Of a stretch of 64,000 bases of DNA, positions 1 through 64,000 are shown one piece after another. A program made the position numbers and the translations under genes. The stretch comes from Stieleria bergensis. Its GTDB lineage: Bacteria; Planctomycetota; Planctomycetia; Pirellulales; Pirellulaceae. The notes under the pieces are model-generated. The model was not told where the DNA came from. It made no database searches and worked only from the letters and a program-made list of their open reading frames with translations. How positions within the stretch are numbered: position 1 is the first letter of the stretch; every line of letters starts with the position of its first letter. The stretch covers positions 6,997,566 to 7,061,565 of the forward strand of contig CP036272.1 in the NCBI GenBank assembly GCA_007745635.1, read 5' to 3'.

Positions 1-787
1 AGCGATTGCCCTGGGAGGTCTTCAGAATCAGAACGGGTTCATCGATGGCATTCCCAACGATGTGTCCAAAACCGACCTCGGGGCCGATCCGACCTCCATC
101 GACACCCAGCCATCGACTGCCGCCAGCCGTGACGACACCCTTGTACCAAACGTCATCACGGGACACCCACTGTCCCTGTTCATTCATCAAGTAGGGATAC
201 ATACCATGTTGCTTGACGAGCGTCGAGAGAGCCCCCGGCACATCCATGCGAGCGATCCAGCCGAGGCCATTGGCGTCGTTGCTAAAGTAAGTGATTTTGA
301 ACGGCACCTTCTTCCCAGCTTCTAGTTTGATATCAACTCGAACTGCTCCTTCACCCGCTCGCTTGCGATGCACCTCTTTGCCGTCGACTTCCATCACGTT
401 ATCCATTGATCCGCCATAGCCGGGACGGAATTGATAGACTCCTGTTTCGTTAACTTGAACAGAGCCACGCGTTACCTGCACGCCACCGCCAGGATAAGGA
501 GTTGGCTCGGTGCCACCGAACTTGTCTAACTTAAGCGTCTTGAGAGGCTTGAGAGAGTCGTAGTCAACTGCCGGGTCATACTGTCCCTCGTAGACAGACA
601 CGGTGGGTTCCAAAAACTGAGATCCCCACCGACTGCTGCCTCCGTCTACTTTTCCTGCGCCGACCATATTGGACTGGCCTGACAGGATAAAGACTTTGAC
701 GGGGGACTGGGCCAACGCTGATTTTGCTGAGACGGCTACGATGATCAATGCCCATAACATCGCGCGTGCAGGACTACGCCATTGCAT
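1..787 (-). CDS. SASA/DUF303-type carbohydrate (acetyl)esterase, partial at window edge
   Basis: Read on the minus strand from ATG at 787, the frame stays open for 262 codons to base 1, so the C-terminal part lies outside the window. Residues 1-26 form a signal peptide (basic start, LWALIIVAVS core, ending ALA). Residues 34-45 read ILSGQSNMVGAG, the GQSNM block that carries the nucleophilic serine (Ser39) of the sialate O-acetylesterase / DUF303 family. Residues around 90-185 look like an inserted beta-rich PA14-like module (GVYQFRPGYGGS, then IARMDVPGA). Family knowledge: secreted removal of acetyl groups from carbohydrates. The exact substrate cannot be read from sequence. This suits a window rich in polysaccharide-degradation genes. 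The 615-bp region upstream separates it from the transposase remnant. Confidence 0.85.
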   Translation of the reverse strand, partial: MQWRSPARAMLWALIIVAVSAKSALAQSPVKVFILSGQSNMVGAGKVDGGSSRWGSQFLEPTVSVYEGQYDPAVDYDSLKPLKTLKLDKFGGTEPTPYPGGGVQVTRGSVQVNETGVYQFRPGYGGSMDNVMEVDGKEVHRKRAGEGAVRVDIKLEAGKKVPFKITYFSNDANGLGWIARMDVPGALSTLVKQHGMYPYLMNEQGQWVSRDDVWYKGVVTAGGSRWLGVDGGRIGPEVGFGHIVGNAIDEPVLILKTSQGNR

Positions 788-1402
788 GAAGAGCTACCTC
801 ATTTTCCTTGCTGATAAATCGGAGTGCGAAATGCTTCCCACCATGGTCTTCCTTTTGGATTTAGCGCCGATGCAAGCGGATAAAGAAGGGCCAGGCGAAG
901 GTTATAATAGCATGTGAGCCAGCGAATGTTCGGGTTTTGGAGCCCAATTCGAACGCTGGCCTGAAGGAGTGGACTCGCGAGTCCGAGCACAGTGCCAGGT
1001 TGCACCGCCGTTCACCTTGGCCCGGCAATTGCGAATTGCCATCACGGTGGCCTCTCCTGGGGTGCCGAACCACCAAAAGCTAGCGCCGCCACTGAAGTGA
1101 AAAAGCGATGTCACGTCAATACGTCAGCGCAATGGCGTCACGGCTCCTCATTCATTGTTGACGGGCTGAGAAATCGAAGCAAGCGAACCATTTAGCGCTC
1201 GGGTTACGTTGCTCCATGCTCAACGATAACTTCCTGCAGATTTTTCCGCCGAAGATCAATCCACTCTTGACAAACGGTGCCGGGAGTAAGGTAATACGAG
1301 AAATCCTTTCAGGGTGTGAAGATCCGCCCTTTGATTAAACGCATGGTACTGGCAGGTACGCGTGGCTAGGTCCTGCTGCTTTTCCTTAGGAACCTTGCGT
1401 TT
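788..1402. other. 615-bp non-coding region with palindromes
   Basis: No credible gene is visible. It holds a 14-bp perfect palindrome GGACTCGCGAGTCC (971-984), a hairpin with 7-bp arms GGCAATT/AATTGCC and a GCG loop (1024-1040) nested in an outer CACC...GGTG pairing (about 1012-1050), and a weaker inverted repeat with CCAGCG/CGCTGG ends (919-959). It lies between the esterase start and the broken transposase, so these hairpins may be remnants of a REP-type element. That link is inference. Confidence 0.5.
1024..1040. repeat. Perfect 7-bp inverted repeat (hairpin)
   Basis: GGCAATT (1024-1030), a GCG loop, then AATTGCC (1034-1040) can fold as a perfect stem. Flanking CACC and GGTG blocks could extend it with internal loops. 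No T-run follows on either strand, so it is not a typical intrinsic terminator. Its place 360 bp before a REP-associated-type transposase makes a REP-like origin possible. Confidence 0.5.
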
Positions 1403-2490
1403 ATGTGTCGTGACCCTCGTTCAGAGGTGCTCGATCCTCATCAGGTCGAAGCGGTGCACCTCTATAATCGGACCATTGATGGCCTTTATCTCTTAGGCAA
1501 AAATCCAGACACCGGCGAGGACTTTTCCTATCGCCAGGGCTGGCTGGTGGACAAAATGAACCAGCTGTTTGCACATCTGTGCATTGAGCTGCTCAGTTAT
1601 GGCGTGCTGTCGAATCACTATCACCTCAACGTTCGCACTCGCCCCGACATTGCTGCGTCTTTGACCGATCGCCAGGTGGCCGAGCGTTGGCTGAGTGCGT
1701 TGTCAGGTCAGCCGGACAAGGACGGGAATTTCAAGCAGCCCTCTGAGCAGGCTATCGAGATGTTGATGGCCAACAAGGAGAAGCTGGAGAAGTGCCGAGC
1801 TGAGTTGAGTGATTGTTCGCACTTGATGAAGCAACTCAATCAGTACCTTGCTCAGCGGGCGAATTACGAAGACGGTCGACGTGGGAGTTTTTGGGCTGGG
1901 CGTTATGGATCGACTCGGTTGGTCGATGATGCGGCTTTGTTGGCGTGCACGGTCTACATCGACTTGAATCGGATTCGAGCGGGTCTTGTGATAAGCCATT
2001 TGACCAGCATAGCAGTGGGGCGTTGGGGCACCGGATCACAGAGGTCTTGCGAGCGCAGTACGAAGCGGATCAGGCTCAGGCGGAGGCGTTGGCTCGTCGG
2101 CACCGCTTTGATTTGCGAGAGAAGGGTGCGGATCGTTGCCGGGTGTTATCGAAGTTGGAGCTTGACGAGGCGCAAGATGCGGTAGGTTCGGCGCCGAGTC
2201 GATCGGGGAAGCGTTGTAGCGACAAGGGGTTCTTGCCGATCAGCTTTGAGCGTTACATGGAGTTATTGAAATGGACGCTGGGGATGCATGAGGACGGCGA
2301 GATTGAGCTTCCTGCGGCGCTCAGGTTTTCCAAGTTACCGGCGAAGGCTTGGTTATCGATGGCGAACCGATTTGGCGAGTTGTTTGGGAGTGTTGCCGGT
2401 TCGTTGGACTCGATGTCAGAGGAGCGGAAGCATGTGAGCGGAGATGCCTATTTCATCCGCAAGCAGGCTCGCGTGGTGTTGCAGATCTGA
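1403..2490 (+). pseudogene. REP-associated (IS200-like Y1) transposase family, frameshifted
   Basis: The first part (ATG at 1403) reads through the IS200-like/Y1 domain. It has VHLYNRTIDGLYLLG near the start, the metal-binding HUH-type block SNHYHLNV near residue 76, and the family-typical GSFWAGRYGSTRLVDD...VYIDLNRIRAGLV. In that frame the protein then degenerates and stops at 2185. The neighbouring frame continues the family's C-terminus: HRITEVLRAQYEADQAQ, then GFLPISFERYMELLKW, to a stop at 2490. One missing base near 1990 would join RAGLV to DKPFDQHSS and restore a protein of about 362 residues. These transposases act on short palindromic REP elements in other bacteria. The copy is probably inactive unless frameshifting is programmed, and I see no slippery run there. 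Confidence 0.8.
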
Positions 2491-2718
2491 ATCGCAGTTA
2501 GACGGAAGCCCCTATCGGTGGTGGCCGCCGATTACCTGTCATCTTTTTCAAGCTTTCTGAGAGCTTGCGGGCTAGAGTTGTGCGCCCTGCCTGCTGCGGA
2601 ACGCTCCAGAATGCCTCTGGGCCGGCCACGAAGCAATAAAATCCCAGCCCCGCCGACCGACAAAACCACCCACCCCGCCTCCTGCTCCCAGGCAGCCCAT
2701 CCTGCCATTCCTCATTAG

Positions 2719-2751
2719 GGCCAGACCCCTTCCTGACGGGGTCAGGCCCCT
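2719..2751. repeat. REP-like imperfect palindrome (GGGCCAGACCCC / GGGGTCAGGCCCC)
   Basis: Left arm GGGCCAGACCCC (2719-2730) and right arm GGGGTCAGGCCCC (2739-2751) pair with one mismatch around an 8-base loop. From memory, palindromes built on GGGGTCAGACCCC-like sequence are common near REP-associated transposases in several phyla, and this one lies 228 bp after the broken transposase. It also lies just past the stop of the hydrolase on the other strand and might act in its transcription end. Confidence 0.55.
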
Positions 2752-2774
2752 TCGAAGAGACCCCTTCGAAGAGA
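2748..2774. repeat. Tandem duplication of CCCCTTCGAAGAG
   Basis: CCCCTTCGAAGAG occurs at 2748-2760 and again at 2762-2774, separated by one A, each with a TTCGAA palindrome. The first copy overlaps the end of the REP-like palindrome. Confidence 0.7.
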
Positions 2775-2783
2775 GGCGAAGAG

Positions 2784-4355
2784 TTAGTCGCTTGCTTGCG
2801 ACTGCAGCCACTCGATGAGGTGGTCTTCCATGAAATCGTAGAAGGGGTTGTGCCGACACCTTACAAACAGCGAACTCGGGATCATCAACGCGCTCGGCTC
2901 CGCACGCATACTGATCGCTCCCAACGAGTCGCGATGCTCCAAATTGGATTCTCCATAAACAGGATCGCTGGGAGAAAATGGCACAGCAACATGGGACAGC
3001 GAAACGACCCCATGAGGCCATACCCCGTCCACCGCGAATTCGCGCCAACTCCCTTGCTGCCGAACAAACAATGCGACCCGATTCGATTCCCCCGACTGAT
3101 TGCGTAGCACTGACAGCCTGTACGACCGGCCTTCACGGGCAAGTCGCGGCTTAACGGTCGACTCAAATGAAAGGTTCAGCAAATTGCTCAATCGCTCCAT
3201 GCGATTCACGTCAAATAGCACTAGCTCGGACGACGTTGTCGACAAGCGATCAAACAGCAGCGTGATCAACTTTGGTACAACCACCGTCGCATCAACTACC
3301 GACTGCATGGCTAAAACCGCTGGCAGTCGATCTAACTTCTGAGCTTTTTCCAATGCCGCGAGCTTTCGCTCCACTACCTTTGTCAAACGCCAAGCTTGCA
3401 CATTGGCATTCATCGGCCATGAACTGTATTTGTACGGATCAATCTCCGCAAATACGCTCGACCACTTGGCTTTTTCGTTGCGAGAAAAAAGCCCCACCGC
3501 ATGGTACAGGTGCGTCATCCTCGCCAATGGATTCACACCAATCATCGGTGAAAACAACAGTACCGATTCGATGCTCGGCAAGCTCGAATCTTCAATCGCC
3601 GAAAGCACGTAGTTCAAACTCAACGCACCACCGTTGGAATACCCAGCCAAAATCAGTGGCAATCCCTCAGGCACCAAATCACGCAACCCCTTGACGGCTA
3701 CCTGAACCGCCGCTGCCCAGTCCTGCCAAGAAACCTCTGCTAAAGCGCGCGGACAAGTCCCGTGCCCAGGAACCCGCAGCCAAACCACCGTATATCCCTC
3801 TGCGTGCAAACGCTCCCCAATCGCTCGCATCGAATAGGGAGAATCACTAAGCCCATGCAAGAGCAGCACACCGCCAATAGGACGCTTCGCTTGCAAACAA
3901 TGGGAACGATTCCAATTCCGTGTCGCCGTCTCCAGAGGATGGCAAACGCTGCTCGAATCAAAGCGGTTGTATGCCCCCGTGAACTCGTCTGCCCAGTCAG
4001 AACAAGCAAGTTGCTCCAACTCGTCGAACACCCTTTCCTCCTGCGCAAAGTAATCATCCAACGAATACTGCTCGGATATCTCGCTCGCACTAAACTCAGA
4101 GGACGGCTTCTGTAAATGCCAACCCTGCAAGTCGGGAAGCGATCGAGCTACTCGCGCCCAGAAATACAGCCCCGCGCTCAATGCCAGAAAACTTAGAAAA
4201 GCTAAGTTCGCGAATCCCAACAGAACCAAACGAAATACTCGACTCCTAAGACCTTGGTCGGTTGACTCAGTGATGAACCCAATCGACTCTGAAACCATAC
4301 CAATGACGGCTAACACTGCCATCACCATGACGCCCCACACGGCGGCACGCAACAT
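2784..4355 (-). CDS. Membrane-anchored alpha/beta hydrolase (lipase/esterase-like)
   Basis: The protein is about 523 residues from ATG 4355; a GTG at 4385 would add ten. Two hydrophobic helices (about 2-24 and 43-68) anchor it, with the hydrolase domain following. Residues 167-171 HGLSD supply the oxyanion-hole loop, 196-199 PGHG follows as in lysophospholipase/carboxylesterase-like members, and 238-243 GYSNGG is the nucleophile elbow with Ser240. A plausible acid lies in QSVVDATV. LSHVAVPFSPSDPVYG near the C-terminus is a plausible source of the catalytic His. The long cap between them is unlike the core family. Substrate unknown; a lipid or acyl ester is a guess. It lies downstream of the nitroreductase on the same strand, 280 bp away, so it need not be cotranscribed. 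Confidence 0.8.
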   Translation of the reverse strand: MLRAAVWGVMVMAVLAVIGMVSESIGFITESTDQGLRSRVFRLVLLGFANLAFLSFLALSAGLYFWARVARSLPDLQGWHLQKPSSEFSASEISEQYSLDDYFAQEERVFDELEQLACSDWADEFTGAYNRFDSSSVCHPLETATRNWNRSHCLQAKRPIGGVLLLHGLSDSPYSMRAIGERLHAEGYTVVWLRVPGHGTCPRALAEVSWQDWAAAVQVAVKGLRDLVPEGLPLILAGYSNGGALSLNYVLSAIEDSSLPSIESVLLFSPMIGVNPLARMTHLYHAVGLFSRNEKAKWSSVFAEIDPYKYSSWPMNANVQAWRLTKVVERKLAALEKAQKLDRLPAVLAMQSVVDATVVVPKLITLLFDRLSTTSSELVLFDVNRMERLSNLLNLSFESTVKPRLAREGRSYRLSVLRNQSGESNRVALFVRQQGSWREFAVDGVWPHGVVSLSHVAVPFSPSDPVYGESNLEHRDSLGAISMRAEPSALMIPSSLFVRCRHNPFYDFMEDHLIEWLQSQASD

Positions 4356-4636
4356 AAACGATCTTTGCCTGATGGTTGGATGCACAATCTCGCCGCTATA
4401 CGCTTGAAGTCACTTCAGAAAAATAAGTTCGACCGGACAAAACACAGCCAGCCCTTCACTTGTTTAATCACATGATCATAACGAAACCCAATCCCTCGAT
4501 TCGTCACGAACCCACTGAACTTGCTCTCGGCGGGAAAACGAACGACACAACTTCTCGCATTCCCTAACCAAATCCCCAATGCCGTGAAACCCTGACCAGG
4601 ACTTGAGCCCCCCGCCACAGGATGACAAGACCTGAA

Positions 4637-5317
4637 CTACAGGAAACATGAGATCTCCTCCAACCGCTTCTTCTTTAATGCGTGCTTGGGCACCATCTCA
4701 CCGTCGGCTGGATATCCGGCAACCAAAATCAAAAAGGGACGCTCGTGATCTGGCCGGCCACAAAACTGATTGAGAAAGCCCATCGGATTCGGCGTATGCA
4801 CCAACGTCGCCAATCCGGCCTGCTGACACGCTGCAATCAATATCCCTGTAGCAATACCGACACTTTCGTTGATGTAATAGTTCTTGCGATCCTCACCGAC
4901 TGTCACCCCACCGCGCCGCTGAGCAAAGATGCAAATCAACCAAGGCGCGGTTTCCATGTAAGGCTTCTGTGCATCCGTTCCAATCGGAGCCAACGCATCG
5001 AGCCATTCCTCCGGCGCTCGCTGCTGATAAAACAACCGCTCTTCGGCTTCGGCCGCTTCACGAATCTGCCTCTTCAAATCCGCCGAACCAATACAGGCAA
5101 AGAACCATGGCTGGTGATTAGCCCCCGACGGTGCTGTCCCCGCTGCTGCCACGCAAGACTCAATGATCGCCCGACCAACCGGTCGCGCTGAAAAACTGCG
5201 GACGGATCGACGCCTTGACAACTCCTGATGGAACGCCACTGCTCGTTCCCGCATCGTCTCAATCGGCAACTCTTGAAAATTCTCCAGCGGTACATGAGTT
5301 TCGTCAGAAGTCTTCAT
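4637..5317 (-). CDS. Nitroreductase-fold flavoprotein, iodotyrosine deiodinase-like
   Basis: The protein has 226 residues, the usual size for the FMN nitroreductase family. RRRSVRSFS (35-43) and [10 protein letters not shown] (62-71) are the FMN-binding blocks, and [10 protein letters not shown] with HTPNPM (174-179) and GRPDHERP complete the fold. Glu93, Tyr97 and Lys118 stand at the same spacing (4 and 21) as the Glu157/Tyr161/Lys182 substrate-lid triad of human iodotyrosine deiodinase. The downstream [12 protein letters not shown] matches that subfamily. The likely reaction is reductive dehalogenation of halotyrosines or a related flavin-dependent reduction. No signal peptide is seen, so it is cytoplasmic. 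It is divergent from the cytochrome gene at 5586, across 268 bp. Confidence 0.85.
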
Positions 5318-5585
5318 CGCTCAGCCCCAATCTCAACACGCATACTGCAAAACTGCCTCAACCTCACCATTTTCGCAGAACGTGGAAATATTGATAGTCG
5401 AAAGCGCAATGAAGCCCCTAGCCAAATCCCCCCGCTTGAATCTCTTCTCGAAACCTAAATCTGAATCATGATTGAATCGCCACAAGCTATACTGCAAAAC
5501 CTAGCCTCTCTCCCACACCTGAATATGCTGTAGCGGATCTCATGGTCTTTGATGATCTGTCGCTTCTCTCGCCGTCACGAGCTGC

Positions 5586-8186
5586 ATGAATACTCCTGCT
5601 TCTATCGCCTGCCTGCTGACGCTCCTGATCTTGCCTACCAAGGCCCGGAGCGACGAACCTGACCAGACCGAGCCCTTCAACGCTATCGTCAAACCATTTC
5701 TTGTGAAATACTGCAACGATTGCCATGGCCCCGATCAGCAAAAGGCTCAACTGCGCCTCGATCGACTCGATCCCGACCCCCTACACGGTAACGATGCGGA
5801 AGTGTGGCAGGAGGTGCTTGACCTGATCAATGTCAGCGAGATGCCCCCCGAAGACGCCAAACTCCAACCCACTGCAACTGAACGCCAAGCCGTTGCTGAC
5901 CGACTAACGGACATGATGCGGCAAGCATTGGAATCGCAACGCTCAAGCGGTGGGCGCAATGTGATGCGCCGCATGACAGCCTATGAATACAGCAACACGC
6001 TTCGTGACCTGCTGCATCTTGATCTACGCTTTGCAACAGACTTGCCACCAGAAGCTGCTGCAAAGGAAGGCTTCAAGAACAACTCCAGCGTCTTAGGCAC
6101 ATCCGCTCTCCATATCGAATACTTCGAACGCATCGCTCGACGAGCGTTGGAAAGAATTATCCTGGCGCCAGAAGAACAACCGCCAGAATACTTCGTCCGA
6201 GTGGAGCCAGAGCAAGCGTTCCCAAACAAGCCGGCAACACCAACGAACCCAAAGCAATCGAAAAAAGCAAAGCCGAAAACAAGTGTCAGCATGACACTCA
6301 AAACCAATCGACAAACTCAAAGCAGCAGTAAAAAAAACGCTGGAAAGTTTGTCCTCGACCACGGAGAACTCACTCCAGGAGGAATCCTGCTGGCCGGCAA
6401 TCGGCCAAGCGATAAAGCCTCTGACCCCTATACTGCACCCAGAAAGCAAGGGGGCGCTGGAGGAGACGGCCGATCGGGGCACCAACCCGAATTCCGCGTT
6501 GAGATGTACAACGTGCCGCATGATGCACCGGTGAAGATTCGTGTTCACTGCTCCGCGGTCCCAGGTGCAGGACAAACCTTCCCCAGACTCTCCTGCGAAC
6601 TAGGCTCTTTCCGTGGCGCAGGCGTCTCAGATCAAAAAGAAGCCGCCAATATTGAAGTGCGGTCACAACAACCTCGGACATACGAATTCTCAGTCCATGG
6701 AGCCAACTTTCCGTTCCAGTCCAACAAACCAGGGCGACCTTCCTACTTTCGGATCTTCAATGATTATCGACGTGGCACAAGCAGCCTAGCCTATGAGGAC
6801 TTGCCCAAACTCAATATCGACTGGGTCGAAATCATCTGCAATCACTATCCGCAGTGGCCAGCCAAGCCCAAACAATCAATTCTAGCGGACGCTCTGCCAA
6901 TCGAGAATGAATCCGTCGCGATGCGTCAGATGCTAACGTCTTTCATGCCGCGCGCGTTTCGCCGCCCAGTAAGCGAACAAGAGATTGAACGCAAAGTAGA
7001 CTTGTTTGAGCGACTGAGAAAACAAGAAAACTCGTTCGAAGCCACAACGATTTCAACCTTGACCGCGGTACTGTGCTCCCCTCACTTTCTCTTGATCAGC
7101 GAACCTGAAACCGCAACGCTTTCCGACCCAGGCTCGCTAGAAAAACGTAGGCTGACGGACTTCGAACTCGCGTCACGTTTGTCTTATTTCCTTTGGAGCT
7201 CCATGCCGGACGATGAGCTCTTTGAATTGGCGAAGCAAGAAAAACTCCATGATCCAACAACCTTGCTGGCGCAAACTCGGCGCATGCTTGGTGACCCTAA
7301 ATCAAAAGCCTTCTCCCAACACTTCACCAGTCAGTGGCTGGACCTTGCGGGAGTGCGGCGACTGGCGGTGAACCCGGAGTACTTTAGCTTTCGCGAGACC
7401 ACCAAAGACCTGTTTGAACAGGAGTCGATTCGCTTTGTTGACCACGTACTGAGGAATCAACTTAGCATCAGCGAGTTCATTGATTCGGACTTTGCAATAT
7501 TGAATCCTGATCTTGCCAGACACTATCGGATCCCCGGGATTAGCGGAGGCTTTGACGTCCACAACCTCGATCGCAAACATCACCGCGGTGGCTTATTAAC
7601 TCAAGCAAGCATGCTCTTTGGCAACTCAACTGGTGCCGAAACACATCCAATTCGACGCGGAGTTTGGATCTTGGAACGCCTGCTTGATGACCCACCACCA
7701 CCTCCTCCGCCCAATGTCCCCGATCTCCCTGAGCCTGAACCGCAAGACGAATCAAAGCTCTCGCTAAAAGAGCGACTCCAAGCTCATGCACAAGTCGCCA
7801 GTTGCCGTGATTGCCATAGCAAGATTGACCCGTGGGGCGTCGCCTTAGAAAATTACAACGCCCTGGGGCAATGGCGTGAAGGAAACGTTGACACCAATGT
7901 GAAACCCCCGTTTCAAGTGGTTAGCGTCGATCCATCCACGAAGCTAAAAAACGGCAAGACACTCAACCACTTGGGCGATTTAAAAAACTACATTCTGACA
8001 GAAAAACGATCGCAATTCCGTCGCGCCGTGGTCAGTAAAGCCATGGCATACGGCCTCGGTCGCTACCTCGAACTAACCGATCGCTCTGCGGTGGACGCAA
8101 TCTGCGAAGTGGTGCAAGACCATCAAGATCGATTCGACATCATCATCGAACAAATCGTCCTGTCAGAACCCTTTTTGACGCGATAA
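5586..8186 (+). CDS. Planctomycete cytochrome protein, DUF1587/1595/1592/1588/1585 type
   Basis: The protein has 866 residues, with a signal peptide over about 1-22. A haem-type CNDCH (Cys43, Cys46, His47) opens a PSCyt1-like cytochrome c domain ending in the SEMPPEDAK block. DUF1587 follows (RMTAYEYSNTLRDLL, about 129-143). DUF1595 comes next (MPRAFRRPVSEQEIERK, near 454), then DUF1592 (SRLSYFLWSSMPDDELF). DUF1588 follows with a proline run (DDPPPPPPPNVPDLPE) and a second CRDCH (740-744), and DUF1585 ends the protein (RRAVVSKAMAYGLGRYLE). Residues about 210-260 form a lysine/serine-rich insert. A DUF1552 gene follows 25 bp later, the usual two-gene unit. The biochemical role of this family is not established; periplasmic electron transfer tied to polymer breakdown is a common suggestion. 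Confidence 0.93.
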   Translation: MNTPASIACLLTLLILPTKARSDEPDQTEPFNAIVKPFLVKYCNDCHGPDQQKAQLRLDRLDPDPLHGNDAEVWQEVLDLINVSEMPPEDAKLQPTATERQAVADRLTDMMRQALESQRSSGGRNVMRRMTAYEYSNTLRDLLHLDLRFATDLPPEAAAKEGFKNNSSVLGTSALHIEYFERIARRALERIILAPEEQPPEYFVRVEPEQAFPNKPATPTNPKQSKKAKPKTSVSMTLKTNRQTQSSSKKNAGKFVLDHGELTPGGILLAGNRPSDKASDPYTAPRKQGGAGGDGRSGHQPEFRVEMYNVPHDAPVKIRVHCSAVPGAGQTFPRLSCELGSFRGAGVSDQKEAANIEVRSQQPRTYEFSVHGANFPFQSNKPGRPSYFRIFNDYRRGTSSLAYEDLPKLNIDWVEIICNHYPQWPAKPKQSILADALPIENESVAMRQMLTSFMPRAFRRPVSEQEIERKVDLFERLRKQENSFEATTISTLTAVLCSPHFLLISEPETATLSDPGSLEKRRLTDFELASRLSYFLWSSMPDDELFELAKQEKLHDPTTLLAQTRRMLGDPKSKAFSQHFTSQWLDLAGVRRLAVNPEYFSFRETTKDLFEQESIRFVDHVLRNQLSISEFIDSDFAILNPDLARHYRIPGISGGFDVHNLDRKHHRGGLLTQASMLFGNSTGAETHPIRRGVWILERLLDDPPPPPPPNVPDLPEPEPQDESKLSLKERLQAHAQVASCRDCHSKIDPWGVALENYNALGQWREGNVDTNVKPPFQVVSVDPSTKLKNGKTLNHLGDLKNYILTEKRSQFRRAVVSKAMAYGLGRYLELTDRSAVDAICEVVQDHQDRFDIIIEQIVLSEPFLTR

Positions 8187-8211
8187 AAGACTCAAGCTTA
8201 GGGAATCAACC

Positions 8212-9516
8212 ATGAAATCATGGCACTTAAAGCGACGAACCATCCTCAAGTCGGCCGGCGTAAGCGTGGCCTTGCCGTGGATGGAATGCATGGGTGACGA
8301 AACCACATCCGATCGAAAGAAGCGTTTCTTTGGTGGCTACTTTGCCTATGGAGTGCCAATGCCAGCAGATGATGCAGAAGACCGACTGCAAAACGGCTGG
8401 TTCCCAGTTGGTACAGGCAGGGATTACAAAGCCCCAGAAATGCATCAATGCATTATGCCACTGCGGGATAAAGTCACGTTCCTGTCCGGCCTCTCGCACC
8501 CGTCGATGCGGACCACGTCGGCTCATAAAGGTGCCGACGTTTTCTTGACGGGCGCCAACCTGCTAAAGACATACGATAAGCAATCAATTTCCATTGACCA
8601 ATCCATCGCACAGTCGATCGGCAATCATACGCGTTATCGATCATTGGTAATGTCCTCCATGGGCGGCGTGAATCGACCTTACCGTTCATCAACGCTTTCC
8701 TTTGATCGTAGTGGTCGACCGATCCCTGCGCTGAATCGACCAGCAGAGATCTTCCGCAGGCTATTTGGTGAAGTCACAGAGTCAGAACGCAACGCTCTGG
8801 CAAGTCGTGGCAGTATCATCGACGAAGTACTGGACGAAGCGAATAGCTTAAACCTTCGCCTTGGCGCCAACGACCGCCGGAAGTTGGATGATTATTTGGC
8901 ATCCGTTCGCGAAGTCGAAAAGATGACCGAGCGAGCGAAAAAGTGGCAGAAGACACCGAAACCCAAGATCGATTCACGTGACATGGACTTGGAAGTCAAC
9001 GCCAATACGCCACGAGAATACCTCGCAATGATGTATGACCTACTCGTGCTGGCGTTTCAAACCGATTCCACTCGCGTCGCCACCTTTCAAACAGCCGCTG
9101 AGGAAGCCGGCCCGGCAGAAGGATTCCCACGAGCGATCGGTTTACCCGCTGGCGCCCACCGATTGTCCCATGAAAAGAAAGATTACGCCGATGTTGCCAA
9201 ATACATTGGCTTTCTGAACCAGCTCCACGCCGACTTCGTTGGCAAACTTGACGCGATTCAAGAAGGCGACGGAACATTGCTCGACAATACGCTGTGCTTC
9301 TACGGCTGTGCGACCAGCAAGACACACCGTGCAACCAACTATCCCATCATCCTCAGCGGTGGCAAGAACATGGGATTCAATCATGGGGCACACCTCCACT
9401 ATCAAGATGACGTACCGCTTGCCAACCTGTTCGTGACCATCGCCAATCAACTCGGGCAGCAGACAACGCGTTTCGCCGATAGTACCGCGGACATCAGTGA
9501 AGTCCTGACCACTTAG
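8212..9516 (+). CDS. DUF1552 Tat-exported partner protein
   Basis: The protein has 434 residues. The N-terminus LKRRTILKSAGVSVALPW resembles a twin-arginine signal. The body follows DUF1552: FFGGYFAYGVPMP, then LSGLSHPSMRTTSAHKGAD, then the HRLSHEKKD block near 320 and ILSGGKNMGFNHGAHLHY near the end. The start is supported by an AGGGA block 8-9 bases before the ATG. It lies 25 bp after the DUF1592-type cytochrome gene, with which this family is almost always paired in planctomycetes, so the two probably form one transcript and one export-linked pathway. Enzymatic function is unknown. Confidence 0.92.
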   Translation: MKSWHLKRRTILKSAGVSVALPWMECMGDETTSDRKKRFFGGYFAYGVPMPADDAEDRLQNGWFPVGTGRDYKAPEMHQCIMPLRDKVTFLSGLSHPSMRTTSAHKGADVFLTGANLLKTYDKQSISIDQSIAQSIGNHTRYRSLVMSSMGGVNRPYRSSTLSFDRSGRPIPALNRPAEIFRRLFGEVTESERNALASRGSIIDEVLDEANSLNLRLGANDRRKLDDYLASVREVEKMTERAKKWQKTPKPKIDSRDMDLEVNANTPREYLAMMYDLLVLAFQTDSTRVATFQTAAEEAGPAEGFPRAIGLPAGAHRLSHEKKDYADVAKYIGFLNQLHADFVGKLDAIQEGDGTLLDNTLCFYGCATSKTHRATNYPIILSGGKNMGFNHGAHLHYQDDVPLANLFVTIANQLGQQTTRFADSTADISEVLTT

Positions 9517-9644
9517 CTCGTCAACAAGCAAACATTCAATGCGTTTCTATCTGAGCAGACTGCGAATACGGCGTCAGAAAATCAGCCATCGATTAGACTA
9601 ACCGCCTACAAGTTATTTATGTTCTCTCGAGGCGATTGTCGTTC

Positions 9645-12600
9645 ATGTTGTCTTCACTCAAGTTTCCAATCGGCTGGCTGACACTTCTGTTTCTTGCGCT
9701 GCTTTGCAGCCCAACAAATCACCTGCATGCGGCGAAGCCGAATGTGATTCTGATCATGACAGATGATCAGGGATATGGCGACCTTTACTGCCATGGTAAT
9801 CCGACGCTGAAAACGCCGCATCTTGATCAGCTGCATTCAGAATCAGTGCGATTTACGGACTTCCATGTTTCGCCCTTTTGCACACCGACGCGAGCCGCGT
9901 TGATGACCGGTCGGTACCCCGCGCGAACAGGCGCGTACCGAACCTCCTCTGGACTGACCTCATTACATGCGCGTGAAAAAACCCTGGGCGACCTTTTCAC
10001 ACGCAATGGATACTCCACGGGAATGTTTGGCAAATGGCACCTAGGTGACTGTGCTCCATCACGACCAATGGACAAAGGGTTTGAAACCAGCACCTGGCAT
10101 CGCTGCGGTGGCCTGACACAGATTTCTGATTACTGGGGAAACGATTACTTTGATGACACCTATTTAGTTGGCGACCAGTGGAAGAAGTTCGAAGGTTATT
10201 GCACTGATGTGTGGTTTGACGAATCGATGAAGTTCATCAGCGACTCAGTCACCGACGCGGGTGGCAGCAAGCCTTTCTTTGTTTATCTAGCCACCAATGC
10301 CCCTCATGGGCCCTACATTGTTGCTGACAAATGGAAACGTCGTTTTCTTGAAGCGGGCATCAAGGAACCACAGGCGAGCTTCAGGGGAATGGTCGAAAAC
10401 TTTGACTGGAACATGGGTCGCCTGCTCAAGTTCCTGGACGACGAAAAGCTTCGACAAGACACCGTTGTGATCTATTTGACCGACAACGGCACCTCCGCTG
10501 GAGCACGGTTCGGAGAGGGATCGCGAATCTATGGATGGCCGGTCAACCCAGCCGAAAACGCCAACATGCGTGGCGGAAAAAGCTCGGCCTATGATGGTGG
10601 ACATCGTGTGCCGCTGTTTGTTCGTTGGCCGGCCGGCAAGCTTGGACAACCACGCGACATCCAGACGCTGACCGCACACCTGGACATCACTCCAACACTG
10701 ATCGACTTGTGTGGCCTATCACGCCCCGACTCTTGGCCCCCTTTAGACGGTCGATCACTCACCCCATTGATCACCGACCCCAACCCGGCCTGGAAAGAAA
10801 GAACCTTGCACACGCAAATGCATGGCGGCAATGGGTATCGCAAGCCAGGTGACCTGTGGGAGATCGGCGCCGCGATGACAACACGCTGGCGCCTGGTCGA
10901 AGGCAAAGAACTCTACGATATCAAGGCTGATCCAGAGCAGCGCAACAATCTCGCTAAGCAGCATCCAGAGATCGTCAAACAGTTGACTGCTGATCACCAA
11001 ACTTGGTTCGATTCGGTAAAGTCCGGTATGCAGCCCACTCGCATCCTGGTTGGATCTGAGTTCGAAAACCCAACCGACTTAACCAGCCAGGAATGGACCG
11101 TTTCACCTGGAAATCCCCCCTGGGCTCGCAGTCATGTCACGCGACGAATGATTGCCAACGGACCGTGGCGGATAAACGTTGCCAGGGAAGGCCAGTATCG
11201 CATCTCGCTCTCTCGCTGGCCGTCATCGACCGACCAGCCCATTGATTCAACGCAGGCGGCGATCAAGATTGCCGGCCAGAAAAAAACGCTCGTCATCAAC
11301 GATCCCAAACGTGACACCACCGCGGATTTCCTGCTGGATCTGCCTGCTGGCCCAACAGAGTTGTGGACGGAACTCACCACGCCCGATGGCAAAAAGCACG
11401 GAGCCTATTTTGCGTCCGTCGAACGAATCGATTCGGCTGAGCCTAGCCAACCCAGTGTCCTGTGGACGCAGTATGGACTGGCAGATCACACCCTGAAGCT
11501 TGCAGCGCACACCGATGCCGACCCGCTGAATCCAATCGCCGCCATGGCCGAGCTCCAACTGAAAGAGAAGAACGGCTGGCAAACGATTGCCGAAACGCAA
11601 ATCGATCCTCTGACCGCGATGGCGACCTTTCGCGTCGAAAACTGGGACAGCACTCAACCGAAGGCCTATCGGGTCATCTGTGGCAAAAGTCAGTGGACAG
11701 GAATCATTCGTGCCGAACCCACCGATCGAGCCGTTCTTAAGCTGGCGGCGATCGCGTGCGTGAACGACAAGTATGCTCCTTATGCGGAAGCCATCGAGCA
11801 GATCGTCAAGCAAGACCCCGACCTGATCTTTTTCGCAGGCGATCAGATTTATGAGAGCAACGCCGGCGGACAAATCGTCGAAGCGAACACGACGCAAGAG
11901 GTGCCCAAGGCGATGGCGAACTACTTAGCCAAATGGCGGCGGTTTGGAATGATTTTTCGCCAAGTCCTACGTGACCGACCCTCAATCATGATCACCGATG
12001 ACCATGATATTTATGCCAACGACCTTTGGGGTGACGGCGGTCGGCGCATGAACGGCAGCCGCACGACGGGCGGTTATCCCATGCATCCTGATTGGGTGAA
12101 TGCTGCTGAAAAAACTCAGACCTGGAACCTGCCCGATGCACATTCGCCTGGCCCGTGGGGTGATGGGATCAACGCCTACTTCACAGCCTTGGAATATGGT
12201 GGCGTCAGCTTTGCCATCCTGGAAGACCGCAAGTTCAAATCTCCGCCCGCCACGGTGGTCAAGCAAGCGATTCCGGACCCAAGAACGGACAAGCCGAATC
12301 GCACCCCAGAAGTCATCATGGACCCTGCATTTGATGCTTCCAAACTTGACCGACCTGACTTGCAACTGCTGGGTAAAACGCAAGAAGACTTCCTCAGCGC
12401 CTGGGCGCTGGACGTCAAACGAAATCGTCAACTCGCTGCGGTGCTTTCACAGTCACCCTTTGTCAACATCGGTAACTATGACGTCACTTACGGGGACATG
12501 GACTCCAATGGTTGGCCTCAGTCAGCACGAAATCGAGCCCTAAAAGCCATCGTGCCGTCCGGAGCGGTGATGATCAGCGGCGATATCCATTTTGGAACTC

Positions 12601-12929
12601 TCCATCAACACGGGATTAACGACTGGGGCGATGGCCCCTGGAGCTATTCGCTGCCAGCTTTCGCATCCAACCCCAACCGCAAATGGCAACCCAGTGTGCC
12701 CGCACAAGGCCGCGAGTTCCCTGGTGTGACAGGTTCAGGAAATCATCACGATCGGTTTGGCAATAAGTTAACCGTTCGCGGCCTAGCCAATGGATACAAC
12801 GGTTACGGGATCATCTTATTTGACAAAACGAACCGTCAGGTCACCCTGCAATTGCACACCATGAACGCCGATCGCAAACCGAGTAACGAAACGGTCCCCG
12901 GATGGCCGCTGCAAATTGACGTTCGATAA
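9645..12929 (+). CDS. Sulfatase fused to PhoD-like metallophosphatase
   Basis: A single uninterrupted 1094-residue frame starts at ATG 9645; a TTG nine bases earlier is in frame but less likely. A signal peptide covers about 1-29. Residues 32-460 are a formylglycine sulfatase: metal-binding DDQ (40-42), active-site C79-T-P-T-R83, FGKWHLGD and TDNGTSAGARFG. A beta-rich segment (about 465-600) resembles the C-terminal accessory domain of planctomycete sulfatases. From about 690 the protein becomes a PhoD-like calcineurin-fold phosphatase: FFAGDQIYE, TDDHDIYANDLWGDGG (near 783), and SGDIHFGTLHQHG (near 977). It should therefore be a secreted two-headed sulfate/phosphate ester hydrolase. The two families are often neighbours in planctomycetes; the fusion is the odd part. 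Substrate unknown. Confidence 0.9.
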   Translation: MLSSLKFPIGWLTLLFLALLCSPTNHLHAAKPNVILIMTDDQGYGDLYCHGNPTLKTPHLDQLHSESVRFTDFHVSPFCTPTRAALMTGRYPARTGAYRTSSGLTSLHAREKTLGDLFTRNGYSTGMFGKWHLGDCAPSRPMDKGFETSTWHRCGGLTQISDYWGNDYFDDTYLVGDQWKKFEGYCTDVWFDESMKFISDSVTDAGGSKPFFVYLATNAPHGPYIVADKWKRRFLEAGIKEPQASFRGMVENFDWNMGRLLKFLDDEKLRQDTVVIYLTDNGTSAGARFGEGSRIYGWPVNPAENANMRGGKSSAYDGGHRVPLFVRWPAGKLGQPRDIQTLTAHLDITPTLIDLCGLSRPDSWPPLDGRSLTPLITDPNPAWKERTLHTQMHGGNGYRKPGDLWEIGAAMTTRWRLVEGKELYDIKADPEQRNNLAKQHPEIVKQLTADHQTWFDSVKSGMQPTRILVGSEFENPTDLTSQEWTVSPGNPPWARSHVTRRMIANGPWRINVAREGQYRISLSRWPSSTDQPIDSTQAAIKIAGQKKTLVINDPKRDTTADFLLDLPAGPTELWTELTTPDGKKHGAYFASVERIDSAEPSQPSVLWTQYGLADHTLKLAAHTDADPLNPIAAMAELQLKEKNGWQTIAETQIDPLTAMATFRVENWDSTQPKAYRVICGKSQWTGIIRAEPTDRAVLKLAAIACVNDKYAPYAEAIEQIVKQDPDLIFFAGDQIYESNAGGQIVEANTTQEVPKAMANYLAKWRRFGMIFRQVLRDRPSIMITDDHDIYANDLWGDGGRRMNGSRTTGGYPMHPDWVNAAEKTQTWNLPDAHSPGPWGDGINAYFTALEYGGVSFAILEDRKFKSPPATVVKQAIPDPRTDKPNRTPEVIMDPAFDASKLDRPDLQLLGKTQEDFLSAWALDVKRNRQLAAVLSQSPFVNIGNYDVTYGDMDSNGWPQSARNRALKAIVPSGAVMISGDIHFGTLHQHGINDWGDGPWSYSLPAFASNPNRKWQPSVPAQGREFPGVTGSGNHHDRFGNKLTVRGLANGYNGYGIILFDKTNRQVTLQLHTMNADRKPSNETVPGWPLQIDVR

Positions 12930-13172
12930 ACCCGCTTCATGAAAAGTGACCGCTCCCACGCTGCCCAAACGCTCTTGCGATCCGGCTGGCTAAAGTCCGG
13001 TCTGCGCCTGCATCGCAGCCGCCAGAGAGCAAACGAACCCAGGCAGGCGACTCCTGAGAGCCCGGCGGGAATGGCACCGGCAAACGCAACTTCTGCCTGA
13101 AAGCCCTATCCCACAGCTCTCCCACCACAGACTTCTGTTGACGGGAATCGGCGATTTGGGTAACCAAGAGAC

Positions 13173-14402
13173 ATGAGCAAGACCATCTTTTTTTCAGTCG
13201 GTGAACCCAGCGGCGACCAGCATGCCGCGCGCCTGGTTCGTGAATTGCTAGCACAAAATCGCGAGTGGAACCTGCGCGGCTTTGGCGGCAAGCATATGCA
13301 GCAGGCTGGCTGCCAGATCGACCTGGACCTGACAGAACATGCGGTGGTTGGAATTTTGGAAGTTTTGCCGAAGATCAAGCAGTTCTTTGGTTTTGCCGAT
13401 CAAGCCGAGGCCCTGTTCGCTGCGGGCGAGGTCGATGCGGTGGTGCTCGTCGACTTCCCGGGGTTCAATTGGCACATCGCAAAGCGTGCTAAACGCTATG
13501 GGATTCCCGTGTTCTACTACTGCCCGCCGCAATTATGGGCTTGGGCTGCTTGGCGAATTAAAAAGATGAAGCGAACGGTTGATCACGTCCTCTGCGTGCT
13601 ACCGGTCGAGCAAGCGTTCTTTAGCCGGCATGGCATGAGCACCGAATTGGTGGGCCACCCCTTTTTCGATGCCGTGGCGGAATCCACTCTGGACGCTGAT
13701 CGGCTGCAACAACTTTGCCGCGCCAGCGAAAGCGAATCCACCGTGGCGGTGCTCCCTGGATCCAGAACACATGAGGTTCATCGCAACTGGCCGATCATGG
13801 TGCAGGCCATTAAACGGCTATCAGAAAAGCATCCGGACGCCCGCTTCGCCGTGGCTGCTTATCGGGAAAAGCATCTGGAGTTTTGCAGGTCACACCCCGA
13901 AGCGAGCCAACTGCCGATCGATTTCTATCTCGGTTGCACCAGTGAAATCATTGAGCATTCCAAATGCGCGATGATGGTCAGTGGTTCGGTCAGCCTTGAA
14001 TTGATGGCTCGACAAACACCGGCGGTCGTCCTGTACCGGATTGGGCGTTTCCTGAACCTGTTTGCCAAACTGGTTGTACGAGCCAAAAGCATGACGCTGC
14101 CGAACATGATGCCGTTAGAGGAAACGTCACTCGAGCACTCACAAGACACTGAGCTACCTCCGCCGGCAGATCGAGTGTTTCCGGAAATCGTCTCAGTAGG
14201 CAACTCAGCGCCTGCGGTTGAATTTTTGACCGAGACCATCAACCGGATGCTGTCAGACGCAGACTACTTTGCCAAGAAACAGCGCCAACTCACGCAACTT
14301 GGCCAGCGTTATGCGGAGCCGGGAGCGACCAGCAGGGCCGCCCAAGCGATTGACAGCCATCTCCCCCGCAATGACCAGCCCGAAACTCAGCGGGCCGCGT
14401 GA
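13173..14402 (+). CDS. lpxB: Lipid-A-disaccharide synthase
   Basis: The 409-residue protein transfers the lipid-X unit to UDP-2,3-diacylglucosamine to give the lipid A disaccharide on the cytoplasmic face of the inner membrane. Family marks in order: FFSVGEPSGDQHAARL (5-20), GFGGKHMQQAG, VVGILEVLPKI, DFPGFNWHIAKRAK, YYCPPQLWAWAAWRIKKMK, LPVEQAFF, VGHPFFD, LPGSRTHEV and SGSVSLELMARQTPAVVLYR. The ATG at 13173 follows an AAGAG block 2 bases upstream. No other lpx gene is nearby. About 30 extra C-terminal residues extend beyond the usual family length. Its presence supports a Gram-negative outer membrane with lipid A. Confidence 0.95.
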   Translation: MSKTIFFSVGEPSGDQHAARLVRELLAQNREWNLRGFGGKHMQQAGCQIDLDLTEHAVVGILEVLPKIKQFFGFADQAEALFAAGEVDAVVLVDFPGFNWHIAKRAKRYGIPVFYYCPPQLWAWAAWRIKKMKRTVDHVLCVLPVEQAFFSRHGMSTELVGHPFFDAVAESTLDADRLQQLCRASESESTVAVLPGSRTHEVHRNWPIMVQAIKRLSEKHPDARFAVAAYREKHLEFCRSHPEASQLPIDFYLGCTSEIIEHSKCAMMVSGSVSLELMARQTPAVVLYRIGRFLNLFAKLVVRAKSMTLPNMMPLEETSLEHSQDTELPPPADRVFPEIVSVGNSAPAVEFLTETINRMLSDADYFAKKQRQLTQLGQRYAEPGATSRAAQAIDSHLPRNDQPETQRAA

Positions 14403-14768
14403 CGGACCGCTCAGGCGATTCAGCAAGCTCTGACGGCCTAATCGTGCCGCCAACAGCGTCTCCTACCCGGCCCATCCGCTCCACTGGCCTGGGAATCACT
14501 CTGGTCGCATCCTGATGCAGCGTTCCGTTGGCCTGTTCACCCTCTGGTCCGGCGAAAAACTTGTTTTTTGCCCATCCCCCGCCGTTCGGGCAAACCATCG
14601 GCCTGTTGATTACGTAGGTTCAAGGTTGAATTGCGTCTCGGTTGGGGTCCTAGCAGGCTCCTGATCGGCGGCGACGTTCTACACTTGATTCGATTCGCTG
14701 CCAGAGTTGCAGCCAGAAATCAGCCGAATTCCGAAACATCCGTGCACTGAATCCGCTTGGCCCGTTTG
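14403..14768. other. 366-bp intergenic region, no gene seen
   Basis: No gene or RNA could be supported. Short GC-rich stretches can pair locally, but I found no intrinsic terminator with a T-run and no clear promoter pair before the 14769 gene. Confidence 0.5.
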
Positions 14769-15560
14769 ATGACTGAACAAGACAACAACGATCCGTTTAA
14801 TCGTTACTCGCTTGGCGCTGTGATGTCTGGCGAAGGTGGCGATGAAGAACTGACCACCACTTCTCCGATCCGAGTGACGGGCATCATCTGCTTGGTGCTC
14901 TCACTGTTCAGCGTACTTGCGCTGATCGAATGGCGACTGATTGGAATCGGGGCCTTGAGCCTGATCTTCGGTGCGATCGCCCTGCGGAAGACACGCGCCG
15001 GTGAACCTCCCGTCGGAACGCTGGCAGCCAAACTTGGCATTAGCATCGCGCTGTTATTCAGCTTCTGGGGCGGCATGATGCAATACATGAAACAAGAGAC
15101 CATCGGCGGACAGGCGGAGCATTTTGGTCGCGAGTACATCCGGCTTGCCGCTCTAGGCGAAAAGAACTACCTGCGAGAACTTCAAAAAGAGCACCAACAG
15201 CGCTACGGGACCAACATGGACTTGGACGCACGTTATGCAGCCGAAGCAGCAGAAGCGGCGCGGTTGGCGGCGGAACGTGGTGGAGCCAATGACTACGACG
15301 ATTTCAGCGAGACAGTCTCAGCCAACTTGATGAAGTACCCTGAAGACATGCAATGGCATCGCTACGCACCGATTCTGTTGCACACGCACTACGGGCGGCT
15401 GATGGCCGACGTTTACTTTGCCAATGGCACCGGCCCGAACGCTTTGAAGATCAAAATGACCTTAGAGTATTCCTTTAACCGGGAAGACGGCGGTATTGAA
15501 TGGCGCGTTGATGCGATCAGTGAAGACCAAAAGGCTTTGGTTGCCGAATCGATTCTGTAA
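14769..15560 (+). CDS. Membrane protein of unknown function (DUF4190-like start)
   Basis: From ATG 14769 the protein has 263 residues; an upstream TTG at 14757 would add four. An acidic, polar N-terminus (1-32) precedes three closely spaced hydrophobic stretches: TGIICLVLSLFSVLALI (about 37-53), LIGIGALSLIFGAIALR (about 57-73) and LAAKLGISIALLFSFWGGMM (about 84-103). The first two resemble the two-helix DUF4190 module. After residue 110 comes a soluble alanine/glutamate-rich helix (ARYAAEAAEAARLAAERG), then a predicted alpha/beta segment ending at EDQKALVAESIL. It is convergent with dnaE2 across 75 bp. I do not recognise a specific function. Confidence 0.75.
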   Translation: MTEQDNNDPFNRYSLGAVMSGEGGDEELTTTSPIRVTGIICLVLSLFSVLALIEWRLIGIGALSLIFGAIALRKTRAGEPPVGTLAAKLGISIALLFSFWGGMMQYMKQETIGGQAEHFGREYIRLAALGEKNYLRELQKEHQQRYGTNMDLDARYAAEAAEAARLAAERGGANDYDDFSETVSANLMKYPEDMQWHRYAPILLHTHYGRLMADVYFANGTGPNALKIKMTLEYSFNREDGGIEWRVDAISEDQKALVAESIL

Positions 15561-15635
15561 TCGTTCCAGCGATCAATCACGACAGGCCGCCAGCGAAGAC
15601 ACTCAACGGGCCGTTGCTGTGGCCAGCGGCGTTGT

Positions 15636-18600
15636 TTAATGGAAATCCCTCGATCGCTGTCGCCACTGTCCCACTTGATCGGACAGGTCAGTCAGATGGT
15701 CGACGATCACATGGATCACGCCTTGGCGGTTTTCTAGCTTTCCGCCCACTAACCAAGCCTGGCTTGTCTTGGCGATCCGCAAAAAGCGATCCCAGGTATC
15801 TGGAAAGATCACCAGATTCACTGTCCCGGTTTCGTCTTCCAAGGTCACAAAGTAAATCCCTTTGGCAGTCGATGGGCGCTGACGCAACAGCACCAATCCA
15901 GCGACTCGCACGCGGCGACCATCGCGCAACTGCATCAATTCAGCAGCTGCGGTGACATGCTGGTCTTGAAGATCGTCGCGAAGGAATGAAATGGGATGCG
16001 CTTTCAAGCTTAGACCGACCGTCTGATAGTCTGCATGAGTTTCCTCACTGGGCGACATTGCAATCAGCTGATCAGGAATCTCCTCATCGTCTTCGATACT
16101 GGAAAACAGTGGCGAGCTCGCTGGATCATCATCTTGACCCAGCGCCATCCAGATCGCTGCTCGCCGATCACCGACCAGATCAGACAGAACGTCGGCATCA
16201 GCCAATAGCGACAACACGGCCGGGCGAAGCTGGCAGCGCTGCACCAGATCATTCACACTTCGATACGCGCCGCCGCGCTTCCGCTCGGCCACAATCGTCT
16301 CTGCGGATTCAACTGGCAGCCCACGCACCATCTGGAATCCAAGCCGCAGGCCTGGTTGACGACGATTAGGATCGGCCTCCAACGTGCTTTCCAGATCACT
16401 GGAATTAATATTCACCGGCCAAATGTAAACACCATTCTTCTTGGCGTCGGCGACCAGCTGGGCGGGAGCATAAAAACCCAGCGGCTGACTGTTTAACAGT
16501 GCACAGCAGAACGCGGCTGGGTAGTGACACTTGAGATAACAGGAGGCGTACACCAAAAGCGCAAAGCTGGCCGCATGCGACTCTGGAAAACCATATTCAC
16601 CAAAGGCCCGGATTTGGTGAAAGACTTGCTCGGCAAACTTGCCTGTTAAACCATTGGCCTGCATGCCCTTCATCAGCTTTTCGCGAAACTTGTCAATCAC
16701 GCCGGGGCGCCTCCAAGCCGCCATCGCCCGCCGCAACTGGTCAGCCTCACCGGGCGTGAAACCGGCCGCGACCACCGCAAGACGCATGGCCTGTTCCTGG
16801 AACAACGGCACACCGAGCGTCTTTTCTAAAACCTTTCGAATGGCATCACTTGGATACACCACCGCATCGGGATTTTGGCGTGCGGTTAAAAACGGGTGAA
16901 CCATGTCACCTTGAATTGGGCCAGGACGCACAATCGCCACTTCGATGACAAGGTCGTAGAAACAACGAGGCCGCAAGCGGGGCAGCATGCTCATTTGCGC
17001 GCGGCTTTCAATCTGAAAGACTCCGACGGTGTCCGCTCGGCAAATCATGTCATACGTCGGCCGGTCATCTGGCGGAAGATTGGACAGCGATAGCGAAACC
17101 TGATGATGCTTGGCGACTAAATCGAAACAACGATGAAGAGCGGACAACATCCCCAAAGACAGCACATCGACTTTCAAAATCCCCAGTTCATCCAAGTCGT
17201 CTTTGTCCCACTGGATCACCGTGCGACCCTCCATCGCTGCATTCTCCAGCGGGCACAGCGCCGAGAGCTGTCCGGCGGACATCACCATCCCACCGACGTG
17301 TTGAGACAGATGCCGAGGAAATCCCATTAAGGATCGGACGAGGTAAACAAAACGCTGCCCGATGTCTGATTGAATGTCCAGTCCACACTGATCCAGCCGA
17401 TCGGTAAATCCATCCTCATCGGGCTGGCTACGGCTCACATGCCCGACAAGCTTTGAAAAGGAATCGAGCATGTCGTTGGAAAGCCCCAGCGATTTGCCGA
17501 CTTCACGCATGGCGCTCTTGCTGCGATACGTCGTCACGGTTGCCGTCATCCCAGCCCGATCACGACCGTACTTTTGGTACAGATACTGCAACACCTCCTC
17601 GCGACGCTGGTGTTCAAAATCGACATCGATATCCGGTGCTTCATTGCGTTCGCGACTAATGAACCGCTCGAACAACAAATCGTTCTGGGTGGGATCAACA
17701 CTGGTGATTCCCAGGCAGTAACAGACCACGGAGTTGGCTGCACTCCCACGACCTTGGCAAAGGATGTCTTGGCTGCGAGCAAATCGAACGATGTCCCAAA
17801 CGGTCAGAAAGTAGGCTTCATAGCTCAAGTCTTCAATCAAGCGGATTTCGTGCCGCAACAACTCCAGCACACTTTCTGGAACGTGTTCCGGCCAGCGCTG
17901 CTTGGCGCCTTCCCAGGTCAAACGCTTCAAATGCTCGATGGCCGTCATGCCTTTCGGGGCCAGGTCCGACGGATACTCGTACCGCAACTGCGAAAGGCAA
18001 AACTGACAACGCGATGCAATCTCCAGGGTTCGCTCCATGGATCCAGGCGCTGCGGCGTACAGCTGCTGGATTTCAGCCAGAGGCTTGAGGTGGAACTGGC
18101 TATTTGCCAAACGCTGCGAATGCACCTGATCGATGGTGGTCCCATTTCGAATCGCAGTCACACAGTCGTGCATCAGCATCCGCTCAGGATGGTGGTAGTG
18201 GACGTTGCCACTGGCCACCAACGGCACAGCTGACTGCTGCGACCACATCTGCAACTGTTGCAGCACGCGTCGATCATCCGGCCCATAGTGCAGCGAGCCC
18301 AACAAATAGCCTCGATCAGCAAAGCAGTCTCGAAACGGTCCGCCAAGGAACTCAGCTGTCAATTCAATCGACTGATCGCCATCATCGGAAGCCTGGCGTT
18401 GAGCACCATCGTTGGCCCAAGAAGCTGACTGAAAAGCACCGGCCAACAGGCCCTGGGAGAATTCACAGACGTCGGCCCAATGCAGCAGGCATTGGCCTTT
18501 CTGGGCACGCAAACGGCCACGAGAAATCAGCTGACACAATCGACCATAGGCTTCTCGATCCGACGGCCAAACCACCAATGGCGGCGCATCGCTCGGATGG

Positions 18601-18836
18601 ATCTCAGCCCCAACGATGTATTGAAGTGGCTGATCTGCGGCAAGGGCATCATCTTCCTCCGCCAAGTGCTTCGCAGCCCCATAGCCACGAACCACACCGG
18701 CAAGCGTGTCAATATCGGTCAGCGCTAAACCCGTGTAGCCCAACCGCGCGGCTTGCTGCACCAGCTCATCGGGATGAGAAGCGCCGCGCAGGAAGGAAAA
18801 GTTGCTTTTACAGTGCAGTTCGACATAGCCCGCCAT
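15636..18836 (-). CDS. dnaE2: Error-prone DNA polymerase III alpha subunit (DnaE2/ImuC)
   Basis: From ATG 18836 the protein has 1066 residues and begins MAGYVELHCKSNFSFLRGAS, the canonical DnaE2 start. Upstream in-frame codons to 18950 are not conserved-looking and are excluded. It has a PHP domain at 1-270, then the polymerase core with the catalytic acidic block PDIDVDFE (about 401-408), ATVTTYRSKSAMREVGKSLG, and the GEYGFPESHAASFALLVYAS palm/fingers region. An OB-fold follows with TAKGIYFVTLEDETG. It ends in SRDFH, as DnaE2 proteins do. Its role is translesion synthesis and damage-induced mutagenesis, normally with ImuA and ImuB. Neither partner lies within this window, so the gene is an isolated copy here. 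No damage-box operator was identified upstream. Confidence 0.95.
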   Translation of the reverse strand: MAGYVELHCKSNFSFLRGASHPDELVQQAARLGYTGLALTDIDTLAGVVRGYGAAKHLAEEDDALAADQPLQYIVGAEIHPSDAPPLVVWPSDREAYGRLCQLISRGRLRAQKGQCLLHWADVCEFSQGLLAGAFQSASWANDGAQRQASDDGDQSIELTAEFLGGPFRDCFADRGYLLGSLHYGPDDRRVLQQLQMWSQQSAVPLVASGNVHYHHPERMLMHDCVTAIRNGTTIDQVHSQRLANSQFHLKPLAEIQQLYAAAPGSMERTLEIASRCQFCLSQLRYEYPSDLAPKGMTAIEHLKRLTWEGAKQRWPEHVPESVLELLRHEIRLIEDLSYEAYFLTVWDIVRFARSQDILCQGRGSAANSVVCYCLGITSVDPTQNDLLFERFISRERNEAPDIDVDFEHQRREEVLQYLYQKYGRDRAGMTATVTTYRSKSAMREVGKSLGLSNDMLDSFSKLVGHVSRSQPDEDGFTDRLDQCGLDIQSDIGQRFVYLVRSLMGFPRHLSQHVGGMVMSAGQLSALCPLENAAMEGRTVIQWDKDDLDELGILKVDVLSLGMLSALHRCFDLVAKHHQVSLSLSNLPPDDRPTYDMICRADTVGVFQIESRAQMSMLPRLRPRCFYDLVIEVAIVRPGPIQGDMVHPFLTARQNPDAVVYPSDAIRKVLEKTLGVPLFQEQAMRLAVVAAGFTPGEADQLRRAMAAWRRPGVIDKFREKLMKGMQANGLTGKFAEQVFHQIRAFGEYGFPESHAASFALLVYASCYLKCHYPAAFCCALLNSQPLGFYAPAQLVADAKKNGVYIWPVNINSSDLESTLEADPNRRQPGLRLGFQMVRGLPVESAETIVAERKRGGAYRSVNDLVQRCQLRPAVLSLLADADVLSDLVGDRRAAIWMALGQDDDPASSPLFSSIEDDEEIPDQLIAMSPSEETHADYQTVGLSLKAHPISFLRDDLQDQHVTAAAELMQLRDGRRVRVAGLVLLRQRPSTAKGIYFVTLEDETGTVNLVIFPDTWDRFLRIAKTSQAWLVGGKLENRQGVIHVIVDHLTDLSDQVGQWRQRSRDFH

Positions 18837-19165
18837 GAGCCTCTCCAACCTCCGTCCCATTTCACTCGTTAGAAAGCCAGAAATCCCGCCTGGGCGCATT
18901 GCCAACACCATCCCGGTCGGCCGGCTACCACCGGTGTGATCAGTCCGCAAAGGGGGGAGGCGGTTGGATTCGCGCTAGCGCCAGCCACTGCCTGAGAGGT
19001 GTTTTACCCAGAAATGCAGCAAGATGCCGCTTCTGAGGCGAATGCAGCGCCCCAAAGCAACGTTTTTCTGGCATCATAAGCAGGGCCAGGCAATTCGGCT
19101 AGCGATCTGCACTCAACAGCTTTGCATTTGCCTCGACTGACAATCTTTCTTCTGCATTGACACCT
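18837..19165. other. 329-bp divergent intergenic region
   Basis: It separates dnaE2 (minus) from the first zinc-ribbon gene (plus) and must contain both promoters. A GCGCTAGCGC palindrome lies near 18973-18982. I found no recognisable LexA-type operator, but planctomycete damage boxes are not known to me well enough to exclude one. Confidence 0.4.
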
Positions 19166-20167
19166 ATGAGCACCTCTGACCAAGCCAATCTAAACCAGGG
19201 CCGGCAACCGCCGGGAGGACCACAAAGAGAGCTCGGAGAAGAGGATGCGCTATCAATTGCCTGTCAGTCTTGCGGCGCAGAGCTGGTGGTTGCCAGCAAC
19301 ATTCGTTCCACCGTTTGTCCGTATTGCGCCTCACCATCGATTGTCGAGCGGCCACCGACGCCCAATCGCCCGGACCCAACCTTCGTCGTCGGTTTCGTCC
19401 GCGATCACCAGCAAGCAACCAATGCGGTCAAGGAATGGATTACCAGTCGGCACATGTTTGTCCGTTCGGACTTTAAACGAGCATCACCCGAATTGACCCG
19501 CGGTGTCTATCTTCCGGCCTACCTATATAGCGCGATCTCGGACAGCCAATACAGCGCTGAAATCGGCGAAAACTATACCGAGACAGAGACTTACACGACC
19601 ACCGATTCCAATGGCAAGTCAGTCACCAAAACGCGGACGGTCACCAAGACAGAATACCGATCGTTGCAAGGCCGCCACGAAGGCTACTTGATTGACATCG
19701 TGGTCAGTGCTTCACGCGGTGTAGCCAACGATGCATTAGGAGCCATCGAGCCATTTGATTTACGAGCCATGCGACGCTATGAAGCGGGCATGATCGCTGG
19801 CTGGATCGCAGAGGAGCCCTCGCGGACCGTGGACGAATGCATGCGTTTAAGCCATGACGAAGCGATGCAAATCATCCAGCGCAAATTGCAAGGTTTCATG
19901 CCCGGTGATTCTCATCGCAACTTGCGGCACCGCACCAACCTGCACGACGAAATGGTTCACCTGATCCTCTTGCCCATCTGGTCCTTTGCGTTGCGTTATG
20001 CGGACGACCAGCCACCACTGAAGATTTTGGTCAATGGCCAGACAGGACGCGTCAACGGAGAGGTGCCGATCTCCTATGGCAAGATTGCTTTAGCGGTTGC
20101 TGCAGTGTTGCTGGTCGTTCTGATTTTGTTCCTGCTGTTCGGTGGAGCGGCTGGGTTGGCCAATTAG
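19166..20167 (+). CDS. Zinc-ribbon protein with C-terminal membrane anchor (copy 1)
   Basis: From ATG 19166 the protein has 333 residues; a TTG nine bases earlier is in frame. One four-cysteine zinc ribbon (Cys33, Cys36, Cys51, Cys54: CQSCGAEL...CPYC) opens it. A central domain contains FVVGFVRDHQQATNAVKEWI, a tyrosine/threonine-rich strand region (ETETYTTTDSNGK) and VVSASRGVANDALGAIEPFDL. The C-terminus ends in a single hydrophobic helix (about 304-326) with almost nothing after it, so the soluble part should be cytoplasmic and tail-anchored. The next gene, 50 bp downstream, encodes a paralogue. Superficial similarity to PriA-like or TFIIB ribbons exists, but no helicase motif is present. 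Function unknown. Confidence 0.8.
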   Translation: MSTSDQANLNQGRQPPGGPQRELGEEDALSIACQSCGAELVVASNIRSTVCPYCASPSIVERPPTPNRPDPTFVVGFVRDHQQATNAVKEWITSRHMFVRSDFKRASPELTRGVYLPAYLYSAISDSQYSAEIGENYTETETYTTTDSNGKSVTKTRTVTKTEYRSLQGRHEGYLIDIVVSASRGVANDALGAIEPFDLRAMRRYEAGMIAGWIAEEPSRTVDECMRLSHDEAMQIIQRKLQGFMPGDSHRNLRHRTNLHDEMVHLILLPIWSFALRYADDQPPLKILVNGQTGRVNGEVPISYGKIALAVAAVLLVVLILFLLFGGAAGLAN

Positions 20168-20217
20168 CCACTGCCTGTCAACGCCTTTGAGATACCTCGT
20201 CGAACCCATCTAGTTCT

Positions 20218-21213
20218 ATGGATAACTTGCAAGTCACTCCCGAAGCCAACAGCGAAGACGGCTCGCTCTGCGCTCGATGCCATTCACCGCTAGAGCAGGG
20301 TGACCTGCGCTGTGCGATCTGCGGTGAAGTCGCTCCGGCAAAAGAGCGCGCGACGCTGACGACCGTCGTGACAAAGATCCTGCGCTGCACGGGCTGCGGA
20401 GCGGCGATTGGCTATGACATCAAGCATCAAGCGCCAGCCTGTTCATTCTGCGGCGGCGTGGTTGAGGAGGAATCGGTTTCGGACCCCATGGAACAGACAG
20501 AGATGTTCCTGCCGTTTACGGTGACAGAGCAGCAAGCACAGCGAGCGCTAAAACAGTGGCTCGCCAATCAAGGTTGGTCGCGTCCCAGCGATCTTGCCAG
20601 CACGGCAACGTTTGCCGGCCTCAAGCCACTGTGGTGGGTTGGCTGGGTGTTTCACGCCGAAGCCCAAGTCAGCTGGGCCGCGGACTCTGATGCGGGTTCA
20701 CGCCGATCGAGCTGGGCCCCGCACAGTGGTCAAACCACTCTGCAATTCAATCGAGTGCTGGTCTCTGCCTCGCGCGGCCTGACAAACCAAGAAGCCAACG
20801 CGATCACTCCCGGCATGAACCTACAGACCGCGCAGAGTGGCCCTGGAGGAGCCAGAGCGGACGCCATCATCGAACAATTTGATGTCCAACGCTCACAGGC
20901 TCGCCGAGAAGTGATTGCCGCGATCGAGCGGCTGTCCGCAGAATCTGTCCAACGCACGGAGATCCCCGGTCGCAAGTTTCGCAACGTCGCGGTGTCGCTG
21001 GTCCTTCGCGGACTGCACACGCAGCGCTACGCCTTACCAGCTTATGTGATCGCTTATCGCTACAAGGAACAGCTTTATCGCGTCGTCATCTGCGGACAGG
21101 ACGCCAAATTAGTGATTGGCAAAGCCCCGCGATCGCTGATGAAAACAGTGGTCCTGCCCATCGTGATTGTCATCGTGATTGCGTTGATCTTTCTGCTGTT
21201 TTCAGCGTTCTAG
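20218..21213 (+). CDS. Zinc-ribbon protein with C-terminal membrane anchor (copy 2)
   Basis: The protein has 331 residues and two zinc ribbons: Cys18/21/32/35 (CARCHSPL...CAIC) and Cys57/60/75/78 (CTGCGAAI...CSFC). The middle shares the plan of the preceding gene: PFTVTEQQAQRALKQWL matches FVRDHQQATNAVKEWI, and VLVSASRGLTNQEANAITPGMNL matches VVSASRGVANDALGAIEPFDL. A WWVGWVFHAEAQVSW segment lies between them. It also ends in one hydrophobic helix (about 308-329) after a basic KAPRSLMK stretch. The pair probably arose by tandem duplication and may form a hetero-oligomer at the membrane; that is inference. It precedes a cytochrome gene by 108 bp. Confidence 0.8.
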   Translation: MDNLQVTPEANSEDGSLCARCHSPLEQGDLRCAICGEVAPAKERATLTTVVTKILRCTGCGAAIGYDIKHQAPACSFCGGVVEEESVSDPMEQTEMFLPFTVTEQQAQRALKQWLANQGWSRPSDLASTATFAGLKPLWWVGWVFHAEAQVSWAADSDAGSRRSSWAPHSGQTTLQFNRVLVSASRGLTNQEANAITPGMNLQTAQSGPGGARADAIIEQFDVQRSQARREVIAAIERLSAESVQRTEIPGRKFRNVAVSLVLRGLHTQRYALPAYVIAYRYKEQLYRVVICGQDAKLVIGKAPRSLMKTVVLPIVIVIVIALIFLLFSAF

Positions 21214-21321
21214 TCGCCCGCGGCTTTTTCTGTTGCCTTGGTGGTTTGGTTCACCGATAATAGGAGGGTCGTGCATCGATACAGCCATTCGGCTGCCCGC
21301 CTCTTCTTCCCCCCAACGCTT

Positions 21322-24246
21322 ATGTTCCGCTCGCACTTTGGTGCCGGTTGTCGTCTCTGGCACACTGCAATCATCGCGTTGGGCGTTGCCGCAGGCTGTT
21401 TGGGCAGGACCGGTGCAGACGAGCCTAGCGCTGCTGAACCGCCCAACGCACTCCTGTTTGAATCCTCCGCCTCAGGAACAAGCGTGCAGTCGATCCTGGC
21501 CAATCGCTGTGGCAAGTGCCATAGTGAAACCGTTCGCAAAGGGGCACTGAACTTAGCCAAGATGGAAGGCATTCGCACAGGCGGCGAAACCGGTGAAGAC
21601 CTAATCGCTGACACGCTGGACGACAGTTACCTGTGGACGGTGATCGATAACGGTGAAATGCCGCCGGATGACCAACCGCCACTGACCGATCCAGAAATCG
21701 AACAGATCAAGAACTGGATTCAGGTCGGCGGCCAGTCAAGCAACCAGAACCAGACAACCAAAGTCACCCTCGACCATCATGATGTGACTCCCATTCTCTT
21801 GCTGCGTTGCAACACCTGCCACGGCCCCCAGCGGACCGATGGTGGATTGGATTTACGCTCGCGAGAATCCATGTTGACCGGCGGTGACAGTGGCCCGGCG
21901 ATGGTGGTTGGGCAGGCTGATTCAAGCCTAATGATCAAGCGGATTGAATCGCAACAATGCCCACCGAGCGAGTCACTTTTAAAGTTCTTTGTGCGCCGTC
22001 CCAGCGAAACCGAAATCAAAACGCTCCGCCAATGGATTGACTCTGGAGCCAAGCTCTCCACGCAAGAAACGGATCGACAGGGAATCACTCCCGATCTGCT
22101 GGTCACCGACCAGGATCGCCAACACTGGGCATTTCAGCCGATCCAGCCTCCCACTCACGCCACCTCGATCGACAGCCTGATCGCTGACAAGCTGATCGAC
22201 GCAGGCCTAAAACGGAGCCCCGCAGCCGGTCGAGACACCTTGATCCGCCGAGCCTATCTGGACCTGACCGGACTGCCACCGAGCTGGCAAGAGTACCAGC
22301 GCTGGCATCACCATCAAGCGGACGACTGGGATGCGCAAATGATTGATCACCTTCTGGATTCACCGCGTTACGGTGAACGCTGGGGAAGGTACTGGCTGGA
22401 CTTAGCCGGCTACGCTGATTCCGAGGGCGGCATCTCGGCGGATCCACTGCGGCCATTGGCTTGGAAATATCGCGACTATGTGATCGATGCATTCAACCGA
22501 GACCTGCCCTACGATCGCTTCTTAATCGAGCAACTTGCGGGCGATGAACTGATCGACGTTGACCAAGCGGATAAAGTGACCGCAGAGATGGTGAACAACT
22601 TGGTCGCCACTGGCTTTCTACGGATGAGCATTGATGAGACCGGCTCAAGAACGATGAACTTTGTCCCCGAACGGCTCAAAGTCATCGATGACGCCTTGGC
22701 CATTGTCAGCAAAGGCTTGATGGGATTGACAATGGAATGTGCTCGCTGCCATACGCACAAATACGATCCATTGCCACAGCGTGATTACTACCGCTTGAAA
22801 GCAGTGTTCCAAGGTGCATTGGATGAACACGATTGGCGAACGTTCAAGAATCGCAAGCTATCCCTTGCCACCAAGTCACAGCGCGAACGCATCAAGCAAA
22901 TCAATCCGCCTCTTGAAAAACAACTGAGGTCCCTGCGAAACAAAGACAAGCAACTCAATCAACAGCTCACACTGCAACTGCTGCGCGATCACTACCCTGA
23001 ACAAAGCGAGCGGGATCATCAAGAAACACTGGCAGCGTTGCGCGTTGCCGACAACAACCGCTCACTGAAACAGAAACGACTGTTTGAACGATTGGTCACT
23101 GCACAGCTGATGCCACCGGACAAGCAATCGGCTGCGATCACCGCGATTGAAACACAGATCGAAGAAACGATCACAGCCATCGAGACGTTGGAGCGTCAAC
23201 TCGTCCCCTCGACGCAAATCCGTGCGTTGTGGGATCAAGGCCGCCCCTCACCAACCTACATGCTGTTACGGGGCGAACATGATAAGCCCGGAGCGCCTGT
23301 TTCGCCGGGAGTCCCCGCCGTGTTGACAGATGGCGAGACTCCATTCGATGCCCGCGCCCCCTTTCCAGAAGGGACGCCGAAATCGGGTCGCCGCTTGGCC
23401 TTCGCAAAGTGGTTGGTCACTCCCCAGCATCCACTGACGGCACGTGTCATGGTGAATCGAATCTGGAGTCACCACTTTGGCACCGGATTGGTTCCAACGA
23501 TCGACAATTTTGGAGTGCAGGGATCGCCACCGACTCATCCAGAACTGCTGGACTTCCTGGCGGATTCCTTTGTCAAATCAGGCTGGAGCGTGAAAGCGAT
23601 GCACCGTCTGATCATGACGTCAAAGACCTACCAGCAATCGAGCGCCATCAGTAAGCAGACTGCCGAACGAGATCCGCAAAACCTGCTCTACAGTCGAATG
23701 AATTTGCGACGGATGGATGCCGAAGCCCTGCGTGATTCGCTGCTGCAGCTTGCCAATCGACTCGATGTCACGACAGGTGGACTGCCGGACCCAGTCTCCA
23801 TTGATCGCGATGGTCAGGTCACTGCGAAACCCAATGCTGCCGGACGTTGGCGGCGCAGCATTTACCTGCAGTATCGGCGCACTGAAATCCCATCCATGAT
23901 GGACACGTTTGACTACCCCGCAATGGGACCGAACTGCCTCACACGCAATGTCTCGACGGTGTCGCCTCAAGCACTGCTGCTGATGAATAATGCACGTGTC
24001 CGCGAACTGACCGATCACTTTGCCCAGCGGATCCTCGAATCGAACAACGTTCACGGTCCGATAGAACCACTGATTCGACGGACGTATGCGCTGGCTCTTA
24101 GTCGGCAACCAGACCAGACGGAACTACAACTGGGCAAACAGGCCATCGAAGCCTTCATCGCGGACAGCGATGGGGATTTGCCCAAAGCTTGGCAGGCCTA
24201 CTGTCACACTTTGATTAATTCAGCCGCCTTTCTTTTTGTTGACTAA
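21322..24246 (+). CDS. PSCyt1-PSCyt2-PSD1 cytochrome protein (DUF1549/DUF1553)
   Basis: From ATG 21322 the protein has 974 residues with a signal sequence (LWHTAIIALGVAAGCLG). Three haem-type motifs are present: C63-G-K-C66-H, C163-N-T-C166-H and C473-A-R-C476-H. The first two sit in tandem PSCyt1-like domains, each ending in an MPP or PPSE block. DUF1549 follows with RRAYLDLTGLPPSW and SPRYGERWGRYWLDLAGYAD. A helical, charged segment (about 515-640) looks coiled-coil. DUF1553 closes with PLTARVMVNRIWSHHFGTGL and MHRLIMTSKTYQQSS. Most relatives have one PSCyt1, so two is slightly unusual. Only 2 bp separate it from the DUF1501 gene, so the pair is one transcript. Function of the family is unproven. 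Confidence 0.93.
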   Translation: MFRSHFGAGCRLWHTAIIALGVAAGCLGRTGADEPSAAEPPNALLFESSASGTSVQSILANRCGKCHSETVRKGALNLAKMEGIRTGGETGEDLIADTLDDSYLWTVIDNGEMPPDDQPPLTDPEIEQIKNWIQVGGQSSNQNQTTKVTLDHHDVTPILLLRCNTCHGPQRTDGGLDLRSRESMLTGGDSGPAMVVGQADSSLMIKRIESQQCPPSESLLKFFVRRPSETEIKTLRQWIDSGAKLSTQETDRQGITPDLLVTDQDRQHWAFQPIQPPTHATSIDSLIADKLIDAGLKRSPAAGRDTLIRRAYLDLTGLPPSWQEYQRWHHHQADDWDAQMIDHLLDSPRYGERWGRYWLDLAGYADSEGGISADPLRPLAWKYRDYVIDAFNRDLPYDRFLIEQLAGDELIDVDQADKVTAEMVNNLVATGFLRMSIDETGSRTMNFVPERLKVIDDALAIVSKGLMGLTMECARCHTHKYDPLPQRDYYRLKAVFQGALDEHDWRTFKNRKLSLATKSQRERIKQINPPLEKQLRSLRNKDKQLNQQLTLQLLRDHYPEQSERDHQETLAALRVADNNRSLKQKRLFERLVTAQLMPPDKQSAAITAIETQIEETITAIETLERQLVPSTQIRALWDQGRPSPTYMLLRGEHDKPGAPVSPGVPAVLTDGETPFDARAPFPEGTPKSGRRLAFAKWLVTPQHPLTARVMVNRIWSHHFGTGLVPTIDNFGVQGSPPTHPELLDFLADSFVKSGWSVKAMHRLIMTSKTYQQSSAISKQTAERDPQNLLYSRMNLRRMDAEALRDSLLQLANRLDVTTGGLPDPVSIDRDGQVTAKPNAAGRWRRSIYLQYRRTEIPSMMDTFDYPAMGPNCLTRNVSTVSPQALLLMNNARVRELTDHFAQRILESNNVHGPIEPLIRRTYALALSRQPDQTELQLGKQAIEAFIADSDGDLPKAWQAYCHTLINSAAFLFVD

Positions 24247-24248
24247 AC

Positions 24249-25691
24249 ATGCCAGCGCCAACACCCAATCGACGCGACTTTTTCTCCAACACCCGTGACG
24301 GTGTATTCGGAGTCGCGCTGGCAAGTCTGCTTAGCCAAGACTTGCTGGGTGAAGAACCTCGCCAGCAGCAAGCACGGCGGACCTACGATAACCGCCCCAA
24401 GAAACCCCACCACGCGCCGGCGGCCACGTCGATCATTCATCTGTTTATGAATGGTGGGCCCAGCCAAATGGATCTGTTTGATCCCAAGCCGCAACTGGAT
24501 CGCTTCAACGGCAAACCGTTCCCCGGCAGCCCCGAAGAGATCGGCAACTTTGGTTCAGCGGGCGTCGGGGTGGTGATGGGAAGCCAATACAAGTTTCAAC
24601 AGCATGGGCAGTCGGGGATGTGGATGGCTGACGTGCTGCCCGAAACAGCCTCCATGGCGGACGAGCTTTGTATGATTCGCTCGATGTGGACGGATCATCC
24701 AAACCACGACAACGCGCTTTACAAGATCCATAGCGGACGCTTGTTCATGGGCTATCCAACCCTTGGCTCCTGGGTCGCCTATGGCCTGGGCAGCGAAAAC
24801 TTGGACATGCCAGCCTATGTGGTTCTGACCGATCCGCTGGGCTGGCCTAAAAATGGTGCCAGAAACTGGACCGCTGGCTTTTTGCCGCCGGTTTATCAGG
24901 GCACCGTGTTTCGGCCAACCGGCGCACCGGTCCTGAACCTAAAACCACAGTACCAGCAATCCGATGCGATCAATCAAAGCGCCAGAGAACTGTTGCGTCA
25001 ACTAGACCAACATCATGTCAGCTCGCGCCCGCACCAAGCTGAACTTGGCGCCAGAATTGAATCGTATGAACTTGCTGCCCGAATGCAGTTGACCGCTAGC
25101 GATACGTTGGACTTAAACAACGAATCCCAAGCGACACTGGATTTGTATGGCGTTGGGAAAAACCCCACCGACAGCTTTGCTCGGCGCTGCTTACTGGCCA
25201 GACGATTGGTTGAACGAGGCGTGCGTTACGTGCAGGTCTTTCTTGAAGAACAGCCTTGGGACAGTCACGTTGACCTAAAAGACAATCACCGCTCCGTTTG
25301 TCAGCGCACCGACCGTCCCGTTGCTGCTCTGTTAAAGGACCTAAAACGCATGGGACTGCTGGACAACACTTTGGTGATCTGGGGCGGAGAGTTCGGACGG
25401 ACGCCTACCGCGCAGAAAACAGGGACTCGGTTCACCGGCCGCGACCACAACATGCAAGCCTTCACCAGCTGGATGGCAGGCGGAGGCACCAAAGGTGGAC
25501 TGACCTACGGAGAAACCGATCCTTTCGGACACAAAGTTGTCGAAAAGCCCGTCAGCGTGCATGACTTCCACGCCACGATTTTGCATCTGTTGGGATTACA
25601 CCATCATAACCTGTTCTTCCCACGCAGTGGATTGAACGAGCGATTGACCGGAGTCAACGAACCCCATGTGGTTCAAGAGATCATCGCCTGA
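24249..25691 (+). CDS. DUF1501 Tat-exported protein
   Basis: The protein has 480 residues. NRRDFFSNTRDGVFGVALASLL at the N-terminus is a twin-arginine-type signal. Diagnostic DUF1501 blocks follow: [72 protein letters not shown] and RDHNMQAFTSWMAGGG, ending with DFHATILHLLGL. The fold is related to alkaline phosphatase/sulfatase-like hydrolases, but the activity is unknown. It forms a two-gene unit with the cytochrome gene just upstream. Its TGA stop is directly followed by the stop of the opposite-strand HIT gene. Confidence 0.93.
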   Translation: MPAPTPNRRDFFSNTRDGVFGVALASLLSQDLLGEEPRQQQARRTYDNRPKKPHHAPAATSIIHLFMNGGPSQMDLFDPKPQLDRFNGKPFPGSPEEIGNFGSAGVGVVMGSQYKFQQHGQSGMWMADVLPETASMADELCMIRSMWTDHPNHDNALYKIHSGRLFMGYPTLGSWVAYGLGSENLDMPAYVVLTDPLGWPKNGARNWTAGFLPPVYQGTVFRPTGAPVLNLKPQYQQSDAINQSARELLRQLDQHHVSSRPHQAELGARIESYELAARMQLTASDTLDLNNESQATLDLYGVGKNPTDSFARRCLLARRLVERGVRYVQVFLEEQPWDSHVDLKDNHRSVCQRTDRPVAALLKDLKRMGLLDNTLVIWGGEFGRTPTAQKTGTRFTGRDHNMQAFTSWMAGGGTKGGLTYGETDPFGHKVVEKPVSVHDFHATILHLLGLHHHNLFFPRSGLNERLTGVNEPHVVQEIIA

Positions 25692-26024
25692 TCAAACGTG
25701 CGACGATTTCTTGCCGCCCATCAAGTGATAGTGCAAATGCGGAACCTCTTGACCACCGGCTTCGCCACAGTTGATGACGACGTTGTAACCGTCATCCAAA
25801 CCTTCCGCGGCAGCAATCTTGGCTAACGCCACCATGCAGTGCCCGACAATCAACGCATCGTCGTCGGTTAAATCGGCCAGCGATGGAATCTCCTTTTTCG
25901 GGATCACCAGCACGTGCACAGGAGCTTGGGGGGCGATGTCTCGAAACGCTAAACACACATCGTCTTCAAACACGATGTCTGCTGGGATTTCGCGATCGAT
26001 GATCTTCTTAAAAATGGACGACAT
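25692..26024 (-). CDS. HIT family nucleotide hydrolase (HINT-like)
   Basis: From ATG 26024 the protein has 110 residues; a GTG four codons earlier is in frame but less likely. SSIFKKIIDREIPADIVFEDD is the typical start. The histidine triad H96-L-H98-Y-H100 lies in VPHLHYHLMGG at the end, as in HINT/HinT purine nucleoside phosphoramidases. No signal peptide is seen, so it is cytoplasmic. Its stop codon abuts that of the DUF1501 gene with no base between (TGA then TCA on the plus strand). Confidence 0.93.
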   Translation of the reverse strand: MSSIFKKIIDREIPADIVFEDDVCLAFRDIAPQAPVHVLVIPKKEIPSLADLTDDDALIVGHCMVALAKIAAAEGLDDGYNVVINCGEAGGQEVPHLHYHLMGGKKSSHV

Positions 26025-26097
26025 AGCAACGGTCACCGTAAAACGTTCTCTAGCTGGCTAAAAGATCTTGCGATTGCGATCAGGCGATCGCCTACAC

Positions 26098-26148
26098 GGA
26101 CAAGCTAGGCAAGCAGACAAGCTAAGCAAGCGGACAAGCTAGGCAAGC
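26098..26148. repeat. Three tandem 17-bp repeats (GGACAAGCTAGGCAAGC)
   Basis: Units at 26098-26114, 26115-26131 and 26132-26148 differ at only two positions in the middle unit. They lie in the 184-bp gap between the HIT start and the end of the FtsK-like gene, so they sit in the HIT upstream region. Function unknown. Confidence 0.85.
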
Positions 26149-26208
26149 GGGCCAGTTGCGCCAACCTACAAGCCAGTGCAATCACCATCCGACTCGGCAG
26201 TGAGTCGG

Positions 26209-29200
26209 TTACTTCGTTGACTTCTTCAACCAGTTTCGAACCAGACTTGCCTCGGGAAGGTTGGTTTGCCGAAACTTGTTCACCGTGCCTGCGGGTTCAT
26301 CGTATAACAACATGGTGGCGTCTGACAGTTCGGTTGCCACAGGCGAATCCAATAGCAGGGAAGAATCCGAAGCGTTCATGCGACCGACGATTCGCAGTTC
26401 ACAGTCATGTTGCGACTGCCTGGAAAGCCATCGAGACATGGTTTCCAACCCACCACAAACGAGCAGGCAATAAACATGCGCTGGCGGGCCATCTTTCAGC
26501 AGTTCGCGCAGTGCCTGTCCGCCGCTTAGTCCGGCCGGAGCGTCCAGCGAGAACTCGAACGAGTCCTCGTTACGAAGGTCTCGAAAACGATCCAACGGGT
26601 CCACCACGACCACGATCGGATCCACGTTCTCGGCTTCGTCACCACGCTCCTTAACGATTTGAACCAATTCACCCATTTGCTGAACCGCGTCACGTGGCTT
26701 GACAACCTGAGCTTTGATTCCAGCCTCTTCAAACCAAGACTCCATCGACAACTGATCGCTGCTACGGTTACCGTCAAAATAATACAACTCAGTCGCTGGG
26801 TTTTCTTTCATCATGCCAGCAAGCGTGGCTGATAAGACTCCGGCGCGAGCCTGGGGGGGCGCGATCAGAATGGCGTTTCGCCCCGCGTTCCGAGTGAAGG
26901 TGACGGACACCGGAGGCCCAATCTCCACCGCTTCGCCCAGCAAACCGCTCAGCGAATCGGCTTCCTCGTTCGGTGCATCCACCACGGCCTGAGCGAGCTC
27001 TGCGGACCAGTTGCATGGTCGATTGCCTTGAAACACAACCGGTGGCGGCAGGTCTTTGGCAAACTCTTGATCGCGATCGGCGATGGATTGCAGCATGGCA
27101 ACGTGATCATCATGATCCAGCCAAGCAACCTGGAACGGTTGATTGCCCTCAATCAAGCCACTGGCATCATTGTAGATCGCTTCGCCGGGACGAGACAACA
27201 ACCGTGCAGCGGTGTTGTCATCGGACAAGATCAACGCGGCATCGGATTCACCACACTGCAAGGCAACACGCACTGCCATCTGGCCCAGCGTTGCTCGCGG
27301 CAATGAAAATGCCCCGGCCAAGGACTGAGTGCTCAGGACAACGTGAACGCCAAACGATCGCCCTTGACGAACCAAGCGGTCCAGCAACATCGCACAGTCA
27401 GCAGCCACACGATCATCGCGAATGAACAGTTCTTGGAATTCATCAATCACCAACATGATTCGCGGCAACGAATGACCACTGACCTTTCGATAGTGAGCCA
27501 GTTCCTGCGTGGAATACTGGCGGAACAACTCGCCGCGATGCTGTAATTCGGCATCTAAACGCTGCAAGACGCTGCGTCCAAACTCGCGGACGCTTTCGAT
27601 CCCAATCACGCGTGCATGTGGCAGTTGACCGTCGGCGTAGACCTTGAACTCCACCCCTTTCTTGAAGTCCAACAGGTAGAACTGCAGTTGGTCAGGAGTG
27701 TAATCGTGAGCAGCGGAGGAAATCACCGAGTGCAGCAGCGTGCTTTTCCCTGACCCCGTTTTCCCTGCGATCAGCACATGCTGTTTGACGCCTTCGCCTA
27801 ACTGCATCGCCAACTTTCGCTGTCCACCTTGGCTACCGATCACGACCTGGATGCCGTGATCCGTACTGCCATCACCACCTGGCTGTTGAAGCAGCGAGTG
27901 CAGCGGAACCTCCACGCGAGCGGCAGCGTTGGCCGCATCACCAATTTGCTGGACCAGTTGGTCACGTAACGCTAGCGGAACATTGGGCGCTGGATCAAAC
28001 GGCAGATCTTCCAGCCCATCAACCTGCAGCGTCCAATCACCATCGGCATTGACATTGAACTGCAACAATCGATCATCGACCGGCAAAGGCATCTCTGACA
28101 CCCAGGGTTCATTGTCCTTGCACAGCAGCACCACAAAAACGCCGCAGCGTTGTCCACTTTCAATCAAGGCCTTCAGATGCTTGTAACCGCCGCGAGTCAG
28201 CCCTTCAGGCATGCCCACCGCAGCGATCACTTGGTAGGGCTCCGCCATCGAACCGGCCAGGATGTTGTAGTCTTCGACGCGTTGAAAACGTTCTCTCAAA
28301 CTAGACTGCAAGACGTCCTCAGCGTGCTGCGCGATTTCTCCCAGTCGCGATTCGATCTGACTTTCGGTTGTCCAGACGCGATGACCAACCAGAGCAGCGT
28401 CATGATCGGCCAAGGCCATGAACGAGGTGAAGTGCTGGCCTCGGCCGATGGGGTCAATCAATGTCAAATTCGTTCGACCACCAGCAGCACCGCTCAAGGA
28501 ACGCCAAAGCATCTGATGCACCATCGCAAGTGCCGCATCCCATTGCTGTGGAGCAGCAGTAACGACCATTCCACTATGCAGGCGACGATGCATTGCAATG
28601 GGCAATGAATGCGGCATCTCATCGTCTTGGAACATTCCGGGAACGGTGCTCGACTGCCGCTGGGCATCGGCGACTTGGTCATCATCCCCCTCAGATTCGG
28701 AAGACGCATTTAGCAGGGCAGGGGAGACCAGTCGATTGAGATACTTGTCGATCTGTAGCGTTCCAAGCGGCAAATAGTCGAGCTGCTTGGAGCCCTGAGC
28801 CCCTTTTTGGACCACATCCTCCCAATCAGGGAAACGCAACTGAGTTTGCTTTCGAGCACGCTCAATCCGCTGAAAGCCATTTTCCACGCCCACTCGCAAT
28901 CGCTTGGTCACACGAGCAAGTTCGGTACGACGACACGCCTCTGCATCACGTGCTTGATCGCGCAACTCAACATCGGTTGCTGAGAGCGTGGACGTGATCT
29001 CATTAGCGACCGCTTCAGCGAGTTTGAGCATGATGCCGTTATTGGCTTGATAACTCTCTTGAAAAGCCTCATCCAAACCATCGCGTTTGATGCTCAGCGA
29101 TTCATACTCGCGTGACTCCTGATCAGCCAAACTTTTTTCCAACGAAGCAATCTCATGGATCTTGGATTTCTCGGCCTCGGCCAGTTCTTGATCTCGTTCA

Positions 29201-30171
29201 CGAAGCAGGGTCGCCGCGTCACTCTTGGCTTTTTCAGTGGCAATCTTTTGCGTCGCTTCGGTGACTTCTTTGGCGGCGTTGCCTAAACACTCGAACTCGG
29301 CATACAGTTTTTTGGTTTGACGGCGCAATGGAATCAGCATGCACACATAGCTGACGAAGCCCAGCACGGCGACAACCACAACACTGATCACCATCACCAT
29401 CCAAACCGACGGCGGTTGCAGGAGCCAAACGCCAGCGGCAACGGTGGTCGACAGGATCACAAAAATCAGCGGCAGCCAGAAGGAATCGACAATGCCCGCC
29501 ATCGAGTCCGATCGCAAATGCGATAACAGATCCTGGCAGCGATCCGCGAGCTCTCGCAAGCGTTTCAAGCCATCGTCGATTGTTTTCGGAACGGGCCCCC
29601 CAAACTCGGTCTTCGATGTCTCAATCGGTTCGACGACCGGCAACTGGTCCAGACGCCGCAATGAGATCTCACGGGCCTGTTGGATGTCTTCGCCAATCGG
29701 AGCCATCGCGGCTTTGATTTTGCCAAACTCTTGCTCGCGCGTCCGCGCTGGTTGATGCTTGACGGACTCATGTTTCTGGTTGGCCGTTGCACAGCGAACG
29801 CGATATTGCTGTTCGATCTCGGCAGTGCCATCGGCCAAACGCTTGCGGTACTTCGCAGCCAGGCGGCGAATGTCTTCGCGCACCTGTAGCATTGTCTCTT
29901 CATATTCCCAGAAGATCTTTTCCTCGGCCTGATCCCATTGGCCCAGGGTGCCACGGCGCTGCTGGCGACACTGCTCGGTGACTTGTCGTCGATGCTCTTG
30001 CTGCGTTTTTTCTTCGAGCTGCTTTTGAACGATGTGGCCGGAGACCATGTCCATCCGCTGCTGCTGGCAACGCTGAAACCGCGCCGCAAGAGACTCCATC
30101 AGCCAGCGTTGGCGCTGTGGCGAATGCAACCCAACAGGTGCAACACTGGAGTCTTTCATGATGGTACTCAT
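26209..30171 (-). CDS. FtsK/SpoIIIE-type ATPase, EccC-like architecture
   Basis: From ATG 30171 the protein has 1320 residues; a GTG at 30243 would add 24 unlikely residues. Residues 1-220 are strongly helical and charged, probably coiled-coil. Two membrane helices follow (about 231-250 and 255-282), then a second coiled-coil to about 430. The C-terminal half looks like three tandem P-loop modules: a degenerate one (about 525-730), a complete FtsK domain with Walker A GKTGSGKST (803-811), Walker B LVIDE (907-911) and STQSL, and a degenerate third (about 1090-1310, PPQARAGVLS and IVVVVDPLDRF). Two helices followed by three ATPase domains is the plan of type VII secretion EccC/EssC. The gene two steps upstream is ilvB, and a WXG100-like gene lies between. 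A DNA-translocation role cannot be excluded. Confidence 0.85.
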   Translation of the reverse strand: MSTIMKDSSVAPVGLHSPQRQRWLMESLAARFQRCQQQRMDMVSGHIVQKQLEEKTQQEHRRQVTEQCRQQRRGTLGQWDQAEEKIFWEYEETMLQVREDIRRLAAKYRKRLADGTAEIEQQYRVRCATANQKHESVKHQPARTREQEFGKIKAAMAPIGEDIQQAREISLRRLDQLPVVEPIETSKTEFGGPVPKTIDDGLKRLRELADRCQDLLSHLRSDSMAGIVDSFWLPLIFVILSTTVAAGVWLLQPPSVWMVMVISVVVVAVLGFVSYVCMLIPLRRQTKKLYAEFECLGNAAKEVTEATQKIATEKAKSDAATLLRERDQELAEAEKSKIHEIASLEKSLADQESREYESLSIKRDGLDEAFQESYQANNGIMLKLAEAVANEITSTLSATDVELRDQARDAEACRRTELARVTKRLRVGVENGFQRIERARKQTQLRFPDWEDVVQKGAQGSKQLDYLPLGTLQIDKYLNRLVSPALLNASSESEGDDDQVADAQRQSSTVPGMFQDDEMPHSLPIAMHRRLHSGMVVTAAPQQWDAALAMVHQMLWRSLSGAAGGRTNLTLIDPIGRGQHFTSFMALADHDAALVGHRVWTTESQIESRLGEIAQHAEDVLQSSLRERFQRVEDYNILAGSMAEPYQVIAAVGMPEGLTRGGYKHLKALIESGQRCGVFVVLLCKDNEPWVSEMPLPVDDRLLQFNVNADGDWTLQVDGLEDLPFDPAPNVPLALRDQLVQQIGDAANAAARVEVPLHSLLQQPGGDGSTDHGIQVVIGSQGGQRKLAMQLGEGVKQHVLIAGKTGSGKSTLLHSVISSAAHDYTPDQLQFYLLDFKKGVEFKVYADGQLPHARVIGIESVREFGRSVLQRLDAELQHRGELFRQYSTQELAHYRKVSGHSLPRIMLVIDEFQELFIRDDRVAADCAMLLDRLVRQGRSFGVHVVLSTQSLAGAFSLPRATLGQMAVRVALQCGESDAALILSDDNTAARLLSRPGEAIYNDASGLIEGNQPFQVAWLDHDDHVAMLQSIADRDQEFAKDLPPPVVFQGNRPCNWSAELAQAVVDAPNEEADSLSGLLGEAVEIGPPVSVTFTRNAGRNAILIAPPQARAGVLSATLAGMMKENPATELYYFDGNRSSDQLSMESWFEEAGIKAQVVKPRDAVQQMGELVQIVKERGDEAENVDPIVVVVDPLDRFRDLRNEDSFEFSLDAPAGLSGGQALRELLKDGPPAHVYCLLVCGGLETMSRWLSRQSQHDCELRIVGRMNASDSSLLLDSPVATELSDATMLLYDEPAGTVNKFRQTNLPEASLVRNWLKKSTK

Positions 30172-30375
30172 TAAACATTGCTGTGATGCTGCGCGCTGGC
30201 TCCGGACAACCCATGGAACCACACACTGGGAGCTCAAACCCACTCAGGATCAGCAGAAGAGAAGCGAACCGAAAAGGATGAAAAAGAGCAACCCTCGGCG
30301 CAGCAGCAATGCGTCATCGTGCTGCCGACGGCCACCGCAGCTAGTATAACTAATAACGAGCAGGGTGATCAGCAA

Positions 30376-30642
30376 TCAAAAGATTTGTCGGCGGCTCGTC
30401 TCTTCATCTGACAATTCCCGCTGAGCCTTGGCGATCTCAGTGGCAAAGTGATTGAGATTGGCGGCGAGACGACTAAGGCTGGGAGCGACGCCTGAGAGAT
30501 GAGCCGTCTCGAACTGACGGCTCCGATCGTCTTGCCAATGCTGCTTGGTGCCTTGCCACTGACGCGCAAAATCCTGGAACTCGCGCGCCAGACGCTGTTG
30601 AGCGTCTCGTAGGACGGCGACATTCAGTGGCTCCAACGGCAT
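30376..30642 (-). CDS. WXG100-like small helical protein
   Basis: The 88-residue protein has no signal peptide and reads as two long helices with a turn near 30-38. The turn contains W29-Q-G31 and, seven residues on, W36-Q-D38. Counted from Trp36, Asp38, Arg40 and Phe44 match the W-x-G-x-A-x-x-x-F spacing of ESAT-6/WXG100 proteins, with Asp in place of Gly. The size is also right (about 100). Its ATG lies 5 bp after the ilvB stop, and the EccC-like ATPase gene starts 204 bp downstream. I infer a substrate or partner of that ATPase. A generic coiled-coil protein is the alternative. Confidence 0.6.
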   Translation of the reverse strand: MPLEPLNVAVLRDAQQRLAREFQDFARQWQGTKQHWQDDRSRQFETAHLSGVAPSLSRLAANLNHFATEIAKAQRELSDEETSRRQIF

Positions 30643-30647
30643 TGATC

Positions 30648-32426
30648 TTATTCCAAAATCATGTCATCAACCGTATGACCACCCGGGATCATCGGCAAGA
30701 CGTGCTCTTGATAAGGCACTTCAACATCCAACACATAAGGACCTTTGTGCTCAATCATTTCACGGATGGCACCTTCTAGGTCACCCTTCTTGCGAACCGT
30801 TGATGCACCGCAACCATAACCCTTGGCGATCTGCACAAAGTTAGGGTAGCGATCATCCGCGTACGCAAAACGCTCGGCCTGACTGTTGCCCTTGGCTTCG
30901 TTGTGGCTGATTGGCCCCAGGTACGTGTGGGCGCGATTGCGATCCATGAAACGATCTTCCCACTGAACCACCATCCCAAGGTGCTGGTTGTTCAACAGGA
31001 ATACCTTCACGGGCAACTCTTCGCAGAAACAGGTCGCGAGCTCCTGCACATTCATCTGGAAGCTTCCGTCACCGTCGATGTCGATGACCAACGCACCTGG
31101 CAAAGCAGCTTGGATCCCCATCGCTGCTGGCAAACCAAAGCCCATCGTGCCCAAGCCACTGCTGGAGTGCCAAGTCCGTGGACGACGGAACTTGAAGAAC
31201 TGGGCCGTCCACATCTGGTGCTGGCCAACGCCAACGGTGATTTGTGGATCCATTTCAGCAGTGATGTCGCTAAGCGTCTTAATCGCGTGTTGCTGCAGGA
31301 TGCCATCAAACCCATTGTCGTAAGTCAATGGATACTTTGTTTTCAATTCCGCACAGTGCTTCCGCCACGGATCGATGCCAGTCTTAGTCACGGTCTTGTT
31401 CAGTTCCGATAAGACCTGCTTGACGTCGCCGCGAACCGGGATGTGAGCTTCCTTGTTCTTGTTCAGCTCCGATGCATCAATGTCCACGTGGATGATCTTG
31501 GCATCTTTGGCGAAGGCTTCCACCTTGCCTGTGACGCGGTCATCGAAACGGACGCCCAAACCGATCAACAAATCGCAATCGCGAACGGCATAGTTGGCAT
31601 ACGCTGCACCGTGCATGCCCAACCAATCCAACGAGAACTCGTTTTCGGGTGGCACTGCACCGATACCCATCAGCGTTGTCACGGTGGGAATACCGGTGTT
31701 ACTGATGAACTCGCGAAGCTCTTCGCTGGCGTTGCCAAGAACGATCCCGCCACCAGCGTAAATCACAGGGCGACGGGCCAGCTTGATGGCAGCGGTGATC
31801 TGACGAATGGTCTCGGCGGGTACAGCCGGTGGAGCTGCTTCATAGCCGGGCAAGTCCATCGGTGGATCCAAGGGAACTTCGGCAACGTCACTCAGCTGCA
31901 CGTCTTTTGGCAAGTCAACCAAAACAGGGCCAGGACGACCACTGCTGGCGATGTGGAAAGCTTCTTTCAAGACACGTGGCAGGTCTTCAATCTTTGTCAC
32001 CAAGTAATGGTGCTTGGTGATGCCACGACAAACTTCCACCATCGGTGTTTCTTGGAACGCGTCGGATCCGATCGCACGAGTCGGAACCTGCGCGGTGATC
32101 GCTACCATGGGGACGCTGTCGAGTTTGGCATCGGCAATCGCGGTCACCAAGTTGGTGGCGCCGGGACCACTGGTCGCCATCACGACGCCGACGCGGCCGG
32201 TCGCGCGAGAGTAGCCCTGTGCTGCAAACGCACCGCCCTGCTCGTGACGAGGTAAAATCGTTCGAATCGAGTCACCGTATCGAGTCAACGCTTGGTGCAT
32301 TGGCATACTGCAACCACCAGGATAGGCAAACAAGACATCGACACCGTGATCTACCAAAGATTGGACAACAATGTCGGCTCCGGTCATCATGCGGTGGTCA
32401 GTTTTTGCAGCTTCAGCAGTACTCAT
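30648..32426 (-). CDS. ilvB: Acetolactate synthase large subunit
   Basis: The 592-residue protein catalyses the thiamine-diphosphate-dependent first step of branched-chain amino-acid synthesis (two pyruvate to acetolactate, or pyruvate plus 2-oxobutanoate). Glu62 ([19 protein letters not shown]) is the cofactor-activating glutamate. [19 protein letters not shown], the FAD-binding middle ([13 protein letters not shown]) and the ThDP/Mg block G452[13 protein letters not shown] complete the family pattern. No regulatory ilvN subunit lies next to it; the downstream gene is the WXG100-like one. The 355-bp leader contains two hairpins. Confidence 0.95.
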
Positions 32427-32781
32427 CGGTGAACAAAACGGGTAAGATGGAGGAAATGGCGCACCTGGCTAATCAGTTTTCGTCACCACTGAGTGACAAT
32501 CCGTCCCCAGCAAAGCTGGGAATCTGTAGCGACGCATTGATGGCCGGGGAAGTTCGCTCAAGCGAGTCGAACAGGGCAACCTACACGCTGAAAATCGCGT
32601 CAAAAAGACGACGGAACCGCATCAACCTAGGGCCGTTTTTGGGGCCTGCCGCAATTAGCGGAACGCCCTCAAACGATGGTCGGAAAAAAACTGCCATTTA
32701 CGCAGCAGCCAAACTTTCAGAACCTACTGCTAACGTAAGTGGGGGACGGTACTTAGGCAATGCGAAAATCGGCATCCAAAC
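32427..32781. other. 355-bp divergent intergenic region (ilvB / crcB)
   Basis: It must contain promoters for both divergent genes. The only clear structures are two small hairpins near the ilvB end. I looked for the fluoride (crcB) riboswitch consensus before crcB and did not find it. Confidence 0.45.
32482..32520 (-). promoter_or_regulatory. Two adjacent hairpins in the ilvB leader
   Basis: GTCAC/GTGAC arms (32482-32486 and 32493-32497) and CCCAGC/GCTGGG arms with an AAA loop (32506-32511 and 32515-32520) lie 56-95 bases before the ilvB start. If transcribed with ilvB, they form two consecutive stems. No branched-chain-rich leader peptide or T-run was seen, so classical attenuation is not supported. 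Confidence 0.3.
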
Positions 32782-33171
32782 GTGACTACTTGGTTGAATC
32801 TGCTGGCAATTGCAATGGGTGGGGCTATCGGTGCGCTCAGCCGGTACGGTATTACCGTAGCAGCCTCGATGGTTCCTGGCGGTTCGTCGCTCTGGGGAAC
32901 CACGATCGCAAACTTGCTCGGATGCATCCTCTTAGGCGTTGTCTCCGCCCTAAACCCAGGTGAAACGGCGGCTTCAGAGCGTTTAATGCTGGCGATCCGA
33001 GTTGGATTTCTAGGCTCACTGACTACTTTTTCCACCTTCACCGCTGAATCTGTCGGGCTGGCCAACGAGGGCCGCTGGGGGGGCAACGCACTGTACTTAT
33101 TAGCCAATTTAGTGATTGGTTGGATTGTGCTGTTCGTCGCAGCAGAAACGGTGAAAGGCTGGACCCAATGA
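32782..33171 (+). CDS. crcB: Fluoride channel CrcB/Fluc
   Basis: The 129-residue protein starts with GTG at 32782. It has four membrane helices and the family marks GALSRY (17-22), TTIANLLGC with Asn44, and GFLGSLTTFSTF (75-86), whose phenylalanines and serine/threonine line the fluoride pore. It works as a dual-topology homodimer that expels fluoride. Four bases separate it from the next gene, so the two are probably cotranscribed. No fluoride riboswitch was found upstream. Confidence 0.95.
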   Translation: MTTWLNLLAIAMGGAIGALSRYGITVAASMVPGGSSLWGTTIANLLGCILLGVVSALNPGETAASERLMLAIRVGFLGSLTTFSTFTAESVGLANEGRWGGNALYLLANLVIGWIVLFVAAETVKGWTQ

Positions 33172-33175
33172 AAAA

Positions 33176-36100
33176 ATGATCTGGATGATTTCCTTGCAAC
33201 GGACTGCAAACGCCTCTCATCGCCTGGCCGCGCCGACCGACCGTCGCTGTGATCGACCGGACGGTGCAAAACAGTGCTGTCGGAAACCGAGCAGCCAAGA
33301 GCTGATCCACCGAGTGCGAAATTCGCGCCTCAAAAGCTCCCCTGCGCATCACTCCGCTGCACCGGCGGTCGCACAGTTGTTGCTGATCCTCTTGGCCGCC
33401 TTACTGACCAGCTGGCAACAACCGGTCTTCTCGCAGGGCAACGATCCCTTCAGCCCAACGCTCTCGCCACTGCAGCGCTCCACGGTCCCAGGGCTGCGGC
33501 GAAGCATCCCGATGACGATCACTCGGGGCCTGGCATCGAACACCGCACCGTCATTTCTAACCACGCCGGCTTACTGCGACAGCGAAACGCTCCGACAGTC
33601 GGCAACCCTCCGCTCGGTGCGCTGTTTAGACGAGGCGACCTGGATTGCGGTCGGCGATCATGGCACGATCTTGATGTCTTATGATGGCGGCCGGCACTGG
33701 GACCTCGCAGACAGCCCGGTTGATTGCCGACTGAACGATGCCATTTGGCTCAATCGCAGAACGATCCTGGTGGTTGGTGGCGGCTATGAATCCCTCACTC
33801 AAATGGGACGGGGCGTCACTCTGGGCAGTCGCGACGGTGGCCAAAACTGGTCCCTCGTTGGCAATGCCATGACTCCGCCGCTGGACACCCTGGCGTGGGT
33901 TGATTCACCTGATGCTTTCGCTGGTGATCGTCAGCCGGGCGCGTCGGGAACCTTGCTGGCTGCCTGCAGCCCCGCGGAACAAGACCCACTCAGTGGCACG
34001 CCCTTGTTTCAGTGCTCGGGAACCGCAGGCCCATTAAGCACACTGGGTCAATGGCAACCCGTCACGGAACAATCGTTGCCCATGCAACACGGCGCCTTGC
34101 CCCGTTTTGTGCGCCCTGCGATGACACCGACCAGCATTCAGCGTTGGGTGACGCAATCAAGCCACACTGAAATGTCCGCTGCGGGACGAGCCTCAACGAC
34201 GTCGCCAAAGCCTATCATCCGAGCTTCTTGCCAAAGCGCCGAAGGAACATTGATTTGCGTGGGCGATCACGGTCAAGTCTGGCGCGCCAGTCACTCAGCT
34301 GAACCCCTTCAATGCGTGCGTCAACCAGACACGTCCACCGGGATTGTGGTCATTGCGGCGAACGCTCATTCGATTCCCTGGATGTTGTTGGGTCGCGAAG
34401 CCCTTGAAGCTCGCATTCGCGTCACTCTGCTTGTCGGTGTTCCCAAACCCCAAGCGACCAATGCAACAACAACGCTGGGAACAACAGCGCTGGGGAGCGC
34501 TGCCTTACCGGACGGGCTGGAACAAGCCGCGATGCAGATGGGCGTGACGAGCGTTCAAACCTTTCTCAATCATTCCGATCAGCACGAGCAATCGCTTTTT
34601 CGCTGGCTCGAGCTCATGCAACCGGCGATCCTTGCCGTCGATGGAAACCTCACATCCACCGTCCAACGTCAGATCAATCAGTTAGCCGCCCAACGACGGA
34701 GCTGTCAAAAAGTGGTCGTCTTTTCAAGTGGCCAGCGACGCGGTGCATTGCTGCATCAAATGACGATGTTGCCATCAAGCGGATTATTGGCCGGCGACTT
34801 TGCCGCTGACTGCCGAATGCTGACCGAACCGCTGACCAAGAGCAGTCCTCACGATCCGCAAGCCAACGGCCTTTCGCTGCAACTTCGCCACAGCGTCAGT
34901 GATGCAACCCTCCAAAGTGATTCCCTGGCCAACGGAGTCCGGCTGAGGCGAGGGCAGCGGTTACCGGATCGGCTGCACGCTGCCAGCGGTCGCCGGTTAC
35001 AGGTGTTACAAGCGAGGCTGAAGCAGCTCCCGCTGTTCACTCATTGGCTTCAGTCCACCGCCAACGCGGATGTCACGGTGGAACAAGAAAAACAGCTGCG
35101 ACTGATGCTGGACCAAACCGATCGCGACGACCGCTTCCGGATCATTTACCAGCTCGCCAGTGCGTCCTTAGGCCAGCCGAGTCATCTCGCCATCCTAAAA
35201 GAGATCGCTCGCCGCTTCCCCGAATCATCCGCTGGACGCGCGTCTCAATTGCATGTGGCGGTTCGTCAGACCAGCGTCGAATGGCAAGCGACTGCCTTTG
35301 AGCATGATGTCAAAGCCTCCACTGACAGCAACGCAGCAAACGCCACGCCAAGTTCGAGAATCGCCGCGAACGGCGACACCGGGTTGCCCATTCAGCAAGC
35401 CAGTGCTCAAGAGTTTCAAGAACTTACCCCTTCTGCTCAGGGACACACGTTTTCTCTGTCACCCTTTCAGCAGTCCCAGCACGCCATCGGCCGACAAGTT
35501 CCCTCAGGTCTGAACGGAGCACCCACAGGAAGAGTGCATCGTGTCGGACAAGGTGTCGTTCAAGCATCCGCCGAGTCCGTAAAACAAGCGAAAACAAGCA
35601 ACATCGCAAACGCTCCCCTCGTGCAACCGAGACCGGTGAATCAGCCGCAGATGCCTGAACTCAACACGCGAGCCGAACTGGATCTCTACTGGCAAACCCA
35701 TCCGGTCCGATTATTGGTCCAAGACGCGATTGAACGGTCGCTGAAAAGCAAAGCCCGCAACGCTGTCAACGCAGGCAATTCGCTTGCGAGGTATCGTTCT
35801 GGCGAGTATCAACAAATCGCCAAAGCTTCCGGCCCGTGGTCTCAGCTGCTGTCAACGAAACCCGCTGTCGCTGCACAGACTCCCGTGGCTTCCAAACAAT
35901 GGACGACTGCCGACTACACCCGGACTCCACCTCATTTGGACGGCAAGCTTCATGAATCCATGTGGCAACATTTTGATGCCGTCGCGGCGACCACCAAGGG
36001 CGCAACGCCCATTGAATTGGATCTGAGCTGGGACAGTCATTTTGTTTACCTTGCCGCACGCGTCCCCGCGTCACAGTTTCGCAGCGACTCGCAGTCGCCA

Positions 36101-36490
36101 CCAAACGATTCTCCCCAAGGCTTCCTTCGTGATGATCAGCTGGTCGGTTCTGATCGCTTGCAAATCAGCATTGATTGCGATGGTGACTTATTGACGGCCT
36201 TTGAACTAGCCATGACACGCAGCGGAAAATCGAATGACTCTTTGGACGGGTCTCCTCACTGGAATCCAACCTGGTACTTTGCCAGCGATGTTAGCAACGG
36301 CCTGGTCACCACTGAAATCGCTATCGAACGACAAGCCTTTCCGGCCGCCGCTTTGACTGGACAGCAATGGTTGGTTAACGCCGAAATCATTCCTGCGGGT
36401 CGAAAAACGGGACGCGACCTGTTGCCACGACCGACATCACGAATTCGGGCCGATTTTCGAGCGACCACCCGGATCGCCGTCGCCCCCTAG
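33176..36490 (+). CDS. Large secreted protein: Ycf48/BNR-like propeller start and CBM9-like end
   Basis: The frame from ATG 33176 gives 1104 residues. A GTG at 33314 would give a better signal peptide (ending PVFSQG) and is a credible start. Propeller-like strands with Asp-boxes appear at SYDGGRHWDL and SRDGGQNWSL, with repeated VGDHGTI/VGDHGQV blocks as in Ycf48-type photosystem-assembly factors. A globular segment follows (SIPWMLLGREALEARIRV, then SVQTFLNHSDQHEQ), which I do not recognise. A low-complexity Gln/Ala/Ser linker covers about 700-840. The final 190 residues (PPHLDGKLHESMWQHF, LSWDSHFVYLAARV, RLQISIDCDGDL) match the CBM9-like beta-sandwich. Function unknown; secreted and possibly carbohydrate-binding. 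Confidence 0.75.
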   Translation: MIWMISLQRTANASHRLAAPTDRRCDRPDGAKQCCRKPSSQELIHRVRNSRLKSSPAHHSAAPAVAQLLLILLAALLTSWQQPVFSQGNDPFSPTLSPLQRSTVPGLRRSIPMTITRGLASNTAPSFLTTPAYCDSETLRQSATLRSVRCLDEATWIAVGDHGTILMSYDGGRHWDLADSPVDCRLNDAIWLNRRTILVVGGGYESLTQMGRGVTLGSRDGGQNWSLVGNAMTPPLDTLAWVDSPDAFAGDRQPGASGTLLAACSPAEQDPLSGTPLFQCSGTAGPLSTLGQWQPVTEQSLPMQHGALPRFVRPAMTPTSIQRWVTQSSHTEMSAAGRASTTSPKPIIRASCQSAEGTLICVGDHGQVWRASHSAEPLQCVRQPDTSTGIVVIAANAHSIPWMLLGREALEARIRVTLLVGVPKPQATNATTTLGTTALGSAALPDGLEQAAMQMGVTSVQTFLNHSDQHEQSLFRWLELMQPAILAVDGNLTSTVQRQINQLAAQRRSCQKVVVFSSGQRRGALLHQMTMLPSSGLLAGDFAADCRMLTEPLTKSSPHDPQANGLSLQLRHSVSDATLQSDSLANGVRLRRGQRLPDRLHAASGRRLQVLQARLKQLPLFTHWLQSTANADVTVEQEKQLRLMLDQTDRDDRFRIIYQLASASLGQPSHLAILKEIARRFPESSAGRASQLHVAVRQTSVEWQATAFEHDVKASTDSNAANATPSSRIAANGDTGLPIQQASAQEFQELTPSAQGHTFSLSPFQQSQHAIGRQVPSGLNGAPTGRVHRVGQGVVQASAESVKQAKTSNIANAPLVQPRPVNQPQMPELNTRAELDLYWQTHPVRLLVQDAIERSLKSKARNAVNAGNSLARYRSGEYQQIAKASGPWSQLLSTKPAVAAQTPVASKQWTTADYTRTPPHLDGKLHESMWQHFDAVAATTKGATPIELDLSWDSHFVYLAARVPASQFRSDSQSPPNDSPQGFLRDDQLVGSDRLQISIDCDGDLLTAFELAMTRSGKSNDSLDGSPHWNPTWYFASDVSNGLVTTEIAIERQAFPAAALTGQQWLVNAEIIPAGRKTGRDLLPRPTSRIRADFRATTRIAVAP

Positions 36491-36499
36491 CTCGATTGC

Positions 36500-36589
36500 T
36501 TCTCTGGGCAATCGCGACTTCATCGAACCAGGGCTGGGTTCGATAGGGTGATTTCCGGGACATTGGTGCGTGCAAGCACGGCAACCTAC
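36500..36589 (+). repeat. Dispersed repeat, modules B then A (copy 1)
   Basis: Module B (36500-36540) begins TTCTCTGGGCAATCGCGA and continues TTCATCGAACC-GGGCT. Module A (36562-36589) contains GGTGCGTGCAAGCACGGCA. Both recur near 58481-58670, with B inverted. A further shared stretch, GTTCAAAGCAGTG, follows in both places (near 36645 and 58707). This is a non-coding multi-copy element. Confidence 0.8.
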
Positions 36590-36700
36590 GAACCTAAACA
36601 CGGTCCGGGGGGAAATGCGGGCTCTGCCCAAAGGCAACCCTGTTCAAAGCAGTGCAGCGAAGGACGCATCCGCCCTCGTTCTCGCCATGTCTGGGATGCC

Positions 36701-37195
36701 CTAGCCGGCGGGGGACTCTTGGTCAGGGATTGGCTGACGATCGACCGTTCGCCATGCGATCACCGTCACGACCAGGTAGACCAACGAGGCAATCCATTCG
36801 ACCGTGGTTAACTGATTGTAACGCCGATGACCGGTATCAAATTGATCTGGGTCAATGATGTCATTGTTGGCAACATCGATGACTGCGTCCAACTGAGCGT
36901 GAACGAGGAACAGACCTAGTAGCGACAGGGCCAAGATCGCGGTGACGATCAGCAAGACATTTCCAAACCTTGATGCCTGTTGTCGGACTTGCCAGCTGTT
37001 GAGGCCCATGAAACCCACTGTGACCACACCCAAGTCTTGCAACAAGACCGTCACCCGCTGAGTGATCAAGCCTCCATCCATTGGATCGCTCAGGACGTCA
37101 TGTGAAATGCGAACAACAAATCCGGTGTAGAACGTTAGCCCGCCCCAGAACAGGGCAAAGGAAAACAGCAACAGGACGCGACAGACCAAAATCAT
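36701..37195 (-). CDS. Four-helix membrane protein, PepSY-linked
   Basis: The 164-residue protein has four hydrophobic helices (about 4-28, 46-66, 77-98 and 131-150) and a polar loop after the third with DPDQFDTGHRRYNQ. Histidines occur in the first loop and after the third helix, but no complete cofactor motif is clear. The gene starts 36 bp after the PepSY gene, so it probably shares a transcript with it. It resembles DUF4149-like small membrane proteins only loosely. A role with its neighbour in membrane redox or metal handling is inference. Confidence 0.75.
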   Translation of the reverse strand: MILVCRVLLLFSFALFWGGLTFYTGFVVRISHDVLSDPMDGGLITQRVTVLLQDLGVVTVGFMGLNSWQVRQQASRFGNVLLIVTAILALSLLGLFLVHAQLDAVIDVANNDIIDPDQFDTGHRRYNQLTTVEWIASLVYLVVTVIAWRTVDRQPIPDQESPAG

Positions 37196-37231
37196 AACGA
37201 TCGAACCTCAAGCAATGAACAGCAACGCGGA

Positions 37232-37759
37232 CTACTCAACGGACTTGCTTTTCTGCAACCGTTTTTTACGCTTTGCAAGCTGTGGCAGAAAGAACAGATA
37301 GACTCCCGTCCCCCATAAAATCACTAGCACGACCGCTGTCGGCAGAAAGATCCCCAGCTTGACCGTGTCGCTGAAGAAGCTGCCATCGTGGAGGCTCTCG
37401 ATCAAGTCCGATCGCCGGAACGCGACTTGCAACACATCACCGGTCGCGGTGTCCAATTGGACTTCCCAGCGATTCTTGGCACGAACCTTCAGCATGCCTT
37501 TGCTCGGTCGCACATCCAATCGATCGATATCGTCCCAGGACTGGACCTCGGCTTCTGGCACGTTCTGAACAATTTCCAAGACCCTGGTGAAAGAGAGCTT
37601 TGGTTCTCGCTGGGCGCCCTTTTGCGTGCCGGGCTGAATCCAAGCCGATTGCTTCTTGAGCTGCAGAACCACGCCGGTCAACAACACACACAACGCTGGG
37701 ATGGCGATCAAAATGGATCCCCAGCGGTGAACAAGGCGGTTCAAACGAGATGCTTTCAT
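37232..37759 (-). CDS. PepSY-associated membrane protein
   Basis: The 175-residue protein starts KASRLNRLVHRWGSILIAIPALCVLLTGVVLQLKKQ, the first helix of the PepSY_TM family with its early histidine. A PepSY-like beta segment follows (DIDRLDVRPSKGMLKVRAKN, then VQLDTATGDVLQ), then HDGSFF and a second helix (LGIFLPTAVVLVILWGTGVYLFF) with a lysine-rich tail. Family members occur in iron-siderophore reductases and regulatory membrane complexes. The copy is short, with one PepSY unit, and forms a two-gene operon with the downstream four-helix protein. Confidence 0.85.
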   Translation of the reverse strand: MKASRLNRLVHRWGSILIAIPALCVLLTGVVLQLKKQSAWIQPGTQKGAQREPKLSFTRVLEIVQNVPEAEVQSWDDIDRLDVRPSKGMLKVRAKNRWEVQLDTATGDVLQVAFRRSDLIESLHDGSFFSDTVKLGIFLPTAVVLVILWGTGVYLFFLPQLAKRKKRLQKSKSVE

Positions 37760-37988
37760 GGGGACATTCTGTCTCAGGCGACCGGTTTGTTGTACTGGTA
37801 AAGGAACGTCGAATGAAGTCAGCTGGCAGGAGCCAACGCCAGCCCTGTTCGTTGAAACCGATTTTTTACAGATTGATCGCTCAGGGGACGGCTAAGTTTT
37901 GACTTTTCCGTACAATTTTCGTTGTCGATCGGATCCGCCACAGTCAAGCTGATCGTCGATCCTGATCCTACGCCCACGAGATTCCATC

Positions 37989-40900
37989 ATGCTCATTCGT
38001 CGCTTGGCCGCCGGCCTGATGATTCCGGTCCTGCTTGCCACTACACTCTACTTCCCCGTCACGCTGTCTGCCCAGACAAGTAGCGAGACGGATTCTAGCC
38101 AGCGAGCCAAGCTAATTGCTGGTGCCCTAACGTTTCGCAGTGTTGGGCCAGCCTTCATGTCGGGCCGAATCGGCGATGTCGCGATTGATCCGGTGGAACC
38201 CAACACATGGTACGTCGCCGTTGCCTCTGGCGGTCTCTGGAAAACCACCAACGCAGGAACAACGTTTCAGCCAATCTTTGACAACAAACCGTCCTACAGC
38301 ATGGGCTGCGTCTCCATTGACCCATCGGCTCATAGCACGGTCTGGCTGGGGACGGGCGAAAACAATGGCGGACGGCACATCGGTTTCGGAGACGGAGTCT
38401 ACGTCAGCCACGATGCTGGCAAGTCCTGGAAGCACAAGGGGCTCAAGCAGTCCGAGCACATCAGCAAAGTCCTTGTCGACCCACGCGACAGCGACGTCAT
38501 CTTCGCGGCCTCGCAGGGTCCACTCTGGTCACCCGGTGGTCAGCGCGGCTTGTTCAAGTCTACCGACGGCGGCAATACATGGAACCTAGTGCTCGGGCCC
38601 GGCCTGTTGAGCAGCGCCGACAAAAAACTGAGCGACGACGAGCGAGCGGCGATCAATGACAAATCCTACACCGGAGTCACTGACGTCATCTTCGATCCCA
38701 CCAATCCAGACGTCATGTATGCAGCAACGCACCAACGACACCGCAACGTCTGGGCAATCATCAACTGCGGCCCCGAAACGGGGATCTTCAAATCCACTGA
38801 CGGCGGCGAGTCCTGGGATCGACTTGGCAACGGCCTTCCTGGGGGCGACATGGGCAAGATTTCGCTGCAAGTGTCTCCACAGAAAAACAACTATGTGTAT
38901 GCCACGATCGAATTACCAGGACGCAAAGGCGGTTTCTGGCGCAGCAACAACTCCGGTGCCAGCTGGACCAAGACCAACGACTTTGTGTCGGGAGGAACCG
39001 GACCGCACTATTACCAAGAACTGTGGGCTGACCCGCACCGCTTTGGCGTGCTGTACCAAGCAAACAACTCCTTCATGCGAAGTGAAGACAACGGCAAGAC
39101 GTGGGATAACATCGAGGGTCGCTACAAGCACGTCGACAACCACGCGGTTGCCTTTCACCCAACCGACAAAGACTTTCTATTGGTCGGCTGTGATGGCGGC
39201 GTCTACCGGTCGTATGACTACTGCAAGACTTGGCTGTTTTGCCCCAACTTACCTCTGACCCAGTTTTACAAAGTCGCCGTCGATTACGACTATCCCTTTT
39301 ACAATATCGCCGGCGGGACTCAGGATAACAATTCACAGTACGGCCCCTCACGCACCAGGAACGTCCAAGGCATTCGCAACAGCGACTGGCAAATCACCAT
39401 TGGCGGTGATGGTCACGACACGGCGATCGACCCCAAAGATCCCAACATCATCTATGCTGAATCTCAGCAAGGCTACTTGCGACGCTTTGACCGCCGCACC
39501 GGCGAAAGCATTCGCATCCAACCCCAGCCAGGTCCCGACGAAGAGTCTTTCCGATTCAACTGGGACTCTCCAATCCTGATCAGTCCGCACGACAACAAGC
39601 GGCTGTACTTTGGGTCTCAGTTCTTGCATCGCAGCGACGACCGTGGCGATAGCTGGAAAAAAGTCTCCCCGGATCTTTCGCGGAACCAAAACCGCTATGA
39701 ATTGCCCACGATGGGACGTGTTCACAGCATTGATGGTGCGTATGACTTGTACGCCATGAGCCAGTACGGCAACATCACCTCAATCGATGAATCGCCCTTG
39801 GTCGAAGGCTTGCTGTACGTTGGCACCGACGACAGCCTGATCCATGTCAGTGAAGATGGTGGCAAGACGTGGCGAAAGACGGAACGGATTTTTGATGTGC
39901 CAGATTCTTTCTTTGTCAATGACATCAAGGCCGACTTGCATGACGCCGACACGGTGTACGCATGCCTGGACGATCACAAGACCGGTGACTATCGACCGAT
40001 TGTGGTCAAAAGCACCGACCGCGGCCGCACCTGGTCGTTGATGACTGGCGATCTTCCCGAGAAGCATCTTTGCTGGCGAATCATTCAAGATCACGTCGAT
40101 CCCCAACTGCTCTTTTTAGCCACTGAGTTTGGCATCTTCACGACGCTTGACGCCGGTGAGCACTGGCACAAGCTAGGTGGTGGACTGCCAACGATCTCGT
40201 TCCGAGATTTAGAAATCCAGCGTCGCGAAAACGACTTGGTCGCAGCATCCTTTGGCCGCAGCTTCTATGTCCTGGATGACTACAGCCTGCTGCGCAACGT
40301 AACCCAGAAATCTCTCAAAGACGATTTGCACTTGTATCCCGTTCGGCGAACTTTCTGGTACGTGCAGGAAAACAAGCTCGGTGGCCGGAAAGGCTATCAA
40401 GGCGACAGCCTGTATAACGCTGACAATCCCGACTACGGCGCCGTGATTCATTACCATGTCAAAACTGGCTGGAAAAGCAAAGCCGCCAAGCGAAAAGAAA
40501 AAGAAGCCAAGATCAACAGCGCAGGCGGCGATGTGCCCACCGCCAGCTTCGCCGATCTGCAAGCTGAGCAAGATGAAGTCGCACCGCGACACTACTTGGA
40601 TCTCTCCGATGCTCGTGGCAACGTCGTCGCACGACTCGACCTTTCCATCGGCAAAGGAATGCACAAAGTGGTTTGGAACATGCGGTACCAAGGCCTGTTC
40701 TCTCGCGGTTCAAGCCCGCTGGTTCCACCAGGAACTTATTCAGCACAAGCTTTTCGCAGCGAAGGGGATTCCACGGTCGCGATCGGTAACAAGATTGAGC
40801 TTGAACTCGAAAGCATCATCTCTCCGACGATGCCAATTCCAGATCGGAACGACGTGATCAAGCAAGTCAACCAGATGGGACTGGTCGCGAACAAAGTCCA

Positions 40901-41321
40901 GACACTTAATCGCAAGCTGTCCGAACGACTAAGCGACGTCAATAGCCTGATCAGTCGCATCAAAGCACATCCGCGCGGGACAGCCAAGTTGCTCAATCAG
41001 GCACAACGCCTGCGACTGCAGCTGCAGTCTTACGATCGCATACTAAATGGCGACGAGCTGAAAGATGAACGCTGGGCGATGACCAAACCCGGCATCAATC
41101 AACGCATCAGCAGCGCGATCTCAAGCGCAGCATCTGGGACCTCCGGGCCGACAAAGACCGCGTTGGAGCAATTCAAGATCGGTAAGCAGCTGTTCAGCAA
41201 GCTGGAACCAAAGCTCAAGAAATTGCTTGATCGTGATTTCGAGTCACTGGAAACCGCCATCGACGTCGCGCAAATTCCTCGCGTCGAAATCGAGCTCGAT
41301 TCCGGCGAAGAAGAGGACTAA
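37989..41321 (+). CDS. Secreted sortilin/VPS10-like Asp-box propeller protein
   Basis: The 1110-residue protein has a signal peptide (about 1-29). At least ten Asp-boxes are visible, including STDGGNTWNL, STDGGESWDR, SEDNGKTWDN, SDDRGDSWKK, SEDGGKTWRK and STDRGRTWSL. They suggest a large double or ten-bladed propeller over about 45-770, as in VPS10/sortilin-like and xyloglucanase-like proteins annotated as glycosyl hydrolases. A helical C-terminal part (about 930-1100) follows a beta-sandwich segment (LDLSIGKGMHKVVWNMRY). No catalytic pair can be assigned, so an enzymatic label is not justified. It is divergent from the PepSY operon across 229 bp. Confidence 0.85.
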   Translation: MLIRRLAAGLMIPVLLATTLYFPVTLSAQTSSETDSSQRAKLIAGALTFRSVGPAFMSGRIGDVAIDPVEPNTWYVAVASGGLWKTTNAGTTFQPIFDNKPSYSMGCVSIDPSAHSTVWLGTGENNGGRHIGFGDGVYVSHDAGKSWKHKGLKQSEHISKVLVDPRDSDVIFAASQGPLWSPGGQRGLFKSTDGGNTWNLVLGPGLLSSADKKLSDDERAAINDKSYTGVTDVIFDPTNPDVMYAATHQRHRNVWAIINCGPETGIFKSTDGGESWDRLGNGLPGGDMGKISLQVSPQKNNYVYATIELPGRKGGFWRSNNSGASWTKTNDFVSGGTGPHYYQELWADPHRFGVLYQANNSFMRSEDNGKTWDNIEGRYKHVDNHAVAFHPTDKDFLLVGCDGGVYRSYDYCKTWLFCPNLPLTQFYKVAVDYDYPFYNIAGGTQDNNSQYGPSRTRNVQGIRNSDWQITIGGDGHDTAIDPKDPNIIYAESQQGYLRRFDRRTGESIRIQPQPGPDEESFRFNWDSPILISPHDNKRLYFGSQFLHRSDDRGDSWKKVSPDLSRNQNRYELPTMGRVHSIDGAYDLYAMSQYGNITSIDESPLVEGLLYVGTDDSLIHVSEDGGKTWRKTERIFDVPDSFFVNDIKADLHDADTVYACLDDHKTGDYRPIVVKSTDRGRTWSLMTGDLPEKHLCWRIIQDHVDPQLLFLATEFGIFTTLDAGEHWHKLGGGLPTISFRDLEIQRRENDLVAASFGRSFYVLDDYSLLRNVTQKSLKDDLHLYPVRRTFWYVQENKLGGRKGYQGDSLYNADNPDYGAVIHYHVKTGWKSKAAKRKEKEAKINSAGGDVPTASFADLQAEQDEVAPRHYLDLSDARGNVVARLDLSIGKGMHKVVWNMRYQGLFSRGSSPLVPPGTYSAQAFRSEGDSTVAIGNKIELELESIISPTMPIPDRNDVIKQVNQMGLVANKVQTLNRKLSERLSDVNSLISRIKAHPRGTAKLLNQAQRLRLQLQSYDRILNGDELKDERWAMTKPGINQRISSAISSAASGTSGPTKTALEQFKIGKQLFSKLEPKLKKLLDRDFESLETAIDVAQIPRVEIELDSGEEED

Positions 41322-41392
41322 ACCTCGCGGCCGATCGTTGCGCTGATGTCCCACCACAGGGCATTGCATCCGAGAGGCTTCGAAAACGGGGG

Positions 41393-41431
41393 CCATTCGC
41401 TGGCCCCATTCGCTGGCCCCATTCGCTGGGG
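41393..41431. repeat. Three tandem 13-bp repeats (CCATTCGCTGGCC)
   Basis: Units at 41393-41405, 41406-41418 and 41419-41431; the third ends GGGG rather than GGCC. They lie in the 216-bp gap between the propeller gene and the kinase-like gene. Nothing else is evident there. Confidence 0.85.
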
Positions 41432-41537
41432 CCAAGCGAGATTTTGCGATCGACCGTGAAAACGCTAGCGATTAAGTTTTCGGTTTTGGTAAACCCACAA
41501 CGTCTAGAAATGCCCCTTTTTGCCGACGTGAAATGGA

Positions 41538-42524
41538 ATGAACCCGATCTCCCATCCCATTGGCCGAATCACGGGCGCGACCTCAATTGAACTTGGCGAT
41601 GTCCTCCAAAGCCTGTGGAGTGGCTATGGTGTGATTCAGCGGGCGACGCTCGTGGGTGCGGAGCCCAGGCATGTCATTGTCAAGCACATTGATCTGTCGC
41701 AAACGCGCGCTAATCGACGAGGCTGGGGCGGAGATGTCTCGCACGAGCGAAAGGTTCGTTCCTATCAAGTTGAATCGAATTTTTACCAGTCGCATGCGAA
41801 CCAGTGCGACTCATCGTGCCGCGTCCCAATTTTAATCGGGCTCGAAGCGATGCCCAATGAGAGTGGCTGGCTGATCGTGCTGGAGGACCTGGACGACCAA
41901 GGTTTCGCACAACGCAAAAGCAAGGTCGATCAAGCTGACATCCTCGCCTGCTTGCGCTGGCTCGCCAACTTTCATGCTACTTTCCTGCAGAGCACTGCAG
42001 CGGGACTTTGGCCGATTGGCACTTACTGGCATCTGGCAACACGCCCTGATGAACTTGCAGCAATGCCAGAGGGAACGCTCAAGCGATCAGCAAAGTTAAT
42101 TGACACCAAACTAAACGCCGCCTGCTTTCAAACGCTGGTGCATGGGGATGCCAAGCTGGCCAACTTTTGTTTCTCTGAACAAGTCGGCGCGGATGTCGCT
42201 GCGGTGGATTTCCAATATGTGGGTCGCGGCTGTGGAATGAAGGACGTTGCCTACTTTATCAGTAGTTGTCTGAATGAACAGCAAGCAGCAATGCAACAGG
42301 AATCTTTGCTGGGGTATTACTTCCAGCATTTGAGCAAAGCAATTTCAAGCCGCCGGATCAACGTCGATTTTGCCGCGTTGGAACAGGAATGGCGAGCGTT
42401 GTATCCCCTGGCCTGGGCGGATTTTTGTCGCTTCCTCTCTGGCTGGTCTCCGGGGCACTGGAAGCTGAATCGCTACAGCGATCAAATCACGCGTTCGGCA
42501 CTGGATCAGCTAGGCGCGTGTTAA
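41538..42524 (+). CDS. APH/ecdysteroid-kinase-like phosphotransferase
   Basis: The 328-residue protein has the small-molecule kinase fold. It shows an N-lobe lysine ([11 protein letters not shown]), a hinge [11 protein letters not shown], the catalytic loop HGDAKLANF and the metal-binding DFQYVGRG, where DFQ replaces DFG as in choline/ecdysteroid kinase-like proteins (CHK/EcKL). The substrate is unknown; a small alcohol or amino-alcohol is the family norm. The gene ends 194 bp before the cytochrome gene on the same strand. No export signal is seen. Confidence 0.85.
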
Positions 42525-42718
42525 CCGCCAGCGAACACTGTTGCAGTGGAAAACCGTTCGCTTCACGCGAGCACAGCACTCATGATCAGCAGATCAATTC
42601 CAGCCCGCCATCGTCGGCTCTAAACGATCCCGGCACAGAACCTTGCCAGCGGCTACAATGGTTCGCTCCCACCGATTGCGATTCGCTCCCGCCTCCGCTT
42701 GCACCCATTTATTCAACC

Positions 42719-45700
42719 ATGTGTGCCGCTGCCAGCCTCACTGTCCATCACCGCTCGGTTTGCCGGTTTGCCGCGTTGATCTTGGTGATCTTCGCTGGCC
42801 ATTGGTCGAACGCTCAGCAGACGATGGATTACGAGCATGACTTAAAGCCGATTTTGGCACGAAAGTGTTATTCCTGTCACGGCGCGTTGAAGCAAGAAGC
42901 GTCGCTTCGATTGGATACCGCACAACGGATCCAATCAGGTGGCGACAGCGGTCCAGCCATCGAGTCGAATGAAGTGGACGACAACCTGCTCTGGCAAAGG
43001 GTGCAAACCGAGGACGAAGATTCCCGTATGCCGCCCGAGGGCGAACCGCTGAGTGATGCCGAACTTGCGATCCTCCGGCAGTGGATCGAGCAAGGCGCGC
43101 CAGCGCCGGACAACGAAGCGCCACAAGCTGATCCCCGTCAGCACTGGGCATTCCAGCCTGTGTCCGAGGTTCAGCCACCGAGCGGCCAAGGGCACCCAAT
43201 CGATCGCTTCATTCGGAAAAAACTCAAACAGGCTCAGCTGCAGCCCGCCAACCGAGCGGACACTCGAACGCTGGTTCGGCGTCTGTTCTTTGATCTGCAC
43301 GGGCTTCCCCCGACGGCTCCTGAGCTTCGGCATTGGACGTCAGTCATCGAACAATCCTCCGCGATCGACAGCTTGATCGATCATCTGCTAGCGAGCCCAC
43401 GCTATGGGGAACGTTTCGCCCAGTCGTGGCTTGACTTGGTTCGCTATGCCGACACACATGGCTTTGAAGTCAACACGCCAAGACCACATGCGTGGCCCTA
43501 TCGCGACTATGTGATTCGGTCCTTTAACGACGACACGCCCTATGATCAGTTCATCCGCCAACAGCTCGCCGGCGATCAACTCAATCAGGACGCAGCCACG
43601 GGTTTTCTTGTCGCGGCGGCAGTGCTGTTACCTGGCCAGATCGGTAAAGATGACGCGTCCAAGCGATTGGCCAGGCAAGATTCGTTGGATGAAATGGTCG
43701 TGGGAACCAGCGCAACGTTTCTAGGCCTGACCGTTGGTTGTGCCCGCTGTCATGATCACAAGTTTGATCCCATTAGCCAACGCGATTACTACGCCATGCA
43801 GGCTTTCTTTGCCGGCGTCGATTACGGAGATCGTGCGATCAAGGATGCCGACTTCCAGGCAAAGCGAGCTCAAGCCGACGAACTGGGACAACGAATCAAT
43901 GATCTCGAGGCACAACTGCTCGCGCTGAAGCCCAAGCCACTGACCGGCAGATCACTCGTCATCGACGACGAAGACCTGGATCGAGTGACGATCCTCAAAG
44001 AGAAAAATGGTCACGGTATCAACCCCGCTGGCACAAAACGTGGTTACAAAGCTGATCCCGGCAACAGCGATCGAATGCCGAATCTCAGCAACGGGCGATA
44101 CACCTGGTGGGACAACCACCCCGGAGAAGACGTCTTCACTTGGAATCCCAAAACCGCTGGACGTTTTCGAATCTGGATTTCCTGGGGCGCCCACGGTAGT
44201 GGCGTGCACACGCGCGACGCCCATTATGTCCTGGATCGCGATGGAGACCTGGCCACGAAAGACGATCAACACAAAATTGCCCAGGCTGATCAGTTCTACT
44301 ATGCAGGGCAACAAGACGGCGACTCAGAGAAGACGCCTCGGTGGAGCGGATTGCAAGATGCCGGCGTGCATGAACTGACCGAGAAGTCCAAACTGATCCT
44401 ACGCGGTGGCGAAACCGGTTCTGGCATTACGGCCGACGTGATGGTTCTGCAAGAGGAGGATCCGACAGCACCGTCCACCCCATCGTTGCCTCGATTGATG
44501 GTTCCTGTGCAGTTTGACGTCAATCGCGAAACCTTTGCCGCTATCGACGCCAAATTCGTACGCTTTACGTCACAACAGACGACCAATCATGATCGTTACG
44601 AACCCTGCATCGACGAATTGGAAGTCTTCTCCAGCGACTCCGAAACCAAGAACGTCGCCTTGGCCTCCGGCGGCGCGATCGCCACATCCTCTGGGAACTA
44701 CTCCAACACCGGTCGGCACCAATTAAAGCACATCAACGACGGGCGATACGGGAACGATCACAGTTGGATCTCGCACCAAAAGGGACAAGGCTGGGTACAG
44801 ATTGAGTTGCCTGAAATCACATCGATCAATCAAATTGTTTGGGGACGCGATCGCAACGGCAAGTATCAAGATCGTCTCCCGGTGCGGTACACGATTGAGG
44901 TCTCTCGCGATGGCAAGCAATGGCACCCCGTTGCAAGCTCGCAGCAACGCCTTGCCTTTGGCACACCGCATCAACGATCCACAACGCTGGCTCGCAACGC
45001 TTCGCCAACCCGCCGCGCCAGCTTACTAGAAACAATCAAAACCATGGACCAACTGCAGGGCCAAGTGGCGACGCTGCGGAAACCGAAACTTGTGTATGCT
45101 GGCAAATTTCGCCAGCCCGATGAAACTCATCTGCTCAATCGTGGCGATCCCGAACAACCGCTTGATCTCTTGTCTCCAGTGGTTCCAAGCATTCTGGGTG
45201 ACACCGCCTTCGCATCAGAAACCACCGACGCCCAGCGCCGTCTGGGGCTTGCCGATTGGATCGCATCACCTGATCATCCACTCACCGCGCGAGTGATGGC
45301 CAATCGCATTTGGCAGTTCCACTTTGGACGCGGGCTCGTGGAAACGCCCAGTGACTTCGGCATGAATGGGGCCCAGCCGACTCATCCAGAACTTCTGGAT
45401 TGGCTGGCCAATCAATTGATAACAAGCGGTTGGTCGATCAAAGCCATGCATCGCTTGCTGCTAACCTCGCAAACCTATCAGCAATCGTCCCACATCGACC
45501 CCGACAACCAGGCAATTGACGCCGATTGCAAACTGCTTTGGCGTTTCCCATCGCGGCGTCTGGAAGCCGAAGCCATTCGCGACAGCATGCTTGCGACCAG
45601 CGGCGAATTGAATTTGCAGATGGGCGGTCCGGGGTTTGACTTTTTCAAATCCCGCGGGGGACTCTCTGGCTTTCCACCTGTGGAGTCGTTTGGAGCCAAC

Positions 45701-46063
45701 GAACTGAGGCGGATGATTTATGCCCATAAAATCCGCATGGAGTCGGTACCCATTTTTGGAGCCTTTGATTGTCCTGATGCCGGCCAACCGATGCCGAAAC
45801 GGTCTAGCTCGACCACGGCAATCCAGGCATTGAATCTCTTCAACAGTTCGTTCGTCTTTGAGCGCGCCCGGGCAGTTGCTCAGCGAGTCAAAGCCAAACA
45901 AGCTGACCCATCTCAGCACGTGATCGAAACCTTTCGCCTGATGCTTGGCCGCGACCCAAGCAAGATGGAACGCGGTGCGGCGCAGCGACTCGTGGATCAA
46001 TCCAATCTGTCAAACTTGGCTCGCGTGCTGTTGAACAGCAACGAGTTTCTGTTTCTTCCCTAG
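42719..46063 (+). CDS. PSCyt1-PSCyt2-PSD1 protein with F5/8-type C insert
   Basis: From ATG 42719 the protein has 1114 residues; in-frame codons upstream overlap the kinase gene and are excluded. Signal peptide about 14-32. Haem motifs C50-Y-S-C53-H and C341-A-R-C344-H mark PSCyt1 and DUF1549 ([36 protein letters not shown]). Between DUF1549 and DUF1553 lie about 400 extra residues: a beta-rich segment ([16 protein letters not shown]) and a discoidin-like F5/8C domain ([21 protein letters not shown]). DUF1553 closes ([34 protein letters not shown]). The insert may bind polysaccharide. A DUF1501 gene follows after 20 bp. Confidence 0.93.
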
Positions 46064-46083
46064 GCCTTCCGTGGCAACCGTCA

Positions 46084-47568
46084 ATGATGAACAGCAACGA
46101 CCGCACCGCAAGAATGGCAAATCATCTGCCAAGCAAATCGCTGCTTGATCGACGCAACTTCCTTGGCCAAACGATTTCGGGATTGTCTTCGTTGGCGTTA
46201 ACCTCATTGCTGGACCAAGACGAGTCGCTGGCTGAAAGTCCTACGTTTGATCCTCGTCGGCCGCATGCTGCTCGGCCAGGTCACTTTGAAGCCGCTGCCA
46301 AGAACGTGCTGGTGATCTTCTGTGCCGGGGCATGCAGCCAGCTGGAGACCTACGACTACAAGCCTGAGTTGATCAAGCATGACGGCAAGCCCTTTACCGA
46401 TGGGCCGGCGGTGACGTTCCAAGGTCCATCGGGTAACCTCGCTCGGCCGCAGTATCCGTTTCGTCCCAGAGGCCAGACCGGCAAGATGGTCTCGGACATG
46501 ATTCCACATCTTGGCGAGATCGTGGATGACATCTCATTCATTCACACGCTGACCAATAAGTCGAACACGCATGGTCCGGCTGAAAACTTTCTTTCCACAG
46601 GATTTATCCTCGATGGGTTCCCCAGCATGGGAGCCTGGGCGTCATACGCGCTGGGAACCGAGCGGGAGAATCTGCCAGCCTTTGTCGCGATCCCAGACCC
46701 AAGAGGCGTGCCTCAGGCGAGCGTCAACAATTGGGGGCCTGGATTCTTGCCTGCTGTTTTTCAGGGCACGCCGTTTAGTAGCACACAGCCGATTGGCAAC
46801 TTGAAGCCCCCGAGCGGGATCTCGTCGGATCAAGATCACTCCGCCCGAGAGCTCTTGCAGTTGCTTAACGAACAACACTTGGCCAGCCATCCCAACGATA
46901 GCGAACTGGCCGCTCGCATCGCCAGCTATGAATTGGCAGCACGCATGCAATTGTCGGTCCCTGAAATCAGTGATCTGTCAACGGAAACCGAACAGACACT
47001 CAAGATGTACGGCGCGGATTCATCGAACAAAAACAAAGCCGCCTTTGCAAGAAACTGCATCCTGGCACGGCGCTTGATTGAATCAGGCGTGCGGTTCGTT
47101 CAGCTATTCAACGGGGCCTACGCCAGTGGTGGAGCTCTAAACTGGGACGGACACCAGAAACTCAAAGAACAGTATGATGTGCACGCCCAGATCATGGACC
47201 AGCCTGCAGCAGCCTTGTTCAAAGATCTCAAACAGCGTGGGTTGCTAGAGGACACGCTGGTGGTTTGGTGCACCGAATTTGGCCGGATGCCAATGTTCCA
47301 GAAAGGAGCCAAGGGAAGAGACCATAACCCACACGGATTCACCGCTTGGCTGGGTGGGGCAGGGGTCAAGCCAGGTGTCAGTTATGGCAAAACCGATGAA
47401 TTGGGCTTCAAAGCGGTTGAGGATGTCTCCAGCGTGCATGATCTACACGCCACCATGCTGCACCTGATGGGGCTCGATCACACTCGTCTGACGTTTCGGC
47501 ATAACGGACTGCAGCGCCGACTGACCGATGTACACGGTCACGTGATCAAACCCATTCTGGCCGGATAG
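46084..47568 (+). CDS. DUF1501 Tat-exported protein
   Basis: The 494-residue protein carries [19 protein letters not shown] as a twin-arginine-type signal. Family blocks follow: [73 protein letters not shown] and [16 protein letters not shown], then [14 protein letters not shown]. Compared with the 24249 copy, the G-G-P-S-Q region is replaced by GACSQLE. It forms a unit with the cytochrome gene 20 bp upstream and ends 1 bp from the opposite-strand treZ stop. Confidence 0.93.
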
Positions 47569-47569
47569 C

Positions 47570-49417
47570 TCAGTCAACGGCGAGGACAACTGCGTGATTG
47601 GGCGACAAGCAAAGCGTGTCACCCTTAACGGAGTGACCACGCGAATCCATGATCACACGGCCTTCAAACGGCATCTGAAGATCCTCGGTCATTGAAGGGT
47701 CACAGAGACGCACCCGTACACTGATGCTGGATGCCTCGCGATGGTAATCCAGCCGGTACAGACCCACCTCGGGATCACACGCAACGGTCAGATTTGCATC
47801 ACAGAACAGACCACTTTCCTGGGACTGCTTACGAACCGCAATCAGTTGCCGATACCAGGCCAACGTTTCTGAGTTGCCCGCGGTGACCGGCCCGATCTTG
47901 GCTTGATGAAACGCAGCCGGATCGGTCGGCAAGACGCCTTGGTCCCAGCTGTGATGCGGGTACTCGCGTTTGCGTCCATCGATCACACATTGCCGCAAGA
48001 AGGGATCAGAGAAATCAACGAAGAAACAAAACGGATTCGGTGATGCGAATTCCTCGCCCATGAACAGCATTGGAATGGCTGGCCCCAGCAGCATCAAAGC
48101 CGCCGCGGCGCGTTGCACATCGTCGTCAGCCCATTGGTGCATGCGAACACCCAATGGATGGTTGCCGATAAAGTCATGATTCTGAATGCTGTAAATCAGA
48201 CCGTCCGAAGGAACGCGCGGTTGGTTTTCTGCTGGCTGATCGCTTTGGCGCTCAGGCTCGCTACGCAGCGTCCCTTGGTAGACATAGCCCCTCGACAAGG
48301 TTTGCACCAAATCACTGGCTCCGTGATAAGGGCGATGACAATGTTGTTGTTCCGGACGCAGGGTTGTAAAAACACTGTGCAGAAAATCGTCGGCCCACAT
48401 GGCGTCAAAACCCACACCGCCTTCGCTGCGGGGAACCAGCATCTCGGGGTCATAGACGTTTGATTCCGCGATCATCAACACTGGGCGTTTGGTTTCGTGC
48501 TTCCAAGCATGAATGGCGTCTGACATCTTGAGCGCCACATGGGTTGGGCTCTCGTCAATCATGCAGTGAATCGCATCGACTCGCAATCCATCGAGGTGAT
48601 ACTCTTCCAACCAGTGCACGGCGTTGGCGATAAAGAACCGACCGACCTGGCGTCCGAGTTCTGGATCATCAAAGTTCGGTGCATCGCCCCAAACGGTTTG
48701 ATGCTTAGATGACAGATACGGGCCGAACTCGTTCAAGTAATTGCCTTCCGGTCCCAAATGGTTGTAAACCACGTCAAGGATCACCGCCAAGCCGGCTTGA
48801 TGAGCGGCGTCGACCAAGCGTCGGAAATCGGCGGGCGTTCCATAGGCTGCCATGGGAGCGAACAAGTCGACCCCATCGTAGCCCCAGTTCCAACGCCCAG
48901 CGGAAGCCGCCACGGGCATCAACTCAATCGCTGTCACGCCCAGCTCGACAAGCTCCGGCAATCGCTTGATCGCCGCCAGGAATGTGCCCTGTTCGGTGAA
49001 CGCACCGAGATGCAATTCGTAGATGATTAAGTCCTCGCGAGACACGCCTTGCCAGCTCTGATCCGTCCACTGAAAAGCCGGGTCAACGACTTCGCTGGGG
49101 CCATGGACGCCAAGCGGTTGAGAGCGTGAAGCCGGATCAGGCCGCGGCGCTCGATCATCGACTGAATACTGGTAGTGCGTTCCGGCGGGAGCGTCGATTA
49201 CAAAGGCTTGAAAGTACCCATCGGCGGTGGCTTGCATCGCCAGACGCGTTGCAGTCTGGACCTCGGGATCAAACGTCGTCGCCGCGCCATAGATGAGTGA
49301 AACCGTTTGCGCCCCGGGCGCATAAACGACGAACCGCGTCTGGCCGTCTGACAGTAAGTGGGCGCCTAGGATGCGATGGAGTTGATGGTCTGGATAAAGA
49401 CTCGGTTCTGTGCTCAT
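47570..49417 (-). CDS. treZ: Malto-oligosyltrehalose trehalohydrolase
   Basis: From ATG 49417 the protein has 615 residues, the usual length. The open frame continues upstream to 49948 but overlaps the opposite-strand glycosyltransferase and looks unlike the family. An N-terminal E-set domain (FVVYAPGAQTVSLIYG) precedes the GH13 barrel: DVVYNHLGPEGNYL, catalytic Asp about 281 in LRVDAIHCM, Glu about 318 in MIAESN, and Asp about 415 in QNHDFIGN. The enzyme releases trehalose from maltooligosyltrehalose. No treY or glycogen-debranching partner lies in the window. It is divergent from the glycosyltransferase gene across 110 bp. Confidence 0.93.
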   Translation of the reverse strand: MSTEPSLYPDHQLHRILGAHLLSDGQTRFVVYAPGAQTVSLIYGAATTFDPEVQTATRLAMQATADGYFQAFVIDAPAGTHYQYSVDDRAPRPDPASRSQPLGVHGPSEVVDPAFQWTDQSWQGVSREDLIIYELHLGAFTEQGTFLAAIKRLPELVELGVTAIELMPVAASAGRWNWGYDGVDLFAPMAAYGTPADFRRLVDAAHQAGLAVILDVVYNHLGPEGNYLNEFGPYLSSKHQTVWGDAPNFDDPELGRQVGRFFIANAVHWLEEYHLDGLRVDAIHCMIDESPTHVALKMSDAIHAWKHETKRPVLMIAESNVYDPEMLVPRSEGGVGFDAMWADDFLHSVFTTLRPEQQHCHRPYHGASDLVQTLSRGYVYQGTLRSEPERQSDQPAENQPRVPSDGLIYSIQNHDFIGNHPLGVRMHQWADDDVQRAAAALMLLGPAIPMLFMGEEFASPNPFCFFVDFSDPFLRQCVIDGRKREYPHHSWDQGVLPTDPAAFHQAKIGPVTAGNSETLAWYRQLIAVRKQSQESGLFCDANLTVACDPEVGLYRLDYHREASSISVRVRLCDPSMTEDLQMPFEGRVIMDSRGHSVKGDTLCLSPNHAVVLAVD

Positions 49418-49527
49418 GATGGACTCAGTCGGGGTGCAGCAACGCGTATTGGGGCTTATGATGACAGGTTCACTGATCATCGCCACCCCATCTTTAGGCT
49501 CAAAACGTTCCTTGAGACAGCTTGTTG

Positions 49528-50757
49528 ATGCCAACCTCTGATTCAACTGCCGACATCGCTTCGACTTCCTCACCACCGACTCGTGTGCTCTTGATGGCCG
49601 GTTCGATGGAAGGTGGCGGCAGTGAGCGGCAGGTGTTGCTATTGGCAAAGCATCTTGACCGCAGTCGCTTTGAACCACACTTGTATCTTTCGAATCGATC
49701 AGGGAAGTTCCTGGATCAAGTCCCTGATGATGTACCGATTCACGCCTTCGATCAACAGCCGCAGAAACGGATCTTCTTTGAACGGATTCCAGGGCAGGCC
49801 TTACGCCGCCAAGCCAGTTTTCTGGCCTCGGTGGTAGCGGCGCAACAGATCCAGGTGCTGTACGATCGGACGTTTCATATGTCGATGCTGGCCGGGACGT
49901 TGCCCAAAGTGAATTCCGCTTTGGCAGCGAAACTGCACCGAGTGGCAACGATTGTCAGCCTGCCACACCTCGCTGTGCCGATGTTAGAGCCGCGCTACCT
50001 GTGGCTCAAGCGACGTCGCCTGGCGCAGGCATATCGACTGGCTCAATCGGTCGTTGCGGTCAGCCAACAAGCTGCCGCATCCGCAGCGGGCTTCTATAAA
50101 CTGCCGCCGGATTTGGTTCAGGTGATTCGCAATCCCGTCGACCGAGCACAGATTCAGCGAGATGCTGAAGTAGGCTTTGAATTTGATCGCCCCAACCACA
50201 CACATTTGGTCTGCGTCGGACGCATGTCAGAAGAGAAGGGGCACATGGACTTGCTGGCTGCGATTCCCGATGTGATCAAGCAATGGCCTGAGACGCTGCC
50301 AGAACCGATGTTCCATTTCATCGGTGATGGTGAATTGTATGGAACGATTCAACGGCACCTGGACCAACAGCAGCTTTCAGGCGCGGTGCAAATGCCTGGC
50401 AGTGTCGCCAGTGCAGCCCCAATCATCGCGGCCGCCGATGCCGTGATTCTGCCAAGTCGCTTCGAAGGCATGCCAAACGTCGCGTTGGAATCGTTTGCTC
50501 TGGGAACTCCATTGATCGCCACTCGAGCCGGCGGAACACTGGAACTGCAAGGTGATCAGCCGACTGCGTTTTGGGCCAACCCCAAGAATCCAACGTCACT
50601 CAGTCGAGCGATACTAGAGTTTGCCAATCAACCTCATCAGGCCGATCAACACGTGATGGCCGCGATGGCGATCCTGGCCAAGAATCACGACCTGACAAAA
50701 ACTGTCAAGCAGATTGAATCTCTCTTGCAACCAAAGCAACGGCAAGAAGCCCCCTAA
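49528..50757 (+). CDS. GT4-type glycosyltransferase
   Basis: From ATG 49528 the protein has 409 residues; a TTG six bases earlier is in frame. Two Rossmann halves are visible: the acceptor half opens VLLMAGSMEGGGSERQVLLLAKHL, and the nucleotide-sugar half has VCVGRMSEEKGHMDLL, FIGDGELYGTI and the E-x7-E block SRFEGMPNVALESFALGTPLIA. The retaining GT4 family transfers sugars in polysaccharide or glycolipid synthesis. Donor and acceptor are unknown. No polysaccharide cluster surrounds it. It converges with the downstream sulfatase across 15 bp. Confidence 0.93.
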   Translation: MPTSDSTADIASTSSPPTRVLLMAGSMEGGGSERQVLLLAKHLDRSRFEPHLYLSNRSGKFLDQVPDDVPIHAFDQQPQKRIFFERIPGQALRRQASFLASVVAAQQIQVLYDRTFHMSMLAGTLPKVNSALAAKLHRVATIVSLPHLAVPMLEPRYLWLKRRRLAQAYRLAQSVVAVSQQAAASAAGFYKLPPDLVQVIRNPVDRAQIQRDAEVGFEFDRPNHTHLVCVGRMSEEKGHMDLLAAIPDVIKQWPETLPEPMFHFIGDGELYGTIQRHLDQQQLSGAVQMPGSVASAAPIIAAADAVILPSRFEGMPNVALESFALGTPLIATRAGGTLELQGDQPTAFWANPKNPTSLSRAILEFANQPHQADQHVMAAMAILAKNHDLTKTVKQIESLLQPKQRQEAP

Positions 50758-50772
50758 AAACGATCCGCTTCG

Positions 50773-52548
50773 TTAGGGAGCTACGGGCTTCAACGTCACG
50801 CCGCCGCACTGAATCATCGGGCCCGCTTGCTGCCGCTTCAAACTTAACTCCACTGATCCTGCAGTGAGTTCAACCGTCCCCAGCGAATGAGTCTTGAAGT
50901 CCAACATCCAGCGGGGCGTTGACGTGGAATCCAAATCGGGACGCTTCACTAACTTGTTGGAACAACGTGGCACCTGGCTGGACACTGATTGATGACCGAT
51001 CGTTGCCGTCACGTTGACATCATCGCTGTCGCAAACCGAGTGCAGCCAAACTTCATAACGTCCGGGGTCTTGGACCGCGATGCGCCAAACCAGGCGATCA
51101 TCGGCCTCTGTCCAGTTGTCTACCCAACCATGCGCCCAACTAATGCCGTACGCAAAGCCCGGTTTTCCATGCAACACGGCTTCAACCGAAGGAATGTAGG
51201 TGGGTCGCTGGCTCATCACCGGTACCGCTGAAGGCTGTTGAATCGAGGCTGCAACCTCGGACCAGTAGCGGTCAATCGGGGTTCGCATTTGCGCGACGCG
51301 TTCCGGCATTTGCTTGGCCAAGTCAACCTTCTGTCCGGGATCGGCCAGCAGATCAAAGAGAGCCGGCTTGCCGTTCTCGATTGTCAATCGAAACTGATTG
51401 TCACGTGCCGCTGCGCGATGAAACTGCATGCCCGCGTCGGATTGATGGCGAATGGTCAACAAACAGCGATCCTGCAGCGAACCATCATGGCCCTCGGCAA
51501 TCAGGTGCGATAAGTCTTGACCGTCAAGCTCAAGCGAACCAGGCAGATCGACATCACACCAACCGGCCAAGGTTGGCAGCAAATCGATATGCGCTGTGAT
51601 TTGCTGAATCTTGCTGGGTTCAATCCGTTGCGGCCAGCGAATGTAACAGGGCACACGACAGCCACCTTCGTGAACACTGCCTTTCGCACCTCGCATGCCG
51701 CCGTTGTAACGCTTGCCATTGGGTCCATTGTCGGTCAGAAACAGGACGATGGTATTCTTTGCCAGGCCTTGTTGATCCAGCGTCGCTAACAAGCGCCCGA
51801 CATTGGTGTCAATGTTGTCAACCATGGCATAAACCGCGGCAGTCTTTTCAGGAAGCTTGCCGGCCTGGTGATACTTTTCAAACAGCGGCTGTGGAACTTG
51901 AAATGGACCGTGAGGAGCATTAAACGGGACATAACACAGGAAAGGTCGATCCGCTGATTGCTGGATAAATTCAATCGCAGCATCGGTGATTACATCAGTG
52001 ATATAACCTTTGGTAGCGACCGATTTTCCATTTCGTTCCAGCAGTGGATCGTCATACAAGTTGAAGTGGCCGCCACAGAAACCAAAGAACTCTTCAAATC
52101 CTTGCCCATTGGGATGCATCGGCATTTGGGCCCCGTTATGCCATTTGCCAAAACAGCCCGTGCGGTAGCCAGCGGCAGCGAACAGTTCCGCGATGGTTTG
52201 TTCTTCCGCCCGCAACACTTCGCGGCGACGGGTGACGCCAGAAACCCCACCGCGTTCAGGGTATCGTCCAGTTAACAGTGCAGCCCGCGTGGGTGCGCAA
52301 ACCGGTGAGACATAAAAGCGATCCAGACAAACACTTTGGCTGGCCAGCTGATCAAGCACAGGAGTCTCAATCAAAGGATTTTGATGACAGCCTAGATCTC
52401 CCCAACCTTGATCATCGGTCATGATCAAGAGCACGTTGGGAGGCGCGGCGTTGACGGTGGCTTTGTTCAAACCAATCACACACACAACCAGCAGACAAGC
52501 GACCAAGCGTGTAAAGTACATTGACATTAACGGCAGCAGTGACATCAT
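50773..52548 (-). CDS. Formylglycine sulfatase (arylsulfatase type)
   Basis: From ATG 52548 the protein has 591 residues; neighbouring TTG and ATG codons make the exact start uncertain by a few residues. A hydrophobic signal covers about 13-34. The core has metal-binding DDQ (45-47) in LLIMTDDQGWGD, the C84-A-P-T-R88 formylglycine signature and GCFGKWHNG, then TDNGPNGKRYNGGMRG. A C-terminal beta-rich module (about 455-590, YEVWLHSVCDSDDVNV) resembles the one in the sulfatase-phosphatase fusion. It is secreted and acts on sulfated sugars of unknown identity; maturation needs a formylglycine-generating enzyme not seen here. Confidence 0.95.
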   Translation of the reverse strand: MMSLLPLMSMYFTRLVACLLVVCVIGLNKATVNAAPPNVLLIMTDDQGWGDLGCHQNPLIETPVLDQLASQSVCLDRFYVSPVCAPTRAALLTGRYPERGGVSGVTRRREVLRAEEQTIAELFAAAGYRTGCFGKWHNGAQMPMHPNGQGFEEFFGFCGGHFNLYDDPLLERNGKSVATKGYITDVITDAAIEFIQQSADRPFLCYVPFNAPHGPFQVPQPLFEKYHQAGKLPEKTAAVYAMVDNIDTNVGRLLATLDQQGLAKNTIVLFLTDNGPNGKRYNGGMRGAKGSVHEGGCRVPCYIRWPQRIEPSKIQQITAHIDLLPTLAGWCDVDLPGSLELDGQDLSHLIAEGHDGSLQDRCLLTIRHQSDAGMQFHRAAARDNQFRLTIENGKPALFDLLADPGQKVDLAKQMPERVAQMRTPIDRYWSEVAASIQQPSAVPVMSQRPTYIPSVEAVLHGKPGFAYGISWAHGWVDNWTEADDRLVWRIAVQDPGRYEVWLHSVCDSDDVNVTATIGHQSVSSQVPRCSNKLVKRPDLDSTSTPRWMLDFKTHSLGTVELTAGSVELSLKRQQAGPMIQCGGVTLKPVAP

Positions 52549-52673
52549 ACAGAGCAATCCCAGAGACGAGTCAGCGACAGAGCCCGGCAGTATAGTTCAT
52601 CCGACAGCGGAGAGCGACTGCGGCGAATCACAGCGTTGATTGCTAAGCTTTCAAAGCGGCAATCAGAGAAGGC

Positions 52674-54080
52674 TTACTTGCCGATGCAGAATCGGCTGAA
52701 GACACGATCAAGAATATCGTCGTTGTAAACAGCGCCCGTGACTTCGCCTAATGCGGCGGCCGCGAGCCGCAGTTCGCTGCACACATATTCGTGACCATCC
52801 TGGCCCCGAACCAAATGGATCGCCGTGTCGATCGCGACTTGAGCCGCGGCCAACGAATCCCCACAACGAGCCGCGGTGGAAGCCACAGCGTTGCCAGAAC
52901 TCGCGTCCAGTTTCTCAATCGCTTGCTGAATCAAGCCTCGTAAGTGATCGACACCAAGCCCAGACTGTGAACTGGTCACCGTCCAGTGTTGATCCTGTTC
53001 AAGCGAGTAGAGCTCGGTGGCGCTCAGCAAGTCACCTTTAGTCGCGACCCATAAATCAATCGACGAACGGCGTTTCTCGGCAGCCAGTTCCGTCAGGCGA
53101 TCAACAATCGCTTGTCGATCTGGATCCTGCCAGTCAACACACCACAACCGAATCTGGGCATCACTACCGGCGCGGGCGGCATGTCGCTGTGCTTGCTGAG
53201 CGATTTGCTGTTCAGCGGATTCGCCTTCCACCGATTCGATCCCAGCGGTATCGACCAACGTGACGTCATAAGGGCCCACCGTCGTCGACACGGCCACCAC
53301 ATCGCGTGTCGTCCCAGCAACGTCGGCCACGATGGCGACTTCCTGGTCGGCCAAGGCGTTGATCAAACGGCTCTTGCCGGCATTGGGAAGCCCTCGCAAG
53401 GCGACCGTCCAGCTGGCCACCGCCCGCCCCCGCGAGGTGAGCTGCTGCTGAGTTGACTGCACGGCATCCTTCACCACCAGCAGGCGACTCACAAGATCGT
53501 GATCGCTGATGAACTGAATGTCCTCATCAACGAAGTCCAATCCCGCTTCGACGTCCGCCATCAAATCCAAGAGCTCACTCCGCAGCGATTCAATGGGCTG
53601 AGACAAGTTACCAGCTAATTGCCGCAACGCATGATCCAACGATTGTCGCCCTTCAGCATCAATCACACCCAACACCGCTTCGGCCTGCGTCAAGTCAAGT
53701 CGACCGGCCAAAAAGGCCCGCAACGTGAACTCGCCCGGCCGCGCGGCGCGACAACCTTTTCGAGTTGCTTGTTGAACAACAGCCTGCAGAATGGGCAACG
53801 AACCGATGGTATGGATTTCCATCGAGGGTTGCCCGGTGTAACTTCGCCCCGTCGGCCAAAGCAGAGCCTGAACGGGCAGCGATCCTAATGGCGCACCGAG
53901 ATCAATTTCAGCATCAACCTGATGAGCGAGGCGCTCGTTGGTCGGCTGCACCCCCAAGACCCGCGCGACGTGCATGGATTGCGGGCCACTGATGCGCACC
54001 GCTCCACGCACAGCAGGCGAGGAAGGCGTACCGATCGCGACGATGGTATCGTCAACATCAAGGACATTGGAAAGCGGCAT
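52674..54080 (-). CDS. mnmE: tRNA modification GTPase MnmE
   Basis: The 468-residue GTPase works with MnmG to install carboxymethylaminomethyl groups on uridine 34 of certain tRNAs. It starts with a tetrahydrofolate-binding domain (DTIVAIGTPSSPAVRGAVRISG). The helical segment contains GEFTLRAFLAGRLDLTQAEAV, and the G domain has GLPNAGKS (230-237), AGTTRD (255-260) and VDTAG. It ends with FCIGK (464-468), whose cysteine is essential in the family. In place of the common GxPNAGKSSL it reads GLPNAGKSRL, still a valid loop. The gene starts 8 bp after dsbD and is probably translated from its transcript. Confidence 0.95.
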   Translation of the reverse strand: MPLSNVLDVDDTIVAIGTPSSPAVRGAVRISGPQSMHVARVLGVQPTNERLAHQVDAEIDLGAPLGSLPVQALLWPTGRSYTGQPSMEIHTIGSLPILQAVVQQATRKGCRAARPGEFTLRAFLAGRLDLTQAEAVLGVIDAEGRQSLDHALRQLAGNLSQPIESLRSELLDLMADVEAGLDFVDEDIQFISDHDLVSRLLVVKDAVQSTQQQLTSRGRAVASWTVALRGLPNAGKSRLINALADQEVAIVADVAGTTRDVVAVSTTVGPYDVTLVDTAGIESVEGESAEQQIAQQAQRHAARAGSDAQIRLWCVDWQDPDRQAIVDRLTELAAEKRRSSIDLWVATKGDLLSATELYSLEQDQHWTVTSSQSGLGVDHLRGLIQQAIEKLDASSGNAVASTAARCGDSLAAAQVAIDTAIHLVRGQDGHEYVCSELRLAAAALGEVTGAVYNDDILDRVFSRFCIGK

Positions 54081-54088
54081 AGGGACCG

Positions 54089-56707
54089 TTAGCGCTGCAT
54101 GGCTGGCGTCGCTGGCAATGCCGATGTCAACGACTTCGCTGACGAACGACTGGCCTTGGAAAGACTTGGTCCCGCTTGCTCCAATGCGTCAAGCACCTGC
54201 CCTTGGGTGAGCGTCTCTGGCAAAACAATCGGTTGATTGGGACTGCCACCAGGGTAGATCGCCAGCAAGGGAATGCCTTTCTTCCTGAGTTCATCCAGCT
54301 TGTTGGTGATCTCTGGATCAAAATCGGTGTAGTCAGCCAGCATCGCCACGCCCCCAAGTTCACGAAGCTTTGCCCCGGTCGCGTTGGTGTCGACAGCGAT
54401 CAGGCTATTCACTTTACAAGACGCACACCAGTCGGCGGTGAAATCCAGCATGACGGTCGTTCCTTGGGCTTGCAACTCCTGCAATCGTGCTTCGCTATAG
54501 GCCTCCCACTTGACGGGCTCTCGATGCAGCACGAAAAAGGTCATCCCACTGATAACAACGGCTGAGGTGACGCCGATCGTCCACGCTCGCAACTGTTTGC
54601 CAAAGGACATATAAGGTGGCGTCTTACCAACCACCCACAGACCAAACCAAACACCGATCAAACTGATGAACACCCAGACTTGTTCTGTTTCATTAAAGCT
54701 GATGAAGAAAAAGGCGACAGTTCCCAAGAACAGAAACGCCATGAACTCCTTCAGCGTCTCCATCCACTTACCAGGCTTAGGCACATAATTCATCAAACTG
54801 GGGAAGGCCGCCAACAAGATGTACGGCAAAGCCATGCCAACACCCACGGCCATCACCAAAGTCACCGATTGGACAACCGGCAGATCAACGGTGGCCGCCA
54901 GTGCCGTCCCCATAAACGGACCTGTGCATGGCGTCGCTAGGATGGTCGCGAAAATACCAGTGAAGAACGCCCCGACCAGCCCTTGTTGGTCTTGCAGCTC
55001 TTGTGACGCTTGAGACGACGCAAACTTTGGCGTGGGCAGTTCCCAAACACCGAGCGAAGAGAGCGCCATCGCGAAGACCAAAATCGTCAACGCAAACCGG
55101 ACGGGCATCAGCGTCATGTGATCGCCCCACACCAAACCAACACCACCTACCAGCACGGCAAACACGGCAAAGGCAGCCAGGATCCCTGCCACGTAGGCGA
55201 GGTTCAATAGGATGACTCGGCTGCGTGCTTCACCAGCTTGCTTCACGAAGCTCATGACTTTCAAGCCAATCACAGGCAAAACACAGGGCATCAAGTTCAG
55301 AATCACGCCACCGCCGACGGCCAAGAACAACAACCAAGCGAATCCTGACTTTGCCGGATCGCTTCCCTCGCTAACGGGAGCGGCTTCTGAGTCATCGTCC
55401 TCGACGAAAGGGTTGTCTTCAACAGCGCCCTCATTTTTGGCATCGTCGGTTGGAGCCGCAGCGCCAGGTATCTGGCTCACCGCAGAGTCGGGTGCCGTGT
55501 CAACATTCGGGTTGCCCACGCCGGTGGTTGACGCCAGCTTGTCGACCCATTTGATCTTGGCAGCGTTGTCCATCGCATCAGCACGGAAGCCATGTTCCAT
55601 GTGGACTGCTTTGAACTGCGTTTGCGTTGTTGAACCCGCTTGGACCGTGGTCGAAAAGTACATGGCCATGGGACGCAGGCAAGATGAATTCGTGCAAGCC
55701 TGGTACACGATCATGCCTTCGATAGTGTACTGCTGATCGATCGCATCTTCAGGAACCCGAATCGGCAGCTTCCAGGTGACTTTGCCTTCGTAATAGTTTG
55801 TTCCCAACGTATCGGATTTCTGTAGATTTCCGTCAGCAACAGGAGCACCAATTTTGACGCCCTGTTTCTTGATCACAACAAAGTTGGTTGCGCTTTTGCT
55901 GTCGTCAATCGCCTCTTTATAAACGTGCATTGGCGATTCTGGGATCGCTTGAAAGACCAAGTATCCAGTGTCACCTGGTGCCAGGATCGACGTCACACCC
56001 GCATGCCACTTGACGGGATAGTCTTTGTCTTGAAACGGTGTCGCGCCGGCAAACGGATCACCGGTTTTCATCGATGGCTGCTGCTTGACACTCAACAAGG
56101 CATCCATCGCAGGCGATGGTGAGTTGACGACAGGCGATGGACTACCCGAGTCAACCGCAACGGCCATGATCGTTTCGCGAACCGGCTGGCATTGCTGGGC
56201 TTGGCAAACCAAGCCAGTGACGCTCACTTCTAACTCACCACCAAATCCGGTGGGCACGCGAATCGGCGCCGTCCATGTTACTGACTTGGAATAGTCCTCG
56301 ATCTCAACGCCAGGGAACTCATCTTTAAAGCTTTTCTGTGGCGGACGATCTGGCTTGAATGCGCCTGCCACTTCAACCCCTTTCGGCGCGGTCACATTGA
56401 TCTTCGTCGGCAATGGCCCCCCCTTGCCTTGGGTGATCGAATAAATGTGCCACTGACCGCCCAAGGTCGCGGTGACTGACAACGTGCCATTGCCACCGTT
56501 ATTGGTGTACGTTGCGCTAAGAGCATAAGGCTCCGCCTGCCCGACAGGATCCAATCCAGGCAGTGCCAAAGGATCACCGAATTCAAAGTCCACTTGGGCG
56601 GAAGCTGTCCCCGAAGTGAACAGCCCGGCCAATAAAGCAAAACCGACGAGCATCGTGCGCAACGATACCGCAAGGGCTCGGTCAGTCTTATTGAAGTGTG
56701 ACATCAT
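54089..56707 (-). CDS. dsbD: DsbD-type thiol:disulfide interchange protein
   Basis: From ATG 56707 the protein has about 872 residues; a second ATG three bases on is equally possible. After a signal peptide come two periplasmic beta domains of the DsbC/DsbD-N type (about 45-190 and 215-380) with paired cysteines (LVCQAQQCQP, YQACTNSSCL), then an acidic low-complexity linker (about 400-450). An eight-helix core starts WLLFLAVGGGVILNLMPCVLP (Cys474) with a second cysteine in TPCTGPFMG. The C-terminal thioredoxin domain carries W760-C-A-S-C764. It carries reducing equivalents across the inner membrane. The gene precedes mnmE by 8 bp and follows the APH-like gene by 83 bp. Confidence 0.95.
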   Translation of the reverse strand: MMSHFNKTDRALAVSLRTMLVGFALLAGLFTSGTASAQVDFEFGDPLALPGLDPVGQAEPYALSATYTNNGGNGTLSVTATLGGQWHIYSITQGKGGPLPTKINVTAPKGVEVAGAFKPDRPPQKSFKDEFPGVEIEDYSKSVTWTAPIRVPTGFGGELEVSVTGLVCQAQQCQPVRETIMAVAVDSGSPSPVVNSPSPAMDALLSVKQQPSMKTGDPFAGATPFQDKDYPVKWHAGVTSILAPGDTGYLVFQAIPESPMHVYKEAIDDSKSATNFVVIKKQGVKIGAPVADGNLQKSDTLGTNYYEGKVTWKLPIRVPEDAIDQQYTIEGMIVYQACTNSSCLRPMAMYFSTTVQAGSTTQTQFKAVHMEHGFRADAMDNAAKIKWVDKLASTTGVGNPNVDTAPDSAVSQIPGAAAPTDDAKNEGAVEDNPFVEDDDSEAAPVSEGSDPAKSGFAWLLFLAVGGGVILNLMPCVLPVIGLKVMSFVKQAGEARSRVILLNLAYVAGILAAFAVFAVLVGGVGLVWGDHMTLMPVRFALTILVFAMALSSLGVWELPTPKFASSQASQELQDQQGLVGAFFTGIFATILATPCTGPFMGTALAATVDLPVVQSVTLVMAVGVGMALPYILLAAFPSLMNYVPKPGKWMETLKEFMAFLFLGTVAFFFISFNETEQVWVFISLIGVWFGLWVVGKTPPYMSFGKQLRAWTIGVTSAVVISGMTFFVLHREPVKWEAYSEARLQELQAQGTTVMLDFTADWCASCKVNSLIAVDTNATGAKLRELGGVAMLADYTDFDPEITNKLDELRKKGIPLLAIYPGGSPNQPIVLPETLTQGQVLDALEQAGPSLSKASRSSAKSLTSALPATPAMQR

Positions 56708-56790
56708 TTGTTTCTCGTTTTGGATCGGGCCCAAGGCCCGACGAACTCTCGGGAGAGTGATTCGGCGATCGCCTGCGAACAGGCGCTGTG

Positions 56791-57852
56791 TTAATCAACA
56801 AGGCTCAGCAATTCATTCAGTCGCGCGGAGACCGCTGACCAATCCTCGAATTGTCGTCGCTCAGCGGCCAACCAGACGAGCCAGTTGGCCAACGAAATCA
56901 TCTGGGATGACTCCGCAATGAGCTCGATGGCTCGCGTCAATTCCTCTACAGGATAGACACTCGGGAATGTCGTTTTTTCATTATATTCCGCCACAACGGC
57001 TTTCAGGATTTCTTGCCGTTGGGACTGGTAAAGCGCAAATCCGGAAACCCACCGGGCCAGGTCGACCGCCGGGAAGTCCACTCGCAAGGCATCGTAATCG
57101 ATGATCCCTGAAACTTTACCTTGATCGAACAACGCATGCTGGCGCCGTGTGTCCCGCAACACAAAATGCACAGGCAACCGCCGGGCAGCAAGCTTGCCCA
57201 ATTGTATCGACATTTCGCCCGCAAATCCGCCCCATTTTGCCCGCAAAAGCGTCTGTACCCGGACCAGTTGATCGACAACCCTCGGACTAATCCTACCCTG
57301 CAGCGGTAGCCCCCAAATCGAGGGCAATTGCGTGGTGAGCTGTGCGATCCGCCGTGTCCTCTCGGTGATCGACTCAGCAAACGCCTGAGAATTCCCCTGA
57401 CGGCGGAGCGACTGATGGACATCGGCCAACGCGCTCACACCCTGACAAATCTGTTCAACATCCGCATCCAACGCCAGCGGCCGACCGGGCAAACAGCGAT
57501 TGAGCTCCCAAATTCGCCCGTTGTCGTCTCTCATCGACGTCAGCTGGTGTCCGAAAACCGACCGATGGTCACTGCAAGCGGCGCCGACTGGCAACGGCTT
57601 GAGCAAGAACGCACAGTGCTCCGCCGCTGATCCGATCACTTGATGAATGTGATCTACGCGGCGCTGTGTGACTTGACTTGGCCAACAGCGCAGCACGTAA
57701 CCGTCTGTCTGCTGTACCCTGGACCCCTGCGTCGACGACCCTGGACCACAAGCGTGATAAACACGCGCACCGCTCAGCCCACCAGCCAGCAAGCGATAGT
57801 CGCTTAGCTCATAAGGCCGGCCAAAAGCTTGCTCGATGGCGCTCGGAATCAT
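56791..57852 (-). CDS. APH-fold phosphotransferase-like protein, atypical catalytic loop
   Basis: From ATG 57852 the protein has 353 residues; upstream TTG at 57921 would enter the tsaE end region. A glycine-rich strand (LLAGGLSGARVYHA) and C-lobe helices place it in the aminoglycoside-phosphotransferase fold. The loop normally reading HGDxxxxN appears as LRDTRRQH, keeping the catalytic Asp but losing the His and the Asn. GIIDYDALRVD keeps the metal-binding Asp. It may be a poor or non-canonical kinase. It lies 81 bp downstream of tsaE and upstream of dsbD, within an operon-like row. Confidence 0.75.
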   Translation of the reverse strand: MIPSAIEQAFGRPYELSDYRLLAGGLSGARVYHACGPGSSTQGSRVQQTDGYVLRCWPSQVTQRRVDHIHQVIGSAAEHCAFLLKPLPVGAACSDHRSVFGHQLTSMRDDNGRIWELNRCLPGRPLALDADVEQICQGVSALADVHQSLRRQGNSQAFAESITERTRRIAQLTTQLPSIWGLPLQGRISPRVVDQLVRVQTLLRAKWGGFAGEMSIQLGKLAARRLPVHFVLRDTRRQHALFDQGKVSGIIDYDALRVDFPAVDLARWVSGFALYQSQRQEILKAVVAEYNEKTTFPSVYPVEELTRAIELIAESSQMISLANWLVWLAAERRQFEDWSAVSARLNELLSLVD

Positions 57853-57933
57853 CACGGCAACACCTTTCTGCTGGCGAGGATGCTTGCTGTTTAGCAACCG
57901 CTGGACGGGCAAAGGTGACAACGGGTCATTGTG

Positions 57934-58449
57934 CTAAGCCTGAAGTTCATCCAGCGCTTGACCAAGATCAAAATCATCGGTTCGCATCGTGACCAGACGA
58001 GCTGGCGCGTCTGGCTCTGTCGATCCGTCACCCATCGCACCGCTGTGCAGATCAAGCTCAATCCACAGAGTTGCCGGTGGCATCACAGCAGCCACGCGAT
58101 CAGCCCACTCAATGATCACCCAGCTGTTTTCAGCCTCGAATAATTCTTCGACGCCAAGCTCCAGGAATTCATCTTCGTCAGCCAGCCGATAGGCATCTAA
58201 GTGATGCAATTCGATGGACTGCCCACGCTGTGCACCGCGATAACTGGAAAGCAGATTGAAAGTTGGACTGGTCACTTCGGCTGGATCAAGCCCCAATGCC
58301 GCGGCGATCTGTTGGGTCATCGTGGTCTTACCAGCACCCAAAGTGCCAACCATCCCGATCACCAATTGACGTGGCATGGTCTGAACCAACGCTTCGGCCA
58401 AGCCCGTCAACCGAGGCAGATCAACGGCATCAATCGTCAGTTCGTTCAT
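57934..58449 (-). CDS. tsaE: tRNA threonylcarbamoyladenosine biosynthesis ATPase TsaE
   Basis: From ATG 58449 the protein has 171 residues; earlier in-frame codons up to 58497 would run into the repeat. The Walker A GTLGAGKTT (35-43), VTSPTFNLLSSYRG (the T-S-P-T-F switch) and HHLDAYRL are diagnostic of TsaE/YjeE. It is the ATPase that drives the t6A-making TsaBD complex, and t6A sits at tRNA position 37. The Asp-Glu stretch DEDEFLELGVEELF precedes the usual VIIEWADRV block. It is followed by an APH-like gene, then dsbD and mnmE, on the same strand. Confidence 0.95.
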   Translation of the reverse strand: MNELTIDAVDLPRLTGLAEALVQTMPRQLVIGMVGTLGAGKTTMTQQIAAALGLDPAEVTSPTFNLLSSYRGAQRGQSIELHHLDAYRLADEDEFLELGVEELFEAENSWVIIEWADRVAAVMPPATLWIELDLHSGAMGDGSTEPDAPARLVTMRTDDFDLGQALDELQA

Positions 58450-58754
58450 AAGTTTTGAAGATCTTCGGATTAGCGAAGTGGGGTGCCGTGCTTGCACGCA
58501 CCAATGTCCCTGTCGTCACTGCTTTGAAGATCTTCGATTCCGGTGGTGCGGATGCGAAAAATCCACGTGATTGCGGCCCAACGGTGCGCTGCCATTTTAT
58601 TGGTGCGTGCAAGCACGGCACCCTACCAACCGAGCCCCGGTTCGATGAAATCGCGATTGCCCAGAGAAACCCCGGGGAAACGCAACATCAACCAGAATGA
58701 GAACAGGTTCAAAGCAGTGGTCCTGGCACGCACCCGAGGATAAAAACATTGACG
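58450..58754. other. 305-bp non-coding region filled by repeats (copy 2 of modules A and B)
   Basis: It holds two inverted copies of module A, one inverted copy of module B (58632-58670), and an internal repeat TTGAAGATCTTCG (near 58454 and 58523). No gene is seen. Confidence 0.7.
58481..58623. repeat. Perfect 25-bp inverted repeat pair enclosing 93 bp
   Basis: The left arm at 58481-58505 (GGGTGCCGTGC... ending CCAAT) is the exact reverse complement of the right arm at 58599-58623 (ATTGGTGCGTGC... ending GCACCC). The arm core GGTGCGTGCAAGCACGGCA is module A of copy 1 at 36562-36589. A 143-bp non-coding segment bounded by such arms resembles a MITE or a paired REP unit. No transposase is seen inside. 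Confidence 0.85.
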
Positions 58755-60545
58755 TTACGGCACCAATGCGATCGCACCACCCCAGAAAGCACCCGCGGTT
58801 GCCGCACCACGCCAGCTAAGTGGAATCGGTTGGCAAATCCATGGTGCACAGTTGCCCGGACGATAGTAGCCCAATGGATAGTGACATTCGTTTGGCGGGT
58901 GAATCCCCATCTTATAAGGCAGGGCGAACACGTTACCAAAGAAGTGAGCCGAAGAAGCAATCGGTTGCAAAATCGGGCCGGCACTGTGACCGTAGCGCTC
59001 GAGGTTCACTTGTTCGAAGTAACGTGTGTTGCTGCAGATGTTGGACGCATTCCAAGTCATCGTCATTGGAGTCCATTGACGTTGATTGTAGGCGACTTGC
59101 TCTAACAAGCACTCTTTGGGCAGACCCCAATTCTCAGTCACATAGCCCAAATCACCTTCGTTCAAGCTGGACAACGCTATCCGCTGCTGATTGCCGTCTG
59201 AAGTTTCAATGACGACTTGTTCGTAACTGAGATCAATGAAGCGACCGGTGCCCAGAACTTCACCATCGATTCCCGTCCAGTCGCGAACTTGCTGACCCGC
59301 ACTGAACCGCTCCACGGCTTTCCGAAAGCGGCGCTCATCGGTCGCTTCAGGGCGGAATGGCGGGCTGGGATCCAGCGAGATCTTATCGAGGGTCTGCTCG
59401 GCGATTCGCTTGCGAAAATCTTCGCAAGAGAACTGATCTCGCTTGGGCGTCAAAGGTCTTGGTTGAGTTTCCAAACGAGGTTGACCGAACTCGACTCGCG
59501 GTGCGGCATTTTCCGGCGCTGTCTCCTCTTGCGGCATCGGTCGCTTGGCTGGATCAAGCTGATTGAATGGATTCGGTGTGAGCTGCTCTCTCAGTCCACC
59601 GCCTGCGGGTGGAGTGGCCGCTGGCTTGTCAGTGGCTGGCGCTGGAATAGTTGGCGCTGGCATAGCCGGTGGTTGTGGTGCCGCGAATCCAGATGCTGCA
59701 TCACTAGGTGCTGCATCACCAGGTAATTGCAATGAGTTCGGGATTGAGGGCGGGTTCGCTGGCTGCCGCAGTTGATTGCTTTGCGGAGGCGTTGGCAACG
59801 TCTCGCTGGCTGGCGGCAACTGGGACGGGAGTGCAATGTTTTCTTGCGGCAATTGGCCGACCATTGCTGCCGGTGCGCTGCCCTGTAGAACGGACTCGGC
59901 CTGCGCCGAACGCACGGGCACGGCGATCGTGGGGCTCTTGCCCTGATCACGCACGAAGGGGTTGTTAAACAGGTCAGCTGACTTGGCTTGCTGATCCGCT
60001 GCCACTGGTCCACCTTGATTGGCTGGCAGTCGGTAGTTCCCAGTCGCAACTTGCTGGTCCTGAACCTGTCGAATCGGGTTCACTGGAGCTTCCAAGTGAG
60101 TTGGCTGCACGAACTCGGCCGTTGCAACCATGGAGCTATCGCCAACCCACTGGCCTTGCTGGGCCACTGCGTTGGCATGAACCGGTCTTTGATCAGACGC
60201 CAGCGCGATTTGGCCTGTTGCCTGAGGAGCGGCGAAGGCTGGCCGGCGAAACTGCAACGTGTTGGAGGTTGCTGCATTCGTCGTGACGGGAACTGTTGCG
60301 GTGGGGACTGCAGTGCTTGCTAGCCGCCGCGATGAAGCGATCGCGGGCTGGGCCGGCGCTGCGATCGCGGGCTGTGAAGCGCCTGCTGGCGGTGCTTGCA
60401 CGTTCGGGCTGCGTCGCCAGCGCAGGTTCCAACCGGGGTTGCTGGTGGTTGAAACATTAGAGAGTGCAGGCTGCTGAGCGTGCACGGGCGCGTCCCAGCC
60501 AACCAGCGAGGGACCAAGGAGCGCTGAAGAAATCAGGATCGCCAT
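58755..60545 (-). CDS. Secreted SHD1-domain protein with long low-complexity region
   Basis: From ATG 60545 the protein has 596 residues and starts MAILISSALLGPSLVGW, a signal peptide ending VHAQ. The frame opens earlier (ATG 60677), but that would overlap guaB. Residues about 20-345 are rich in Pro, Ala, Gln and Ser with no clear domain. An SHD1-like (SLA1 homology 1) segment follows (RDWTGIDGEVLGTGRFIDL, then VVIETSDGNQQRIALSSL). The C-terminus contains cysteines (CLLEQ, CSNTR, NECHYP, NCAPWICQP) and ends in a hydrophobic glycine-rich stretch. Planctomycete-specific, periplasmic or wall-associated by inference. Function unknown. Confidence 0.75.
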   Translation of the reverse strand: MAILISSALLGPSLVGWDAPVHAQQPALSNVSTTSNPGWNLRWRRSPNVQAPPAGASQPAIAAPAQPAIASSRRLASTAVPTATVPVTTNAATSNTLQFRRPAFAAPQATGQIALASDQRPVHANAVAQQGQWVGDSSMVATAEFVQPTHLEAPVNPIRQVQDQQVATGNYRLPANQGGPVAADQQAKSADLFNNPFVRDQGKSPTIAVPVRSAQAESVLQGSAPAAMVGQLPQENIALPSQLPPASETLPTPPQSNQLRQPANPPSIPNSLQLPGDAAPSDAASGFAAPQPPAMPAPTIPAPATDKPAATPPAGGGLREQLTPNPFNQLDPAKRPMPQEETAPENAAPRVEFGQPRLETQPRPLTPKRDQFSCEDFRKRIAEQTLDKISLDPSPPFRPEATDERRFRKAVERFSAGQQVRDWTGIDGEVLGTGRFIDLSYEQVVIETSDGNQQRIALSSLNEGDLGYVTENWGLPKECLLEQVAYNQRQWTPMTMTWNASNICSNTRYFEQVNLERYGHSAGPILQPIASSAHFFGNVFALPYKMGIHPPNECHYPLGYYRPGNCAPWICQPIPLSWRGAATAGAFWGGAIALVP

Positions 60546-60609
60546 GGCGCGACGTTTGACTTGGTTCAGTCGTCGCGCGAATGCTCCGTCACGTTTTCCT
60601 GGCGAGGCT

Positions 60610-62094
60610 TTAGGTTGCGTCGCTAGACTGAACGTCTGGGCTGTAATTTGGCGCTTCTTGCGTGATCGCAATGTCATGCGGATGGTTCTCCCTAACCGTC
60701 GCGGCGGAAACGCGAATGAATTTTCCATCGCGTTTCAAATCTTCGATCGTTTTTGTTCCCAGGTATCCCATGCCAGCTCGCAACCCGCCGACCAATTGGT
60801 AAACGTAATCGCTAAGCGGGCCTTTATATGGCACACGACCTTCGACGCCTTCGGGGACCAGTTTTCCTTCCTGGACACCTTTTTGCCGGTATCGGTCGCT
60901 ACTGCCTTTGACCATCGCTCCCATCGATCCCATGCCGCGATACGTTTTAAACGTCCGCCCTTGGTACAGGATCATCTTGCCGGGACTTTCACTCAAGCCG
61001 GCAAACAGGCTGCCGATCATCACCGTGCTGGCCCCAGCAACGATTGCTTTGGTAATGTCACCGCTGAAGCGAATGCCGCCGTCCGCAATGACAGGTATAT
61101 CGTATTTGTTGGCGACCGAAGCCGCTCGTAGGATCGCAGAAACCTGAGGCACACCCACACCACTGATCACTCGAGTGGTGCAAATCGAACCAGGTCCGAT
61201 GCCAATCTTGATCGCATCGGCACCCGCATCAATCAGTGCTTGGGCACCTTCTGCCGTGGCCACGTTTCCGGCGACAACATCGATATCCCATGCCGATTGG
61301 GCTTTGATCTCTCGGACCGTCTCCAACACATTGCGACTATGGCCGTGTGCTGAATCCACTACCAACAGATCCACACCCTTATTGATCAGGCTCTGCGCCC
61401 GCTCCAGGTCTCCCACTCCGATCGCTGCACCGACTCGCAATCTGCCCTGGCTGTCTTTGCAAGCGCGAGGGAATCGCTTCATCATGTCGATGTCACGAAT
61501 CGTAATAAGACCCGTTAGTTTTCTATCTTCGTCAATCAGAAGAAGTTTCTCGACTCTTTTTGCCGTTAAAATTCGCTCAGCTTCCTCAAGCGTTACATTC
61601 CCCGTCCCCGTCACTAGGTTCTCACGGGTCATGACCTCAGAAACTGGGATGTCTGGGTCTTCTAGGAAGCGCAAATCGCGGCGTGTCAGGATCCCAGCCA
61701 GGGTTCCATCAGCTTGGACGATGGGAATACCGGACACATTGGCTTGGTCCATTAATTCCGCAGCCCGACCCACCTGCTCGGTCGGGGGCAAGGTGACCGG
61801 GTCGACGATGATGCCGTTTGCCGACCGCTTGACCTTCAAGACTTCCTCGGTCTGAGCTTCGACGGTCAGGTTTTTGTGGATGATCCCCAATCCGCCTTCT
61901 TTGGCCAGGCCGATCGCCATTTCGGCCTCGGTGACGGTGTCCATGGGAGAAGACAGCAGTGGAATCTGAACCCGGATCCGTTGAGTCAGCCGGCTGCTGA
62001 CGTCGACTTCGCTGGGGACGACCTCGCTGTAGCTTGGCTCCAGCAGAACGTCGTCAAAGGTCACCCCTGTGTAGCTGATTTTGTCTTCAAACAT
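60610..62094 (-). CDS. guaB: Inosine-5'-monophosphate dehydrogenase
   Basis: From ATG 62094 the protein has 494 residues; longer upstream readings lack family similarity. It oxidises IMP to XMP, the first committed step of GMP synthesis. TFDDVLLEP (12-20) opens the barrel, two CBS domains (about 95-205) form the regulatory insert, and the catalytic Cys305 lies in [31 protein letters not shown] and [10 protein letters not shown] with the SSDRY flap follow. The downstream SHD1 gene lies 64 bp on and may be cotranscribed. The region upstream is 263 bp and GC-rich, with only short hairpins (GGGCGAATGCCC). Confidence 0.96.
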
Positions 62095-62357
62095 GCTGAT
62101 TCCGATTCGTGAAAGGCCGAGCCGATGATGAATCAGGCAGTATGACGCACGAGGGCAGAGCCGGGAAGTGCCGACGTGGGGCCCACCAACCAGCCGAGGG
62201 GCATTCGCCCACGCTTCCCCGAGGCCCGCCGTCAAAGACACGCGGAAAACCCTGGCCAGAGCATGCCTGGGTGGCAAAGGCCGTCACTGTCCGACGTTCT
62301 TTCCGCCGGCAAGTCGGTCTTCACTCACTTGTCGGCGTGGCGGCTGTGCCCAACCGG
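62095..62357. other. 263-bp GC-rich region upstream of guaB
   Basis: It separates the end of the third sulfatase from the guaB start, both on the minus strand. Local pairings exist (GGGC-GAAT-GCCC on the minus strand, near 62208), but no known riboswitch or small RNA could be identified. Confidence 0.4.
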
Positions 62358-63902
62358 CTATCGGCTCGGGTACTGCTGCTTGGCTTTCTCGGTCATGTTA
62401 GGCGAATAATTCATTGCCTCAACCGCCGGACGCTGCCCGTTGGCGGGATACGTGGCCTTGACGGCGGCACGCAACTGACTGCGCAGTTCGGCGACGACTT
62501 CTTTCATCTCCCCGCGATCGGCCAGATTGGTGATCTCGCCCGGATCCGCCTGATGATCATACAGCTCATGACCCGCCTCACCATCGTTCCACAAGTTATA
62601 GCGGTACTGGGGCGTGCGAATGGAATAGCCATCGACCAGCTTCTTGGCGTTACCGGGACGATACAACTGAGTCAGCGCATAACCGCGACCTTGGCTGGTC
62701 GGATCATCCATTAACTTGCGCAGTGATTGCCCCTGCAAAGTTTTCGGGGACGGAACATCGGTCAGATCCATCAGGGTTGGAAAAACATCAATCAAGCCAA
62801 CGGGTTCACCCACGACGGTACCGGGATTGATTCCCGGCCCTGCGATGATCAACGGCACCTGAGCGCTGTCTTCGAACAGAGTCAACTTCTGCCACATCCC
62901 ATGTTCACCCATCGCGTACCCGTGATCAGAAGTAAACACGATGTAGGTTGAATCGGCCAAACCGGTTTCGTCCAACTTCTTCAACACCTTACCCAGCTGG
63001 GCATCCATGAAGCTAATGCTGGCATAGTAAGCTTGCCGCACTTCCTTGCGTTGCTGCTCGGTCATGTCATCTTGAATTTTCCGTTTCATGGTGAGTGCCA
63101 TCGGCGGCACATCTTGTTGGTCTTCCTGCCAGCCTTGCACCACAGGCATTTTGCCCAACGGATAAGGTTTGAAGTATTCCTGGGGTGAGGTGTACGGCGT
63201 ATGGGGACGATAAAAACCAACAGCCAGAAAGAAGGGGCGATCGTTTCGCTCCGCGCAACGTTTGAGAATCCAATTGGCATCTTCCGCAATCATGCCATCG
63301 GTATGCAGCTCATCAGCTCGCGGCGAGGCGAACCAAGAGAGCGTTCCACCAAAGGACCCGGGTACCAGCGAGGTGGTTTCATCTTCTTCAACAACGCGAT
63401 CGACGCCGGCTGGATTGCTTTGCAGTTCCCATGAAGTGGGATCACCGTGACCGGCGGTGCCAACGCTTTTGGGCACGTTATAGTGATACAGCTTGCCGAC
63501 TTTGGCAGCGAAGTAACCATCGAGCCGAAAAGCCTGTGGCAGGCTGATGGCTTCTGGCACGCTGTGTCGAAAGATCTGTGCATTGCGCACAATTCCGGTG
63601 CTGTTGGGATACATGCCTGTCAGCAACGAGTTGCGACTGGGACCACACAATGGGAACTGACAGTAGGCGTTTGAAAATCGCGCACCTCTGGCTGCCAAGC
63701 GATCAATGTTCGGAGTCTTGACCAGTGGGTCTCCATAACAACCGAGTTTGGCATGCAGGTCGTCGGAAATAATAAACAGGACGTTCTTTCGCGTTCCAGG
63801 TTGATGCCGGTCTGGAGCGGCTTCAGGAAACGACTGTGCCGCTCCTGGACTTGCGAAGAACGAAGCGAGCAGGGCAAACAACAATCCAAGGCGTGAGATC
63901 AT
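62358..63902 (-). CDS. Formylglycine sulfatase (iduronate-2-sulfatase-like)
   Basis: From ATG 63902 the protein has 514 residues; a TTG nine bases earlier is in frame. The signal peptide ends near 23 (SPGAAQ). The metal site SDDLHAKLGCYGD (47-59) and the signature C86-G-P-S-R90 are in place, with the iduronate-2-sulfatase-type FFLAVGFYRPHTPYTSPQEYF block, then TSDHGYAMGEHGMWQKLTLFE. The C-terminus (QYRYNLWNDGEAGHELYDH) matches the same subfamily. It is exported and hydrolyses sulfate esters of unknown sugars. This is the third sulfatase in the window. The 98 bases to the window end show no gene. Confidence 0.95.
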   Translation of the reverse strand: MISRLGLLFALLASFFASPGAAQSFPEAAPDRHQPGTRKNVLFIISDDLHAKLGCYGDPLVKTPNIDRLAARGARFSNAYCQFPLCGPSRNSLLTGMYPNSTGIVRNAQIFRHSVPEAISLPQAFRLDGYFAAKVGKLYHYNVPKSVGTAGHGDPTSWELQSNPAGVDRVVEEDETTSLVPGSFGGTLSWFASPRADELHTDGMIAEDANWILKRCAERNDRPFFLAVGFYRPHTPYTSPQEYFKPYPLGKMPVVQGWQEDQQDVPPMALTMKRKIQDDMTEQQRKEVRQAYYASISFMDAQLGKVLKKLDETGLADSTYIVFTSDHGYAMGEHGMWQKLTLFEDSAQVPLIIAGPGINPGTVVGEPVGLIDVFPTLMDLTDVPSPKTLQGQSLRKLMDDPTSQGRGYALTQLYRPGNAKKLVDGYSIRTPQYRYNLWNDGEAGHELYDHQADPGEITNLADRGEMKEVVAELRSQLRAAVKATYPANGQRPAVEAMNYSPNMTEKAKQQYPSR

Positions 63903-64000
63903 CAGTAACAAGTCGTTTGTCTGGAGAAAAGAAAGTTATCGACAACCCATTCACTGACGAATCAATTGCAAAGAGTTCAGCCGCATCAGTTCCGCATCGC

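Follow-up and report, generated by a model that had tools for sequence, protein, structure and literature searches.

Type VII secretion is usually ascribed to Actinomycetota and Bacillota, and its ATPases, EccC and EssC, have two transmembrane segments (TMs). Related forms have been described elsewhere. Zhang 2012 reported solo WXG domains in planctomycetes, accompanied by a YueA-like ATPase in which the middle domain alone is active, and footnote 6 of a table in that paper treats these forms as apparently mobile versions of the type VII secretion system, T7SS (PMC3482391). Bell 2024 reported EssC-like ATPases of defence loci which have no TMs, an N-terminal coiled coil and, again, only the middle domain active (PMC11090510). 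According to the passages of that paper on these proteins, Type III-A CoCoNuT defence systems contain such ATPases together with two WXG100 proteins, and a coiled coil is fused to a nuclease-like domain inside the defence operons; because the ATPases are without TMs, the WXG100 proteins are considered likely to be secreted by a different mechanism. A single active ATPase domain is therefore already known from both papers. In Helicobacter pylori the pair HP0062/HP0066 has been described (PMC3397514; PMC4978471, section 17), to which the present genes are compared through one protein only.

The locus studied here lies in a 64-kb stretch of planctomycete DNA (the window) and consists of an ATPase gene and, directly upstream on the same minus strand, the gene of an 88-residue protein, c1. 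The two are half of a four-component set, of which the other half, c2 and c3, is elsewhere on the chromosome. Like the forms of Zhang 2012, the set occurs in Planctomycetes, has three ATPase domains with the middle one alone active, and has a WXG partner; it differs in being four-part and in being co-retained when scattered, and the passages of that paper on the solo forms make no mention of c1, c2 or the W-x-D motif (PMC3482391). Compared with CoCoNuT, as far as the relevant part of PMC11090510 describes it, the planctomycete form shows two TM-like segments by hydropathy, and c2 of this genome carries only a 43-aa low-complexity tail beyond the matched region rather than a nuclease fusion. 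One of the two small WXG100-like proteins of CoCoNuT is without WxG, and c1 and c3 here are both without the G. Thus the general kind is already in print, whereas among the matches listed the four-part membrane-anchored set apparently is not; its scattering with co-retention, c2 and the TM anchoring were likewise not found among them.

With T7SSa and T7SSb the set shares the three-domain ATPase architecture and a WXG100 partner (c3), but the ATPase differs from their EccC/EssC in that only the middle domain is active, in its long helical N-terminus and in its separate branch. The T7SSb core protein EssB/YukC had no match in the genome of the window at E <= 0.1, while 4 of 14 control genomes, including B. 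subtilis, were matched, one of them over the cut-off. The T7SSa core protein EccB gave no match in this genome, nor in the control genomes.

The ATPase and its domains

An ORF check of the window placed both the ATPase gene and c1 as first annotated (Table 1). The true start of the ATPase is probably M25, since matches of close homologues start at residues 24-29.

Table 1. Features of the locus in window coordinates.
Feature	Position	Strand	Basis
ilvB	30648-32426	-	
c1, 88-aa WXG100-like hairpin protein with W-x-D turn	30376..30642	-	ORF check, conservation, profile match, model
W36-Q-D38 motif of c1	30529..30537	-	W36 and D38 invariant, 25/25 and 23/23
EccC/EssC-like membrane ATPase	26209..30243	-	1344-aa ORF from GTG; probable true start ~30171 (M25)
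N-terminal charged helical (coiled-coil-like) region, residues ~30-250	29494..30156	-	composition only
Two hydrophobic (TM-like) segments, residues 251-269 and 283-301	29341..29493	-	Kyte-Doolittle
First ATPase domain, degenerate, without P-loop, residues ~545-780	27904..28611	-	AF2 model, Foldseek, P-loop pattern scan
Middle FtsK_SpoIIIE domain, intact, residues 808-976	27316..27822	-	Pfam, E 1.3e-26
Third ATPase domain, degenerate, without P-loop, residues ~1085-1340	26224..26991	-	AF2 model, Foldseek, P-loop pattern scan

The C-terminal 800 residues fold into three EccC/EssC-type ATPase domains, and the AF2 model matches EccC over 882 columns in Foldseek. The sole intact domain is the middle one, which is also the only FtsK_SpoIIIE domain found by Pfam; it carries the Walker A sequence GKTGSGKS at 827 and the Walker B region IDEFQELF at 933. 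In 104 of 105 distinct family ATPases the P-loop is exactly GKTGSGKS and no second P-loop pattern occurs; the remaining one is without the exact motif and has one P-loop-pattern match somewhere in its sequence. DEFQE is found in 103 of the 105. Two apparently split ATPases (G025 and G034) were rejected as variants: both halves reach contig ends, and the splits are therefore assembly breaks.

Exactly two TM-like segments were counted in 36 of 39 family ATPases (first 450 aa) and in 65 of 74 ATPases of named loci, all calls being Kyte-Doolittle hydropathy. They are flanked on either side by sequence of coiled-coil-like composition. The first-pass annotation had thus read one intact FtsK domain and two membrane helices correctly, the latter as judged by hydropathy. 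It had also held the long coiled-coil N-terminus to be unlike known EccC proteins, a feature which is already described for EssC-like relatives in the part of PMC11090510 concerned with them.

The top eight Foldseek matches of the ATPase are all EccC or EssC (3e-24 to 1.5e-16), with FtsK at best at 1.3e-11. NCBIfam profiles gave 99.5 bits for EccCa (cut-off 509.15), 96.6 for EssC (778.4) and 85.5 for EccCb (346.55), against 18.6 for FtsK (1566). The equivalog cut-offs of EccC/EssC are not reached; nonetheless the architecture is common to both, and the EccC-like architecture proposed at first is upheld by these searches.

c1 and its distant partners

The predicted structure of c1 alone is a hairpin with its turn at W36-D38; all 25 aligned members share W36, D38 and F44, and the c1 profile aligns in register with S. 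aureus EsxA (3.9e-5). The form of a WXG100 protein is present, that is about 100 residues, a helical hairpin and a W motif at the turn, while W-x-G proper is absent, the window protein having W-Q-D. The WXG-like protein that the first-pass annotation saw here therefore stands as regards its predicted fold, but not as regards its motif. Among curated models, TIGR03930 gave 14.3 bits, below its cut-off of 44.85, and PF06013 did not match c1 of the window, matching 3 of 25 members with a best E of 0.0099. Of 87 matches to c1, 82 carry W-x-D, as do 64 of 65 matches to c3 (the match sets of different samples overlap). The expected conservation of the pair was also seen, c1 being kept beside the ATPase and present in 49 of 100 family genomes, all of them among the 58 whose ATPase match exceeds 200 bits.

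c3 (89 aa) lies ~1.9 Mb from the ATPase locus in this genome and passes PF06013 with 40.1 bits (cut-off 27.3), the only WXG100 protein here above the Pfam cut-off. The best solved relative of the c3 profile is HP0062 (1.7e-11). A second candidate, at G000:C1:3268059 (19.4 bits), was rejected as a chance match to a low-complexity, Gln-rich coiled-coil ORF. c2 (~190 aa) lies ~2.7 Mb from the ATPase locus, appears coiled-coil-like by eye and bears an extra C-terminal part in a few relatives; a Pfam search of it returned nothing convincing, and hhalign of c2 against c3 gave a probability of 27%. A TPR gene upstream of c3 was considered as a fifth component, but it has relatives in just three fetched loci besides this genome, so that it would be confined to a lineage at most. 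For the 398-aa gene that follows c2 in this genome, the other fetched ORFs gave no relative.

Distribution and linkage of the four genes

Among 246 sampled genomes of the phylum, the ATPase was found in 31, c3 in 30, c2 in 28 and c1 in 30, and no genome had a small gene without the ATPase (Fisher p <= 8e-34, a value that ignores relatedness). The set extends over at least 12 planctomycete families; families missing from the VIA list were not counted as evidence. Since 215 of the 246 genomes have no ATPase match at E <= 1e-20, the set is not a core function; at >=90% completeness and <=5% contamination the ATPase occurs in 18 of 134. The commonest order is c3, c2, c1, ATPase, seen in 39 of 57 named loci (80 less 23 with under 2.6 kb upstream) and in 17 of 28 in the linkage tabulation of the phylum sample. 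In four genomes of one contig each (G000, which is that of the window, G123, G204 and G250) the genes are separated and all four are kept, and in G235 the ATPase and c1-c2 are ~450 kb apart on one contig. The linkage groups treat contig breaks as separation, which concerns the fragmented drafts G175, G222 and G237 and the assemblies G186, G292 and G313 of ~40-150 contigs.

Possible roles of the set

These counts bear directly on the first proposal for the locus, a self-sufficient, pared-down two-gene type VII secretion locus behind ilvB. Here c1 neighbours the ATPase, and 11 of the 57 named loci have the adjacent pair without c2 or c3 nearby. However, this genome also has c2 and c3, and the four-gene arrangement is the commonest. 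The c1 ORF starts 5 nt after ilvB, but no ilvB orthologue was found near the set in the other 122 stretches (ORFs of at least 200 aa), where the sole match is weak (46.8 bits, in L120) and distant from c1. ilvB is thus incidental and was rejected as a partner, and a two-gene locus is very improbable. It is less credible still, indeed hardly conceivable, that the ATPase is an FtsK paralogue for DNA segregation. It shares the FtsK_SpoIIIE domain, and midpoint rooting sets its branch of the middle-domain tree on the FtsK side. In that tree (one FastTree run of one domain with few outgroups, omitting one Mycolicibacterium EccC domain and the third EccC domains as short matches) the family nevertheless forms its own branch, apart from the EccC and FtsK clades alike (FtsK clade support 0.98), so that the clustering with chromosomal FtsK that would have undone the first reading was not seen, rooting aside. 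At E <= 0.001 just two FtsK_SpoIIIE proteins are present in the genome, the locus ATPase, which has three domains rather than the single motor domain expected of an FtsK, and a separate FtsK at G000:C1:6007178 (214 bits); therefore c2 and c3 are without another such ATPase partner. The paralogue was rejected on the profile scores, the FtsK elsewhere and the EccC-type architecture, the tree showing a separate branch only.

It is possible, though on balance unlikely, that the set is an intracellular nucleic-acid or stress/defence machine, a chromosomally domesticated pump of the FtsK/HerA type, with W-x-D and coiled-coil proteins as adaptors, comparable to Ter, TerY-P and CoCoNuT cassettes, which would secrete nothing. 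A conjugative plasmid of Rhodococcus encodes a full-length relative, accompanied by small and coiled-coil-like partner genes, next to TerD genes; the CoCoNuT cassettes outlined above combine similar components; PADLOC models gave 79.7 (SspH), 70.3 (mad8) and 32.3 bits (HerA) on the middle domain; and the absence of EssB and other WXG proteins from the searches of this genome, like the midpoint rooting, fits such a machine. However, the hydropathy of the Rhodococcus ATPase passes the threshold of 1.6 only once and marginally (1.62 at residue 17), where planctomycete forms have two clear ones, the EccCa and EssC scores exceed that of SspH (from a different library), and the CoCoNuT WXG100 proteins are themselves considered likely secreted in the passages cited. 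Unlike the CoCoNuT context, inspection by eye of the ORFs listed in the surroundings of the window locus, c3 and c2 revealed no Ter or restriction genes. Co-retention after unlinking, coiled-coil-like composition around the TM-like segments and the lack of known substrates would also suit a membrane-anchored scaffold or envelope factor organising the inner membrane or division site and moving no substrate. This seems improbable: the near-universal Walker A and DEFQE motifs would argue for an active motor, and the patchy occurrence argues against a core function.

Our best guess is a membrane-anchored motor handling W-x-D proteins. With about even confidence, we propose that this gene pair makes up one half of a four-component, type VII-like machine conserved in planctomycetes, whose motor moves W-x-D proteins or their cargo into or across the inner membrane. 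The EccC/EssC matches far above FtsK, the recurrent pair of TM-like segments, and the small proteins (c3 by PF06013 and HP0062, c1 by EsxA and its hairpin model) support a type VII-like machine; co-occurrence in the 246 genomes and retention when unlinked support four components. By analogy, the ATPase would form a hexamer and bind the W-x-D proteins; c1 and c3 would probably pair like EsxA/EsxB, c2 may serve as adaptor or cargo carrier, and the motor would push the W-x-D proteins, or cargo riding along. More tentatively, this may be a genuine protein-export system of bacteria of the Gram-negative type, built on type VII parts, in which an anchored, single-active-domain cousin of EccC/EssC would act on c1 and c3 as substrates or targeting factors, with c2 as a carrier that has cargo domains in some lineages, the set being kept complete though scattered.

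The four-gene, membrane-anchored planctomycete relative offers a small set for probing the EccC/WXG core without its usual partners, and lets one ask whether diderm, LPS-type cells have WXG100-type export. The orphan pair HP0062/HP0066 of H. pylori gains a broader family and two possible further components, c1 and c2.

Reading frames of the window and kinship of the ATPase

The first-pass annotation proposed a minimal type VII-like secretion locus of ilvB, a WXG-like protein and an EccC-like ATPase. The ATPase and the small protein, c1, are real reading frames at the positions it gave them (see the table). The locus, with a GC content of about 0.55 against 0.54-0.59 over 20-40 kb, is not distinguished by base composition. 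Next after the ATPase, here as in two genomes of the same genus, comes a small gene (cluster c18) whose product is presumably HIT-like.

Positions of the genes discussed; the window is C1:6997566-7061565 on the contig coordinates used for c2 and c3
Gene	Position	Strand	Remark
ATPase	window 26209-30243	minus	one FtsK_SpoIIIE domain (profile match)
c1, 88-aa WXG100-like protein	window 30376-30642	minus	weak WXG100 match only (TIGR03930, E 0.035)
HIT-like gene	window 25692-26036	minus	
c3, WXG100 protein	C1:5137358-5137618		E 5.9e-37, profile search
c2, coiled-coil-like protein	C1:4294730-4295230		E 4.2e-34, profile search
TPR-like gene	L104:6403-7314		303 aa, own genome
Short ATPase copy	L079:7032-8582	minus	516 aa, genome G016
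c2 homologue, ~190-aa C-terminal addition	L178:4872-5963		Pfam Imm33-like domain above cut-off
c2 homologue, ~190-aa C-terminal addition	L163:1118-2230		
c2 homologue, ~190-aa C-terminal addition	L181:7271-8332		

Against NCBIfam models the ATPase scored 99.5 bits with EccCa, 96.6 with EssC, 85.5 with EccCb and 18.6 with FtsK, each below the model's own cut-off. PADLOC models SspH (79.7 bits), mad8 (70.3) and HerA also match its middle domain. Structure comparison of the AF2 model, which covers residues 545-1344 (pLDDT 82; 80 residues below 50), gave a match to T. curvata EccC at 3e-24, spanning 882 alignment columns. All of the first eight structure matches were EccC/EssC, and FtsK appeared from 1.3e-11. 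In a tree of the middle domain alone, the sequences from planctomycetes group with a Rhodococcus plasmid protein in one clade (0.90), separate from the EccC clade (0.96) and the FtsK/TcpA/Dnd clade (0.98). Taken together, the structure matches and the separate clade indicate that the ATPase has type VII architecture but is a branch of its own. Under midpoint rooting, its clade is placed on the FtsK side.

Among 105 distinct ATPases, 104 carry an exact GKTGSGKS and no further P-loop pattern. Ahead of the ATPase domains, 36 of 39 family ATPases and 65 of 74 among the best 80 named loci have exactly two TM-like segments; the remainder have one, three or, in one case, none.

A recurrent four-gene set

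An ATPase match above 200 bits was found in 58 of 100 family genomes, including all 49 that contain c1. Open reading frames were called and clustered in 40 stretches (8 to 20 kb each; 38 genomes), plus that of the window; 38 of the 40 and the window hold a member of the ATPase cluster. The order c3 - c2 - c1 - ATPase recurs in the fetched stretches, and the clade closest to the window has c1 - ATPase only. W36, D38 and F44 are invariant in the alignment of all 25 c1 cluster members; c3 was aligned from all 19 members and c2 from 11 of 21. No ilvB orthologue was detected in the other 122 stretches (reading frames of at least 200 aa), the single weak match (46.8 bits) being in L120. Upstream of the c1 region in close relatives (L063-L068, L074, L076) lies a protein of about 515 aa, HEAT-like by eye only (cluster c5; nine members at eight loci). 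The short ATPase copy in G016 lies downstream of the full one and aligns with its C-terminal part only; short matches in G034 and G025 were rejected as second copies, being at contig ends.

Across 246 genomes of the phylum (E <= 1e-20 for the ATPase, <= 1e-4 for the small genes), the ATPase was found in 31, from 12 families, c3 in 30, c2 in 28 and c1 in 30. None of the 246 has a small gene without the ATPase; ATPase genomes lack c3 in G316, c2 in G206, G212 and G316, and c1 in G206. All four genes occur in 28 genomes, together in 17 and split somehow in 11. The splits in G175, G222 and G237 are possibly due to contig ends; G000 (the window's genome), G123, G204 and G250 are single-contig genomes. 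Within family f3, the four genes are jointly absent from five listed genomes of genus g71. Among the best 80 named loci, 57 had 2.6 kb or more of upstream sequence; all three partners are present in 39 of these, c1 alone in 11 and no partner in 7. Labels are mostly planctomycete; a few MAGs carry others, one being labelled Verrucomicrobiaceae, another Chloroflexi and some only 'bacterium'.

Dispersed parts and a plasmid relative

In the window's genome, c3 is the one WXG100 protein above cut-off, and the one other FtsK_SpoIIIE protein (E <= 0.001) is FtsK itself. Available portions of PMC6952346 and PMC10632474 describe the FtsK of Planctopirus limnophila as single and apparently essential. 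A weak WXG100 match at C1:3268059-3268214, inside a large Gln-rich coiled-coil reading frame with a long NPQGQ repeat run, was taken as chance. Directly upstream of c3 lies the TPR-like gene, with relatives (E 2e-46 or better) near c3 or c2 in L070, L071 and L077; it is possibly a lineage-specific fifth part.

On a conjugative plasmid of Rhodococcus sp. AH-ZY2 (L191), a full-length ATPase relative adjoins TerD genes and has three neighbour genes (E-values from an unfiltered five-protein search). The 87-aa neighbour has QWKD and scores with the c3 (8e-12) and c1 (1.7e-4) profiles; because of this, the assignment of the 73-aa neighbour (LWRD; c1 profile 2.2e-4) as putatively c1-like rests on motif and order. 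The 314-aa neighbour is weakly c2-like in its N-terminal part (E 1.7e-5), and its extra C-terminal part, which has no Pfam match, is ParB-like by eye only. This ATPase has no clear TM pair; its one hydrophobic window, at residue 17, is marginal (1.62). Non-repetitive tails of about 190 aa occur in 3 of 71 planctomycete c2 sequences, one of the three with an Imm33-like domain, and a fourth tail (138 aa) is low-complexity. These additions thus hint at c2 as a carrier.

Relation to described systems

PMC3482391 already lists planctomycetes with the lineages that have a solo WXG together with a YueA-like ATPase active in its middle domain. A close CoCoNuT cassette is described in part of PMC11090510; it is without TMs, whereas most planctomycete ATPases have two TM-like segments, and its WXG100 proteins are thought likely to be secreted, though by a different mechanism. 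Excerpts of PMC3397514 report WRD in HP0062, those of PMC11217815 cover T7SS of Bacillota and Actinomycetota, and PMC3935865 contains none of six terms looked for, planctomycet and Gram-negative among them. No description of the four-part set was found in searches of the open-licence literature.

The first-pass annotation made a real observation and named the right kin. The planctomycete set is a variant of an already described kind, and its parts list is better defined here than in print as found. Export is the best guess for its function, with about an even chance of being right.
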